A stretch of DNA of 55,385 nt from Rhodospirillales bacterium (GTDB lineage Bacteria > Pseudomonadota > Alphaproteobacteria > SMXQ01), in the NCBI GenBank assembly GCA_018666775.1, contig JABIXC010000015.1, positions 1 to 55,385 of the forward strand, written 5' to 3'. Every line of letters starts with the position of its first letter. Position 1 is the stretch's first letter. Below the pieces are notes generated by a model, which searched no databases, had not been told where the DNA came from, and worked only from the letters and a program-made list of their open reading frames with translations. Below, piece by piece: positions 1 to 55,385 of this stretch. Position numbers and translations under genes: made by a program.

Positions 1-66
1 AGGGAAAGGATCAAACGGAAAACCATGGAAACCCGGCGCTTGCAATACCGCAAATACGCCGCTTAA
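1..66 (+). CDS. Possible 3' end of an unknown protein
   Basis: An open frame enters from the left edge and ends at a TAA at 64-66. It encodes about 21 residues rich in Arg and Lys, ending RKYAA. It overlaps the last codons of the convergent integrase frame, which has lost its normal C-terminus. The simplest reading is that an unrelated gene was joined to the integrase during a rearrangement. Too little is visible to name a family, and it may be a chance frame. Confidence 0.2.
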   Translation, partial: RERIKRKTMETRRLQYRKYAA

Positions 67-910
67 TATGATCAACCAGATGGGCCAGACCCTCTCTTAG
101 ATCAGGCCGCCAGATGTTCCATTTTATATGACGACGGACAGCTGTTGTTGCGAACACCCTCTCTCCATTCGTACTTGGTAGCTCTTTAAGAATTTCAACG
201 GCGCGGCGACTGAGGGGCACAGTGCGGGGCCACCCATTCTTTGTATGGCGTAAAAGTGCGAGGCTTTTGTCCACATTGATGTCTTCCCACCTGAGGCTTA
301 GGAGCTCCCCCAGGCGCATACCTGTCTCTATGGCGAAAAGGATCATGGGTTTGAGATTTGGGTTTCTGGATTGTTGGGTTGCGGCCATAAGGAGGGTAAG
401 TTCATGGGGCTCTAGGCGGCGGTCCCTTGCCTTGCCTGGTGGTGGCTTCTCTACGCTAGTAAGAGGGTTCTGATGCAATTGCAGGCCCCACTCCCTCATT
501 GCCACATTCAAAACACGTTGAAAAAGAACCAGCTCTTTTCGGGCTGTCTGCGGCAACACATGCTTAATACGTCGGTCTCGGTAATCGCTAAATAAGCTCG
601 GGGCCAAAGCCTTAACAGAATGAGATGCAATGGGGTCACGAAGGAGCATATTTATTTTGTAATGCTGTTCTGGGCCACTCTTCATATTGATTATGACGTT
701 ATCGCGGTACCTAGATAAGAGATCACCAAGGGTCGCATTACGATCAACTTGGCCCTTTGTACAGATGATCCCTTTGTCTAAATCAGTTTCAACCTGTCGC
801 GCCCATTTGAGTGCATCAGACTTTTCAAAGAAGGTTTTACTCAATGCTGAGGACCCATGACGGCGAACTTGAGCCTGCCATTTACGCCCGCGTTTGCGAA
901 TTGAAGCCAT
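11..910 (-). CDS. Tyrosine-type site-specific integrase, C-terminally truncated
   Basis: This is a phage or island integrase of the tyrosine recombinase family, 299 residues. The N-terminus (MASIRKRGRKWQAQVRRHG) is the usual arm-binding start. A SAM-like core-binding region follows. The catalytic domain shows the first Arg (ETGMRLGELL) and the beta-hairpin Lys (HTKNGWPRTVPL). The H-x-x-R box and the nucleophilic Tyr are absent: after VFATTA the frame runs about 45 residues unlike the family and stops. The start at 910 is chosen for the GGGGAGG ribosome site just upstream; the frame stays open to 1003 but the extension is atypical. It lies directly beyond the 3' end of tRNA-Arg, the classic position for an island integrase. 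Probably inactive, though a frameshift or assembly join at the window edge cannot be excluded. Confidence 0.75.
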   Translation of the reverse strand: MASIRKRGRKWQAQVRRHGSSALSKTFFEKSDALKWARQVETDLDKGIICTKGQVDRNATLGDLLSRYRDNVIINMKSGPEQHYKINMLLRDPIASHSVKALAPSLFSDYRDRRIKHVLPQTARKELVLFQRVLNVAMREWGLQLHQNPLTSVEKPPPGKARDRRLEPHELTLLMAATQQSRNPNLKPMILFAIETGMRLGELLSLRWEDINVDKSLALLRHTKNGWPRTVPLSRRAVEILKELPSTNGERVFATTAVRRHIKWNIWRPDLREGLAHLVDHIKRRICGIASAGFPWFSV

Positions 911-1013
911 AAACTGCCTCCCCGTTGTGACGGATTTGTGACAGCTTGATCTTTTGGGCTTTGGAAGGTGAGGGACCCGTTTCTCTAAGTCCTTGTGCAG
1001 CAAGGTTTAGAGA

Positions 1014-1090
1014 TGGTGACCCCGAGAGGATTCGAACCTCTGACCCCCAGATTAGGAATCTGGTGCTCTATCCTACTGAGCTACGGGGCC
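1014..1090 (-). tRNA. tRNA-Arg(CCU)
   Basis: A complete 77-nt cloverleaf on the minus strand. The acceptor stem GGCCCCG pairs with CGGGGTC (one G-U). D-arm TAGCTCAG, anticodon stem CCAGA/TCTGG with loop TTCCTAA (anticodon CCT), T-arm GGTTCGAATCC. The 3' CCA is encoded. An integrase gene begins about 100 bases beyond the 3' end, so this tRNA is the likely attachment site of an integrated element. Confidence 0.95.
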
Positions 1091-1140
1091 CCATAAGCCC
1101 TATATAGCATGGTGAGGGAAACCGGCCAGAGCTCTTAATT

Positions 1141-1692
1141 CTAGCGGGTAAAGGGCACCGAATAGGTCAGCATCAACTGATTGGCCCCGGGATTGCGTTC
1201 ATCAAGGCCCGCATTGGACAAATGGAACAGATCAAGGCCTAGGCGTGAACGGTTATCGAAACGATAGGCGAATTTAAGGGATGATCGAAATTCCACCACA
1301 TGGCCCAAATCCTTGCCATCGCCCTGAAGATAAAGCCCCGGGGCAAAACTGGGGGTCAGGACATAGCGGCGGCCAAAAAACAAATCAACCGCAACCCCTG
1401 CATACGCATGAACGGAGCCATCGATGCTCGCCATGATCCCGGTCATGGGCTGCAACGCCCATAACCAGCGGCGGTCATCGGTATATTCAATTGAAATTAC
1501 AGCGGAATTATCATTGGCCGAGATGTCGAACATGCCCGCACCAAACGTTAGAAATTCGGGATCGCCTGCACTTTTGCTTGCCGGTTCTCCGGCCCATGCG
1601 GTCGAGGCAAACAATGCCGCCATGAAAAAAGCAGCGATTACGTGTATTTTTGCTTTTGCACCCACTGTATTTGCCCCCGGTTTATGACTCAT
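1141..1692 (-). CDS. PagL-like lipid A 3-O-deacylase (acyloxyacyl hydrolase)
   Basis: An outer-membrane beta-barrel hydrolase expected to remove the 3-O-linked acyl chain of lipid A. The 183-residue precursor has a basic start and a hydrophobic signal segment ending near ASTAWA. The PagL signature is in the last strands: EFRSSLKFAYRFDNRSRLGLD, then HLSNAGLDERNPGAN. His157 and Ser159 match the catalytic His-Ser pair. The position of the catalytic Glu in Pseudomonas PagL is occupied by Asn171. The protein ends in an aromatic/Arg beta-strand typical of barrels. A GTG at residue 10, preceded by a G-rich stretch, is an alternative start (1665). It stands alone between tRNA-Arg and the peptidase gene. 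Confidence 0.8.
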   Translation of the reverse strand: MSHKPGANTVGAKAKIHVIAAFFMAALFASTAWAGEPASKSAGDPEFLTFGAGMFDISANDNSAVISIEYTDDRRWLWALQPMTGIMASIDGSVHAYAGVAVDLFFGRRYVLTPSFAPGLYLQGDGKDLGHVVEFRSSLKFAYRFDNRSRLGLDLFHLSNAGLDERNPGANQLMLTYSVPFTR

Positions 1693-1715
1693 ACTCCCAT
1701 CTTAGGAAGCACGCG

Positions 1716-2756
1716 TCATCCCTGCAAGGCTTTGAACTGTTCTGTGGCTGCCATTAATGCGGCCCTGGTCCCCGGTTCTGAAGCCGCATGGCCGGCATCG
1801 GGAATAATGTGATATTCCGGTACACAAGTAGGCGATATGGCCGAGGCTTCAGCTGTCCAGGCCCGGACCAGTTCATCGGCGGTGTGAATTGGGCAGACCA
1901 TGTCATAACGGCCCTGGATGATTACCGCAGGAATCCCCGCCAATTGCCCTATGTTTTCCAACAGGGCATTTTCTGGTGTGAACATATCATTGACGAAATA
2001 ATGCGCCTCTATGCGGGAAATCCCGAAGGCCATGACATCCCCGCCAGATTTTATGCCCGTTTCAGCCTTGGGTTCAGATTTGGGTTTCTCGTCAGGGGCC
2101 GCCTCTGAAGGGGGGGTGTGGCGCAAGGATGAACACGCCCCTTCATAGGCGCTCCATGATCTGGCGGCCGGCATATGAACGGACGCATCAGGATCGACCA
2201 GACGGCGATGATAGGCCGCCAACAGATCTCCCCGTTCTTCAACTGGCAAAAATTCAGAAAACCTGCGCCAGGCTTCGGGAAAAATGCCGCCCATGCCGTA
2301 GAGAAACCAATCAATTTCAGATTTACGACAGAGAAAAATGCCCCGCAAAATAAAGCCCAGGCAATGCTTTGGATGGGCCTCGCCATACGCAAGGGCCAAG
2401 GTTGATCCCCAGGAACCGCCAAACAACACCCAGCGTTCCACCCCCAGATGGTCACGCAAGGCTTCCATATCGGCAACCAGATGCCCGGTGGTATTATCAA
2501 TCAGGCCACCCAGAGGCGTCGAGCGCCCGGCACCGCGTTGGTCGAAAACGATGATCCGGTAATGTTTGGGACTGAAATAACGCCGATGATGGGAATGGCT
2601 GCCCGCCCCGGGGCCACCATGAACAAAAATAACGGGCTGACCATCAGGGTTGCCTGAAGTTTCCCAATACATTTGGTGCCCGCCACCAAGATCAAGCATG
2701 CCCGAGGCATAGGGTTCAAGTGAGGGATAAAGCGCCGTGCGCCGAGAAATTTGCAT
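1716..2756 (-). CDS. pip: Proline iminopeptidase (alpha/beta hydrolase, S33)
   Basis: Releases N-terminal proline from peptides in the cytoplasm. The 346-residue protein has the oxyanion motif HGGPG (46-50), DQRGAGRSTP, the nucleophile elbow GGSWGS (Ser115), the acid in GRYDMVCP (Asp285) and the catalytic His in DAGHA (His323), all in family order. The start at 2756 is chosen because AAGGACC lies just upstream; the frame extends to 2813 but the added residues do not look like the family. It is longer than usual because of a Pro/Glu/Lys-rich, low-complexity insertion at about residues 211-240, in the cap region that normally runs straight into the GGDV segment. Confidence 0.9.
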   Translation of the reverse strand: MQISRRTALYPSLEPYASGMLDLGGGHQMYWETSGNPDGQPVIFVHGGPGAGSHSHHRRYFSPKHYRIIVFDQRGAGRSTPLGGLIDNTTGHLVADMEALRDHLGVERWVLFGGSWGSTLALAYGEAHPKHCLGFILRGIFLCRKSEIDWFLYGMGGIFPEAWRRFSEFLPVEERGDLLAAYHRRLVDPDASVHMPAARSWSAYEGACSSLRHTPPSEAAPDEKPKSEPKAETGIKSGGDVMAFGISRIEAHYFVNDMFTPENALLENIGQLAGIPAVIIQGRYDMVCPIHTADELVRAWTAEASAISPTCVPEYHIIPDAGHAASEPGTRAALMAATEQFKALQG

Positions 2757-2888
2757 GTGGTCCTTATTTATCCGCGTTTTTTCCATCTTAAGTCGCCAAC
2801 CCTTATGGGTCAAAAGACGATATGGTTTCCTCTCTTTCCACGCCTTCTTTTCCCTATCCGCCCGGATTTAAAAGGCTAAAATCATTCC

Positions 2889-3698
2889 ATGGGCTATTTG
2901 CTTCTTATCCTTTTTCTGATTTTTACAGTGCCGGCTTCTGCCAGACCTGCCGATCCTTTGCCACAATTGCCAACCGTCCTTAAACAACAGGGAAAAGCGG
3001 GCACCGTTGAGCGGGTGGTTGATGGCGATACCCTGGTACTTGCCCCATCGGGGCGGGAAATACGCCTTGTGGGCATTCAGGCTCCCAAATTACCCCTGGG
3101 CAGGGCTGGCTTTAAGATATGGCCGCTCGCCCACGAAGCAAGGCGTGCCCTGATCGGACTAACCATGGGTAAAAAACTCAACGTTTATTTTGGGGGTGCC
3201 CGCCGTGATCGCCATGGCCGGGTTCTGGGGCATCTGGCACGCGTGCGCGATGGTCTCTGGATACAAGGCGCCCTTTTGCGCCACGGCTGGGCGCGGGTAT
3301 ACAGTTTTGCAGACAATCAAACCGCCGTTTCTGAAATGCTGGCCCTTGAGCGTGCGGCACGGCAAGAAAAATTGGGCATTTGGGGAATGCGGTTTTACCA
3401 AATTGTTCCCGCATCAAAGGCCGGACGATTTATTGGCAGCTTTCAACTGGTTGAAGGACAGGTTACAAAAACCGCTGTCATCCGACGCTGGGCCTATATC
3501 AATTTTGGTGCAAATTGGCGCAAGGATTTTACAATTTCAATCCCCCGCAAACGATTGCGCGGATTCCGAAAGCGTTTTGGGCGCAACCTCAGGCAACTGG
3601 AAGGAAAACACATTCGCGTTCGGGGCTGGCTTCGTGCCTTTAATGGCCCCATGATAAAAGCAACCCATATGGAACAGATTGAGGTTATCACCCCATGA
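2889..3698 (+). CDS. Staphylococcal-nuclease-fold (TNase-like) exported protein
   Basis: A 269-residue protein with a cleavable-looking signal peptide (cut near ASARP) followed by an SNase-like OB fold at about 35-165. VDGDT (45-48), the first catalytic Arg (Arg59) and DRHGR (Arg111, equal to Arg87 of the staphylococcal enzyme) are present. The segment that should read D-T-P-E reads QAPK, so the calcium-ligand Asp and the catalytic Glu are both missing. The C-terminal 90 residues are Arg/Lys-rich (RKRLRGFRKRFGRN) and may form a second OB-like strand set binding nucleic acid or an anionic surface. Its stop overlaps the start of the M48 gene (ATGA), so the two are co-translated. Fold confident; nuclease activity doubtful. 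Confidence 0.8.
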   Translation: MGYLLLILFLIFTVPASARPADPLPQLPTVLKQQGKAGTVERVVDGDTLVLAPSGREIRLVGIQAPKLPLGRAGFKIWPLAHEARRALIGLTMGKKLNVYFGGARRDRHGRVLGHLARVRDGLWIQGALLRHGWARVYSFADNQTAVSEMLALERAARQEKLGIWGMRFYQIVPASKAGRFIGSFQLVEGQVTKTAVIRRWAYINFGANWRKDFTISIPRKRLRGFRKRFGRNLRQLEGKHIRVRGWLRAFNGPMIKATHMEQIEVITP

Positions 3699-5221
3699 CG
3701 ACGGACAGTAGGCAGCCCCACCAATATGCACAGGACCGAACTGGTCGCCGAATAGCTTATGGTGCCATACTCACACTGGCTTTCGGCCTTATCCTGACCA
3801 GCGTGCAGGGATGTTCCACGAACCCTGCCACCGGGAACAAGATGTTTTCAGTCTTGTCTGAAAAAGAAGAAATCAGTCTTGGACAGACGGAGCACCCCAA
3901 ACTGGTGAAATCTTTTGGTGGCATTGTCCCCGACCCGGCACTGGAAAAATACGTCAGTTCCGTTGGCCAACTTCTTGCCCGTACATCCGAACTTCCCAAT
4001 CTAAAATTCACCTTCACGCTTTTAAATTCCAGCGTCGTGAACGCTTTTGCCTTGCCCGGGGGGTATGTCTATATTTCGCGTGGGCTTTTGGCGATCGCCA
4101 ATTCCGAAGCCGAATTGGCTGGCGTGCTCGCCCATGAAATTGGCCACATCACCGCGCGCCACACCGCACAGCGCTATAGCCAAGGTGTTTTTACAAATCT
4201 GGGTGTCAATGTAATTGGTATTCTGACCGGCAGCCGGGGCTTGGCTCAATTGGTTGGCACGGGCGCCGGATTGTATCTGCGCAGCTATTCCAGGACCCAT
4301 GAATTTGAAGCAGATACCTTAGGGATTCGATACCTGAAACGCGCGGGCTTCAAACCCGAAGCCATGTCTTCTTTCCTGAAAAGTTTGCGCGCGCATTCCA
4401 AGCTTTCAGCAAAGCTGAAAAATTTAGCCCCGGGGAAAATTGATGAATTTGATATCCTGTCCACCCACCCCCGAACCATAGAGCGGGTAACCCGGGCGGC
4501 CAAAAATGCTGGTGGCGCGCCTGCATCAAACCCCATCATTGGCCGCGAGGTCTTCTTGAAAAAGATATCCGGCATGATTTATGGCGATTCGCCTGATCAA
4601 GGATTCGTTCGCGGGCGGGAATTTTTTCACCCCGATCTCCGCGTTCGATTCAAAGCCCCCGAAGGCTTTCATCTAGCCAACAGCCCAACCCAGGTTATGG
4701 GGCGTGGGCCGGACGGTGCGGTTCTTACTTTTGATCAGGCCAGCAAGCCAGGCAGACGCGAACCTTATGATTACCTGATTAATGTTTGGGCTAAAAATAC
4801 CTGGCTCGCTGATAGAAAAAAACTGACTATCAATGGCATGAAAGCAGCGATGGGTTCAGGGAAAATTTCTACCAAGCAGGGGCAACGCAGTGTCCGGCTG
4901 GTGGTGGTCCGCATGGACCGGCGCAATCTATTTAGAATGATGTTTCTCACCAAGCCCAAGGCCATGAAACGCCAAGACCCCGCTTTCATTGAATCGGCGA
5001 AGTCTTTCGCCCAAGCAAGCCTTGACGAAGCATCAAAGTGGAAGCCCCTGCGCATCAAGCTATACAAAGTAAAAGCCGGCGACACGGTCAAAACGCTGGC
5101 GGGGAAAATGGCGCTTGAAAAAGAAAAGGAAGACCATTTCCGCGTCATAAACGGGTTAGGTCCAAAGGATAAACTCACCGTTGGAAAAAGGATCAAGCTG
5201 GTGACCATCGGGGGGCATTAA
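3695..5221 (+). CDS. M48-family metalloprotease lipoprotein with C-terminal LysM
   Basis: A periplasmic zinc protease related to BepA/YfgC, which acts in outer-membrane protein quality control. The 508-residue protein has an N-terminal hydrophobic segment and a lipobox with Cys40 (TSVQGC), so it should be lipid-anchored. Zinc ligands lie in HEIGH (147-151) with the third in HEFEAD (around 205). Residues 300-455 form an extra domain, and the last 50 residues (YKVKAGDTVKTLAGKM onward) are LysM-like, which would tether it to peptidoglycan. BepA carries TPR repeats at this end instead. It overlaps the upstream nuclease-fold gene by 4 bases. Its stop codon lies inside the first unit of a 29-bp hairpin repeat. 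Confidence 0.88.
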   Translation: MTTDSRQPHQYAQDRTGRRIAYGAILTLAFGLILTSVQGCSTNPATGNKMFSVLSEKEEISLGQTEHPKLVKSFGGIVPDPALEKYVSSVGQLLARTSELPNLKFTFTLLNSSVVNAFALPGGYVYISRGLLAIANSEAELAGVLAHEIGHITARHTAQRYSQGVFTNLGVNVIGILTGSRGLAQLVGTGAGLYLRSYSRTHEFEADTLGIRYLKRAGFKPEAMSSFLKSLRAHSKLSAKLKNLAPGKIDEFDILSTHPRTIERVTRAAKNAGGAPASNPIIGREVFLKKISGMIYGDSPDQGFVRGREFFHPDLRVRFKAPEGFHLANSPTQVMGRGPDGAVLTFDQASKPGRREPYDYLINVWAKNTWLADRKKLTINGMKAAMGSGKISTKQGQRSVRLVVVRMDRRNLFRMMFLTKPKAMKRQDPAFIESAKSFAQASLDEASKWKPLRIKLYKVKAGDTVKTLAGKMALEKEKEDHFRVINGLGPKDKLTVGKRIKLVTIGGH

Positions 5222-5315
5222 GCCCCCCATATTTACGGTCGGGGCATTAAGCCCCCCATATTTACGGTCGGGGCATTAAGCCCCCCATATTTACGGTCGG
5301 GGCATTAAGCCCCCC
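5212..5315. repeat. 29-bp tandem repeat carrying a stop codon and hairpin
   Basis: Three full identical 29-bp units (5212-5240, 5241-5269, 5270-5298) and a partial fourth. Each contains GGGGCATTAAGCCCC, a hairpin with a GC-only 5-bp stem whose loop holds TAA. The first copy supplies the stop codon of the M48 protease gene. The array fills the space to the convergent CarD gene, which ends 25 bases later. There is no long T-run, so it could act as a weak terminator or a 3'-end stabiliser. There are no spacers, so it is not CRISPR. Confidence 0.9.
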
Positions 5316-5340
5316 AAATATGATGTCCGAGTGAGCTGCC

Positions 5341-6297
5341 CTATTTTTCTGTTTCTGTTTCTGTTTCTTTTTCTTCTTCTTCTCTTTTCAGAATTTTCTC
5401 AATCCTGAGGATCGCCGATTCGTGATCCAGCTTTTCCACTGCACCAACTTCCCGTGCAAACCGTTCCAGTGCCGCTTCATAGATTTGGCGTTCAGAATAG
5501 GACTGATCTGGCTGTCCCGCATTGCGATGAAGGTCACGGACCACTTCGGCAATGGCAATGGGATCGCCACAATTAATTTTTGCCTCATATTCCTGGGCAC
5601 GCCGACTCCACATCGCCCGACTGACACGGGAACGCCCACGCAGGGTTTCTAATGCACCGCCCATTTCGGATCGTGTTGCAAGCTTGCGCAATCCCGTTTC
5701 CTTGGCTTTGTTCACCGGAATGGAAAGGGTCATTTTTTCTTTTTCAAAATGAATGACGAACAAACGCAGGATATGGCCGGCAACTTTCTGATCATCAATG
5801 GCCGTGATTTGACCAACACCATGGGTCGGATAAACCACATAATCACCGCTCGCAAAATCGCCGATCTTTTTGGGCAACGGCGTTTTCGGTGGCGGCGGCA
5901 TAATAATAATTGCCTTTTGCTCTGGCGCATTGGCATTGCGTCTTTGATGCGTCTGCCTCTGGTGGGCCATTTGGCGCTGAGGACTATGTTGCGCAGGCGC
6001 CGGTACGACAACTGGAGCGGCGGCGGCCTTGGGCGCTGGTTTCGCAGCAGCCTTAGCGACAGCCTTTTTCGCTGCTGGCTTTTTCGCTGCTGGCTTTTTC
6101 GCTATAGCCTTTTTCGCTGCCGGCTTTTTCGCTGCGGGCTTTTTGGCCACAGTTTTTTTAGCGATTGGCTTCTTCGCCACAAGTTTCTTGGCGACGGGCT
6201 TTTTAGCCACAGGCTTCTTGGCGACGGGCTTCTTCGCTGCTGGTTTTTTAGCTGCTGTCTTTTTAACTGCAGGCTTTTTTATCGTCTTTTTTACCAT
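5341..6297 (-). CDS. CarD/CdnL-family transcriptional regulator with N-terminal histone H1-like tail
   Basis: CarD/CdnL proteins bind RNA polymerase beta and stabilise open promoter complexes. Here the CarD domain lies at about 143-305, beginning KKIGDFASGDYVVYPTHGVGQI, and is followed by an acidic Glu/Thr/Lys end (EEEEKETETETEK). It is preceded by about 90 residues of KKPAAKK/KKPVAKK repeats and a Pro/Gln/His linker. Typical alphaproteobacterial CdnL is about half this length. The basic tail resembles histone H1 and should bind DNA non-specifically. Myxococcus CarD also has a DNA-binding tail, but at its C-terminus. The gene sits with fdxA, the S4 gene and the helicase on the same strand. 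Confidence 0.88.
   Translation of the reverse strand: MVKKTIKKPAVKKTAAKKPAAKKPVAKKPVAKKPVAKKLVAKKPIAKKTVAKKPAAKKPAAKKAIAKKPAAKKPAAKKAVAKAAAKPAPKAAAAPVVVPAPAQHSPQRQMAHQRQTHQRRNANAPEQKAIIIMPPPPKTPLPKKIGDFASGDYVVYPTHGVGQITAIDDQKVAGHILRLFVIHFEKEKMTLSIPVNKAKETGLRKLATRSEMGGALETLRGRSRVSRAMWSRRAQEYEAKINCGDPIAIAEVVRDLHRNAGQPDQSYSERQIYEAALERFAREVGAVEKLDHESAILRIEKILKREEEEKETETETEK
6045..6290 (-). repeat. Degenerate repeats encoding Lys/Ala/Pro tail
   Basis: Irregular 15-30-bp repeats within the CarD gene, in units such as KKPAAKK and KKPVAKK. The same kind of repeat occurs in the H1-like gene at the right end of the window. Such repeats expand or contract easily, so tail length probably varies between strains. 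Confidence 0.75.
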
Positions 6298-6564
6298 CTT
6301 GGTCTCGATCTTGTCGGAAACATAAAAAATCCGAGGCGGTTGGAATTACGAGATACGGGAAAAGTATTTTGCTTCGCACCCCATCATTTGCTGTGCGTGA
6401 TGCTCAGTGAGTGACACAAAGCAAAAGCTGGCCTTAATCCACGGGCCAGCCCCCATGCGTCTTAGAATGTATGCATATCCTTAAAAATAGGTCATTCTCG
6501 CCTGAAAATTTGGCCAACCTATATCACAATTTAGCGCCGAGTTCCAGAGCAGCCAAATATCGCC

Positions 6565-6909
6565 TTAATCGGCATTTCCCTTGCCAGGGTTGGGGCTGAA
6601 ATGGGCATCAAACTTGTTTTTGACGTCCTTCCAGTCATCGGCATCTGCAGGCGGTTTGCCCATGCGTGTGATATTGGGCCAAATTGCAGCATATTTCTGG
6701 TTAATTTCCACCCATTTTTCAAGACCGCCTTCGCTGTCCGGCAGGATTGCTTCGGCCGGGCATTCTGGCTCGCACACGCCACAATCAATGCATTCATCGG
6801 GATTAATCACCAAAAAGTTCTCGCCCTCATAGAAGCAATCCACAGGGCAAACTTCGATGCAATCCATGTATTTGCATTTGATGCAGGCATCAACAACGAC
6901 ATATGTCAT
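6565..6909 (-). CDS. fdxA: Seven-iron ferredoxin FdxA
   Basis: A 114-residue cytoplasmic electron carrier with one 3Fe-4S and one 4Fe-4S cluster. The cysteines match Azotobacter ferredoxin I one for one, offset by the initiator Met. Cys9, Cys17 and Cys50 serve the 3Fe-4S cluster, and Cys21, Cys40, Cys43 and Cys46 the 4Fe-4S cluster. Cys12 and Cys25 are the extra non-ligand residues also seen there. The C-terminal extension ([17 protein letters not shown]) is the usual FdxA one. An AAGGAT ribosome site precedes the ATG. The gene lies between the S4 protein and CarD. The 267 bases between it and the carD start hold no gene I can support. Confidence 0.95.
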
Positions 6910-6977
6910 AGGCTTTTTATCCTTTAAACCAATTCAGGCGCTTGGGTATCACAGGCCGCGCTCACCTGCAAGCCCGC

Positions 6978-7394
6978 TCAAGAGTCCGTTGAACCTCTCC
7001 TGGAAATCCTTTTCCAGACATCTTTGAGACGGTCTATGGCCCGGCGATCCGCCTTGGTTGGCCGGCCCGCACCCCGATCGCGACGACCGGCCCCATTGAG
7101 GGCGTCGGTTTTGCTTTTTTTATCCATTGGCGGGGACAAATCTTCATACAGTGCCTGGGCTTCGGGTGCTGGGCCACGCCGCGTGCTGATCGCAATAATG
7201 CGAACAACCCTGATATGGGGGCCTTGGGGAAAGGTCAAAACATCGTCCAAACGCACCAAGACACGGGCCTTTCCGACCCGTTCGCCATTCAATCGCAATT
7301 TGCCATCATTACAAAGCCCGGCCGCCTTTGAACGGCTTTTGAAAAAGCGCCCATGCCACAGCCATTTGTCGACCCGCTGTGTATCAGCAGCCAC
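6978..7394 (-). CDS. S4-domain RNA-binding protein (Hsp15/HslR-like)
   Basis: A small RNA-binding protein of 138 residues. The S4 domain occupies about 6-70 (QRVDKWLWHGRFFKSRSKAA, then LRLNGERVGKARVLVRLDDVLTF). A basic, disordered tail follows (GRRDRGAGRPTKADRRAIDR). Hsp15 of E. coli recycles stalled 50S subunits carrying peptidyl-tRNA, and the same role is plausible here but not shown. The start is a GTG that overlaps the helicase stop (TAGTG), indicating translational coupling. The helicase-S4-ferredoxin-CarD order is familiar in alphaproteobacteria. Confidence 0.9.
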   Translation of the reverse strand: MAADTQRVDKWLWHGRFFKSRSKAAGLCNDGKLRLNGERVGKARVLVRLDDVLTFPQGPHIRVVRIIAISTRRGPAPEAQALYEDLSPPMDKKSKTDALNGAGRRDRGAGRPTKADRRAIDRLKDVWKRISRRGSTDS

Positions 7395-10078
7395 TATTTA
7401 GGCCCTTTTTGGGGGAATTTGATTTCCCGTAGCTTGGCAAAGGGTGAATGTTCATCCACTGCTGGCACGCTTCCCTTATGGGCCTTATGGCGTTGTGCAC
7501 TTGTTTTGCTTCGCCTTTTTGCGCCCGCGTTGGATCGATTCTCAGGCTTGGCTCGCCTAGCTCGCTGTGGCGACACAAACCCAAGGCCATCGGGGCTTTC
7601 TTCGCTCTGAAAGCCAAGGGCCAACAAAACACCGACCAGATCATCCCCGTCACCGCCCACCAAACGACCCAGTTCCAGGGTCGGTGAAAACACACCTTGG
7701 CGAGCCAGTTTCCGGGCGGTGGATGCCAGAATTTCTGTCCGGGGACACGATAACAGGCGGGGGCCGAGCAAGACGTAGCCACACGCGAGGCAAAATGCGT
7801 CTTCCCAAACAGGGTCTTGGGCGGCAAGGGCTATGGTTGGTCCGGATCGGATCAATGTTCTAATGCGTTTGCTGATCTCTGATCTGGCATCACCAAAGGT
7901 CGGTTTATGATGATTGGCCCACAAAAGACCCCGAAGCCTGACCCCATGGCCTTTGTCCATGGCATCAATGAACACCGTTTTTGTCCCCATTCGCACCCCG
8001 GCCGCAGCAAGGGCCTTGCGACCTTTGGGGTCAAGAGAGCGAACAAGGGCTTCAACGTCCCCGCGCGCCACCGCGCCCAAGCCTTCGGCAAGCTGGAAAA
8101 AAATGCCTCTGGCGGGGCCTGAAATGGCGTCATTCGAGGCCCCCGCCCGGGCGCGCATCAAAGGACCAAGATTTCGCTCCAGATGGGCTGACAACCACGC
8201 GGTAAGCTTGCCCCCCAAGACTGCCGTATCTTTTGCAGACAACAGCTCACTTGATACAGGGCTAACAACGGGTGACAGAATGTCACGCCCCGGAGCAAGG
8301 GTGGCAATGCCGCGTCCTTGCCAAAGAATAAAGCCATCATCGGCAAGGCGAAAATCGCCTGATGGTGCATCAAGAATTTTCAAAAGCCTGGCCGCAATGA
8401 CAGGTTTGAGCGCCGCTTGTGCAGCACCGCGAACTGCCTTGCGGGCCAGATCACCATCGGACAATCCATAGGTCATGTCTTCCCTGAACCGCAAGCCATC
8501 AAGACGCCCAACAAAATGTCCTTCGACCTTTACACGACCATCCTCTTCAATGCTGGTCACAAGCTCTTCTTGGGACTTCATGCCCTTCACAAGCGCCGTG
8601 GTGCGCCGATCCACAAAGCGTTGGGTCAATCGGTCATGCAGAGCATCGGACAATCTATCTTCAATGGCACGGGTCCTATCCCGCCAATCAACCGCATCGC
8701 GCATCCAATCTGTGCGCTGCGAGATATAGGTCCAGGTCCGAATTTGATCGATCCGCCCGGTCAGGGTTTCAATGTCACCATCTGTGCGATCCATCCGGTC
8801 CACATTGCGTGCAATCCAGTCATCGGAAAGCACGCCGCCGGCACCAATGGCGCGATATACCGAACTCAGAAAATTGACATGCTGGCCACCGGATCGACCC
8901 CGGAAATCAGGAATTTGACAGACTTCCCATAGCAATCGGACACGATCGGCATTTGTGGCCGTGGCCCTGATTTCGGGTTCTGCAGCCAAGGTTTTAAGGG
9001 CCAGATGATCCGGCCCAAGCCGCATCCCCAAAAGGCCCGGTGCCGGGGGCGGTCTGCTCAATGCCCTTAGCAAGGCCTGGGGTGAGCCGAAGTTCAATTC
9101 GCTGTTTCGCCAATAGATCGCTCGAATTTTTTCAAAATTGTGACCCTCAATTGCTTCCACCATTTCGGCGGTAAACTGACCGGTTTCTGAGGTAGTGCCA
9201 AAGGTGCCATCATTCATGTGCCGCCCTGCACGACCCGCGATTTGACCAAATTCAGCCCCTGTCAACATCCTGCGTTTGCGGCCATCAAATTTGTGCAACT
9301 GCCCAAAGGCAACATGGGTGACATCCATGTTAAGGCCCATGCCAATGGCATCGGTAGCCACCAGATAATCCACCTCACCCGATTGAAACATTGCGACCTG
9401 GGCATTGCGTGTGCGCGGGCTCAGCGCGCCCATCACCACCGCAGCACCACCACGGGTTCTGCGCAACAGCTCTGCAATGCCGTAAACCTCTGCCGCAGAA
9501 AAAGCCACCACGGCACTGCGCGGGGGCAATCTGGTAATTTTGTCGGAACCAACAAAGGAAAGGCGTGAAAACCGGGGTCTCGATATAAATTCACATCCCG
9601 GCACCAATTGGCGGATCATGGGTGCCATGGTGTCGGACCCCAAAAACATGGTCTCCCCATAGCCGCGTGCATGGAGAATGCGATCGGTAAAGATATGACC
9701 CCGTTCCGGATCACCGGCCAATTGCACTTCATCAATGGCCAAAAAGGCCACTTTACGATCAAGGGGCATGGATTCTACGGTACACAGGAAATAAGACGCA
9801 TTAGGCGGAATGATTTTTTCCTCACCCGTGACAAGCGCCACCTTGTCCGCGCCCTTGATGGCCACAACGCGTTCGTAATTTTCCCGTGCCAAAAGCCGAA
9901 GCGGGAATCCCATCATCCCTGAGACATGCCCCATCATCCGATCAATGGCGAGATAGGTCTTGCCCGTATTGGTGGGGCCCAGCACGGCCGTAACCCGCGG
10001 TTCCCCTGATGCGCCAAATCTGGCGCGAACATCACTTTGAACCTGATTGTTCAGGGGGTTGTTTTCAGGTTCAAACAT
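7394..10078 (-). CDS. SUV3-like ATP-dependent RNA helicase
   Basis: A superfamily 2 helicase of 894 residues related to mitochondrial SUV3, which unwinds RNA for degradation. Walker A is GPTNTGKT near residue 35. The DExH-type box reads DEVQ in AIDEVQLAGDPERGH. The second RecA domain has ATDAIGMGLNMDV and QIAGRAGRH. The long C-terminal region and a basic Arg/Lys tail (RRARRAKPENRSNAGAKRRSK) probably add RNA contacts. I place the start at the ATG at 10078; one more upstream codon is a TTG. Its stop overlaps the S4-protein start, so the two RNA-binding proteins are made together. Confidence 0.9.
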   Translation of the reverse strand: MFEPENNPLNNQVQSDVRARFGASGEPRVTAVLGPTNTGKTYLAIDRMMGHVSGMMGFPLRLLARENYERVVAIKGADKVALVTGEEKIIPPNASYFLCTVESMPLDRKVAFLAIDEVQLAGDPERGHIFTDRILHARGYGETMFLGSDTMAPMIRQLVPGCEFISRPRFSRLSFVGSDKITRLPPRSAVVAFSAAEVYGIAELLRRTRGGAAVVMGALSPRTRNAQVAMFQSGEVDYLVATDAIGMGLNMDVTHVAFGQLHKFDGRKRRMLTGAEFGQIAGRAGRHMNDGTFGTTSETGQFTAEMVEAIEGHNFEKIRAIYWRNSELNFGSPQALLRALSRPPPAPGLLGMRLGPDHLALKTLAAEPEIRATATNADRVRLLWEVCQIPDFRGRSGGQHVNFLSSVYRAIGAGGVLSDDWIARNVDRMDRTDGDIETLTGRIDQIRTWTYISQRTDWMRDAVDWRDRTRAIEDRLSDALHDRLTQRFVDRRTTALVKGMKSQEELVTSIEEDGRVKVEGHFVGRLDGLRFREDMTYGLSDGDLARKAVRGAAQAALKPVIAARLLKILDAPSGDFRLADDGFILWQGRGIATLAPGRDILSPVVSPVSSELLSAKDTAVLGGKLTAWLSAHLERNLGPLMRARAGASNDAISGPARGIFFQLAEGLGAVARGDVEALVRSLDPKGRKALAAAGVRMGTKTVFIDAMDKGHGVRLRGLLWANHHKPTFGDARSEISKRIRTLIRSGPTIALAAQDPVWEDAFCLACGYVLLGPRLLSCPRTEILASTARKLARQGVFSPTLELGRLVGGDGDDLVGVLLALGFQSEESPDGLGFVSPQRARRAKPENRSNAGAKRRSKTSAQRHKAHKGSVPAVDEHSPFAKLREIKFPQKGPK

Positions 10079-10107
10079 CAAATATTAGCCACTGCCAAAT
10101 CTATCGA

Positions 10108-10443
10108 TCAGGTGCTCAATTTGTCAAAATGATCCCGTGTGCGCCGTTCCAAACTTTTGAACGCATCGCGAAGCGCAACATAGACGTCTTCGTGAGAATG
10201 ATCGGCACCATGACCATCGCCTTGGCGAACCACAATTTCGCCCTTGGGCACAACAAATTCCAGCGTGAACTGATAGAGCCTGCCCTTATTTGCACTGTGA
10301 TGGGGGGCGGAAAGGGTCACATGCAAGCTGGTTGCCCGTTCACCAAATTTTTTCTCCAGCCTTTCAGCATGTTCCCGGATACGGTCATCAACAGCATCAC
10401 TGTGATCGATATCACGAAATGTAATTTGCACGGACATGGTCAT
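10108..10443 (-). CDS. hpf: Ribosome hibernation promoting factor (HPF/RaiA family)
   Basis: Binds the 30S decoding region and silences ribosomes in starvation. The 111-residue protein is the short single-domain type, with the beta-alpha-beta-beta-beta-alpha pattern: VQITFRDIDHSDAVDDRIREHAERLEK, LHVTLSAPHH, and the final helix DVYVALRDAFKSLERRTRDH. It lacks the C-terminal dimerisation domain of long HPF. The ATG at 10443 is preferred because GGAGG lies 5 bases upstream; an in-frame GTG at 10449 is worse placed. It ends 29 bases before the helicase start. Confidence 0.9.
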   Translation of the reverse strand: MTMSVQITFRDIDHSDAVDDRIREHAERLEKKFGERATSLHVTLSAPHHSANKGRLYQFTLEFVVPKGEIVVRQGDGHGADHSHEDVYVALRDAFKSLERRTRDHFDKLST

Positions 10444-10528
10444 GGGCACCTCCAGATTTAAGCAGCTTTAACCCCTGAGGGAAGTCTAGCACCCCCTGAA
10501 CAGCCCGCAACAAGTGATGGATTTTTTC

Positions 10529-10915
10529 TTATAACTGGGGGAGCAACAGAGACCGATATTCCTCGCTTTTGAATGGTTTTCCCAGCACGGCCCGAATATT
10601 CAAGCCCAGCATTTCTCCAAAAGGCCGAATTTGTTTCAACATTTTTTCATCATGGGAACTGGCGACAATAATGTCGCCGCCATAATTCTCTTCATCCATA
10701 AACCGCATCAATTCCAACCCATCGCAATCGGGCATGGCAAGGTCCATCGTCACAAGATCGGGGGTGTGTTCATTGAATGCGGCCCTGAAGCCCCGGCCAT
10801 CATTTGCAGAAGCAACATCAAAACCTGCTTCTTCGGCGATCAAGCACATGAGATCGCAGATATCCACATCGTCATCAACGATCAGCAAACGGATTTTTTG
10901 AGCAGTTTCTATCAT
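10529..10915 (-). CDS. Single-domain response regulator (CheY-like receiver)
   Basis: A 128-residue stand-alone receiver domain. The acidic pocket is DDD (14-16), the phosphoacceptor is Asp58 in TMDLAMPDCDG, and the conserved Lys is Lys113 in VLGKPF. Ser86/Ser87 in VASSHDE occupy the switch Thr/Ser position. There is no output domain, so it should act by protein contact or phosphotransfer. No histidine kinase lies in the window, so its partner is unknown. Confidence 0.92.
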   Translation of the reverse strand: MIETAQKIRLLIVDDDVDICDLMCLIAEEAGFDVASANDGRGFRAAFNEHTPDLVTMDLAMPDCDGLELMRFMDEENYGGDIIVASSHDEKMLKQIRPFGEMLGLNIRAVLGKPFKSEEYRSLLLPQL

Positions 10916-10957
10916 CGAATATTACTTTCGCTACCCCCCGGTTTTCAGAAACATTTC

Positions 10958-11713
10958 TTAACGGGATTTAGCCATAGCAAGGGTTGCAGCCCCGAGAATT
11001 TCCCCAGACCCCTTTGCCTGAACCAACAGGGCACAATTATCATACCCCATCTTCCGTTCCCGGGTGAGATCGATGTTCACGGTCATGGGTTTGCCCGCCC
11101 ACGTCCCCACAGGCCGGAGGCTGCGCACGACGTTGGTATAGGTGATCACCTGCCCGGCATTTTCCCCGGAACCAATGTTGGCCTTATGGCGATTATCAAA
11201 GGTGATGAACCAAAGGGTCGCAGGGGTGGAAACTTTCCCGGCACCAATACTGACCGATACAGAATGGGGCCCGGCCATGACAAGGCGCGGGTGGACATTA
11301 ATGGAACGGGTTTTTCTGGCCTGTTTAATCAGGGCCAATATCTGGGCACGGTTTGATCCAACCGCATGGGCGTGGCCATTGATGATGGCCTGGGGGGTTG
11401 AAACATATCGATTGCCCAACGCATTTGCATATGCGCGCTGGCGTTTTGTTATTTTTGGTTTTGACCAGGGATCACGCCACCCCAGCGCATTCCAATAATC
11501 GACATGCATGGAAAGGGGCAAAACCCCGGGGATGCCCTTAAGCTCGCCCAATAATTTATCGGCCGGTGGACACGAACTGCACGATTGGGATGTAAACAAT
11601 TCCACCACGACTGGGGACGCGCCCGAAGCTGGGCTGGATGCAACGCCGGGGCGTGCAAACACAAGTGCCGCCACAAGAAAAACTGAACATAACCGAACAA
11701 CAAAATAAGCCAT
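10958..11713 (-). CDS. DUF1223 thioredoxin-like exported protein
   Basis: A 251-residue exported protein with a signal peptide (cut near FARPGVAS). The DUF1223 core starts VVVELFTSQSCSSCPPADKLL. The CSSC motif sits where thioredoxins carry CxxC, and the fold is thioredoxin-like. Further family marks are HVDYWNALGWRDPW and STPQAIINGHAHAVGS. The function of DUF1223 is not established; a periplasmic redox role is an inference from the CxxC. It is followed by the receiver gene on the same strand, with a 42-base gap. Confidence 0.88.
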   Translation of the reverse strand: MAYFVVRLCSVFLVAALVFARPGVASSPASGASPVVVELFTSQSCSSCPPADKLLGELKGIPGVLPLSMHVDYWNALGWRDPWSKPKITKRQRAYANALGNRYVSTPQAIINGHAHAVGSNRAQILALIKQARKTRSINVHPRLVMAGPHSVSVSIGAGKVSTPATLWFITFDNRHKANIGSGENAGQVITYTNVVRSLRPVGTWAGKPMTVNIDLTRERKMGYDNCALLVQAKGSGEILGAATLAMAKSR

Positions 11714-11809
11714 AACCCCAACCTAATGCTGGCCTGTCAATTCTGCCAATCAATTGGGTTCACACTTTGGTGAACATCCTGTGGTGAACACTGAATCAGA
11801 TGTGACCCG

Positions 11810-13753
11810 CTAGAACCCGAATGCGTGATCGAGGCTGAAAGCGCCGCCATTTTGGATATCGCCCCGGATCAGGCCATGATAGCCAAACAAGCGGCACGTG
11901 GTGTCCCGGATAACCACATAACCCCCACCCGCCGCATTGGCAATATCGGCATCAAACATTTCGCTCATTCGCCATAGAGAACTCCCACCACACGGGATGT
12001 TGATCTCCTTTGAGCCCAGTTCTTTGCCATCGCTTGAGAAGGCGGTCAGTTGGGTTGCAGAAACCGGGCGCCATGGCAGGGAGGCGGGATAAATCAGGTG
12101 GCAAAGCGTGTCCATACTCGAAGGTGCCAGGCGCAAGAACAACCGCGTCGTCAATCCCGGCGGGCGTTTGGTGTAGCTTTGAGGTTCATCCCGATACACC
12201 GTGGGCGTGTTGTAAATATGGGCCCCAAAGGTTGTTTCTGCCCGGTGTCCGCCGTTGCGCGCCTGAAACCGCACCAGCGCATGCAGCCACCCATCGGCCA
12301 TCCCCCCATCAGAAAAATCATAGTGCAATTCCATATGGCCATAGCCCGCAGAAAGGGGTTTTTGTGCCCCTTTCAAAAAGGCATCCATATCAATGGATTT
12401 GCTGGTACGCCGTGGGATGCAGCCCAGAAATTCACGGGCAATCTCTGTGCCATCGGCATCATAGACAGCCAGGGCAATGGGCAGTTCAGATTGTGCCGTG
12501 GTCATGGGGGTGGGCAACAGTTCGGTGAAAAAATCGGCGACAGGTAAAACCGGCATGGGCAGGATATAGCCCTTGCCCATGATTTTCCCTAGTTTTGGAA
12601 TGTTTTCATCCGCAACCAGATCCGTGCGTTCCACATTCATATGCCCGAAGCGGATGCGCCCGGATTTATCGGTGGCGGTGTAGCGGGGGCGCACAAAAAA
12701 GCGCCCCGCCTTGACCTCAATCTGGTCTGGCCAGGCCGCATCGGGCAGAAATTTTTCGATATCAACCGAATAAGTTCCAAAGGCTGGCACAACATCTTTG
12801 ATCAAATGCACATCCTGGGACCCCATAAGGCCAAGCCCGATTTCACCGCCGGGAATATCAACGGGATGGCTGTTCTGGATCAGCAACGTCACCTGTTCCC
12901 CGGCATCGGGTGCGGGCAGGCCAGCATAAAAATCGGCCGGCCAGGCATTGGCATCATGGGTGCCGGACAAATGGGTGTCGTCATCGCTGTAGGTGTCCAC
13001 CACGTATTTCATGACATCGTGGCCCTTGATACGGATGGCATGCATAAACAGCGAACCTGTAAAATCGCCGAGCCCAAAACGATCCCTGATTTCCACAGAA
13101 TCAAGGGTGTAAACCGCGCCGGGGCCGGGCAAGGGTTCAATCCATTGCGCAAGTTGTTTGCCATCTTCATCAAACAACGAAAGCCAAAGTGCTGGATCGG
13201 TGGCGCCGTAAGTCCCCCAATAGTTGGCCGATGAAATTTGCGTGTGATGGCCATCGCCTTCCATGAGCACGCCAAAATTCGTCGCGAAATTCAACGGGTC
13301 CAGATAATTTTTGGACACGCTTAACATGTCATCTGGCAGGCGAAAATTATCGAAACTGACAACCTCAACACCCGCTGGCACCAGATCAGCGATGTTGGCC
13401 GCGATCACATCAGCGTCAAAGGCACAAATCATTACAACCCGGCATTGCGCATCAATGAGCTCAGTCACCGGGCGGGCGGTGATCCCCAAAATTTCAGTGT
13501 CCACATCATCCAGATTTTGGACAAACACACCGGCGATATCACAGGCGCCCAAATTATAAAAGCTGTTGAAATGTTCGGCTTGTCCCAAGGGGTCGTAGAT
13601 CGCAATCGCGCCCATCGCCGACAGGCCCACCAGAAATTTCCGCGCCAGATCTGCTGTCAGCGGATGGCCATAGGCCTTGAACAAGGTGCTCCCACCAGCA
13701 TTGTTGCCGGGCCGCCAGCCCTTATTGGTGAAAGTTTCAATATTCAGCGCCAT
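11810..13753 (-). CDS. Conserved protein of unknown function, 647 residues
   Basis: I do not recognise a named family. There is no signal peptide or membrane segment, so it should be cytoplasmic. Residues about 35-155 look Rossmann-like, alternating hydrophobic strands and helices (KFLVGLSAMGAIAIYDPLG, then CRVVMICAFDADVIAANIADL). The rest appears beta-rich, with several similar segments built on a D-x-D-G turn: SLFDEDGKQLAQWIEP, ALAVYDADGTEIAREFLG and TAFSSDGKELGSKEINIP. Each is followed by a Gly/Tyr strand, suggesting repeated beta-sandwich domains. It lies 84 bases from the ELM1-family gene on the same strand. A carbohydrate- or surface-related role is only a guess from that neighbour. Confidence 0.8.
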   Translation of the reverse strand: MALNIETFTNKGWRPGNNAGGSTLFKAYGHPLTADLARKFLVGLSAMGAIAIYDPLGQAEHFNSFYNLGACDIAGVFVQNLDDVDTEILGITARPVTELIDAQCRVVMICAFDADVIAANIADLVPAGVEVVSFDNFRLPDDMLSVSKNYLDPLNFATNFGVLMEGDGHHTQISSANYWGTYGATDPALWLSLFDEDGKQLAQWIEPLPGPGAVYTLDSVEIRDRFGLGDFTGSLFMHAIRIKGHDVMKYVVDTYSDDDTHLSGTHDANAWPADFYAGLPAPDAGEQVTLLIQNSHPVDIPGGEIGLGLMGSQDVHLIKDVVPAFGTYSVDIEKFLPDAAWPDQIEVKAGRFFVRPRYTATDKSGRIRFGHMNVERTDLVADENIPKLGKIMGKGYILPMPVLPVADFFTELLPTPMTTAQSELPIALAVYDADGTEIAREFLGCIPRRTSKSIDMDAFLKGAQKPLSAGYGHMELHYDFSDGGMADGWLHALVRFQARNGGHRAETTFGAHIYNTPTVYRDEPQSYTKRPPGLTTRLFLRLAPSSMDTLCHLIYPASLPWRPVSATQLTAFSSDGKELGSKEINIPCGGSSLWRMSEMFDADIANAAGGGYVVIRDTTCRLFGYHGLIRGDIQNGGAFSLDHAFGF

Positions 13754-13837
13754 GCTCAGGCCCCCATGAGAGGCCCAATTTGGGCCCTCGTATTATTTCT
13801 CCGCTTATTACTTGTATCAAGTCAGGGGGGCGCTCGG

Positions 13838-14842
13838 CTAGTCCCGTGATGCCAGAAACCGGGATGCGATTTCATCGGCCATCCGGGGCGTTTCCAAAAG
13901 GGGGGCCGGGTGCCATTTTGGATCAAGGATGCCTTCAAATATCCGGGTGTGGCCTTTTTCCCGCATTTCATGGTGAAACGCATCGATGCGATCAGACCCA
14001 TCGCCCATCATGGCCACATAAACCGGCTTTGCCGATGCTGCCGCTTCACAGGCCATGTTGACGGAATCGCACGTCACCACCAGATATTCCGCAAGGCCCA
14101 AAATGCCCGGATATGGATTGTCATCCACCCCGCCCCAAATTGATGCGCCGGTGCCTTCAAGCGCGCCCTTCAAGGCGGCCAGATTTTTAGCCCCCGTGCG
14201 CCGCGATGGCACCACAGCAAGGCCAAACCCATGAGCCACCACAAGGGCTTTCAAACGTTCGCCCAAACGTTCCATGTCTTTAAGTCCCCAATCATAGGCA
14301 CGGGTTGGGCCGCCGATCATTGCCACCACAAGAGGGCGGGCAAGATCAGCAAAGCGCGGTGCCACATCAACCCCGCGCGCAGACAGTATTTCCGGGTTCA
14401 AACCGTGGATGGACCCCAGACAATTAATAACGTTTTCGCCCGAAAGCCTGTCATGGGCCGGGGCGATCACCAGATCAAATTTTGCCGGATCAACCTTTGG
14501 ATTCTGAATATGGATGGTGAAAGTTTTTACGCCCCCACCCTTTTGGCTTTCACGGGCAATAGCCAGTGCCACAGGCACACTGCGCCGCCCACAGGTGATC
14601 AGAATTTCGGGCCAGGGTGGGGTTAGGGAATCCGCATTCTGGGGCAAATATTGCAGTGGGGATGGCCATAAGGGTGCTGGCAAAAAACCCCAAAAGGGTG
14701 CCGGGACGCGCTTCGTTTCCACATCCAAACCCAGCGCTTCGGCCAAAGCGCGGGCCTGAATTTCCATGCCGATATGGCCTTCTGTCAAGGCCCAGGCACG
14801 GATGCCTTTAAGGGGGGACCCTTTAGGGGATTCAGTGGTCAT
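13838..14842 (-). CDS. ELM1/COG3660-family protein (GT-B-like)
   Basis: A 334-residue protein of the family annotated as mitochondrial fission ELM1-like, a predicted nucleotide-sugar-binding GT-B fold common in alphaproteobacteria. Typical marks are AWALTEGHIGMEIQARALAEALG at the N-terminus, ITCGRRSVPVALAI, LVVAMIGGPTRAYDWG, and LAEYLVVTCDSVNMACEAAAS near the C-terminus. The bacterial role is not established; a glycosyltransferase-like activity in envelope biogenesis is inferred from the fold. It ends 84 bases before the unknown 647-residue gene and begins 14 bases after aconitase, all on one strand. Confidence 0.85.
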   Translation of the reverse strand: MTTESPKGSPLKGIRAWALTEGHIGMEIQARALAEALGLDVETKRVPAPFWGFLPAPLWPSPLQYLPQNADSLTPPWPEILITCGRRSVPVALAIARESQKGGGVKTFTIHIQNPKVDPAKFDLVIAPAHDRLSGENVINCLGSIHGLNPEILSARGVDVAPRFADLARPLVVAMIGGPTRAYDWGLKDMERLGERLKALVVAHGFGLAVVPSRRTGAKNLAALKGALEGTGASIWGGVDDNPYPGILGLAEYLVVTCDSVNMACEAAASAKPVYVAMMGDGSDRIDAFHHEMREKGHTRIFEGILDPKWHPAPLLETPRMADEIASRFLASRD

Positions 14843-14856
14843 GGCCAGTGATGGCC

Positions 14857-17535
14857 CTAATCATCCAGCAACGACCGCAGCACATACTGCAAGATGCCGC
14901 CATGACGGTAATAATCCACTTCATCCAAGGTATCGATGCGGCATTTCAGCGGCACGGTTTCAGTTGTGCCATCGGCGCGATGAATGGTCAACGGCAGCTC
15001 CATGCCCGGTGTGATGTCTTCTTCGATACCAATAAGGTCAAAGGTTTCCGTGCCATCAATGCCCAGACTTTTCCGCGTCACCCCTTCGGGGAACAGCAGT
15101 GGTAACAGGCCCATGCCCACCAGATTGGACCGATGGATGCGCTCAAACGATTCAACAATCACCGCGCGCACGCCCAACAGCATGGTGCCCTTGGCCGCCC
15201 AGTCCCGGGATGACCCGGTGCCATATTCCTGCCCGGCCATAATAATCAGCGGTGTGCCTTCATCAGCATATTTTGAGGCTGCATCAAAAATCGACATCTG
15301 TTCACCATCCGGCATATGCCGGGTGATGCCGCCTTCGGTGCCCGGCGCCAATTCATTGCGCAACCGGATATTGGCGAAGGTGCCCCGCATCATGACTTCA
15401 TGATTGCCGCGACGCGCACCGTATGAATTGAAATCATGTTCGCCGATTTGGTGGCGGGTCAGATAGTGACCGCCCGGACCATCGGCCTTGATGGACCCTG
15501 CCGGGGAAATGTGATCGGTGGTAATTGAATCGCCCAACAACGCCAAAACCCGGGCACCCCGGACATCAGAAACCGGGGCCGGTTCGTGGGGCATATCGGC
15601 AAAATACGGAGGAAGACGGCAATAGGTGGATTCTTCACCCCATTGATAGGTAAGGCCTTCGGTGGTTTTGACGCCCTTCCAGGCAGCATCGCCTTCAAAC
15701 ACATTATCGTAGCGTGCCAGAAACATTTCTGGCGACATGGCGGCTTCGATGGCATCACTAATTTCTGCATTGGTGGGCCAAATATCTTTCAGATACACAT
15801 CATTGCCGTCTTTATCCTTACCCAGCGAATCGGTGACCAGATTGCCCTTGAGCGACCCCAAAAGGGCGTACGCCACAACCAGCGGCGGTGAGGCCAGATA
15901 GTTGGCTTTGACGTGTGGATGCACCCGGCCTTCGAAATTGCGGTTCGATGACACCACGGCGGTGGCTACCAGATTGCCTTCATCAATGGCCTTTGAAACG
16001 GCTTCGTCCAACGGTCCGGAATTGCCGATACACGTCATGCAACCGAAGCCCACGATGTTAAACCCAAGCGCATCAAGATCATCCTGCAAGCCGGCTTTTA
16101 CCAGATAATCCGCCACCACCTGAGACCCCGGTGCCAGAGATGTTTTAACCCAAGGCTTGCGGGTGAGGCCCTTGGCCACGGCCTTGCGGGCCAAAAGACC
16201 CGCACCAATCATCACGGCCGGATTTGACGTATTGGTACAGCTGGTGATGCCCGCCAGAACCACATCGCCATGGGTCAGATCATGTTCCATGCCCTCTATG
16301 GCAACGGACGCATTGGCATTGGCATCGCCCAGAAGATCAGGCAGGGCTTTGATGAAGGCTTGATCAGCTTCTGACAACAACACCCGGTCTTGGGGGCGTT
16401 TTGGCCCGGCAAGGGAGGGTTCAACCGTAGAAATATCCAGCGACATAGAATCAGTGAACACGGGGTCGGGGGCGCCTGGAACCCGCCACAGGCCCTGGGC
16501 CTTGGCATAGGCTTCGGTCAGGGCAATGGCGTCTTCATCACGGCCCGTGAAGCGCATATAGCGAAGGGTTTCATCATCTACTGGGAAGAAGCCACAGGTG
16601 GCCCCATATTCCGGCGCCATATTGGCAATGGTGGCACGATCGGCAAGCGCCAAATTGTCCAGACCGTCGCCATAAAATTCGACAAATTTTCCGACCACGC
16701 CTTTTTTGCGGAGCATTTCAACCACGGTCAGAACCAAATCTGTCGCCGTGTTGCCTTCTTTCATGGCCCCGGTCAGCTCGAACCCAACCACTTCGGGGAT
16801 CAGCATGCTCATGGGCTGGCCCAACATGGCTGCTTCGGCTTCGATGCCACCAACCCCCCAGCCCAGCACTGCCAGACCATTGATCATGGTGGTGTGAGAA
16901 TCGGTCCCCACCAGCGTATCGGGATAGGCAACGCCGTCTTCATCGGTCCAAACCACTTTGGCCAGATATTCCAGATTGACCTGATGGCAGATGCCCGCCC
17001 CCGGTGGCACCACCCGGAAATTATCAAAGGCCTTTTGGCCCCAGCGCAAGAAGGAATAGCGTTCCTGATTGCGTTCATATTCACGTTTGGTGTTGGCCTT
17101 GAAGGCATCATTCGTGCCGTAATTATCAACCATGACAGAATGATCAATGACCAAATCCACCGGCGACAACGGATTGATGCGATTGGCATCCCCACCAAGA
17201 TCCAGCATCGCCTGGCGCATGGCGGCCAAATCCACCACGGCGGGCACGCCGGTCAGGTCCTGCATCAGAACCCGGGCCGGGCGATATGCAATTTCATGGT
17301 CTGAGCGTTTATTCTTCTGCCAATCGGCAATCGCTTGCACGTCTTCTTTGGTGACGCTGCGCCCGTCTTCGAACCGCAACATGTTTTCCAGCAATATCTT
17401 CAGCGACACCGGCAGACGGGAAACGTCCCCAAGGCCACCCTCAGCGGCTTCGGGCAGACCGAAATAGGTGTATGTTTTACCCCCTACTTCAAGGCTGCGT
17501 TTGGATTTGAAACTATCAACTGAATTGCTGGCCAC
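14857..17535 (-). CDS. acnA: Aconitate hydratase A
   Basis: Interconverts citrate and isocitrate in the TCA cycle using a 4Fe-4S cluster. The 892-residue length is that of the AcnA/IRP1 type. Cluster cysteines are in [10 protein letters not shown] and [12 protein letters not shown]. Other family marks are [21 protein letters not shown] and, in the swivelling C-terminal domain, [16 protein letters not shown]. The start is GTG, preceded by AGGAGA at good spacing. Its promoter should lie in the 17536-17760 region. It may form the head of a minus-strand unit with the ELM1 gene, which starts 14 bases after its stop. Confidence 0.97.
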
Positions 17536-17765
17536 GATTGGTCTCCTGAAATACCCAAGGGTGTAAAACCGGCAACCACGTTGCCGTCACGCCCTAATGT
17601 AACATTAAAAATCCTATGAAACCTGCGTGTTAACGGAGATTCTTCCCTTCGTCAAATTTCCTGTGCCCTAACCGGACACCCCCCATATGCCCCCAAACGT
17701 AAAAAACCACATTTCCGCCATCTTCAGGGCCTGCTTAGACCATATTTCAAAGCCCATATGATTGT

Positions 17766-17895
17766 GCTGGAAGTTCGCAGGATTTATCCCCTCCCCCTCA
17801 GGTGTGTGAAATTCCAGCAAAGCCTCCGCACCGGCCATTTACCCCCCGGCCGGATGCGAGAACGGCCACCGGCCCCCACCGGTGGCCGTTTTTTT
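17766..17895 (+). ncRNA. Candidate structured small RNA or ccm leader with C-rich loops
   Basis: This is the only gene-free stretch above 300 bases. Three consecutive stem-loops can be drawn. H1 pairs GCTGGAA (17766-17772) with TTCCAGC (17812-17818), and its loop contains CCCCTCCCCCTC. H2 pairs CCGGCC (17831-17836) with GGCCGG (17848-17853), with a loop ending in six C. H3 is a 12-bp terminator stem with loop CCCCCA and seven T. All three loops expose C-runs complementary to ribosome-binding sites, as in C-rich-loop regulatory RNAs. TATGAT at 17757-17762 could be a -10 element, but no good -35 is seen. The alternative is an attenuator leader for ccmA. No hallmark of SRP, 6S or tmRNA is visible. 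Confidence 0.45.
17861..17895 (+). terminator. Strong intrinsic terminator upstream of ccmA
   Basis: A perfect 12-bp stem, AACGGCCACCGG with CCGGTGGCCGTT, around a 6-base loop and followed by seven T. No plus-strand protein gene precedes it, so it ends either a small RNA or an attenuated leader. It stops 26 bases before the ccmA start. Confidence 0.88.
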
Positions 17896-17921
17896 ACTGA
17901 TTTTTATGGTATATGGAACCC

Positions 17922-18641
17922 ATGACTGACCTGAATACAGCGACAAACGTGGAATCTTCGAACGCGCATGGCTATTTCTGCAAAGACTTGGCCTGTGTCA
18001 GGGGCGGACGGTTGCTGTTCAGCGATTTGGCATTTCGCCTGAAACCCGGCAGCGTTCTTTTTCTGACCGGCCCAAATGGCGTTGGTAAATCCAGCCTTTT
18101 GCGTGTTTTGGCCGGGTTTTTACCATCAGAACGCGGCCAATGCGGGTTTGAGTCGCCCGATTATTGGGGGACGGCCATCACGTATCTTGGCCATCATGAC
18201 GGGTTAAAGCCACTTTTGACGGTTTCTGAAACGCTCAATTTCTGGATCACCCTTTCCGGGCATCTAGACCTGGATGCCCCCGATGCAACGCGCCAACGGG
18301 TCCTGGAAGATTTTGGGCTGGCGCCCATCGCCGATTTGCCGTGCCGTTATCTGTCCGCCGGACAACGGCGCAGGGTAGCACTGGCACGGACCGGGTGCGC
18401 CGCCAGCACGCAGAGCGCCTTATGGCTTCTGGATGAACCCACCACCTCCCTTGATCGCGCCAGTATCCATGCCTTTGAAGCGGTGCTGGCGCGCCACCGC
18501 GAAAAAGGCGGCATGGCCATTATCGCCACCCATTCAGAAATCAGGGCCGACGACAGTGACACCCTTGAAATCGCCCGATTTAAAACCGCCCCGGAACACG
18601 ATCCCTTTTATCGTGGCCAAGACCTGGACATGGAAGCATGA
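17922..18641 (+). CDS. ccmA: Heme exporter ATP-binding protein CcmA
   Basis: ATPase of the CcmABCD complex, which releases holo-CcmE during cytochrome c maturation. The ABC domain shows Walker A GPNGVGKSS, signature LSAGQRRRVALAR and Walker B LWLLDEPTTSLD, with the H-loop in IATHSE. I favour the ATG at 17922 because GGAACCC lies just before it; an in-frame ATG at 17913 has no ribosome site. It heads the nine-gene ccm operon and overlaps ccmB by 4 bases. Confidence 0.94.
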   Translation: MTDLNTATNVESSNAHGYFCKDLACVRGGRLLFSDLAFRLKPGSVLFLTGPNGVGKSSLLRVLAGFLPSERGQCGFESPDYWGTAITYLGHHDGLKPLLTVSETLNFWITLSGHLDLDAPDATRQRVLEDFGLAPIADLPCRYLSAGQRRRVALARTGCAASTQSALWLLDEPTTSLDRASIHAFEAVLARHREKGGMAIIATHSEIRADDSDTLEIARFKTAPEHDPFYRGQDLDMEA

Positions 18642-19303
18642 ACCGGTTTGTTGCGCTTACCGCCCATGATGTGCGGCTTTCCCTTCGCCATGGTGCCGAC
18701 AGCCTGATGGTGATCGGGTTTTTTGTCCTGACGGTGACGCTGTTTCCCTTCGCCATCGGAAACAATCCAGCCCTTTTGACCCAAATCGCCCCGGGACTGG
18801 TCTGGGTGACGGCATTATTGGCCGCCATGCTGGCGCTGGACCGGTTGTTTCTGGCTGATTTTGAAGATGGCAGTCTGGATTTATTGGTCCTGACCGACAT
18901 GCCCCTTGAACTTATTGTTCTGGCCAAGGCATTGGCTCACTGGCTGGTAACGGGGCTGCCTTTGATTATTTGCGCACCTTTGCTGGCCTTTATCCTCAAC
19001 ATGGAGGCGGCAGGCTTTGGGGCATTGGTCATGGCTTTGGCGTTGGGCACGCCGACGCTTACCCTGATCGGGACCATTGGTGCGGCACTCGCCCTTGGGG
19101 CGCGACGCGCGGGCGTTCTCGTTTCGCTTTTGGTACTTCCCCTTTATATTCCAGTTCTGATCTTTGGGGTGGCCATGGTCGATGCGGCAATTTCAGGGTT
19201 TGATATTATTGCGCATGCCAGCGCACTTGGTGGTTTCTTTCTGGCGGCATTGGCGCTGGCACCCATTGGTGCAGCGGCGGCATTGCGCCAGGCAACACGG
19301 TAA
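18638..19303 (+). CDS. ccmB: Heme exporter permease CcmB
   Basis: Membrane partner of CcmA, 221 residues with about six transmembrane helices. The family segments FLADFEDGSLDLLVLTDMPLE and LALGTPTLTLIGTIGAALALGARRAGVLVSLLVLPLYIPVLIFG are recognisable. The start overlaps ccmA (ATGA) and the stop lies 17 bases before ccmC. Confidence 0.94.
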   Translation: MNRFVALTAHDVRLSLRHGADSLMVIGFFVLTVTLFPFAIGNNPALLTQIAPGLVWVTALLAAMLALDRLFLADFEDGSLDLLVLTDMPLELIVLAKALAHWLVTGLPLIICAPLLAFILNMEAAGFGALVMALALGTPTLTLIGTIGAALALGARRAGVLVSLLVLPLYIPVLIFGVAMVDAAISGFDIIAHASALGGFFLAALALAPIGAAAALRQATR

Positions 19304-19320
19304 GGGTTGGACAACAATTC

Positions 19321-20058
19321 ATGATTCATTTTCTTGCCAATCCCGCGCGGTTTTTGCGCATCGGTGCCATTGCCCTGCCCTGGATATGGACTGTCACTGC
19401 GGCCAGTTTTGGCGTCGGCCTTTGGCTTGCGCTGGTAACATCCCCTGCCGATTACCAACAAGGTGAAAGTGTCCGGATCATGTACATCCATGTGCCCGCG
19501 GCCTGGATGGCCTTAATGGTCTACACCCTGATCGCCGTTGCCTCTGCCATGGCGCTGGTATGGAAACACCCATTGGCCCATCTCATTGCCCGGGCAGCCG
19601 CACCCCTTGGGGCTGGCTTCACCCTTGCCTGCCTGATAACCGGCGCATTGTGGGGCCAGACCAGCTGGGGGTCGTGGTGGGTCTGGGATGCCAGACTAAC
19701 CTCCGTGTTGGTGTTGTTTTTTCTTTATCTTGGGCACATGGCGCTCAGCAACGCTTTTGATGACCCCGATCGAGGCAACCGGGCAGCGGCACTGCTGGCA
19801 CTGGTAGGGTTCGTCAACGTGCCGATCATAAAATTTTCCGTTGAATGGTGGGCAACCCTGCATCAACCTGCATCGGTGCTGCGCAGTGGCGGACCGGCCA
19901 TTGATCCATCCATGCTGTGGCCGCTTCTGTTGATGGCCATTGCATTTGCAGGATATTTTTTCGCACTTTTGATCCTTCGGGTTCGGGCTGAAATAGCCGG
20001 GCGCAAGGTTGAAACCCTGATGGCCATGCGTGGCGATGAAGCAGGAATGGGTGGCTGA
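19321..20058 (+). CDS. ccmC: Heme handling protein CcmC
   Basis: Binds heme at the periplasmic face and passes it to CcmE. The 245-residue protein has six transmembrane helices. The tryptophan-rich WWD signature is in TSWGSWWVWDARLTS, and heme-ligand histidines flank it (YIHVPAAWMAL before, WWATLHQPASVLR after). It belongs to the same heme-handling superfamily as CcmF. The next gene starts one base after its stop. Confidence 0.95.
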   Translation: MIHFLANPARFLRIGAIALPWIWTVTAASFGVGLWLALVTSPADYQQGESVRIMYIHVPAAWMALMVYTLIAVASAMALVWKHPLAHLIARAAAPLGAGFTLACLITGALWGQTSWGSWWVWDARLTSVLVLFFLYLGHMALSNAFDDPDRGNRAAALLALVGFVNVPIIKFSVEWWATLHQPASVLRSGGPAIDPSMLWPLLLMAIAFAGYFFALLILRVRAEIAGRKVETLMAMRGDEAGMGG

Positions 20059-20059
20059 T

Positions 20060-20263
20060 ATGGAAATGATTAAAAGTATCTTTCATCTATCGGGCTATGG
20101 CATTTATGTTTGGCCTGCGTTCGCCGTCACCTTTTTGGTGCTGGTCTGGATGGGGGTCTCGACGCTCAGGCGGCTGAGGAAAAACGAAGCAAACCTTGCC
20201 CGGCTCCAGAAAATTCGTGCAGAAATTCTTGCCAACCAAGCCGAAAGTGATCCCCCTCAGTGA
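20060..20263 (+). CDS. ccmD: Heme exporter protein CcmD
   Basis: A 67-residue single-span membrane protein that completes the CcmABCD release complex. SGYGIYVWPAFAVTFLVLVWMGV is the usual CcmD helix, with a conserved Tyr before it, followed by a charged cytoplasmic coiled segment (RRLRKNEANLARLQKIRAEI). The start directly after the ccmC stop is preferred over an upstream ATG inside ccmC at 20030. It overlaps ccmE by 4 bases. Confidence 0.92.
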   Translation: MEMIKSIFHLSGYGIYVWPAFAVTFLVLVWMGVSTLRRLRKNEANLARLQKIRAEILANQAESDPPQ

Positions 20264-20793
20264 GCGCCACGTTAGATCAGAACCCGCAGAAGAAACGCCG
20301 CCCGCCCCTGACGGCCAAACGCCGCAGATTGTATTTATTGATTGCAGCGGCCATCATCCTTGGGCTTTCCGTGACACTTATTCTTAATGCGTTTCGCGAC
20401 AGCCTTGTTTTTTTCTACACCCCAAGCGACATCGTCGGCGCAACAAAGAAGCCCGTGCCCCAAGACCGGATGATCCGCATCGGCGGTCTGGTGGAAGAGG
20501 GCAGCGTTAAAAAAACCAAAAATGCCGGCGTCAGTTTTGCCATCACCGATCTTTCAAACCGCATCGACGTTCGCTATCAGGGCATACTTCCCGACCTGTT
20601 TCGAGAAGGCCAAGGCGTGGTAACCCAGGGGAAATTTGGGCCAGATCAGGGGGGCAATAAAATGTTTATCGCCCACGAAGTCCTGGCCAAACATGATGAA
20701 ACCTACATGCCCAAAGAAGTATCCGATGCCATAAAAAAATCCGGGAAATGGCAAGAAGGCGGCAAACGCGCAACGCCTAAGGTCAGTAAATAA
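20260..20793 (+). CDS. ccmE: Cytochrome c-type biogenesis heme chaperone CcmE
   Basis: A periplasmic heme chaperone anchored by one N-terminal helix (about 23-43), 177 residues. The OB-fold domain contains RIGGLVEEGSV and ends in LAKHDETYMP. His145 is the covalent heme attachment site and Tyr149 the axial ligand, the classical HxxxY form. The start is GTG, overlapping ccmD. The stop overlaps the ccmF start (TAATG). Confidence 0.95.
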   Translation: MSATLDQNPQKKRRPPLTAKRRRLYLLIAAAIILGLSVTLILNAFRDSLVFFYTPSDIVGATKKPVPQDRMIRIGGLVEEGSVKKTKNAGVSFAITDLSNRIDVRYQGILPDLFREGQGVVTQGKFGPDQGGNKMFIAHEVLAKHDETYMPKEVSDAIKKSGKWQEGGKRATPKVSK

Positions 20794-22769
20794 TGATTGT
20801 TGAAATTGGCCATTACGCGCTGATCCTTGCTTTCGGGCTCGCCCTTGTTCAGGCCAGCGCGCCCTTGATTGGCGCGCAAAAAAACAATGCGGTCTTAATG
20901 GACATGGGGCGCATGGCCGCCATGGCCCAGTTCTTGTTTGTCGCATTAGCGTTTGCTGCCCTGACCCACGCCTTTGTCGTGTCCGATTTTTCTGTGGCCA
21001 TCGTGGTCGCCAATTCCCATTCTGCAAAACCATGGCTTTATAAATTGACCGGGGTTTGGGGAAACCACGAAGGGTCTATGGTTTTATGGGTTTTCATTCT
21101 GTCGCTGTTCGGCGCCTGCGTCGGCACCTTCGGGACCAACCTGCCACCAACCTTGCGCGCCCGCGTACTGGCCGTCCAGGGCATGATCGGGGTTGGGTTT
21201 CTGTTGTTTATCCTGACCACATCAAACCCGTTTTTGCGCCTTGATCCCGTGCCCGCAGATGGCCGGGGGCTTAACCCCATTTTACAGGATCCCGGGCTCG
21301 CCTTTCATCCGCCGTTTCTCTATCTCGGCTATGTCGGGTTTTCCGTTGCCTTTTCCTTTGCCATCGCTGCCCTGATCGAAGGCCGGGTTGATGCGGCGTG
21401 GGCGCGGTGGGTCCGGCCATGGACTTTGGCCGCATGGTGCGCACTGACCCTTGGGGTGGCGCTGGGCAGTTGGTGGGCATATTACGAATTGGGCTGGGGT
21501 GGGTTCTGGTTTTGGGACCCGGTGGAAAATGCATCCGTCATGCCGTGGCTTGCAGGAACGGCGTTGCTGCATTCAGCCATCGTTGTGGAAAAACGCAACG
21601 CCCTAAAAAGCTGGACCATCCTTTTGGCCGTCCTCACCTTTGTCCTGTCGTTGCTGGGCACCTTTATTGTGCGTTCCGGTGTTTTGACGTCCGTCCATTC
21701 CTTCGCCAATGATCCTGAACGCGGGTTGTTTATTCTGGTTCTTTTGATGATCGCTGCCGGGGGCGGCTTTGGGCTTTATGCATTACGTGCGCACAAATTA
21801 AAAAGCGAAGGCCTGTTCGCACCGATCTCTCGTGAAGGCGGGTTGGTGCTCAATAATTTGTTGCTAGGCGCTGCCTGTGCCACGGTTTTTATCGGCACCC
21901 TTTATCCGTTGTTGCTGGATGTTCTGGATGGGGGAAAGGTTTCTGTAGGACCACCCTTTTTTAACCTGACCTTCGCACCCCTTATGGCACCTCTGGTGGC
22001 CGTTATGGGTGTTGGGCCCATGTTGGCATGGAAGCGTGGCGATCTTGCCAGCGCCCTTTCACGACTGTGGATTGCTGCCGTGATTGCCGCGGTTGGTGGC
22101 ATTGCCATCCTGTTCATCCATGGCGGGCCGGTCTATGCCGTTATTGGGATTGCCTTGTCGCTGTGGCTGATTGCCGGGGCGATAACGGAATTGGCAACGC
22201 GCATCCGACTGTTCAAAATTTCCGTTACCGCCAGCGCTCGCCGCCTGCGCAACCTGCCCCTTTCTGCCATCGGCATGACCATTGCCCACGGGGCAGTGGG
22301 GATTATGATCCTTGGCATCACGGCCTCCAGCGCATGGAAAATTGAACGCATTCTGGTCATGAACAAGGGCGATCAGGTCACCGTTGCCGGATATACCATC
22401 AAAATGGGGGGGGTCAATAATGTGCCCGGCCCCAATTATCTGGCGCAACGCGCAACCCTAACGGTGACCCGTTCAGAGCGCCCGGTAACGACCATGTTCC
22501 CGGAAAAACGGCGCTTTAAAAATCCGGTTCAGACAACCACAGAAGCCGCCATTTACACCACCGGGTTTGCCGATCTTTACATTGCACTCGGCGATCAACA
22601 GGTACCAAAAGCTGGCTCAACTGCCAAGGCAGGGTGGGTCGTTCGCGTCTATTATAATCCGCTGGTCCCCTGGATTTGGATTGGGGCAATCTTCATGATG
22701 CTGGGCGGGTTGGTGTCTCTTGCAGATCGCCGCCACCGGGTTGGCGCGCCCACACGGGCGGCATCGTAA
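20793..22769 (+). CDS. ccmF: Cytochrome c heme lyase subunit CcmF
   Basis: Core of the heme ligation complex, 658 residues with about 15 transmembrane helices. Marks are WGNHEGSMVLWV near residue 90, the WWD domain YYELGWGGFWFWDPVEN near 235, and a large C-terminal periplasmic loop after TSSAWK. Heme-ligand histidines are in LAFHPPFLYLG and SVHSFANDP. It overlaps ccmE and ccmG by single bases, indicating coupled translation. Confidence 0.96.
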   Translation: MIVEIGHYALILAFGLALVQASAPLIGAQKNNAVLMDMGRMAAMAQFLFVALAFAALTHAFVVSDFSVAIVVANSHSAKPWLYKLTGVWGNHEGSMVLWVFILSLFGACVGTFGTNLPPTLRARVLAVQGMIGVGFLLFILTTSNPFLRLDPVPADGRGLNPILQDPGLAFHPPFLYLGYVGFSVAFSFAIAALIEGRVDAAWARWVRPWTLAAWCALTLGVALGSWWAYYELGWGGFWFWDPVENASVMPWLAGTALLHSAIVVEKRNALKSWTILLAVLTFVLSLLGTFIVRSGVLTSVHSFANDPERGLFILVLLMIAAGGGFGLYALRAHKLKSEGLFAPISREGGLVLNNLLLGAACATVFIGTLYPLLLDVLDGGKVSVGPPFFNLTFAPLMAPLVAVMGVGPMLAWKRGDLASALSRLWIAAVIAAVGGIAILFIHGGPVYAVIGIALSLWLIAGAITELATRIRLFKISVTASARRLRNLPLSAIGMTIAHGAVGIMILGITASSAWKIERILVMNKGDQVTVAGYTIKMGGVNNVPGPNYLAQRATLTVTRSERPVTTMFPEKRRFKNPVQTTTEAAIYTTGFADLYIALGDQQVPKAGSTAKAGWVVRVYYNPLVPWIWIGAIFMMLGGLVSLADRRHRVGAPTRAAS

Positions 22770-23296
22770 TGAACCGCTTTATTTATATTTTACCGGTCTT
22801 TTTTGTTAGCTTGCTGGCCGCCGTCTTTTGGCAAGGCCTGAAGCATGACCCGTCTAAAATTCCAACGCCAATGATTGACAAACCCGTGCCAAAATTTCGC
22901 GCACCCACCCTGTATGGCAAAGGTGAAATAAGCAACGCTGTCCTTAAGGGTCAGGTCACGGTGTTTAACGTGTTCGCATCGTGGTGCATTCCGTGTCGTG
23001 CAGAACACCCCATTCTTATGACCATCGCCAAATCGGGCAAGGCACGGGTGATTGGGTTGAATTACAAAAACAAACCGGCAGAGGCAAAAAGCTGGCTCAA
23101 GCAACTGGGCAATCCCTATGAAAAGATCGCCACCGATGCCAAGGGCCGCATTGCCATCGACTGGGGTGTATACGGGGTGCCGGAAACCTTCATCATCGAT
23201 AAACTGGGGCGCATCCGGTACAAGCATGTTGGACCGATCATGCCCTTCCAGTATGAAAAAACCATCAAACCCCTGCTTGATCGGCTGGCGCGATGA
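22769..23296 (+). CDS. ccmG: Periplasmic thiol:disulfide oxidoreductase CcmG (DsbE)
   Basis: Reduces the CXXCH cysteines of apocytochrome c. The 175-residue protein has an N-terminal anchor helix and a thioredoxin fold with WCIPC (Cys73, Cys76) and the cis-Pro in GVPETFIID. The ATG at 22769 overlaps the ccmF stop (TAATG); an earlier in-frame codon lies inside ccmF. It overlaps ccmH by 4 bases. Confidence 0.95.
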   Translation: MNRFIYILPVFFVSLLAAVFWQGLKHDPSKIPTPMIDKPVPKFRAPTLYGKGEISNAVLKGQVTVFNVFASWCIPCRAEHPILMTIAKSGKARVIGLNYKNKPAEAKSWLKQLGNPYEKIATDAKGRIAIDWGVYGVPETFIIDKLGRIRYKHVGPIMPFQYEKTIKPLLDRLAR

Positions 23297-23772
23297 AACA
23301 GAAAATTATCTGCCTTGTGTTGGGCCTATTTACATTGATGGCCAGTGCCACGATCCAACCCACATTTGCCGTGACCCCCGATGAAGTTTTATCCAACCCG
23401 GCATTAGAGGCCCGCGCGCGCGCGCTTTCGAAAAATTTGCGGTGTCTGGTCTGCCAGAACCAATCCATTGATGACAGCGATGCCGATCTGGCCCGCGACC
23501 TGCGCATTCTTGTCCGCGAACGGTTGGCCAATGGCGACACCGATCAACAGGTTCTGAATTTTTTGACCGCACGCTATGGCGATTTCGTCTTGCTAAAACC
23601 CCCGGTTAAACCCGCAACCTGGGCCTTGTGGTTTGGGCCCTTATTGGTCTTGGGTATAGCCATCCTTGGTATTGTCATCCGCTTGCGCCGAAAGGCCCGT
23701 GTTGATGCCCCCGCCCTTTCGCCTGAGGAACAGGCCGCTTTGAAACGCCTTATGGATAAGGGGCCATCATGA
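23293..23772 (+). CDS. ccmH: Cytochrome c-type biogenesis protein CcmH (CycL)
   Basis: A thiol oxidoreductase subunit of the heme lyase complex, 159 residues, with a signal peptide (cut near PTFAV). The redox motif LRCLVCQ holds Cys51 and Cys54, followed by DSDADLARDLR. One transmembrane helix lies near 112-132, with a short cytoplasmic tail. It is the short form, with no TPR domain; CcmI supplies that from the next gene. Confidence 0.95.
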   Translation: MKQKIICLVLGLFTLMASATIQPTFAVTPDEVLSNPALEARARALSKNLRCLVCQNQSIDDSDADLARDLRILVRERLANGDTDQQVLNFLTARYGDFVLLKPPVKPATWALWFGPLLVLGIAILGIVIRLRRKARVDAPALSPEEQAALKRLMDKGPS

Positions 23773-24659
23773 GCATCATTTTATTTCTTGCCCTTTGCGC
23801 CATGGCATTGATCGCTGGCGGTTTTGTCCTCGCCCCCCTGTTCAAGCGCCTGCCGCCGGTTGGTAAACGGGCCGCCTATGACCAGATGGTCTTCCGCGAT
23901 CAATTGGCAGAACTGGAACATGATCTGGACCGGGGCGTGATCAATGCTGCTCAGGGTGAAGCGGCACAGGCGGAAATCGGGCGCAGGCTTCTTGCCGCAT
24001 CCAAAGAGGCGGAACACCTGGAATCCGAACGCCATGAATCTAAACCAGCATCAGGGCGTGCGCTAACATTTGGTTTTGCATCACTGGCCATCGTGGTGCC
24101 AATTTTATGCGGTGTTTTCTATCTGTTTATTGGCAGCCCTAACCAACCGGGGCTGCCCTTCGCGGAACGCAGGGCAGAAAATACCGGCCCGGAAATGACC
24201 CTGGAGAAATTTGCAAAAATTATCTCCATGGTGGCGCGCGGCGTGGAAATGAAACCCAATGAAATTGCCGGGTGGAAAATTCTCTCAACCGGCTACCTGC
24301 GATTGGGGCGCGATGGGGATGCAGAAAAGGCATTAAGCCGCGCCCTGGAGCTCGCCAAAGGCAACGCAGTCGAGGCCGCCACCATTGCTGCCAATTTCGG
24401 CGAAGCCTTGGTTGCACGCGAAAATGGCCAGATCACCCCACGAGCCCAGCGCGCGTTTGAACGCGCCCAGGGGCTTTCTCCAAAATTGCCAAAGCCACGT
24501 TATTATTTAGGCTTGGCCCTGTTACAAAGTGGCGATGCTAAAAGCGCGCTAGCACTTTGGACCCAGCTTGCCGCCGAAGCCCCCCCCAATGCCCCCTGGC
24601 TGGGCATTTTGAAAAAACGCATTGAGCGCATCAAGAAAGAAAGACCCCAAACGCCATAA
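23769..24659 (+). CDS. ccmI: Cytochrome c-type biogenesis protein CcmI (CycH)
   Basis: Apocytochrome chaperone of the heme lyase complex, 296 residues. An N-terminal helix, a Leu-rich cytoplasmic region (DQLAELEHDLDRGVI, a family mark) and a second helix near 100-120 are followed by a periplasmic TPR domain (AGWKILSTGYLRLGRDGDAEKALSRALEL, then PRYYLGLALLQSGDAKSALALW). It is the last gene of the operon and ends 47 bases from a convergent gene. A small CGGGC/GCCCG hairpin at 24687-24700 sits in that gap. Confidence 0.93.
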   Translation: MSIILFLALCAMALIAGGFVLAPLFKRLPPVGKRAAYDQMVFRDQLAELEHDLDRGVINAAQGEAAQAEIGRRLLAASKEAEHLESERHESKPASGRALTFGFASLAIVVPILCGVFYLFIGSPNQPGLPFAERRAENTGPEMTLEKFAKIISMVARGVEMKPNEIAGWKILSTGYLRLGRDGDAEKALSRALELAKGNAVEAATIAANFGEALVARENGQITPRAQRAFERAQGLSPKLPKPRYYLGLALLQSGDAKSALALWTQLAAEAPPNAPWLGILKKRIERIKKERPQTP

Positions 24660-24706
24660 AACCGGTGATGTGCTGTTTATGTTTTCCGGGCAAGGGCCCG
24701 CAATCC

Positions 24707-26296
24707 TCAAAGCCCCTGCAATATCTGGGTCCGTTTTGTGGCGGCTTCTTTCTTGGTAATCAGGCCTTTTTGAAGCATTGCTTTCAAACGCTTAAGCCGC
24801 ACCTCCATTGTTTGTTTTGATGCCGGGTTTGGCTGGCGTTTTACAGGCAAATTGGGCGCTGTGTCAGGGGCCATTTTTTTAGGCCTGAATGAACGCCCGC
24901 GCATAACCGGTTTGGCCAGCGATAACATAAGCGGCTGGTCAACCCCGGGCCGCCCCGGAATTTTAGCCATGCGCCGATAGGCCATGATGGCATCGCGGGT
25001 TTTATTGACCATCTTTCCATTGGCGGCGCCTGGCTTATAACCCCGGTTTTTCAGGGCATTTTGCGCCATTCGGATAAGGGATGCTTTGGCATATTTCGAG
25101 CCCCGCCCCACGGCACGGAATAAAATCTTGATGCCTTTTTTCCGGTTCTGGCGCAGCCCGGTGCCATAGTAAAACGCCCGGCCAATCGCAACCTCGGCAT
25201 TGAGATTTCCCGCCGCCGCCGATTTAGCGTAAAGAAGTACTGCAAGCTTTCGATTGCGCTTAATTCCCCCCCGACCATTATGATAGATGTAGCCAACATA
25301 TAATTGGGCCTTAGCACGAATGGGCGTGAGTCCTGTGCGCACAAGAGGTGCCAAATATTTCAAAGCCAAACGGTAATTCCGCGCACCATATGCACGATGG
25401 CCCAGATTAGAAAAATCTTTGGGTGATGCCTTTACAAGGCGGGCAAAGTTAGCGCGCGCAACCGATGCCTTGGTCCGAAGTTTTCTTATAATCCCGTGAG
25501 GAACAACCCATCCAAGAACCGGAGAATAATAAAATTTTGATTTTTGAACATTGGGCTTGGGCTTGATGTTTTTGCGTGCCTTAGGTTCTGGATAGGTTTT
25601 TCTTTTGGTTTTTTTTATGCGGTAAATATAACCCGAAGCCTGTGGCCAACGTTTGGCAAGCCCCTTGAATTTTGCTGCATCCCAGCGCGCCACAACTTCC
25701 CAAGTCACGAGCCAGCGGGTGATGGAAGCCGTGCGTCGGGGTTCTTGCCTTTTTTTACTCTTATAAATGCTGCCTTGTTTTCGCGTATAGGCAATAACCA
25801 TCTTGTTGCCGAGTTTTAAGGGAAATAATTTTCCCTGCACCTCATCAATGCTGGTGATCCGGCTGGCGGTAGAATGAGAGCTTTCATACTTCCCCGCATA
25901 ATATGTTGTGGCTGCCCCCCGCCGGGCAAAGACGATCCCGGCTTTATAGATTTCTTGGTAGGTTGTCTTCCCCGTCCAGGCCCCAGGGGTGCCAGAAAAT
26001 TCTTTATAACGATATGTGATGAAGGGGCCCTTGGGTTCGAAACGATCTCGGATTTTGGTCACACCGCCTCTTCCCACGCCCTTTTTTGGTTTCCAATTTT
26101 TTCTGGTCCTCACATATGTGACGGCAACATCAGGCCAGTTTTGAAATGCCGGATGGTTTTGGACGGCGCGCACCACCGGTGCGGGAACACCAAAGGCTTT
26201 TTTCGTGCCCTCCAATGCATAAGCCGGTCCGGTGAAAAATCCCGCCAGCAATGAAAATGCGAAAGCCGCAAGGTCGATCATCTTAATATTTTTCAT
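24707..26296 (-). CDS. Exported Sel1-repeat protein with C-terminal SHOCT-like segment
   Basis: A 529-residue basic exported protein. A signal peptide ends near GPAYALEG. About 250 residues with no family I recognise follow, rich in Lys, Arg and Tyr. Then Sel1/TPR-like repeats appear at about 290-420 (AKAQLYVGYIYHNGRGGIKRNRKLAVLLYAKSAAAGN, then AEVAIGRAFYYGTGLRQNRKKGIKIL). The last 30 residues (RLKRLKAMLQKGLITKKEAATKRTQIL) resemble a SHOCT oligomerisation motif. Sel1 repeats mediate protein contacts. The start at 26296 is chosen to give a proper signal peptide; the frame extends to 26344. It follows another exported basic protein gene on the same strand. Function unknown. Confidence 0.75.
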   Translation of the reverse strand: MKNIKMIDLAAFAFSLLAGFFTGPAYALEGTKKAFGVPAPVVRAVQNHPAFQNWPDVAVTYVRTRKNWKPKKGVGRGGVTKIRDRFEPKGPFITYRYKEFSGTPGAWTGKTTYQEIYKAGIVFARRGAATTYYAGKYESSHSTASRITSIDEVQGKLFPLKLGNKMVIAYTRKQGSIYKSKKRQEPRRTASITRWLVTWEVVARWDAAKFKGLAKRWPQASGYIYRIKKTKRKTYPEPKARKNIKPKPNVQKSKFYYSPVLGWVVPHGIIRKLRTKASVARANFARLVKASPKDFSNLGHRAYGARNYRLALKYLAPLVRTGLTPIRAKAQLYVGYIYHNGRGGIKRNRKLAVLLYAKSAAAGNLNAEVAIGRAFYYGTGLRQNRKKGIKILFRAVGRGSKYAKASLIRMAQNALKNRGYKPGAANGKMVNKTRDAIMAYRRMAKIPGRPGVDQPLMLSLAKPVMRGRSFRPKKMAPDTAPNLPVKRQPNPASKQTMEVRLKRLKAMLQKGLITKKEAATKRTQILQGL

Positions 26297-26381
26297 GCGC
26301 GTATCTGGCCCCTCAATGCTTGCTGCAATTAAAGGTCGTGCCATTAAAATTTGACGCGTGATGGGGCCAGGTGCAGGCCCC

Positions 26382-27392
26382 CTAGGTCACGTGTTTCCCG
26401 GTAAGGGCCGGGGGGCCGCCATGCCCATTGATGGGCGCGCGACCATTGGCGGTGGCAGAAATGGCGCCCTTATATTCTGTGCAAGGCCCAATGCAGAAGG
26501 TGATCTCGATTTTTTCATTACAACTGTTCATCAACCAATCGGCAATGGTATCCCCGCGCTTGAAAGAAACGCACCGGGTTAAATCTTCTACTTTTTTTTC
26601 AGGCTTTGCGGGCTGGAAATCATGGCGGCTGATATAATTGCTAGACCCGTCTGACCCGTCTGAGCCGCCTGAGCCGCCTGAGCCGCCTGAGCCTATAGAG
26701 CCGCTGTAATTATTGAGCCCTTGGCCATTGGTCGCCCATTTTTCAAGGTTGTTGGTGATGGCCGTGACCCGGCGGTTGGAAAGTGCCGGGGTCTTTTGGA
26801 TGCCCCGGCGCGCCGCCAGTGAGGGTTTATGCCCATGGCGTCTACACTTCGTATCGTATCCGCCGCCTCGTGAGGGCGAAAAATTGGCACGCCCCCGGGC
26901 CTGCCTTTTAAAATAGGCATCACATTTAGCTTTGCCCAAATATTTGGATTTTGAACCTGGCCTGCGTGAATTGCTTGACCTGCGTGAATTTCGCGAATTG
27001 CGCGATGATGTGGAACGACCGCTCTTGGGGCGCCGGTTTTTACTCATGAGGTAATCCGTGTGTTTACTGACAAGGTCTGTCAATGCATCACCCACACCAC
27101 ACATGCAGGCACGCCATTTTTCATGTCCCCGGCCAATTTGGCTTTGGCCACGGCCTCTCTCGCATATTTTCCCCACCTTATTGAGCTCAGCGGCAAATTT
27201 CTTGTGGGTGAAGGTCGCCACGTCATGGGCCGATAATATTCTTTGATACCAGCGCCGGTACACCGAAGGATGTTGGGATTTCCATTTTTGACAACTGGGA
27301 CTTATAGCGGCAGCGGGGCCAGCACTTGTCGCGACCAAAAAAGTCCCTAGCAGACAAAGCAAAAATCCGGTTTTAAAAACGCGTCGCTGCAT
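26382..27392 (-). CDS. Exported Cys-containing Ser/Arg/Gly-rich protein of unknown function
   Basis: A 336-residue protein with no family I recognise. The start at 27392 has GGGAGG at good spacing and yields a signal peptide cut near AGPAAAIS. A first Cys-bearing domain (residues about 30-120) contains CQKWKSQHPSVYRRWYQRIL and CMCGVGD. A disordered Ser/Arg/Asn linker, a basic stretch and a Gly-Gly-Ser linker precede a C-terminal domain with four Cys (CVSFKRGDTIADWLMNSC, CIGPC). Disulfides in the periplasm or outside the cell are likely. It lies 85 bases upstream of the Sel1-repeat gene, so the two probably form an operon. The upstream in-frame extension to 27458 has no ribosome site. Confidence 0.65.
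   Translation of the reverse strand: MQRRVFKTGFLLCLLGTFLVATSAGPAAAISPSCQKWKSQHPSVYRRWYQRILSAHDVATFTHKKFAAELNKVGKICERGRGQSQIGRGHEKWRACMCGVGDALTDLVSKHTDYLMSKNRRPKSGRSTSSRNSRNSRRSSNSRRPGSKSKYLGKAKCDAYFKRQARGRANFSPSRGGGYDTKCRRHGHKPSLAARRGIQKTPALSNRRVTAITNNLEKWATNGQGLNNYSGSIGSGGSGGSGGSDGSDGSSNYISRHDFQPAKPEKKVEDLTRCVSFKRGDTIADWLMNSCNEKIEITFCIGPCTEYKGAISATANGRAPINGHGGPPALTGKHVT
26644..26694 (-). repeat. 9-bp repeats encoding a Gly/Ser/Asp linker
   Basis: Five and a half units of a 9-bp repeat (GACCCGTCT or GAGCCGCCT on the plus strand), encoding GGS and DGS triplets within the exported Cys protein. It is a flexible interdomain linker and a likely site of length change. Confidence 0.85.
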
Positions 27393-27583
27393 TTTATCCC
27401 TCCCGAAAGACACTTTAGCCATCTTTGCCAAATGGCACGACGGACCCTTGATGCGCACTTGAAATCGAAAAATACTAGGCTTTCTGGGTCAATCAGACAA
27501 GTTTGGGCCTGAAATGAAGGGGTTAGCCAGCCGCCCCAGCGTGCGAACGGTAAAACCCGCTTACCCGCAAGGCATTGAAAAGA

Positions 27584-27659
27584 TGGTGGAGCCGAGCGGG
27601 ATCGAACCGCCGACCTATACGTTGCGAACGTATCGCTCTCCCAACTGAGCTACGGCCCC
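27584..27659 (-). tRNA. tRNA-Ala(CGC)
   Basis: A complete 76-nt cloverleaf. The acceptor GGGGCCG pairs with CGGCTCC, giving the G3-U70 pair that identifies alanine tRNAs. Anticodon stem ATACG/CGTAT, loop TTCGCAA (anticodon CGC), T-arm GGTTCGATCC. CCA is encoded. The 235 bases between it and yggT show no further gene I can support. Confidence 0.96.
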
Positions 27660-27894
27660 ACAAAAGTTGGCGGATAATGTGTCTGAGAGATGCCCCTGTC
27701 AAGTATGGCAAACCATCGGATGGGCAATCGGGGCGGCAATATCTTGCCAGAATGCCCAACCAGACAACAAAGGGCCGCAGCGGTGCTTGATTCCCGTTCT
27801 TATCGCCGCTAGGTTTCCCCCCATCACGCACCGTCCATAATATGTGCGGTGAGCCGTCAAAAATTATGAAACCCCAAATGGAGACACGGACCCG

Positions 27895-28173
27895 ATGCAA
27901 TCGCTTTTGATTCTGATTGATACAATTCTGGGCATCTATACGTGGCTTTTGTTCATTTGGGTGATGATGAGCTGGCTGGTGTCTTTCGATATCATCAACA
28001 CCCATAACCGCTTTGTTTATCTGGTCATGGATTTTCTGCATCGCATTACCGCCCCCCTGATCCGCCCCATTCAGCGCATGGTGCCAAGCATCAGCGGCAT
28101 CGATGTTTCCCCCATTATCCTTATTCTGGGCATCTGGTTCATTCGTAATCTGATGCATGAATATCTCTGGTAA
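27895..28173 (+). CDS. YggT-family membrane protein
   Basis: A 92-residue integral membrane protein with two hydrophobic segments (about 4-28 and 65-85). The YggT mark is FVYLVMDFLHRITAPLIRPIQRMVP followed by DVSPIILILGIWF. The family is linked to cell shape, division or osmotic tolerance in different bacteria; its mechanism is not settled. It overlaps the next gene by 17 bases and heads a yggT-yggU-folD operon. Confidence 0.92.
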   Translation: MQSLLILIDTILGIYTWLLFIWVMMSWLVSFDIINTHNRFVYLVMDFLHRITAPLIRPIQRMVPSISGIDVSPIILILGIWFIRNLMHEYLW

Positions 28174-28510
28174 AGACATCGAAGTTACCCCTGTGATCCC
28201 TGTATCCATTTCCAAGACAGGTGATGGGGTTGTCATTCCAGTTCGGGTAACCCCGGGGGCGCGGCGCAACCAGATCATGGGCACCAGGGATGATCCCAAT
28301 GGCACCACGCGGCTTCGGGTCAGTGTCAGTGCCATACCGGAAAATGGCAAAGCCAACACCGCCCTGATTTTGCTATTGTCAAATGCATGGCGGCTGCCTA
28401 AATCCAGTTTTTCCATATCATCTGGGGCTGGCTCTAAACAGAAAACTGTGCAAATTTCAGGGGATCCTGATCACCTTCTTGAACGCATCCATCATGGGGA
28501 AGACAAGTGA
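28157..28510 (+). CDS. DUF167 (YggU) family protein
   Basis: A 117-residue cytoplasmic protein. The DUF167 core is [17 protein letters not shown], then [50 protein letters not shown]. The fold is a small alpha/beta domain of unknown function. It overlaps yggT at its start and folD at its end (GTGA). Confidence 0.9.
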
Positions 28511-29406
28511 ACGATAAAGGCAGCGCAAGCATCATAGACGGCAAAGGTTTTGCAGCGGACTTAAGGGCCAGAATTGGTGCCGCCGTCAGCCAGATCAAAG
28601 ACAGCCATAACATCACCCCCGGCCTTGCCGTTGTTCTGGTCGGCGAAGACCCCGCCTCTCAGGTCTATGTCCGTAACAAGGGCCGCGCCACCGAGGGTGC
28701 GGGCATGGCTTCTTTCACCCATCAGTTATCCAAAGATATCAGCGAAGATGAATTGCTGGGCTTGATTGCCAAACTGAACAACGACGATGCTGTTGATGGC
28801 ATTCTTGTGCAGTTGCCCCTGCCCAGCCACATTAATTCCGAAACCGTGATTGAAGCCATTGATCCGACAAAAGACGTGGATGGCTTTCACCTGATTAATG
28901 TCGGAAAACTGGCGGCGGGCATGAAAAATGCTTTTGTGCCCTGCACCCCGCAGGGCTGCATCATGATGCTGCGCGACGCGCTGGGGTCTCTTGAAGGGAT
29001 GCATGCCGTGGTGCTGGGACGGTCCAATATTGTTGGCAAACCCATGGCCAGTCTTTTGCTTGCCGAAAATTGCACCGTCACAATTGCCCATTCCAAAACC
29101 AGAAACATTGCGGCTGAGGCCGCGCGTGCAGACATTTTGATCGCCGCCGTTGGCAGGCCCCAGATGATCAAGGGAAGCTGGATAAAGCCTGGCGCTTGCG
29201 TCATTGACGTTGGCATCAACCGGGTTGAAGGGGACAATGGCAAAAAGCGACTGGTCGGCGATGTGGATTTTGATGAGGCCGTCAAGGTAGCGGGCTTCAT
29301 CACGCCGGTTCCAGGCGGCGTTGGCCCCATGACCATTGCCTGCCTTCTGCGCAACACCGTGATTGCAGCATGCCTCCGCGCAGGCATTGATGCCCCTGAA
29401 ATTTAA
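28507..29406 (+). CDS. folD: Bifunctional methylenetetrahydrofolate dehydrogenase/cyclohydrolase FolD
   Basis: Interconverts methylene-, methenyl- and formyl-tetrahydrofolate with NADP. The 299-residue protein has [14 protein letters not shown] with the catalytic Lys, [21 protein letters not shown] (dinucleotide fold) and the C-terminal [18 protein letters not shown]. The start is GTG, overlapping yggU by 4 bases. No riboswitch is visible upstream. Confidence 0.97.
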
Positions 29407-29474
29407 GCAATTAAGTGGCACAAATGATGGTCTTTCGCTAAGCTGTTTGACAGCAACATCAGGAAGAGGCCGCA

Positions 29475-29684
29475 ATGGATAACAAACGCGCCGTCCCCAT
29501 CGCCCTTGTGGTCATTGGGTTGTTCGCCGTTAATTTCTTTTATCTATCAGACCTGATCATCGTCCACACGTCAGAACCCGGCATCGTCATTGGCTGGCGT
29601 TCTGCTGTTGCCATTGGGGCTGCCAACATCATTTCCATCGTTGGCATTCTGGCTGCCATGAATGGCGGCAATGATGATTCCTGA
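29475..29684 (+). CDS. Small two-helix membrane protein, unknown function
   Basis: A 69-residue protein with hydrophobic stretches at about 8-28 and 45-62, a short linker between them and an acidic C-terminus (GGNDDS). GGAAGAGG upstream is a good ribosome site. It is read just before the NnrU gene (16-base gap) and is probably co-transcribed with it. No family recognised. Confidence 0.7.
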   Translation: MDNKRAVPIALVVIGLFAVNFFYLSDLIIVHTSEPGIVIGWRSAVAIGAANIISIVGILAAMNGGNDDS

Positions 29685-29699
29685 ACAACAGAGCGCATC

Positions 29700-30407
29700 A
29701 TGAGCGCAAGCTTCACCCCCCTGATATCTGCCACCCTTTGTTTTGTCTTGGGGCATTTCATTTTATCCGCACGGCCCATCCGGGATTACCTGATAGAGAC
29801 CCTGAGGCGAAATGGGTTTCTTGGGGTGTATTCAATTTTTGCCGCAACCAGCTTCATCTGGATGAACCTGGCTTATGCCCGCGCCCCCTTTGAAGACCTT
29901 TGGGGTGACCCGACCTGGATCCGGTGGCTGGGAATTATTGCCATGCCATTGGCCACTGTGTTGCTGGCGACCGGCGCCATGACGGCAAACCCGGCAGCCC
30001 TTGGATTTGGGGATCTTTTGGAACAGGGCCGCAAACCCACCGGTGTTCAGAAAATCACCCGCCACCCGGTTCAATGGGCCATTGCCATTTGGGCGGGCAT
30101 TCATTTTCTCGCCAATGGCGATATGGCTTCGGCAATTTTCTTTGGCGGATTTCTAACGCTTAGCATTTTGGGCATGGTGCATATGGAATGCAGAAAACGG
30201 GCTGAAAATGACGCGTTGTGGACCCGGTTTACAGATCAGTCTTCGTTTTTTCCATTCGGGGCCATCATGGCCGGGCGCGTAAAAACCAGCCTGAAAGAAA
30301 TAGGGCCGAACCGCATCGCTGTCGGGATTATACTTTACCTTGTGCTGTTGTTTGGCCACCGCATCGCCATCGATGTGCCGCTGTTGCCACAGTTTTCAGG
30401 AATTTAA
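29700..30407 (+). CDS. NnrU-family membrane protein
   Basis: A 235-residue integral membrane protein with about six helices. NnrU-family marks are [62 protein letters not shown] and an [12 protein letters not shown] helix. It belongs to the isoprenylcysteine-methyltransferase-like membrane fold. NnrU was named from denitrification clusters, but no nitrite or nitric oxide reductase gene is present here. Its stop codon shares bases with the stop of the convergent argG. Confidence 0.9.
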
Positions 30408-31612
30408 CCGTTCCGTTCTTTAAGCAACCGAAGCCGCAGGGCATTCAGCTTGATGAAGCCCGCCGCATCCCGTTGATCATAGACCGTGTCATGTTCAAAC
30501 GTGGCGTGTTCTTCATCATACAGGCTTTTGTCAGACTTGCGCCCCACCACCATGGCAGAACCCTTGTACAACTTAACCCGAACCAAACCCGAAACATGGG
30601 TCTGGCTGGCATCGACCGCGGCTTGAATCATTTCGCGTTCGGGTGAAAACCAAAAGCCGTTGTAAACCAGTTCCGCATACCGCGGCATCAGTTCATCTTT
30701 CAGGTGCGCCGCACCCCGATCAAGGGTAAGGCTTTCCATCCCGCGTCTGGCTGCCATCAACACCGTGCCGCCGGGGGTTTCGTAAACGCCCCGGGACTTC
30801 ATGCCAACAAACCTGTTTTCCACCAGATCAATCCGGCCAATCCCGTTGGCCCCGCCCAAATCATTCAACCGCGTCAGCAATTCAGCAGGGCTCAACGGTT
30901 CGCCATCAATGGCAATCGGGTCGCCTGCTTTGAATTCAATTTCCACATAGGTTGCTTTATCGGGGGCATCTTCGGGTGCCACAGAACGGGTATACATGGT
31001 GTCATCGGGTTCAACCCAGGGGTCTTCCAATGCCTTGCCTTCATAGGAAATGTGCAACAAGTTTGCATCGGTCGAATAGGGGGCCTCGCCCCGCTTGTCC
31101 CGGGCGATGGGGATCTGGTGATTTTCGGCATATTCAATCAATTTAGACCGTGACGTCAGGTCCCATTCCCGCCAGGGTGCGATGACCTGAATATCAGGCT
31201 TCAACGCATAATAACCCAGCTCAAACCGGATTTGGTCGTTGCCCTTTCCCGTGGCGCCATGGGAAACCGCATCGGCTCCGGTCAGCTCGGCAATTTCGAT
31301 CTGGCGTTTGGCAATCAATGGCCGGGCAATGGATGTGCCCAACAGATAAATGCCTTCGTAAAGCGCATTGGCCCTGAACATGGGAAAAACATAGTCCGCA
31401 ACAAAGGTTTCGCGCAGGTCTTCGACATAGATTTCCTTGATCCCCATGTCTTCGGCTTTTTTGCGCGCGGGCTCTACTTCTTCGCCCTGTCCTAGATCGG
31501 CCGTGAAGGTTACCACCTCGCAGTCATAGGTTTCCTGTAACCAGCGCAGGATCACGGATGTATCCAACCCGCCGGAATAGGCCAGCACCACTTTGTTGAT
31601 TTTGTCGCTCAC
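30404..31612 (-). CDS. argG: Argininosuccinate synthase
   Basis: Joins citrulline and aspartate with ATP in arginine synthesis. The 402-residue length is normal. The N-type ATP pyrophosphatase P-loop is [12 protein letters not shown] at residue 10. Other marks are [22 protein letters not shown]-like [15 protein letters not shown], and [10 protein letters not shown]. The start is GTG. Transcribed alone, tail to tail with nnrU; argH is not in the window. Confidence 0.97.
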
Positions 31613-31721
31613 GTTCTTATCCGATGTTCTCAGTGTTTAATTTCGGCGGACAATACGCACAAACAGGCCTTCCCTGCAACCACAGCAAACCAAAGGCAAA
31701 AAACCGTCTGATGCATTAGGT

Positions 31722-32849
31722 TCAGGCTGGGGCCGAATCTTTTGCCTGCTGCTGGCTTTTGCGCAACCGTTCGCTTTTGGTTTTAAGCTGGCCACAGGCA
31801 GCCAGAATATCGCGCCCCCGGGGGTTTCGAATGGGGGCCGATAAACCTGCGTCATTAACAATTTCTGCAAATCGGTTGATGGCACCCCGGGTCGAACATT
31901 CATACGCAACGCCGGGCCATGGATTAAAGGGGATCAGGTTGGTCTTGGCTGGAATATCTTTCAGCAACTGCACCAGCGCCCGGGCATCGGCTGGGGAATC
32001 ATTGATCCCCTTCAACATCACATATTCAAATGTAATGCGTCGTGCATTATGGGTGCCCGGATAATCGCGGCATGCCGCCAACAGTTCTGCCAATGGATAT
32101 TTTCGATTGATGGGCACCAGAACATCCCGCAATTCATCAGTAACAGCATGCAGCGACACCGCCAGATTAACGTCGAGTTCTTCGCCGCATCGCGCCATCA
32201 TGGGCACAACACCGGCAGTCGACAGGGTGATGCGCCGCTTTGAAATGGACAGGCCTTCGTGGTCCATGATGATGCGCAACGCCTTTGCGACATTGTCGAA
32301 ATTATAAAGCGGCTCTCCCATCCCCATCATGACAATGTTGGTGATCAGCCGTTCATACGATGGCAATCCCCATTCGTTGATGGCGTCTCTGGCGGCCATT
32401 AATTGGCCAACAATTTCTCTGGCTTCCAGATTGCGGACCAGGCGCTGCGTGCCGGTATGACAAAAAGCACAGTTGAGCGTGCAGCCAACCTGAGAGGAAA
32501 TGCAAAGAGAACCCCGTTCCGCCGCCGGGATATAAACCGTTTCCGCCAATTGGCCGTCTTCGAATTGAAACACCCATTTGCGGGTCGCATCTTCGGATAT
32601 TTGGTCTTCCGTCGGTTTGGGTCGCTCAAGGGAAAACCGTTCCCCAAGACTGGCGCGAAATGATTTTGCCAGCGTTGTCATGTCTTCAAAATTGCGCGTG
32701 CCACGGTGATACACCCAATGCCACAACTGGTTTGCGCGAAATGGCTTTTCCCCGCATTGGGCCATCAGGGCCGCAAATTCATCGCGATCAAGACCCACAA
32801 GGGATGTGAGCGCGCCCTCATTTGAACCTGATGCGGCTTCATCTGTCAT
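31722..32849 (-). CDS. rlmN: Dual-specificity RNA methyltransferase RlmN
   Basis: A radical SAM enzyme that methylates C2 of A2503 in 23S rRNA and A37 of certain tRNAs. The 375-residue protein carries the radical SAM triad in [15 protein letters not shown]-binding [16 protein letters not shown] and the C-terminal catalytic Cys region (DILAACGQL) are present. An N-terminal helical domain ([21 protein letters not shown]) is typical. A good ribosome site (AGGATAAAAC) precedes the ATG. Confidence 0.96.
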
Positions 32850-32885
32850 GTTTTATCCTGTTCGGTTTGCCCAAATGAGTGAGCG

Positions 32886-33407
32886 CTATTTAAGGCCACA
32901 GGCCCGATTAATTTTCTTAATCGCCCGGGTAAAGCCCTTCAGGGAATATGTGTCGGTCGTCGTCACACCACTTTTTGATCTGCCAACGACTTTCATTGCA
33001 TTGCCCTTTTTCATGGCGGCGATCAAAACTTTGTCGCTGGCAACATTCTTTGACCATGCCGCGTCTTTGTCTGTGACCAGGGAAAATTTCTTATCCTTGA
33101 TGGAAACGGTGACGGTGCTTTTTAATTTAAAGGTATAGCCCGCCTGAAAATTGACAACGTCACGGTCCTTTTCTTTTGGGCGATGGGTTACAAAAACCAC
33201 CACGTCACCGCGCTTGCGAAATTTGCCGCGCGATCGTCTCGGCTTGCTGACGATATAGCAGCTACGCTGTCCATCCTCGATCAATTTATAGGCATACCAG
33301 ACACCATGCTGGCCAAGAAATGTCTGGCGGTCCGCAGCAGCAGCGCCTGCTGTTGCCGAAACAATTATCGCCAATGTCAACGAAATACATTTCAGAAAAT
33401 TATTCAT
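32886..33407 (-). CDS. Invasion-associated locus B (IalB) family protein
   Basis: A 173-residue exported protein. A signal peptide is cut near AGAAAAD. The IalB-type core follows (GVWYAYKLIEDGQRSCYIVSKPRRSRGKFRKRGDVVVFVTHRP, then the C-terminal YSLKGFTRAIKKINRACG). The family is named from Bartonella but is widespread in free-living alphaproteobacteria, so no virulence role follows. I choose the ATG at 33407 because GGAAGGG lies 6 bases upstream; an adjacent ATG at 33410 and a distal one at 33431 are also in frame. It ends 36 bases upstream of rlmN. Confidence 0.85.
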   Translation of the reverse strand: MNNFLKCISLTLAIIVSATAGAAAADRQTFLGQHGVWYAYKLIEDGQRSCYIVSKPRRSRGKFRKRGDVVVFVTHRPKEKDRDVVNFQAGYTFKLKSTVTVSIKDKKFSLVTDKDAAWSKNVASDKVLIAAMKKGNAMKVVGRSKSGVTTTDTYSLKGFTRAIKKINRACGLK

Positions 33408-33432
33408 CATCGACCCTTCCATATTCTTCAAT

Positions 33433-33975
33433 TCATCTGGCAGTGCGAATTATGGGCCCGCCAGAGACATGGTGGGGCAGTGGCACCGGGTCGCCCCCTT
33501 CCATAACCGGACGTGCGGCAAACCGGCCCAGATTAATCAGCCTGTCATACATGACAACCGCGCCTGCGGTCGCCACATTAATACAAAATTTGGTCGGTAT
33601 TTTGACCGTAAAATCACATCGTTCCAACAATTCCGGCGACAGGCTGCCGCGTTCGGGGCCCAGCACATAGGCCGCTTGGCGGGGATGGCGAAAACTTGGC
33701 AATTCTTCTGCACCATCAACTAATTCAATGCCAACCAGACGGCACGCCGCCGGCAACCCAAGATCACCCACCGTTTCAAATTCATAAAGTGGCACTTCTC
33801 CGGGGGTATTTGAGGTGTCGACGTTGCGGACTTTTCCTCTGGCATTTTCGCGATTGTAAAGCGCATCAATGGTGAAAATGAAGCTCGCCCCGAACCCGTG
33901 GGCCGAGCGAAACAGGTTTCCTGCGTTCATGGGCTTGGACAGGCCCTCTACGCCAATGCCGAAATAACCGCGCAT
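33433..33975 (-). CDS. SpoU/TrmH-family RNA 2'-O-methyltransferase
   Basis: A SPOUT-fold methyltransferase of 180 residues. The start MRGYFGIGVEGLSKPMNAGNLFRSAHGFGASF is typical of this subgroup, with Asn and Arg of motif 1. The trefoil-knot SAM site is AYVLGPERGSLSPELLERCD followed by VKIPTKFCINVATAGAVVMYDRL. The substrate RNA cannot be told from sequence. The start at 33975 matches the family; the frame extends to a TTG at 34020. It lies 25 bases upstream of the IalB-family gene on the same strand. Confidence 0.87.
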   Translation of the reverse strand: MRGYFGIGVEGLSKPMNAGNLFRSAHGFGASFIFTIDALYNRENARGKVRNVDTSNTPGEVPLYEFETVGDLGLPAACRLVGIELVDGAEELPSFRHPRQAAYVLGPERGSLSPELLERCDFTVKIPTKFCINVATAGAVVMYDRLINLGRFAARPVMEGGDPVPLPHHVSGGPIIRTAR

Positions 33976-34121
33976 GGATGAGAGGTTTACCGGATGGAGC
34001 GCGAATGACAAGCCTTTCAAAGGCTTTATTTTGGTATCAAAACGAAAAATCGCCAGAATGCCTTAAAAAAACCAGCACGGGAACACTGGCCCCACACGGG
34101 CATCGGGGTTAAGTTGCTGCG

Positions 34122-35048
34122 ATGTCTGCCCCTGAACCCCCCTTACAGGCCTTTAAAACCCGCTGGAACGCGCTTTCCGCCAATTTACGGGGTGCTGTGT
34201 GGATTATGGTTGCCGCATTGCTGCTGACCGCCATGGGGGGCCTGGTGAAGCAGATCGGCACCGGCCTTGAAACCGTCCAGGTGGTGTTTTTTCGCAGCCT
34301 GATCGGGGCCGTTCTGTTGCTGCCCTTCATGCTGCGGTCCGGCCTTAAGGGGTTCAAGACCAAACGACCGTTCATGCACAGCGCCAGAACCATCGTTGGC
34401 GTGACTGGCATGTTCTGTGTGTTTTATGCCTTTGCCCACCTGCCTTTGGCAGAAACCGTCGCCATTGTATTCTCGCGGCCCCTTTTTGCGGTGGCCCTTG
34501 CCGTGCCGTTTCTGGGCGAGGTTGTCGGCTGGCGTCGGGTCACGGCTGCCATCGTCGGATTTATTGGCGTCTTGATCATGGTTCGCCCCGGCACTGCCGC
34601 TTTTGATCCGGCATCGCTTTATGCTGTCACGGCGGCCTTCACTGCCGGCACCATTGCCATCTTGATCAAAAAACTATCGGCAACTGAGGCCGGCACCGCC
34701 ATCGTCATGTGGTTTTCTGTTGGTAGCGCCGTCATCACCTTTGTCCCCACCCTGATGGTCTGGATATGGCCGACCCCATTGCAATGGGGTCTTTTAGCAT
34801 TGATCGGCGTCATTGGGGTTATTGGACAGACCGCGATGACCTGGGGATTTTCGACCGGGGAAACGTCTTTCGTGGCGCCGTTTGATTATTCCCGCCTGAT
34901 TTTTGCGGCCATCATTGGCTTGTTTGTCTTTAGTGAAATCCCCGACACATGGGCCATAATAGGCGCGATGATTATTGTCAGCAGCGGCTATTACATCGCG
35001 CGCCGCGAAATTGCGCTCTCTCGTGCGCGCAAGCGCGCGGATCAGTGA
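34122..35048 (+). CDS. DMT-family (EamA) transporter
   Basis: A 308-residue inner-membrane permease with ten predicted helices in two EamA repeats. The first repeat contains AALLLTAMGGLVKQIG and VQVVFFRSLIGAVLLLPF; the second contains IMVRPG and AITELA-type segments through QTAMTWGFSTGETSFVAPFDYSRLIFAAIIGLFVFSEIPD. Substrate unknown; relatives export amino acids or other metabolites. Its last ten codons are the first copy of a 34-bp tandem repeat. Confidence 0.9.
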   Translation: MSAPEPPLQAFKTRWNALSANLRGAVWIMVAALLLTAMGGLVKQIGTGLETVQVVFFRSLIGAVLLLPFMLRSGLKGFKTKRPFMHSARTIVGVTGMFCVFYAFAHLPLAETVAIVFSRPLFAVALAVPFLGEVVGWRRVTAAIVGFIGVLIMVRPGTAAFDPASLYAVTAAFTAGTIAILIKKLSATEAGTAIVMWFSVGSAVITFVPTLMVWIWPTPLQWGLLALIGVIGVIGQTAMTWGFSTGETSFVAPFDYSRLIFAAIIGLFVFSEIPDTWAIIGAMIIVSSGYYIARREIALSRARKRADQ

Positions 35049-35150
35049 GGGGGCTCGTGCGCGCAAGCGCGCAGATCAGTGAGGGGGCTCGTGCGCGCAA
35101 GCGCGCAGATCAGTGAGGGGGCTCGTGCGCGCAAGCGCGCGGATCAGTGA
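35020..35150. repeat. 34-bp tandem repeat with stop codon and GC hairpin
   Basis: Copy 1 (35020-35048) is the 3' end of the DMT gene including its TGA. Three further 34-bp copies follow (35049-35082, 35083-35116, 35117-35150) and differ at only one position (A or G after GCGCGC). Each holds TGCGCG-CAAG-CGCGCA or a close variant, a strong GC hairpin, then ATCAGTGA with the stop. Same design as the array at 5212-5315. No spacers and no T-run. Confidence 0.92.
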
Positions 35151-35269
35151 GAGGCGCTTAAATTAGCATTGTAAAATAATTGTGATGATCTGGCGCTGGA
35201 CAGGGATGGGCGTCCTATGGTGATTAAAACAAACACTTTTGACTCCCGCCAAACACAAGGCCAGCAAAC

Positions 35270-37723
35270 ATGACAAAAAAAACCAAAAAAACTGTGCCTT
35301 CCGTGAAAACGGTCCGCCGTCTTTCCGCCGCTCAATTATGCTTCATCTGTGATCCAAAAAGCCTTGGCTTTAAATCCACCAATGATCTGGAAAGCCCATC
35401 TGAGATTATTGGCCAGGACCGGGCCGTTGCCGCCATCCAGTTTGGTGTGGGCATCGACAAAGAAGGCTACAACATGTTTGCCCTTGGTCCATCGGGGGCG
35501 GGTAAACACAGCGTCATCCGGCAATTTCTGGATGGCCGCGCAGGCGACATGCCAACGCCGCCTGATACCTGTTACGTCAATAATTTTATCCAATCTTATA
35601 AGCCGGTCCTGATCCAACTGCCTGCAGGACGGGGCGCTGGCTTGCGCCAAGACATGGCCCAATTGGTCGAAATGGTAAACGTTGCCATCCCCCGTGCCTT
35701 TGAAGGGGATGAATACCGGAACCGACGGCAAAAGCTGGAAGCCCACTTCAAAGAAGCCCAGGAAGCCCTGTTCGAAGGCGTCCACAAAGAAGCCCATGAC
35801 AATGCCATCAATGTTCGACGCACATCGGGCGGGCTTGTCATGTCACCCATGAAAGATGGCGAACCCATTGAGCCGGAAGTGTTTCAAAAATTACCCGAAG
35901 CCGAACAAAAACGCGTCCACGACATTATCGAAATGCTTGAGGAAAAACTGCGTAACGCTTTGGCGGAAATGCCGGCCCTTGAACGCCAATTTCGCGAAGA
36001 CATTCAGGAAATAAATCAGGGCATCACTGTGTTCGCGATCGGCCACCTGATCGACGACCTGAAGAATCGCTATGGGGATGTGGCCAATGTTCAGGCCTAT
36101 CTGGATGCCGTGCGAAAAGACATGGTGGCGCACGCCGAAAATTTTCTGCCCCCTTCCCCCACGCCAGATCCCGCCGGGGGAACAGGTCAATCTGCAGAAG
36201 AAAGAGACCCAAATTTTTTGGTTCGCTATCAGGTTAATCTTCTGGTGGACCACAGCGCCGATGATGGTGCGCCCGTGGTCTACGAAGATCTGCCAAACCT
36301 GCAAAGCCTGATTGGGCGCATTGAACATATTGCCCAGTACGGCGCGCTCAGCACCAACTTCACCCTGATCCAGCCTGGTGCCCTGCATCGCGCCAATGGG
36401 GGCTACCTGATTTTGGATGCCCGCAAAATATTGACCGCACCCTTTGCCTGGGATGAATTAAAACGGGTTCTGAAATCCCGGGAAATTCGCATCGAAAGTC
36501 CGGAACGGCTGATGTCTGTTGCGACCACCGTCACACTGGAACCCGCCCCCACCCCTCTTGATGTCAAAGTGGTGCTTCTGGGCGAACGCGGGCTCTATTA
36601 CACCCTGACCCAGTCTGATCCTGAATTTAACGAACTGTTCAAGGTCGAGGTCGATTTCGAAGAGACCTGGGACAGGACGCCAGAAAACATGCAGCTTTTC
36701 AGCCGCTTTCTGGCCTCGGTCATTCGCAAACAAAACCTGAAGCCCTTCAGCGCACCCGCCGTTGCGCGGGTCATCGAACATGCCGCCCGCCTGGCCGGCC
36801 ACATTGACCAAATGACCACCCATTCCAGAACCATCTCTGATCTATTGGATGAAGCCGATTATTGTGCCGGGACAAATGGCAAAAAAATTGTTGGCCCAAA
36901 GGATGTCCAACAAGCACTGGATGCCAAGGTTGAACGCGCCGATCGCATTCGCGACATCACCTATCAAAGCATCAGCCAAAAGACCGTCCTTATGGACACG
37001 AAGGGAGCGGTCACGGGACAGCTCAATGCTTTGGCTGTCCTGCAGCTTGGAAAGTTTCCCTTTGGCCGACCCTCGCGCATTACGGCCAGGGTGCGCCTTG
37101 GGCGCGGCCAGGTGGTAGACATTGAACGCGAGGTTGAACTGGGTGGGCCCCTTCATGCCAAGGGGGTGTTGATCCTGTCTGCCGTTCTCGGCGCACGCTA
37201 TTGTCCAGACCTGCCGTTATCACTATCGGCCAGCTTGGTCTTTGAACAATCTTATTCCGGCATTGATGGGGATTCTGCATCCTCTACTGAACTTTACGCG
37301 CTGTTATCGGCACTGGCAGATGTCCCTATTAAACAATGTTTTGCCGTGACCGGATCGGTTAATCAATTTGGCGAGGTTCAGGCCATCGGTGGGGCCAATG
37401 AAAAAATCGAAGGGTTTTTCGATGTCTGTCAAATGGATGGACTGACCGGAGAGCAAGGCGTTTTAATTCCACAATCCAATGTCCAGCATCTGATGCTGCG
37501 CCACGATGTTATCGATGCCGTTCGTAAAAACAAATTCCACATCTATCCCATTGCCCATATCGACGAAGGCATCACCGTGTTAACCGGGGTCAACGCAGGG
37601 GCGCGCGACAAGCATGGCAATTTTCCAACCGGCACCATCAATGCAAAAGTAGAGGCAAGGCTTCAGGCCTTTGCCGCAGCGGCCGCCAAAGCCGCCGGAC
37701 ACACCGACAAGAAACAGGATTAA
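35270..37723 (+). CDS. LonB-type ATP-dependent protease (S16 family)
   Basis: An 817-residue AAA+ protease of the LonB/YcbZ type, which lacks the classic Lon N-terminal domain. Walker A is GPSGAGKH (73-80). A large inserted region (about 150-330) separates it from Walker B-like GGYLILDARKIL. The protease domain is C-terminal, with catalytic Ser669 in DGDSAS and Lys712 in GGANEKIEGFF. A hydrophobic Ala-rich tail ends the protein. It should degrade misfolded or regulatory proteins; targets unknown. The symporter gene starts 6 bases downstream. Confidence 0.9.
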   Translation: MTKKTKKTVPSVKTVRRLSAAQLCFICDPKSLGFKSTNDLESPSEIIGQDRAVAAIQFGVGIDKEGYNMFALGPSGAGKHSVIRQFLDGRAGDMPTPPDTCYVNNFIQSYKPVLIQLPAGRGAGLRQDMAQLVEMVNVAIPRAFEGDEYRNRRQKLEAHFKEAQEALFEGVHKEAHDNAINVRRTSGGLVMSPMKDGEPIEPEVFQKLPEAEQKRVHDIIEMLEEKLRNALAEMPALERQFREDIQEINQGITVFAIGHLIDDLKNRYGDVANVQAYLDAVRKDMVAHAENFLPPSPTPDPAGGTGQSAEERDPNFLVRYQVNLLVDHSADDGAPVVYEDLPNLQSLIGRIEHIAQYGALSTNFTLIQPGALHRANGGYLILDARKILTAPFAWDELKRVLKSREIRIESPERLMSVATTVTLEPAPTPLDVKVVLLGERGLYYTLTQSDPEFNELFKVEVDFEETWDRTPENMQLFSRFLASVIRKQNLKPFSAPAVARVIEHAARLAGHIDQMTTHSRTISDLLDEADYCAGTNGKKIVGPKDVQQALDAKVERADRIRDITYQSISQKTVLMDTKGAVTGQLNALAVLQLGKFPFGRPSRITARVRLGRGQVVDIEREVELGGPLHAKGVLILSAVLGARYCPDLPLSLSASLVFEQSYSGIDGDSASSTELYALLSALADVPIKQCFAVTGSVNQFGEVQAIGGANEKIEGFFDVCQMDGLTGEQGVLIPQSNVQHLMLRHDVIDAVRKNKFHIYPIAHIDEGITVLTGVNAGARDKHGNFPTGTINAKVEARLQAFAAAAAKAAGHTDKKQD

Positions 37724-37729
37724 ATTCCG

Positions 37730-39151
37730 ATGTCTTTTGAAACCATGGTCCCATGGCTCGTCCTTAGCGTTTACTGCATCATTATTCTGCGCATGACGCC
37801 AAAAAGTGTCAGCCCAAAACAGTTCTTTGGCGGCGCTGCCAAAGATGGTGGTGAACCCAGCCTGTGGCTTTTGGTGGCGTCGGCCGCCATCACCTGGATC
37901 TTTGCAAAGTCCATCGCCAATGCAGCCAATTTGGCCGGCGCCTTCGGCATCGCTGGCGGAATAGGCTATGCGTTTTATTACCTGAGCTTTCTGGTCGCAG
38001 GCGGGGCCATATACCTGATCCGGGTCAAGGGGGGACACACATCCCTCGCCGGGTTTTTAACCAGCAAATATGGCGCAACCTGCGCCCGGTTGTTCCTGAT
38101 TGCCATCGCCATTCGATTGTTCAACGAAGTATGGTCCAACACAAAAGTCGCCTCCCTTTATTTTGGCGCCGAAGGCAGCACGCCCTACTGGACAGGGGTG
38201 GCACTGGTCACAGCTTTCACGGTTTATTATTCATGGCGCGGGGGGTTGCGGTCTTCCATCCTGACCGATGGCGCCCAAATGATCTTGGCCGCCATTCTTT
38301 TGGTGATGATCCTGGCCGTCATCTGGCCGGAACTGGGGGCGCGTGGCTTGCCTGAAATGCCGGTTGAAGCCCATTTGGCCGGGCTTACCTTTTGTGGATT
38401 GGCGCTGGTCCAGGTGCTGAGCTATCCCTTCCATGACCCCGTTCTGACCGATCGTGGCTTCATCACCAACCCCCGCACCATGTTGAAAGGGTTTGTTCTT
38501 GCCGGATTGATCGCCGGCGGATTTATCTTGTTGTTCTCTACCATCGGCCTGTATGGGCGCGCCATGGGGCTGTCTGGCAACATGACGGTTGGGGTACCTG
38601 CGCTGTTTGGATTGCCGGTGCTGTTAATTTTCAATGCCATCATGTTAACCAGTGCCGGTTCCACCCTTGATTCCACCTTTGCGTCCACTGCAAAACTGGC
38701 GGGCAGGGACTGGCGGGGAAGCGCAGAACACCCCACCAAAAATGATACCAAAATTGGCCGCAAAATTATGGTGGGGATCGCCATTGTCGGGAACGTGCCA
38801 TTGCTCAGCATTTATTTTGGCGATGCGGTTGGGCCCGCCATCATTGCCGCCACCACCATTTCAGGAACCATGGTCATGGGGTTGGCCCCTATTTTTCTGC
38901 TGGCCTTTCTGCCCCATGCGGGCAGGGAAAGTTTTCATCTGGCCTTCTGGCCGGGGCTGGTGCTTGGGGTTTTGGTCACCCTTGAACATGCGCTTCGCGT
39001 AGAAATATTTCCGGCATGGATTGATATCGGACATGGCAAATACGCCGATGATTTTGGCATCAATCTTTGGGGGCTGGCGTTGTGCACGTTTGGTTACATT
39101 CTGGGAACTGTGATTGCGCGCATGCGGCGGCCCAACGCCTCTTTAGCCTAA
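37730..39151 (+). CDS. Sodium:solute symporter family protein
   Basis: A 473-residue membrane protein with about 13 helices in the SSS/LeuT-like fold. Marks include ITWIFAKSIANAANLAGAFGIAGGIGYAFYYLSF, GGLRSSILTDGAQMILA and TSAGSTLDSTFASTAKLAGRD, which carries the Ser/Thr residues typical of the second sodium site. Substrate not predictable. It starts 6 bases after the LonB stop, so the two are probably co-transcribed. Its stop overlaps that of the convergent nadQ. Confidence 0.87.
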   Translation: MSFETMVPWLVLSVYCIIILRMTPKSVSPKQFFGGAAKDGGEPSLWLLVASAAITWIFAKSIANAANLAGAFGIAGGIGYAFYYLSFLVAGGAIYLIRVKGGHTSLAGFLTSKYGATCARLFLIAIAIRLFNEVWSNTKVASLYFGAEGSTPYWTGVALVTAFTVYYSWRGGLRSSILTDGAQMILAAILLVMILAVIWPELGARGLPEMPVEAHLAGLTFCGLALVQVLSYPFHDPVLTDRGFITNPRTMLKGFVLAGLIAGGFILLFSTIGLYGRAMGLSGNMTVGVPALFGLPVLLIFNAIMLTSAGSTLDSTFASTAKLAGRDWRGSAEHPTKNDTKIGRKIMVGIAIVGNVPLLSIYFGDAVGPAIIAATTISGTMVMGLAPIFLLAFLPHAGRESFHLAFWPGLVLGVLVTLEHALRVEIFPAWIDIGHGKYADDFGINLWGLALCTFGYILGTVIARMRRPNASLA

Positions 39152-40146
39152 GTGCCCCGCAACATCGGCCGCGATAAACCCACGGTCAATTTCTCGCCCA
39201 GAACTTCTCTTCGGAACCGAAACAGCTCGGCGGGGCGGCCACGTGAATGGGCCTGATTTCGACCGACCGATTCCACAAGATCGGCATTGATGACCAGACG
39301 ACGGAAATTCTGTTTGTGTAATTCTGCACCGCTTAATGCCTCTGCAACGCGCTGCAATTGCAAAAGGGTGAATTCCCCCGGCAGCAATTCAAACACAACG
39401 GGCCGGTAAGCAAGTTTGCCCCGCAACCGGCCAAGGGCCGTTGCCAGAATGCGGCGATAGTCGGATGCCAATGGCAGGCCCAATTCAAATCGTGGTTGCT
39501 GGATGAATTCTTGATCCACTGCTGGGTTCGCTGCACGATAATCCCGACTGGCCTCTGCCACCAAGCCTGCCTCATACAGCAATTCATAGCGTTCCGGGCA
39601 TAACACGCTATCCATTTCTGCCCCACCCGTTTGGCCAAAAGTGACATTTACCCGTTCCTCGCGCTGCTGGCGGCTGCCAGCCTTTTGGGAATCGCGCACC
39701 CAGCGGCTCAGGGCAGGTTCAATGTGTTCGGTGATGATTGCGGGCTGGCCCATGCGCCAGTCTTCCCATGGCAAAAAATCGTACCAATCATGCCATGTGG
39801 CATTGGGCCGCTTTACGGCGTCCTCATGGGTCAGGGCGATATAGGCAACGGACACGACCCTTGGGCCGCCTTCAATCTCGCGCAGGTCGCGGTGACGATT
39901 GCCAAAGCTGTAGAGCTGCTCAACATAATACAAATCCAGACCCGTCTGCGCCTCGACCAGCGAACGCAAGCCGCTTTCCAGGCTTTCGTGCATTTCTGGA
40001 TCAAATGGGCCATTGGGCAATGACATCTGGGCCAATGATGTGCCCGCGTTATCGGCCTCAACAAGCAAAACCCTGGGTTCATCATTGGTGACGGCAACGA
40101 TGGCAACCGTCAAATTAATGATCGTATGTGGCGGATTTTGGGGCAT
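39148..40146 (-). CDS. nadQ: NadQ-type Nudix-related transcriptional regulator of NAD synthesis
   Basis: A 332-residue regulator: an N-terminal Nudix-like domain (INLTVAIVAVTNDEPRVLLVEAD, FGNRHRDLREIEGGPRVVSVAYIAL) lacking an intact catalytic Nudix box, and a C-terminal winged-helix-like region (LQLQRVAEALSGAELHKQNFRRLVINADLVE). The COG4111 group is known in alphaproteobacteria as the NadQ repressor of NAD biosynthesis. Its divergent position to nadA and two palindromes in the shared promoter fit that role; the name rests on context and architecture. The start at 40146 is chosen for AAAAAGG upstream; the frame reaches 40167. Confidence 0.82.
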   Translation of the reverse strand: MPQNPPHTIINLTVAIVAVTNDEPRVLLVEADNAGTSLAQMSLPNGPFDPEMHESLESGLRSLVEAQTGLDLYYVEQLYSFGNRHRDLREIEGGPRVVSVAYIALTHEDAVKRPNATWHDWYDFLPWEDWRMGQPAIITEHIEPALSRWVRDSQKAGSRQQREERVNVTFGQTGGAEMDSVLCPERYELLYEAGLVAEASRDYRAANPAVDQEFIQQPRFELGLPLASDYRRILATALGRLRGKLAYRPVVFELLPGEFTLLQLQRVAEALSGAELHKQNFRRLVINADLVESVGRNQAHSRGRPAELFRFRREVLGEKLTVGLSRPMLRGT

Positions 40147-40196
40147 TGGCGCCTTTTTGATAAACATAGCGGAGGCTCAAATGGCTTGACTCACTA

Positions 40197-40215
40197 TATA
40201 CTCTCTGTGAGTATA
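40197..40215. promoter_or_regulatory. NadQ operator 1
   Basis: A perfect inverted repeat, TATACTC-N5-GAGTATA. It overlaps a likely nadA promoter whose -35 is TTGACT at 40186-40191 and whose -10 lies in GAGTATA about 17 bases later. A bound repressor would therefore block RNA polymerase. It also lies about 50 bases upstream of the nadQ start, allowing autoregulation. Confidence 0.75.
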
Positions 40216-40220
40216 AACAA

Positions 40221-40239
40221 TATACTCATAGAGAGCATA
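40221..40239. promoter_or_regulatory. NadQ operator 2
   Basis: A second palindrome of the same design, TATACTC-N5-GAGCATA, with one mismatch. It starts 24 bases after operator 1, a little over two helical turns, so two dimers could bind on roughly the same face of the DNA. Located 52 bases before the nadA start. Confidence 0.7.
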
Positions 40240-40290
40240 TAGATTAATTCAAGCCCCCGTCCCCTTGGGGCCCGCAAGAACAGGTGCTGC

Positions 40291-41280
40291 ATGTCATCTA
40301 ACGCCCCCGATGGTGCTTATGAACGGGTTAAAACCGTGATCCCGGAGATAGAATGGCCCCTGCACGCGCCCTATGTGGCCGCGATTAACGACCTGAAGAA
40401 ATCGCGCAACGCAGTGATCCTCGCCCATAATTATCAAACCCCGGAAATTTATCACTGCGTCGCAGACATCACCGGTGATTCACTCGCCCTTGCCAGACAG
40501 GCAGCCGACACCGATGCCGACGTGATCGTGTTGGCCGGCGTCCATTTCATGGCAGAGACGGCCAAGCTTCTGAGCCCGGATAAGGTCGTTCTCATTCCCG
40601 ACATTGATGCGGGATGTTCGCTGGCCGAATCCATTACCGCCGACGACATTCGCCAACTGCGCCTGAAATACCCCGGTGTGCCTGTGGTCACTTACGTCAA
40701 CACCTCTGCCGAGGTGAAAGCCGAGACCGATATTTGCTGCACGTCGGGGAATGCGGTCGAGGTTGTGGAATCCCTTGGGGTTGACCGGGTGTTGTTTTTG
40801 CCAGATGAATATTTGGCGGCCTATGTCAACGATCAAACGGATGTTGAAATCATTCCATGGCAGGGCCATTGCGAAGTGCATGAACGATTCACGGCCAATG
40901 AACTGGACGAATACCGCAAAAATTTTGATGATCTGACAATTATCGCACACCCCGAATGCCCCCCCGATGTGCTTGGGGCGGCCGACTATGTCGGGTCAAC
41001 GGCACAGATGCAAAACTACGTCCAAACCAAACGGCCCAAACGGGTCTTGATGGTTACCGAATGCTCCATGAGCGACAATGTCGCTGCCATGGTTCCTGAT
41101 GTCGACTTTATCCGGCCCTGTAATTTATGCCCGCATATGAAACGGATTACGCTCGCCAATATCCAGCAAGCCCTTGAAACATTGACGCCGCGCGTGGAAA
41201 TAGATCCGGCCATCGCCACCCGTGCGCGCCGCGCGGTAGAGCGCATGCTGGAAATTGCCGGCAAGCCAACCACCACGTGA
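40291..41280 (+). CDS. nadA: Quinolinate synthase NadA
   Basis: Condenses iminoaspartate with dihydroxyacetone phosphate to quinolinate, using a 4Fe-4S cluster. The 329-residue protein shows [28 protein letters not shown], the first ligand region [30 protein letters not shown] and the C-terminal [15 protein letters not shown] lies just upstream of the ATG. It overlaps nadB by 4 bases (GTGA). Controlled by the two palindromes upstream. Confidence 0.97.
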
Positions 41281-42914
41281 CCATGATCCCAAAAATGCAA
41301 AAACGCGACGATGCCGTCATCGTTGTTGGTTCCGGTATGGCCGGGCTGGTGTGCGCCCTGTCCCTTGCGCCCAGACCTGTGACACTGATAACCAAAACAC
41401 CTGAACTGGCCGGGGGGTCAAGCCTGTGGGCACAAGGTGGGATTGCCGCCGCCATTGGCCCGAAAGATTCGCCGAAAATGCATGCCGCCGATACCTTGTC
41501 CGCCGGGGCCGGGTTAAGCGATCCGGAATGCGTGCGACAATTGACAGAAGAATCCGTCGAAGCCCTGCACTGGCTGACAAAACAAGGCGTTGCCTTTGAT
41601 CGAACGATAAATGGCACCCTGGCGCTGGCACAAGAAGCAGCCCATTGCACGCCGCGCGTCGTCCATGCTGGCGGGGATGCCACCGGATTGGTTCTCATGG
41701 GATCGCTGATTAAACGTGTCGCCGACACACCATCGATTACCGTGCTCAGCAATACATTTGCCCATGATTTGGTGGTCCATGACGGGCACGTTCAGGGCCT
41801 TGTGACCTATAATCCAACCAATGGATGGGTGACCCATCAAACAGCCTGCGTTGTTTTGGCCACCGGTGGCATTGGCACCATCTGGTGGCACACAACCAAT
41901 CCCATTGAAGCCACCGGCGATGGGCTTGCTATAGCAGCGCGGGCCGGGGCGGCATTATCAGATTTGGAATTCGTGCAATTTCATCCAACTGCGCTCGCCA
42001 TTAAAAAATCAAATGGGGACAGCACCAGTGGTGCGAGTTTGCCGCTGTTAACCGAAGCATTGCGCGGGGCGGGGGCCAGATTGATCGATGATGCGGGCGA
42101 CCGGATAATGTTAGACGAACACCCATTGGGCGAAATGGCACCGCGCGATGTCATTGCGCGCGCCATTCATAAGCAGACGCATAAAGGACAATCTGTCTAT
42201 CTGGATTTACGGCCCGTGCTGGCAGGGGGCCTTGGGCCATCCTTTCCCCAGGCAATGGAAATCGCCCAAAAAGCGGGCTTTAACCCCCATATCGAACCCT
42301 TGCCGGTGACCCCTGCGGCCCATTACCACATGGGCGGCATCCAAACAGACAGCCGGGGACGGACGTCAATTGATGGGTTGTGGGCCGGGGGCGAGGTTGC
42401 CACAACCGGCATTCATGGGGCCAATCGTTTGGCCAGCAATTCATTACTTGAAGCACTGGCATACGCGCGGCGCGTGGCAACAGACATTCGAACGGCACCT
42501 GCCCAAGAGCCACAAAAGATGCCCCTACCAACCATTCCGGATATGCCGACACAGTCAGATGTTGCTCAGTTGCGAGCAATCGAAGATGCAACCAGAAGGC
42601 TGATGTCAGAACACGTTGGCATCCTGCGAACCGGCCCGGCGCTCGATACGGCGCACGATCAATTGATCGCATTGGAAACCCAATTGACTGATTTGAACAC
42701 CCATACATCTGCGTCAGGTGGCTTGGTGCGGACATGGGGGGAAACCCGCAATCGTTTGCTTATTGCGCGGTTAATCACGCTGGCGGCATCGCTGCGCGAA
42801 GAAAGCCGGGGGGCGCATCACCGTGATGATTTCCCAATACCGCTTTTGAATTGGCAACGCCACCAAACAATGACGGTCGAAGCATTGCAAAACACCCATC
42901 AAAAAATTGCCTGA
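41277..42914 (+). CDS. nadB: L-aspartate oxidase NadB
   Basis: An FAD enzyme that oxidises L-aspartate to iminoaspartate, the substrate of NadA. The 545-residue protein has the FAD-binding [16 protein letters not shown], the [12 protein letters not shown]-like [22 protein letters not shown], and [19 protein letters not shown], followed by the helical C-terminal domain. The start may be the GTG overlapping nadA or the ATG two codons later (41283). nadC, usually third in this operon, does not follow. Confidence 0.96.
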
Positions 42915-42964
42915 ATGATCTTAGGGGATGCGCCGGGCTTGATTGCGTGTTTTCATAAGAAACC

Positions 42965-43465
42965 ATGACCAAACCAGCGCTGATTAAAATTCTTTTCGTA
43001 TGCATGGGGAACATCTGTCGTTCCCCTACCGCGCAAGGCATCTTTGAGGCCAAGCTTCGCGATGAGGGTTTTGATGACAGGGTCATTGTCGATTCCGCAG
43101 GCACCCACAGCTATCACGTCGGTGCACCCCCGGACCCCCGATCCATTGCGGCCGCCCTTAAACGCGGCATAGACCTTTCCGCCTTGCGGGCACGCCAGGT
43201 CCACCCCGATGATTTTTATGAATTTGATCTGGTGTTAGCCATGGACCGAGCGAACTTGGGCATTCTGGAGCGCATATCGCCCAGAGACAAACGCAACCGG
43301 CTGGAAATGTTTCTGGAATTTGCCCCGGGCCTTGGCATCGATGAAGTCCCCGATCCCTACAACGGAATTGGTAATGGATTTGAACGCGTGCTTGATATCG
43401 TAGAGGCCGGGTCTGATGGCTTGCTGGCCCAGCTTCATACCCGGTATGATCTTAATTCTGGCTGA
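42965..43465 (+). CDS. Low-molecular-weight protein-tyrosine phosphatase
   Basis: A 166-residue cytoplasmic phosphatase. The P-loop is CMGNICRS (Cys13, Arg19), close to the N-terminus as usual. The acid is in DPYNGIGNGFERVLDIVE. The substrate is unknown; relatives act on tyrosine kinases of polysaccharide export or on small phosphates. It starts 50 bases after nadB and ends inside the convergent esterase gene (14-base overlap). Confidence 0.94.
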   Translation: MTKPALIKILFVCMGNICRSPTAQGIFEAKLRDEGFDDRVIVDSAGTHSYHVGAPPDPRSIAAALKRGIDLSALRARQVHPDDFYEFDLVLAMDRANLGILERISPRDKRNRLEMFLEFAPGLGIDEVPDPYNGIGNGFERVLDIVEAGSDGLLAQLHTRYDLNSG

Positions 43466-44117
43466 TTGATGCCGCCTTCATTTGCTTCAGCAATGTTTCG
43501 ACCATAGGTAAAATGCCCCGGACAATGTGCGCCACGCCCGATGCGTTTGGATGAATGCCATCTTTCTGGTTCAGTGCCGGCACCAAGGCAACGCCTTCCA
43601 GAAAAAAGGGATAAAACACCACCCCGTATTCTTTTGCCAATGAAGGATACAAGCGATCAAATTCCTGCACGTATGATTTTCCCATATTACGCGGCGCTTT
43701 CATGCCCACCACCATTGCTGGTGTTTTCCGGGATCGAAGCCTGTCCAAAATAGCAGAAATATTTTTCCGGATGGTCCGGGGTTTCATACCCCGAAAGCCA
43801 TCATTGGCACCGAGCTCCACAATGACCCCATGGGGATTTTCCATCATGGTCCAATCAAGCCGCGCAAGGCCACCGGCACTGGTGTCCCCAGAAACACCCC
43901 CATTAATAACCCGCAGCTTATGTCCGCGTGCGCGAAGCACCGCCTCCAATTGATTAGGAAAAGACTGCGCTGCGGGCAATCCATGGCCTGACGTCAAGCT
44001 GTCACCCAAAACCAAAAGGCGCAAAGTCCCTGTTCGGGTTTCCGCCAAAGCGTTTCCCGGCAAAATCAGGCAGATCAGGCAGATCAGGATGACACACCGA
44101 TTGACAAAACGACCCAT
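43452..44117 (-). CDS. SGNH-family arylesterase/lysophospholipase (TesA-like)
   Basis: A periplasmic hydrolase of 221 residues. A signal peptide ends near GNALAE. SGNH block I is LVLGDSLTSGHG (Ser40), block III GANDGFRG, and the Asp/His pair is in QKDGIHPNASG. E. coli TesA hydrolyses acyl thioesters and lysophospholipids. The start at 44117 gives a clean signal peptide with a G-rich ribosome site; the frame reaches 44195. It diverges from ybbA and ybbP homologues exactly as tesA does in E. coli. Confidence 0.9.
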   Translation of the reverse strand: MGRFVNRCVILICLICLILPGNALAETRTGTLRLLVLGDSLTSGHGLPAAQSFPNQLEAVLRARGHKLRVINGGVSGDTSAGGLARLDWTMMENPHGVIVELGANDGFRGMKPRTIRKNISAILDRLRSRKTPAMVVGMKAPRNMGKSYVQEFDRLYPSLAKEYGVVFYPFFLEGVALVPALNQKDGIHPNASGVAHIVRGILPMVETLLKQMKAASISQN

Positions 44118-44250
44118 TCCCACACATCCCCATAACACATTCCATTGCCGCCAATGGTAGGGTTTATTGAGGCCAGAGATTTTGGACAGAGTCATTTTAC
44201 GGCTTATCCCTTATGGTTGGCGTGAACAACGAAACAAGGCACTGCCCACG

Positions 44251-44928
44251 ATGATCCATCTTGAAGATGTTCGCCTGGAACTGCAATCACGCGCTGGCCC
44301 CGTCGAAATTTTACGCGGCGCAAACCTTGATGTCGGGGATGGCGAGGCGGTGGCCATTCTGGGGCCATCGGGGTCCGGCAAATCAACGCTCTTGATGGTC
44401 ATTGCCGGATTAGAGCAGCCCAATGCCGGGCGCGTTGAGGTTCATGACCAAGACCTTATCGCCATGGGCGAAGATGATCTGGCAGGGTTCCGCCGCGATC
44501 ACGTGGGCATTGTGTTTCAATCGTTTCATCTGGTGGCCGCCATGACCGCCCTTGAAAATGTCGCCGTTCCCCTGGAACTCGGGGGGGTGGACAATGCATT
44601 TGAACGGGCCCGCGCCGCATTGGTTGCCGTCGGGCTGGAGGCACGGCTTGAACATTATCCGGCCCAACTATCGGGTGGCGAACAGCAACGGGTTGCCATT
44701 GCGCGCGCCTTTGCCAACCGTCCGAAATTGATCCTTGCCGATGAACCCACGGGCAATCTTGATCGTGACACCGGCAAGGTTGTCATTGAATTGCTGTTCA
44801 AGATGCAACAAGAAACCGGGGCAACCCTATTGCTGATTACCCATGATCCGGCGTTGGCCAAACGATGCGGGCGCACCCTTTACATGGTTGATGGCGGCAT
44901 TCGGCCTGATGAAAGCCCAAAAACGTGA
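44251..44928 (+). CDS. ABC transporter ATP-binding protein (YbbA/LolD-like)
   Basis: A 225-residue ABC ATPase. Walker A is GPSGSGKST (38-46), the Q-loop is in GIVFQSFHLVAAMTALENV, the signature is LSGGEQQRVAIARA and Walker B is LILADEPTGNLD. The LolD/MacB type pairs with an FtsX-like permease, which follows here with a 4-base overlap. The start at 44251 begins at the family's usual MIHLEDV; the frame extends upstream to 44167 into the divergent promoter region. Confidence 0.92.
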   Translation: MIHLEDVRLELQSRAGPVEILRGANLDVGDGEAVAILGPSGSGKSTLLMVIAGLEQPNAGRVEVHDQDLIAMGEDDLAGFRRDHVGIVFQSFHLVAAMTALENVAVPLELGGVDNAFERARAALVAVGLEARLEHYPAQLSGGEQQRVAIARAFANRPKLILADEPTGNLDRDTGKVVIELLFKMQQETGATLLLITHDPALAKRCGRTLYMVDGGIRPDESPKT

Positions 44929-47519
44929 TCCAGAAAAGGGCATTGATCCGCACAATTTTAGCCTTTGCCTTTCGCGATCTTCGCGGTGGCTTTCAGGGGT
45001 TCAGGGTCATGGCGCTGTGCCTTGCCCTTGGGGTTGGGTCAATTGCCGCCATTGGGTCTTTCACTGCCGCTGTGCGCGATGGCATTGCCCGCGATGCCCG
45101 CATCCTTTTGGGGGGTGATCTGGACCTGCGCCTGATCCACCGGGTTGCCAGCAAAGAGCAAAAGACATGGCTGTCATCACGGGCCAATATTTCCGCCGCC
45201 ACCCGCATGCGGGTTATGGCTGAGCGCATCACAACAGGGGATGCGACCCTGAATACAGAACGCAAACTGCCAGAACGCAAACTCGTTGAATTAAAAGCCG
45301 TCGATGCGGCGTATCCGTTGTTCGGCAACGTCCGTCTGGCCCCTGCGGGAGACCTGCACCGGGCCATTGCGCAAAACCCCGATGGCAGTTTTGGGGCAGT
45401 GGCTGTATCGGAGCTGACAGCGCGCCTTGGCATTAAGCCCGGCGACCGGTTTCGCATTGGTAAGGCCATCTTTGTGCTGAAAGCACAATTATTGCTGGAA
45501 CCCGACCGGGGGTCCGGGCTGTTTCGATTTGGCCCAAGGGTGATGGTATCCCAAGCCGCCATGGCCGCCACCGGGCTGGTCCAGCCGGGGAGCCTGATCC
45601 GCTATCACACCCGGGTAAAATACACCCCCGGCACCGATGGGCAGGCCTTTGAGAGCGCATTGCTGAAAGCCTTTCCCGATGCCGGTTGGCGGCTTCGCAA
45701 TACCACCAATGCAGCACCCAGAATCCAGCGGTTTTTGGATCGGGCGGCTTTGTTTTTTACCCTCATAAGCTTAACCGCCCTTTTGGTGGGCGGCATTGGC
45801 GTCGCCTGTGCCGTCACCGGTTATCTGGGGGGGAAACGCCACACCATTGCCACCTTTAAATGTTTAGGTGCCACGGGTGATTTTATTTTTGCAGTCTTTG
45901 CCACGGAAATTGCCATCGTTGCCCTCGCCGGAATTTTAATCGGGCTGGTCGCAGGCGCAATGCTTCCCATCCTCACCTTGCCCTATCTTGCAGGGCTTTT
46001 GCCTGTGACCCCGGTCTCTGGCATTTTTCCTCCAGCGCTAATCACCGCCGCGATCTACGGCGTTGCGGTCACCATTTTGTTTTCGCTCTGGCCATTGGCC
46101 CGGGCACGAACCACAAGTGCGGCCAGCCTGCTTCGCGGGCTGGTCTCCGATGATCGATTTAGGCCAGACCCCAAAACCCTGATCTGGCTTTTCGGTGCGG
46201 CGATGGTGATCGCCGGGTTGGCCTATACGACCGCCATACGCCCGCGCTTTGCCGTGTGGTTCATTCTGGGCACCCTTATTGTCTTTCCATTGTTTCATGG
46301 GATGGGATTGCTTTTACAATCAGGCGCGCGCCTTGCAGCACGCCGGTTGGCACGATGTACCAGGCCTTGGCCCCGGCTTAATCTTGCGCTTGCCAATGTC
46401 CATCGGCCGGGTGCGCCAACACCCACAATCGTTTTGGCGTTTGGCGTTGGGCTGACCCTGTTTGTGACCCTGATCATGGTTGAAGGCAATTTGCGCAATC
46501 AGATCAACCACCGTCTGCCTACCAAAGCCCCGGCATATTTCTTTATCGATATTCAGCCGGGTCAGGTGGCAGCCTTTGAAAAAACCGTTCGGGCCATCGA
46601 AGGCACCGGGGCCATTCAGCGCATGCCGACCCTCAGGGGGCGCATCATTGCCATAAATGATGCACCCATCACCCTGTCAAAGGTGCGGCCCGGAACGCGC
46701 TGGGTGGTGCGCGGCGATCGTGGCCTGACCTATACCGATGCCATGCCTGAAGGCACAGAAATCGTTACTGGGAAATGGTGGCCAAAAAATTACAAAGGGC
46801 CAGCCCTCATGTCCATTGCGCACCAGTCCGCCCGGGGGCTGGGCATCGGCATTGGCGATACCGTGACGTTAAACATCCTTGGCCGCAAGGTGACCGCGCG
46901 CATCCAAAACACACGGCGCGTGGATTGGGCACGGTTGGGGCTTAACTTCACAATGATTATGTCGCCGGGCATTCTGGATGGTGCACCCCACACCCATGTC
47001 GCCATCGTCAATGCCACCCCAAAAAGCGAAACCGCACTGGTTCGCGCCATAAGCGGCCAGTTTGACAACATCACCGCCATTGGCGTGCGCGAGGCATTAC
47101 AAATGGCCGCAGGCATGCTGGACCATCTGGCAGGGGCGGCACGGGCCACCAATGTGTTGACCTTGATGGTTGGCATGCTGGTGCTGGCAGGTGCCATCGG
47201 GGCGGGACGCCGGGAACGGGTACGCGATGCGGTCATCCTCAAGGTTGCCGGCGCAAAACGCCGCGATCTTGGTATTGCCTACATAATCGAGTATGGCATT
47301 GCCGGTGGGGCTGCGGCCCTGTTAGCGGCCATTCTGGGCACGGGTGGGGGGTATTTCATCCTGACCCGGATTATGGATCAGGGCTGGATATTTCTAGGCC
47401 CAGAGATCGCTTTGACCGTTATTGGGGCCGCTTGTGCGATCACAATCCTTGGATTCATTGGAACCTGGCGGGCATTGGCCCAAAAACCTGCGGTCATTTT
47501 GCGCGATGATCGTTTTTAA
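44925..47519 (+). CDS. FtsX-like ABC permease (YbbP-like)
   Basis: An 864-residue permease with the ten-helix YbbP layout. There is an N-terminal helix and a MacB-type periplasmic domain (about 50-250), a four-helix FtsX block (260-480), a second periplasmic domain (about 510-720) and a final FtsX block with ILKVAGAKRRDLGIAYIIEYGIAGG. The start is GTG, overlapping the ATPase gene. With YbbA it should move or extract a lipid or lipophilic substrate at the inner membrane, linked by context to the SGNH esterase. The substrate is not known. Confidence 0.9.
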   Translation: MIQKRALIRTILAFAFRDLRGGFQGFRVMALCLALGVGSIAAIGSFTAAVRDGIARDARILLGGDLDLRLIHRVASKEQKTWLSSRANISAATRMRVMAERITTGDATLNTERKLPERKLVELKAVDAAYPLFGNVRLAPAGDLHRAIAQNPDGSFGAVAVSELTARLGIKPGDRFRIGKAIFVLKAQLLLEPDRGSGLFRFGPRVMVSQAAMAATGLVQPGSLIRYHTRVKYTPGTDGQAFESALLKAFPDAGWRLRNTTNAAPRIQRFLDRAALFFTLISLTALLVGGIGVACAVTGYLGGKRHTIATFKCLGATGDFIFAVFATEIAIVALAGILIGLVAGAMLPILTLPYLAGLLPVTPVSGIFPPALITAAIYGVAVTILFSLWPLARARTTSAASLLRGLVSDDRFRPDPKTLIWLFGAAMVIAGLAYTTAIRPRFAVWFILGTLIVFPLFHGMGLLLQSGARLAARRLARCTRPWPRLNLALANVHRPGAPTPTIVLAFGVGLTLFVTLIMVEGNLRNQINHRLPTKAPAYFFIDIQPGQVAAFEKTVRAIEGTGAIQRMPTLRGRIIAINDAPITLSKVRPGTRWVVRGDRGLTYTDAMPEGTEIVTGKWWPKNYKGPALMSIAHQSARGLGIGIGDTVTLNILGRKVTARIQNTRRVDWARLGLNFTMIMSPGILDGAPHTHVAIVNATPKSETALVRAISGQFDNITAIGVREALQMAAGMLDHLAGAARATNVLTLMVGMLVLAGAIGAGRRERVRDAVILKVAGAKRRDLGIAYIIEYGIAGGAAALLAAILGTGGGYFILTRIMDQGWIFLGPEIALTVIGAACAITILGFIGTWRALAQKPAVILRDDRF

Positions 47520-47623
47520 TTATAACAAATGCCCCTTGAAAGCTTTCAATTCAATGACATATTGTTGTCTTAATCGGGCGCAAAAATGTAGCCCTGAACA
47601 CTTTCAACCAATTGAGGTTTTCT

Positions 47624-48337
47624 ATGCTTGGTTCTGACAGACGCACGATGACCCGCGCCGAAGCTGAAGCCGCCCAGATCGATGTCGGTCTGCGCCAACA
47701 CATGCTTCAGGTATACAACTACATGGCATCAGGCGTTGCCCTGACGGGGATCGTCGCCTATGCCGCATCCCACACCCCTGCCCTGATGCAGGCTATCTTT
47801 GGCACCCCCCTTCAATGGGTCGTCATGCTGGCGCCACTGGCTTTTGTGATGGTGTTAAGCTTTGGCATTAATCGCTTGTCCCTGTTTACAAGCCAATTGC
47901 TGTTCTGGCTTTTTGCCGGGGTCATGGGATTGTCCCTATCGAGCATTTTTCTGATCTACACGGGAGAATCTATCGCCCGGGTTTTTTTTATCACCGCCGC
48001 ATCCTTCAGCGCCCTTAGCCTGTATGGCTACACCACCAAAAGAGACCTTGGCCCCATGCGTTCATTTTTGGTCATGGGCTTGATCGGCATCATCATCGCC
48101 TCAGTTGTGAACATGTTCATGCAAAGCTCTGCCATGCAGTTTGTCATTTCGGTGGTTGGGGTTTTGGTGTTTGCCGGGCTGACTGCCTATGACACCCAGC
48201 GCATTAAGTTGATGTACATGGAAAGCGATAGCCATGAGACCACTGGCAAAAAAGCCATCATGGGTGCGTTGACGCTTTATCTGGATTTCATCAACCTGAT
48301 GATTATGTTGCTGCATCTTTTCGGCAACCGCCGATAA
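47624..48337 (+). CDS. Bax inhibitor-1/YccA family membrane protein
   Basis: A 237-residue protein with seven hydrophobic helices. Family marks are VYNYMASGVALTGIVAY, ASFSALSLYGYTTKRDLGPMRSFLVMGLIGI and the C-terminal LTAYDTQRIKLMYM with LYLDFINLMIMLLHLFG. Bacterial members include pH-sensitive calcium-leak channels. The ATG at 47624 has GAGG six bases upstream. A strong terminator follows 35 bases after the stop. Confidence 0.93.
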   Translation: MLGSDRRTMTRAEAEAAQIDVGLRQHMLQVYNYMASGVALTGIVAYAASHTPALMQAIFGTPLQWVVMLAPLAFVMVLSFGINRLSLFTSQLLFWLFAGVMGLSLSSIFLIYTGESIARVFFITAASFSALSLYGYTTKRDLGPMRSFLVMGLIGIIIASVVNMFMQSSAMQFVISVVGVLVFAGLTAYDTQRIKLMYMESDSHETTGKKAIMGALTLYLDFINLMIMLLHLFGNRR

Positions 48338-48369
48338 CAAAACCCAAATATTTAACTACCAAATTTCAA

Positions 48370-48882
48370 TTAATGGGCTGGGGCCATTCCCCGGCCCATT
48401 TTTTTATGCACGTCAGATGAAGGTGCTGGCACATGACGAAGGGACCGAACATGAACGGTGACAGGTTTTTTTCCGGCGTGTTCAAAATTAACGATCAGGG
48501 GAAAATGCGCCCCCGCCTTTAACGGTGCTGCCAACCCCATTAGCATGGCGTGATGGCCGCCTGGCTGAAACGTAAATTGCACGCCGGGTTTCAGTGCGAT
48601 GCCGCCTTTAATCTCGCGCATACGCATGACGCCACCCGTCATTGTGTGGGAATGAATTTCTGCCCGTTTGGCGATCGGCGTTGAAATGCCAATCAATTTA
48701 TCTGCGCGGTGGCCATTTTGAATTGAAAAATATGCAGCGCCATTGTGGGCCATCCCCGCACTGGCACGGGCCCATGCATTGCTGACGGTTACCATTTCCG
48801 CACCATCAGAACGCGACCGAAAGAGTGTCAAAATGATGATGGTTAGAACGATGGTAACAATGAACATTAGAATATTTTTCAA
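48370..48882 (-). CDS. PCu(A)C-type periplasmic copper chaperone
   Basis: A 170-residue copper chaperone for cytochrome oxidase assembly. An N-terminal hydrophobic segment (4-21) looks like an anchor or uncleaved signal. The copper-binding pattern of His and Met is HSHTMTGGVMRMREI followed by GGHHAMLMGL. A second His/Met-rich tail (HVPAPSSDVHKKMGRGMAPAH) may add metal sites. It lies 25 bases downstream of the Sco gene on the same strand; both proteins deliver copper to the CuA site. Confidence 0.92.
   Translation of the reverse strand: MKNILMFIVTIVLTIIILTLFRSRSDGAEMVTVSNAWARASAGMAHNGAAYFSIQNGHRADKLIGISTPIAKRAEIHSHTMTGGVMRMREIKGGIALKPGVQFTFQPGGHHAMLMGLAAPLKAGAHFPLIVNFEHAGKKPVTVHVRSLRHVPAPSSDVHKKMGRGMAPAH
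48372..48406 (+). terminator. Intrinsic terminator of the Bax-inhibitor gene, inside the PCu(A)C gene end
   Basis: ATGGGC-T-GGGG pairs with CCCC-G-GCCCAT around a CCATT loop, an 11-bp stem with one T-G wobble, followed by seven T on the plus strand. The stem also encodes the last residues (GRGMAPAH) of the convergent PCu(A)C gene, so one sequence serves both. Confidence 0.9.
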
Positions 48883-48907
48883 GATCAGATTCCTTTAAAG
48901 ATGGTCG

Positions 48908-49543
48908 CTAAAGACGGGCGGCAATTTCACGGGCCAGAATTTCAGGTTTAATGCCCGCGCGAAACAGGGCCCGCAACTGGCCATCGGGCCCCATAAGATA
49001 CATAAACGATGTGTGATCCATCAAATATTCCTTGCTGTCCTTCCCGGAGCCCGGGGCCTTGCGGGCAGAGACCTTGTAGGCTTTGGCAATGGCGGAAATT
49101 TCTTTCTGGCTTCCAGTCATTCCCACAAGCCTGGGATGAAAGGCAGCAACATACGGTGCCAGTTGGGTGGGCGTATCACGGGCGGGATCAATGGTGATGA
49201 AGACGGGCACCAGATTTGATGCTTTTTTACCAAGAATATCCACTGCCCGGGCAATGATCTGGAGTTCTGTTGGGCAAACATCAGGACAAAACGTATAGCC
49301 GAAAAACACCAACATATTTCGCCCGTGAAAATCCGTGTCCCGGACACGCTTGCCAGTATGATCGGTCAGGGTAAAAGCGCCGCCAAATTTAACATCCCCT
49401 GTGTTCACCACCCCGGATTGGGATTTTGACGTTGTGCTCGGGGGGGCCACCCGTACAAGAGACACCAATCCCCAAGCCACCAAAACACAGGCGACAATTC
49501 CAATGACAAAGATTGATGCAGTTCGGAAACGCATAATGGCCAA
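48908..49543 (-). CDS. Sco1/SenC family copper protein
   Basis: A 211-residue membrane-anchored thioredoxin-like protein for CuA assembly. One N-terminal helix (about 10-30) precedes the fold. Copper ligands are the Cys pair in FCPDVCP (Cys86, Cys90) and the His in DHTSFMYLMGPDG. The protein is normal in length. It precedes PCu(A)C as an operon. No oxidase subunit gene is in the window. Confidence 0.95.
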   Translation of the reverse strand: MAIMRFRTASIFVIGIVACVLVAWGLVSLVRVAPPSTTSKSQSGVVNTGDVKFGGAFTLTDHTGKRVRDTDFHGRNMLVFFGYTFCPDVCPTELQIIARAVDILGKKASNLVPVFITIDPARDTPTQLAPYVAAFHPRLVGMTGSQKEISAIAKAYKVSARKAPGSGKDSKEYLMDHTSFMYLMGPDGQLRALFRAGIKPEILAREIAARL

Positions 49544-49595
49544 CTTTATAACGGGTCAAGTGATCGGTGTTCTAGCGGATTTTTAAAAATTAATC

Positions 49596-50234
49596 TCAGG
49601 TGATTGTGCTGCCCTGATCATTCGTTTGACGCCATTCTTGTCTTGCATGACGGATGACCTGAAATGACGCAAACAATGCCAAGCCCGCCATGATGATGGC
49701 CACCAAAAGATCGGGCCAGTTTTGGCCTGTATAGAAAACGCCGCTGGCCGCAATCATGACCGCAATGTTGCTGATGGCATCATTGCGTGAACACAGCCAA
49801 ACGGAGCGCATGTTCGCATCGCCTTCGCGAAAGCGATAAAGCAGAAATGCCGAAAAAACATTCGCGATAAGCGCCAACATCCCAATTGATCCCATAATCA
49901 CGGCAGACGGTTTTCCCGTTACAATAAAGGACCATATCGTGGCACCCACCACCCAAAGGCCAAACAAGCCCATAGAGACACCCTTGACCATGGCGGCACC
50001 CGTGCGCCACTTCATGGCAAGGCTTAGGACAAACAATGAAATTGCATAACTTGCGGAATCACCCAGAAAATCAAGAGCGTCCGCCTGTAGGGCGACAGAA
50101 AAAGCCGTGATCCCGGCGCTGCCTTCGATCACAAACATGGAAAGATTGACCACCAACACCGTCCACAAAACCCGCCGGTATGCGGGTGTTGTTGCCACCA
50201 CGTCCCCGCAGCAATTATCCGGCGCGTCGTTCAT
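49596..50234 (-). CDS. CDF-like cation transporter lacking the C-terminal domain
   Basis: A 212-residue membrane protein with five or six helices resembling the cation diffusion facilitator transmembrane domain. The helix 2 site reads ADALDFLGDS, giving DxxxD where zinc CDFs have HxxxD. The helix 5 site reads CSRND, with Cys where His is usual. The cytoplasmic metal-binding domain is absent. An N-terminal CC pair (DNCCGD) may sense or hand over metal. It overlaps arsR by 4 bases and so shares its metal control. The substrate ion is uncertain. Confidence 0.85.
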   Translation of the reverse strand: MNDAPDNCCGDVVATTPAYRRVLWTVLVVNLSMFVIEGSAGITAFSVALQADALDFLGDSASYAISLFVLSLAMKWRTGAAMVKGVSMGLFGLWVVGATIWSFIVTGKPSAVIMGSIGMLALIANVFSAFLLYRFREGDANMRSVWLCSRNDAISNIAVMIAASGVFYTGQNWPDLLVAIIMAGLALFASFQVIRHARQEWRQTNDQGSTIT

Positions 50235-50557
50235 CCCATGTCCTCTTCTTCCATGGGGCCTTCATCCATGGGTTCCCCAACGTGGTCCATCATATCGGCC
50301 ACCACGGTTCGGATATGCGCATCCGCCGCCGTATAAAACATATGCCGCCCCTGACGGGTTGCCCGCAGAATCCGGGCCGCACGCAACAAACGCAGATGAT
50401 GGGAAACCAGCGATTGAGACGCGCCGGTAATTTTGGTCAATTCCCCCACCGAAACCGGGCCATCCAGACAGCTGATCAGAATGTTGAGCCGGGTCGGGTC
50501 CCCCATAAGACGGAACATTTCCGCCATTTCTATTCGTTGGTCGCTGGTCAGAGCCAT
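50231..50557 (-). CDS. ArsR/SmtB-family metal-sensing repressor
   Basis: A 108-residue winged-helix repressor. The core is MAEMFRLMGDPTRLNILISCLDGPVSVGELTKITGASQSLVSHHLRLL with the recognition helix QSLVSHHL. The wing is RATRQGRHMFYTAAD. The last helix carries AHIRTVVADMMDHV, where alpha5-type sensors place Asp and His ligands. The acidic Met-rich tail (EPMDEGPMEEEDMG) is unusual and may bind metal. It starts just beside a long palindrome and runs into the CDF gene. Confidence 0.93.
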   Translation of the reverse strand: MALTSDQRIEMAEMFRLMGDPTRLNILISCLDGPVSVGELTKITGASQSLVSHHLRLLRAARILRATRQGRHMFYTAADAHIRTVVADMMDHVGEPMDEGPMEEEDMG

Positions 50558-50559
50558 TC

Positions 50560-50603
50560 AACACCTATAATATATGAACACGTATTCATATATTATAGGT
50601 GTT
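50560..50603. promoter_or_regulatory. 44-bp perfect palindrome, ArsR operator
   Basis: Two 19-bp arms (AACACCTATAATATATGAA and its exact complement) around a 6-base centre. It contains the ATATGAA/TTCATAT core expected for an ArsR-family dimer, and TATAAT on both strands. The palindrome begins two bases from the arsR ATG, and the arsR ribosome site (AGGTG) lies within one arm. It could serve both the arsR-CDF pair and the plus-strand hydrolase gene. Confidence 0.85.
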
Positions 50604-50728
50604 GAGGCTGCAAACCCTATTTATCGGACCAAGGATTGTTTAAAATCAGGCTGACTTGACTTCCCCCCGGAGGCTGGCCACACATATAGAGATAGAACAG
50701 ACAGAAAAACAAAGGACATAAGGAAATC

Positions 50729-51601
50729 ATGAAGCCGGTATTTCTAAATTACGATCTGCCCAGTCTGGAACTTGAATATTCCGGGTCCGAACGCGAACGA
50801 CATCTAGACCCTGCCAAAGCAAAACGCGAAGCCCGGATCAATGCCCAGAATGCCACGATTATTGAAAACCGGCCCCGGTTGCTGGATTTCGTGTATGGCA
50901 CCCATCCCCGCCAACGCATTGATTATTTCCCGACCGAAGATCCCTTTGCCCCCCTGTTTGTGTTCATCCATGGCGGATACTGGAAGACCCGGAACAAAAA
51001 CCTGTTTTCCTATCTGGCCCCTGCCTTTATCGACAACGGCGTCAATTTTGCCGCCATTGGCTATCCCCTAGCACCTGAAGTTCGCATGACAAAAATCGTT
51101 GAAAGCTGCCAGCGCGCCATTCACTGGCTTCTTAATTATCCAAGCGGTTTGCGCTTTGACCCAACCCGGCTTCATGTCGGGGGCCATTCCGCAGGCGGCC
51201 ATCTTGCAGCCATGATGGCCGCCACCGATTGGCGCCATTATGGCCTGCCAGAAAACACCATTAAAAGTGCGACCTGCATTTCTGGCCTTTATGACCTGCG
51301 GCCACTGGCGCTCTGCCGACAGCACCGTGATCTTGGCCTTGATGATGCAGAAGTGCGCGCCCTTTCACCCCTTAACCTTGCCCCACCACACCCCATACCG
51401 CTCATTTCTGCTGTCGGCAGCAAAGAGGGAGATGAGTTTTTGCGCAACGAACAAGCGCTCGCCCGCACCTGGAAGGGCCGGGGACTACGGGTTTCAAGGC
51501 CCAAGGCACCGGGTTTTTACCATTTTAATGTTTTGGATGAACTGGCGAGGCGCAAAAGTCCTCTGATGAAAGCCGTCATGGGCATGATTGCCCGAAAATA
51601 A
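50729..51601 (+). CDS. Alpha/beta hydrolase, arylformamidase-like
   Basis: A 290-residue cytoplasmic hydrolase. The oxyanion motif HGGYW (81-85) is the mark of kynurenine formamidase-type esterases. The nucleophile elbow is GGHSAGG (Ser154). The acid is probably in SAVGSKEGDEF and the His in GFYHFNVLDEL. Such enzymes split N-formylkynurenine or related esters; no other tryptophan-degradation gene is here, so the substrate is open. AAGGAAATC precedes the ATG. Confidence 0.88.
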   Translation: MKPVFLNYDLPSLELEYSGSERERHLDPAKAKREARINAQNATIIENRPRLLDFVYGTHPRQRIDYFPTEDPFAPLFVFIHGGYWKTRNKNLFSYLAPAFIDNGVNFAAIGYPLAPEVRMTKIVESCQRAIHWLLNYPSGLRFDPTRLHVGGHSAGGHLAAMMAATDWRHYGLPENTIKSATCISGLYDLRPLALCRQHRDLGLDDAEVRALSPLNLAPPHPIPLISAVGSKEGDEFLRNEQALARTWKGRGLRVSRPKAPGFYHFNVLDELARRKSPLMKAVMGMIARK

Positions 51602-51708
51602 CGGCCAATTGACGCACCGGGTTTGATCAGCATAGAGTCTTCCAAAGGCTTTCTAATAAGGCCAATAAATAACACGGGGTCACCTTTGGCCCCATAAGGG
51701 AGAACGTT

Positions 51709-52491
51709 ATGTGCGCAAGTCCAGTTTTCAAACAAGTTGTGCCCGCCGACAACACCATGTCAGAAGCTGAATGGGCAACAAGGGTTGACCTTGCGGCCTG
51801 TTACCGGCTGGTTGCCCATTTCGATATGGATGATCTTTTCGCCACCCATGTTTCGCTTCGGGTGCCGGGTGCCGAAGAACATTTCCTGCTCAACCCCTAT
51901 GGCGTGTTGTTCAGTGAAATTACCGCATCAGATCTGGTCAAGGTGGACATTAATGGCACCATCGTTCAGGAAACCGATCACGTGATCAATCCCGCTGGCT
52001 TTGTCATTCATTCGGCAATCCATGCATCACGCCCCGATGCCAAATGCGTACTGCACACCCACACCGTGGCAGGCATGGCCGTATCAACGCTGATCAATGG
52101 GCTGGAGCCCATCACCCAAAAGGCAACCCGTTATCACAAACGTGTCGCGTATCATGATTTTGAAGGCAAGGCCCAGGATCTGGATGAACGGGAACGTCTG
52201 GTGCGAGACCTTGGCCAGCTCAATTATCTGGTGCTTCGCAACCACGGGCTTTTGGTCTGTGCGCCAACCATTGGCCGGGCCTTCAAGGAAATCTATGCCA
52301 TGGAAAAAGCCTGCAAAACGCAACTGGCTATTCAGGCGACCGGGGAAAAAATAACCTCCATGAGCGATAATCTGCTGGAATTTACGGCTGAACAATTTGC
52401 CAATGATGCCGTGCCCAGCAAGGAACGCCCCGATGGGTTTCCGTCATTGAAGGCCATGTTGGATCGGATCAATCCTGGATACGACGCCTAA
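51709..52491 (+). CDS. Class II aldolase/adducin family protein
   Basis: A 260-residue protein of the zinc aldolase fold. Zinc ligands are in HTHTVAGMAVS and in LRNHGLLV. FATHVSLRVPG and NPYGVLFSEITASDLVKVD are typical of the branch that includes adducin-like and sugar-phosphate aldolases. The substrate is unknown. GGGAGAACGTT before the ATG is a good ribosome site. Its stop lies inside a hairpin that is partly repeated next to the convergent gene. Confidence 0.92.
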   Translation: MCASPVFKQVVPADNTMSEAEWATRVDLAACYRLVAHFDMDDLFATHVSLRVPGAEEHFLLNPYGVLFSEITASDLVKVDINGTIVQETDHVINPAGFVIHSAIHASRPDAKCVLHTHTVAGMAVSTLINGLEPITQKATRYHKRVAYHDFEGKAQDLDERERLVRDLGQLNYLVLRNHGLLVCAPTIGRAFKEIYAMEKACKTQLAIQATGEKITSMSDNLLEFTAEQFANDAVPSKERPDGFPSLKAMLDRINPGYDA

Positions 52492-52525
52492 CGCCTGTTA
52501 GGCACACCGGTTAACGCCTGTTAGG
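52484..52525. repeat. Duplicated stop-codon hairpin between convergent genes
   Basis: GCCTAAC-GCCT-GTTAGGC forms a perfect 7-bp hairpin (about 52486-52503) and supplies the TAA of the aldolase gene. After seven bases, a second, partial copy (TTAACGCCTGTTAGGC, 52511-52525) supplies the stop of the minus-strand EAL gene. This is the third place in the window where a gene end carries a repeated stop-bearing hairpin. Confidence 0.75.
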
Positions 52526-53801
52526 CGATCCCGATTGGGGTCACCTTGTTTTTGGCCTCACCCAGTTCTTCGATGCGAGAAAGAATTTCGGTGTCGACAA
52601 CCGGTTTTGAGAAGAAAAATCCCTGACCGTATTCGCACTGCACATCACGAAGCAGGGTCACCTGTTCGGGCTGTTCAATGCCTTCGGCAACAATATCCAG
52701 GCCCAAGTTGTGGGCAAGGCCCGCAATGGCGCGAACAATTTCCATGGACCCCTTATTCATGGTGGCCGTTGACACGAATGAACGGTCAATTTTCAAGGTA
52801 TCAATATGGAACCGATGCAAATAGCTGAGAGATGAATACCCGGTACCAAAATCATCAATGGCAATTTCAAGGCCCAACGCCTTAACACCGTTAAGGGTCA
52901 CCGCGGCGCGCGATGGGTTATCCATCAAGAGGCTTTCCGTAATTTCAAGCTTGATCTGTTCTGGGTTAACCCCTGTGTCATCGATGATGTTCGAAATATT
53001 GCGCACCAGATCAATGTCTGAAAACTGCCTGGACGACAGATTGATAGACATAAACAACAAGGGCGCATTCGGATCGACCGCGTTTAATTTTTTCTGAAAG
53101 GAAAGAAGTGCCTTGCATGATTCTTCCAAAACCCACAAGCCCATGGGAATAATCAAGCCGGTTTCTTCAGAAAACCCGATGAAATCGTTTGGATATAAAA
53201 GGCCGCGCTCTGGATGATCCCAGCGCAAAAGGGCTTCAAGCCCGGCCATGGCACCCGTCCGAAGATCGAGAATTGGCTGGTAATGAATAATGTTTTCTTC
53301 GTTTATCAACGCCTTGTTGATTTCATTCTCGAATTTAAGTTTTCGCATGGCCCGTTCGCGGTGACGCGGCAAGGAAACATCCTTCTCAAGCACAGATCCG
53401 ACAACGTTAGAATCATCTGCTTCCCTGCTATGGCCAAGAAGTCGGCTTTGGGAATCCCTGAAACGCTCCAGAATATTTCTTGTAAAGAAGGTAATAAGCG
53501 GATCGGCCTGTTCCAGTTTTTCACGCAGTTGATCCAGACTGATCACAACGACCACGGTTTCTTCGGTGGTCATGGCAGACGCGCTACGCAATTCACTGTC
53601 CACCAGAGCCATTTCCCCGAACAGGTCACCTTCGCCAAGACTTGAAATGGCGATTTTTCTGCCCTGATGCAGGGTTGATATCTCAACCGCACCCCGCTCA
53701 ATCACATAGGCGCAACTGCCGGGCTCACCTTCTCGAAAAACGTGAGAGCCAGACGGGTATTCCTCTCTGTAGACCGATTCTTTAAGCATGGGGGCACGCA
53801 T
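52521..53801 (-). CDS. Cyclic-nucleotide-binding EAL phosphodiesterase
   Basis: A 426-residue cytoplasmic protein. An N-terminal cNMP-binding domain (about 10-120) has the phosphate cassette GEMALVDSELRSASA. An EAL domain (about 155-410) follows, with EAL at 189-191, NLSSRQF, ITESLL, IDDFGTGYSSLSYL, LKIDRSFV, VAEGIE and YGQGFFFSKP. These are the residues needed for c-di-GMP hydrolysis, so it should be active. It would link cyclic nucleotide sensing to c-di-GMP breakdown. No GGDEF domain is present. AGGAT precedes the ATG at 53801. Confidence 0.93.
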   Translation of the reverse strand: MRAPMLKESVYREEYPSGSHVFREGEPGSCAYVIERGAVEISTLHQGRKIAISSLGEGDLFGEMALVDSELRSASAMTTEETVVVVISLDQLREKLEQADPLITFFTRNILERFRDSQSRLLGHSREADDSNVVGSVLEKDVSLPRHRERAMRKLKFENEINKALINEENIIHYQPILDLRTGAMAGLEALLRWDHPERGLLYPNDFIGFSEETGLIIPMGLWVLEESCKALLSFQKKLNAVDPNAPLLFMSINLSSRQFSDIDLVRNISNIIDDTGVNPEQIKLEITESLLMDNPSRAAVTLNGVKALGLEIAIDDFGTGYSSLSYLHRFHIDTLKIDRSFVSTATMNKGSMEIVRAIAGLAHNLGLDIVAEGIEQPEQVTLLRDVQCEYGQGFFFSKPVVDTEILSRIEELGEAKNKVTPIGIA

Positions 53802-53963
53802 CTGATTTTTATCCTGCTTGGATGTATTTGCCTGATTTTCCCTCAGGAATCTGAATATTTGGTTACTGAGCCCCTAACCAAGTATCATCAGGGTGCAATT
53901 CTCTGGTTTCTGCTCTGGTTTTTATTGTTTGAATTTTGCGATCTGAAAAAGGAAGTAAGAAAA

Positions 53964-54911
53964 ATGGCAACTCGAAAAGCTAGTGCCGGCCCGAAAGTCG
54001 GAAACAAAACCCGCAAAAAAAGCGCCACAGAACAAATAACCAGGCAAAAAACCAGGCAGAAGGCCCTAAAGCAAAAACCGAATAATGAACTTTCATTTCT
54101 CGATCAATCCTTTCTAACCAGCCCTGATGCCCGTGCATTGCGCATTCTTGCTGAATATCTGGAACCAGAAGCAAGATTCAAGGCCGCCGGCATTCAAGAT
54201 ACCATCGTATTTTTCGGCTCAGCCCGTATACAGGAGCGCAAAAAGGCGGAAAGGGCATTGAAATCAGCTCTGAATAAAAAAATCGGGGTCGCCGCCGCAC
54301 GCCAGCGTCTGCGAACGTCGCGCTATTATGAAGAAGCCCGTGAATTATCCCGACGTCTGACGGAATGGTCAAAAAGCTTAGAAAAAGGTCAGCGCTATGT
54401 TGTCTGCACCGGGGGAGGGCCTGGCATCATGGAAGCCGCCAATCGGGGCGCCCATGATGCAAAGGGAATTAACATTGGCCTCAATATCGCCCTACCGTTT
54501 GAGCAAGCCCCAAATCGGTATATCACTCCGGAACTGTCCCTTATGTTCCATTACTTTTTTATGAGAAAATTCTGGTTTGCCTATTTTGCCAAAGCCATGG
54601 TGTTCATGCCGGGCGGGTTTGGCACGCTGGACGAAGTGATGGAGGTTTTAACGCTCTGCCAGACCCTCAAGCTGAAGAAACGCATGCCCATCGTACTTTA
54701 CGGTCAGGATTTCTGGCGTAAAGCCCTGGATCTGAACAGCATGGTAGGGGCGGGCACCATTGCCCGAAAAGACCTGGACCTGATCCAGAGGGTAGACAGT
54801 GTGGATGAGGCCTTCGATTTCATTACCAAAGATTTATCTAAAAATACGGCCGGCAAGCCAGGGGGAACCCTGGAACATTGGCACGATATTGTTTCCCCCA
54901 TTAAAACATAA
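53964..54911 (+). CDS. LOG-family protein (cytokinin riboside monophosphate phosphoribohydrolase-like)
   Basis: A 315-residue protein with the Rossmann-like LOG fold. The N-terminal 50 residues are Lys/Arg-rich and probably disordered. The nucleotide site is GGGPGIMEAANRGA and the catalytic motif PGGFGTLDEVME. LOG proteins remove ribose phosphate from AMP-like nucleotides; many bacterial ones were misnamed lysine decarboxylases. The start at 53964 has AGGAAG upstream. The frame continues to 53742 but would overlap the divergent EAL gene and encodes an atypical hydrophobic lead. Confidence 0.9.
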   Translation: MATRKASAGPKVGNKTRKKSATEQITRQKTRQKALKQKPNNELSFLDQSFLTSPDARALRILAEYLEPEARFKAAGIQDTIVFFGSARIQERKKAERALKSALNKKIGVAAARQRLRTSRYYEEARELSRRLTEWSKSLEKGQRYVVCTGGGPGIMEAANRGAHDAKGINIGLNIALPFEQAPNRYITPELSLMFHYFFMRKFWFAYFAKAMVFMPGGFGTLDEVMEVLTLCQTLKLKKRMPIVLYGQDFWRKALDLNSMVGAGTIARKDLDLIQRVDSVDEAFDFITKDLSKNTAGKPGGTLEHWHDIVSPIKT

Positions 54912-54913
54912 AG

Positions 54914-54945
54914 AAAAGCGGCAGCCCCTTAGGACTGCCGCTTTC
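54914..54945. terminator. Bidirectional intrinsic terminator
   Basis: AAAGCGGCAG pairs with CTGCCGCTTT around a short CCCCTTAGGA core. A-rich sequence precedes it and an AAAATAAAA run follows, giving usable T-runs on the minus strand and weaker ones on the plus strand. It separates the convergent LOG and H1-like genes. Confidence 0.8.
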
Positions 54946-54979
54946 AAAATAAAACCTCGCTTAACTTAAAGCAAAGCTG

Positions 54980-55385
54980 TTAGGCAGCCCGGCGCACCTT
55001 ACGACGATTCTTCGCGGGACCTTTACGCATAATCTTACTTGAAGAAACCTGCTTGCGCAGCTTACTAAGCTGTTTATGAACAGGGTTCGAAGCCTTCTTC
55101 GCTGCAGTTTTTCGAGCAGGCTTTTTCTTCTTTGCTGCAGGCTTTTTCTTCTTAGCTGCAACTTTTTTCTTGGCTGCGGGCCGCTTCTTCGCTGCAACCT
55201 TCTTCTTGGCTGCTGGCTTTTTCTTCTTAGCTGCAACTTTTTTCTTCGCTGCTGGCTTTTTCTTCTTAGCCGCAACTTTTTTCTTCGCTGCGGGCCGCTT
55301 CTTGGCTGCAACTTTCTTCTTCGCTGCTGGCTTTTTCTTCTTAGCCGCAACTTTTTTCTTCGCTGCGGGCCGCTTCTTGGCTGCA
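54980..55385 (-). CDS. Histone H1-like Lys/Ala-rich protein (5' end outside the window)
   Basis: A minus-strand frame enters from the right edge and stops at 54980-54982, giving at least 134 residues. Most is tandem KKPAAKKKVAAKK and KKRPAAKKK repeats. The end is a unique basic segment (ASNPVHKQLSKLRKQVSSSK, then KGPAKNRRKVRRAA). It should bind DNA non-specifically and help compact the nucleoid, as proposed for bacterial H1-like proteins. An Arg/Gln-rich open frame over the same DNA is out of register and is not the gene. The start codon is not visible. Confidence 0.85.
   Translation of the reverse strand, partial: AAKKRPAAKKKVAAKKKKPAAKKKVAAKKRPAAKKKVAAKKKKPAAKKKVAAKKKKPAAKKKVAAKKRPAAKKKVAAKKKKPAAKKKKPARKTAAKKASNPVHKQLSKLRKQVSSSKIMRKGPAKNRRKVRRAA

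Follow-up and report, generated by a model that had tools for sequence, protein, structure and literature searches.

NfeR1, of the ar14 family (RF02344), silences mRNAs by pairing its three redundant anti-Shine-Dalgarno (anti-SD) loops with ribosome-binding sites, and its targets are ntrB and transporter mRNAs (PMC10746234). Six copies of NfeR1 occur in S. meliloti (PMC7143759). The ar14/NfeR1 and cuckoo RNAs of the Rhizobiales have three hairpins with variable stems, C-rich unpaired anti-SD motifs and a terminator, and they are found in several copies with no fixed position. Hairpins showing six-C runs are also a feature of the 6C RNA of Actinobacteria (RF01066). MmgR, of the alphaproteobacterial MmgR/suhB RNA (RF00519), acts in trans with an anti-SD loop and is 77 nt long in S. 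meliloti. The CcsR RNAs (Rhodobacter, CIN1 locus) are alphaproteobacterial stress RNAs that the literature groups with the cuckoo RNAs, and are present as tandem copies processed from a DUF1127 mRNA (PMC10253847).

The DNA analysed here, referred to as the window, is a stretch of 55,385 nucleotides from a Rhodospirillales bacterium. At 17760-17921 on its plus strand, three hairpins with C-rich loops are followed by an intrinsic terminator, and the element resembles the ar14/NfeR1 and cuckoo RNAs in its variable stems and in unpaired C-rich motifs of anti-SD type. The features of the locus are as follows.

14857-17535, minus strand: acnA, aconitate hydratase, the divergent neighbour (open reading frames of the window; divergence kept in many loci)
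17707-17713, plus strand: conserved upstream box CCACATT (YCACAHT comparison)
17734-17762, plus strand: putative promoter of the RNA, CTTAGAC at 17734-17740 and TATGAT at 17757-17762 (sequence)
17765-17895, plus strand: predicted small RNA of about 131 nt, from hairpin 1 through the T-run (cmsearch with model R2)
17765-17819, plus strand: hairpin 1, bipartite stem with a large C-rich loop (fold; compensatory changes)
17821-17827, plus strand: single-stranded linker AGCCUCC (DNA AGCCTCC) with an anti-SD core (invariant in the family alignment)
17828-17857, plus strand: hairpin 2, C6 loop at 17842-17847 (fold; stem comparison)
17861-17895, plus strand: hairpin 3 and T7, forming the intrinsic terminator, C5 loop at 17873-17877 (fold; compensatory changes)
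17907-17914, plus strand: extended -10 TGGTATAT of the ccmA promoter (position-locked in relatives)
17922-18641, plus strand: ccmA, heme exporter ATPase, with a probable leaderless start at ATG 17922 (list of open reading frames, relatives, position of the -10)

Folding of 17760-17921 gives a minimum free energy of -65.3 kcal/mol, where shuffles average -45.8 (z = -5.29), and none of 200 dinucleotide shuffles was equally stable. Hairpin 1 has a stem of eight outer and six inner pairs and displays the C-run CCCCTCCCCCTC (as RNA CCCCUCCCCCUC) in its loop at 17788-17799. The stem of hairpin 2 has nine pairs with one bulge and its loop run is CCCCCC, and hairpin 3 (17861-17890) has 12 pairs and the loop CCCCCA at 17873-17878. 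The T-run of the terminator (T7 at 17889-17895) ends about 26 nt before the ATG of ccmA at 17922. An earlier sequence-only reading had given the stems as 7, 6 and 12 bp, of which the 12 pairs of hairpin 3 stand whereas the values for hairpins 1 and 2 do not. It was right that all three loops carry a C-run (17788-17799, 17842-17847 and 17873-17877), that the terminator has seven T and that no plus-strand protein gene precedes the element; acnA is on the minus strand, and the terminator is thus without any plus-strand protein gene to end. The unpaired linker at 17821-17827 had been overlooked. Hairpin 3 was not called by a terminator scan of the window, which by our own reading of the sequence is a limitation of the tool, since a G-T extension of the hairpin uses up the T-run.

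Relatives of ccmA were gathered from public genomes and from the window's own family, whose 11 genomes were all used. Seven family sequences were aligned (A1) and the covariance model R2 was built from these seven; cmsearch with R2 matched the window at 17765-17897 with 104 bits. In the consensus fold of A1, 6 of 26 pairs are changed on both sides. A stem alignment of family sequences (7-9 relatives), made by eye and thereby biased toward the structure, shows compensatory changes in all three parts of the hairpin 1 stem (outer, middle and inner) and at 4 of the 12 pairs of hairpin 3. The linker is the most constant portion of the element, being identical in all seven sequences of A1 and found in 10 of 13 members checked. 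One relative, L031, has no C-run in the loop of hairpin 2. The sequence-only reading had staked its small RNA on conservation among relatives that keep the acnA-ccmA order, and in the covariance comparison of this gap the stems do covary and the element is conserved. That the element instead encodes a short protein might be thought from a GTG frame in the window, open from 17764 into the ccmA start. In relatives, however, the frames are interrupted or displaced, the length of the RNA varies by numbers not divisible by three and there is no conserved peptide, so that this explanation is extremely improbable and was rejected.

A search of the 11 family genomes with R2 gave the ccmA-upstream element as the top match in every one, and in the window's genome the match at ccmA was the only one. 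Among 190 genomes of the class, R2 matched in 12 besides the window's own match at E<=0.01, and 8 of these 12 non-self matches lie on the same strand as ccmA and no more than 1.5 kb upstream of it, a placement that chance would give almost nowhere. Weaker matches at ccmA were found in Paramagnetospirillum marisnigri (L043), Magnetospirillum sp. UT-4 (L054) and Aerophototrophica crusticola (L086). In L117 and L119, family members in which no acnA start lies alongside, the RNA is still present at ccmA (52 and 51 bits), and ccmA is thus the gene to which it is linked. As judged from these sequences, the best explanation is that the element would be single-copy and belong to an undescribed family that has a fixed place upstream of ccmA in Rhodospirillales-like alphaproteobacteria. 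At one further locus (L156:1501-1907, G191) two copies of the RNA stand in tandem before ccmA, each with its own terminator hairpin.

A count of hairpins presenting at least four consecutive C in the loop, taken over the 350 nt that precede ccmA at 83 loci, gave 72 in sense orientation (in 45 loci) against 3 in antisense and 13 in shuffles. An independent sample of 80 genomes drawn evenly over the class gave 34 sense (23 loci) against 4 antisense, the positives clustering in those genomes that have the ccmA nearest to that of the window. Many loci differ in layout, for example those with CCAGAGA-C6-TCTCTGG hairpins preceded by a hairpin with a CCUCCUC loop. The elements of these differing loci agree with the window RNA in where they lie and which way they point, in their C-loops and terminator and in the promoter box, and from this synteny and architecture, not from a common covariance model, we infer that they are homologous to it. 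The exact CCAGAGA-C4-TCTCTGG was absent from all 385 sampled class genomes and from viral contigs, which places the CCAGAGA clade outside that sample. In L129, L130, L131 and L147, near 1501-1620, an unrelated conserved CTCCCAGACGTGAAGCCTCCCTGTT is followed by a GGCCGG terminator, a combination that recurs in several alphaproteobacteria. A second model, R1, was built from the CCAGAGA-type relatives and dropped as evidence because it mainly detects terminators; none of its matches fetched as loci adjoined ccmA.

Strong GC-rich terminators are common, and together with the R1 matches, which were mostly terminators, this would fit an ordinary terminator or palindrome-rich intergenic DNA giving rise to no regulatory RNA. 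Such an origin of the hairpins is very unlikely, as there is no plus-strand gene to terminate, the C-loops have a strand asymmetry of 72 to 3, and hairpin 1, which is not a terminator, covaries while the linker is invariant. We hold with high confidence that the element at 17765-17895 is a real, conserved small RNA gene. The small RNA proposed from the sequence of the window alone is well supported by the conserved place beside ccmA, by stems that covary, by C-loops specific to one strand and by the element's own promoter and terminator.

At 30 of 74 alphaproteobacterial loci, the window included (17907), an extended -10 (TGNYATA-like) keeps a fixed distance to the start codon of ccmA, at -14 to -17. 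In the window it lies 15 nt before ATG 17922 and downstream of the hairpin 3 terminator. The ccmA start at 17913 in the list of open reading frames is probably wrong and ATG 17922 right, and the position of the -10 indicates a ccmA mRNA that would be leaderless and begin at this ATG. With the ccmA -10 position-locked downstream of the terminator, the RNA would be transcribed as a unit of its own in those loci. The earlier suggestion that the RNA is processed from a ccm leader is therefore disfavoured, ccmA having its own -10 past the terminator. In all confident cases the RNA is directly upstream of, and sense to, ccmA, and the gap from T-run to ATG 17922 is only about 26 nt, as would also be expected of a cis-acting leader or attenuator of the ccm operon in which hairpin 3 is conditionally read through into ccmA. 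The position-locked -10 of ccmA in those 30 of 74 loci argues against this, as do the two terminator-bearing tandem copies before ccmA in L156 and the lack of an antiterminator fold in the minimum-energy and centroid structures, and a leader of this kind is considered unlikely.

When compared with Rfam at the gathering threshold, the whole window returned two tRNAs only, and 19 related loci returned nothing above threshold. With the ar14 model (RF02344) the window RNA scored 31.8 bits, below the gathering value of 58.8; there was no match at E<=10 in its whole own genome and none at E<=0.5 in the loci of 19 relatives. The RNA is like ar14/NfeR1 in being alphaproteobacterial, about 120-130 nt long and provided with a similar -35 CTTAGAC, but it has C-runs in place of the ar14 hallmark CCUCCUCCC, which was found in the hairpin loops of none of 13 members checked. 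Unlike the ar14 and cuckoo RNAs it is single-copy and fixed at ccmA. Hairpins 2 and 3 align with the 6C RNA (RF01066), with which the window RNA scored 37 bits, below the gathering value of 47; it differs from 6C in phylum and in adding the large hairpin 1 and the CCUCC linker. The suhB model (RF00519) gave no match in the window and a weak match of 26 bits in one relative (L042), and MmgR is the shorter RNA. Unlike CcsR, the window RNA is a stand-alone gene beside ccmA. By its sub-threshold scores, its lack of CCUCCUCCC and its single fixed copy, the RNA resembles ar14 and 6C in action, with membership of either unproven. A plasmid search gave no match to the element, and in the literature searched no paper was found that names a ccmA-linked small RNA, an earlier mention in work on cuckoo RNAs being possible. 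Our verdict is a new small RNA family of a known kind, without an Rfam entry.

On the analysis as a whole, the gene is probably an independent one of about 131 nt for a trans-acting anti-SD repressor. Transcription of the RNA (17765-17895) would begin at a promoter of its own, run toward ccmA and stop at the hairpin 3 terminator, and the C-rich loops and CCUCC linker of the RNA would pair with the G-rich translation-initiation regions of several mRNAs. Such pairing would block ribosome binding and turn down translation, as in NfeR1. Targets were tested in 455 kb of the window's genome with crudely called start codons. Duplex energies between loops and ribosome-binding sites, compared with control ATGs over all starts in the 455 kb, were not significant (P = 0.056). 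GGGGG was present in 4.7% of start regions, while the controls, taken further upstream and at internal ATGs, had it in 1.6% and 1.1%, an enrichment before start codons of approximately 4-fold (Fisher P = 0.004), and thus a minority of mRNAs offer matching sites. Start regions with G5 include those of the genes for transhydrogenase beta subunit, electron-transfer flavoprotein alpha, ribosome recycling factor, an amino-acid-kinase-family protein and ATP synthase b; these genes are candidate targets, a lead and not a result. Repression of several targets via pairing of loops with Shine-Dalgarno sequences, as proposed earlier, is plausible on indirect evidence.

Repeated C-loops on variable stems would also fit multivalent protein binding, and with the weak outcome of the energy test for ribosome-binding sites the RNA might sequester a protein that binds C-rich loops rather than pair with mRNA. 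We know of no C-loop-binding titration RNA of such layout. Sequestration is unlikely in view of the linker, which preserves the exact anti-SD core CCUCC, and of the enrichment of G5 or GGGAGG stretches before start codons.

The predicted start of the RNA is at about 17765-17769. The promoter of NfeR1 has a -35 heptamer, CTTAGAC, identical to that of the putative promoter in the window (PMC10746234). A generic sigma-70 consensus scan of the window did not call the RNA promoter. In the 120 nt before the RNA at 37 loci, YCACAHT occurred 43 times in sense and never in antisense, the shuffle mean being 2.5. Most often the box begins 25-29 nt ahead of the RNA, with a T-rich -10-like element after it. 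In the window itself the proximal promoter box is degenerate. A second half-box with at least 5 of 7 matches is located exactly 11 bp upstream at 14 of the 43 sites, other upstream distances giving at most 1. The region 17560-17764 and the upstream regions of L031-L121 contain this 11-bp direct-repeat box (YCACAWT / GCATAAT), which is a probable response-regulator site. Direct repeats spaced by 11 bp are typical of the OmpR/PhoB family of response regulators, and the box pattern suggests that the RNA may be controlled by a regulator of that type.

A wider reading, offered tentatively and with less than even confidence, is that the ccmA-linked C-loop RNAs with a response-regulator-type promoter represent an ancestral global translational repressor in Rhodospirillales and neighbours, the fixed site reflecting a functional link to cytochrome c or heme supply, and that the CCAGAGA- and Magnetospirillum-type elements are diverged homologues. 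A single-copy regulatory RNA gene kept beside ccmA in many families and absent from Rfam would add a conserved anti-SD RNA to much of the alphaproteobacteria beyond rhizobia, culturable magnetotactic bacteria included, and make C-loop RNAs akin to NfeR1 and 6C a recurring design. It would also provide a tractable system for asking how generic loops choose their targets and if the RNA has a connection with cytochrome c maturation.

PhoB was considered as the regulator by comparison with the pstS promoters of the same family, whose boxes read TGTCAC-N5-TGTCAT. The RNA boxes have the 11-bp repeat and the CACA core in common with these but read YCACAWT, a partial resemblance. In the window's own genome (L270, G000:C3) a Pho-box-like CTGTAACATTGCTGTCAC is found approximately 50-65 nt before the pstS start.
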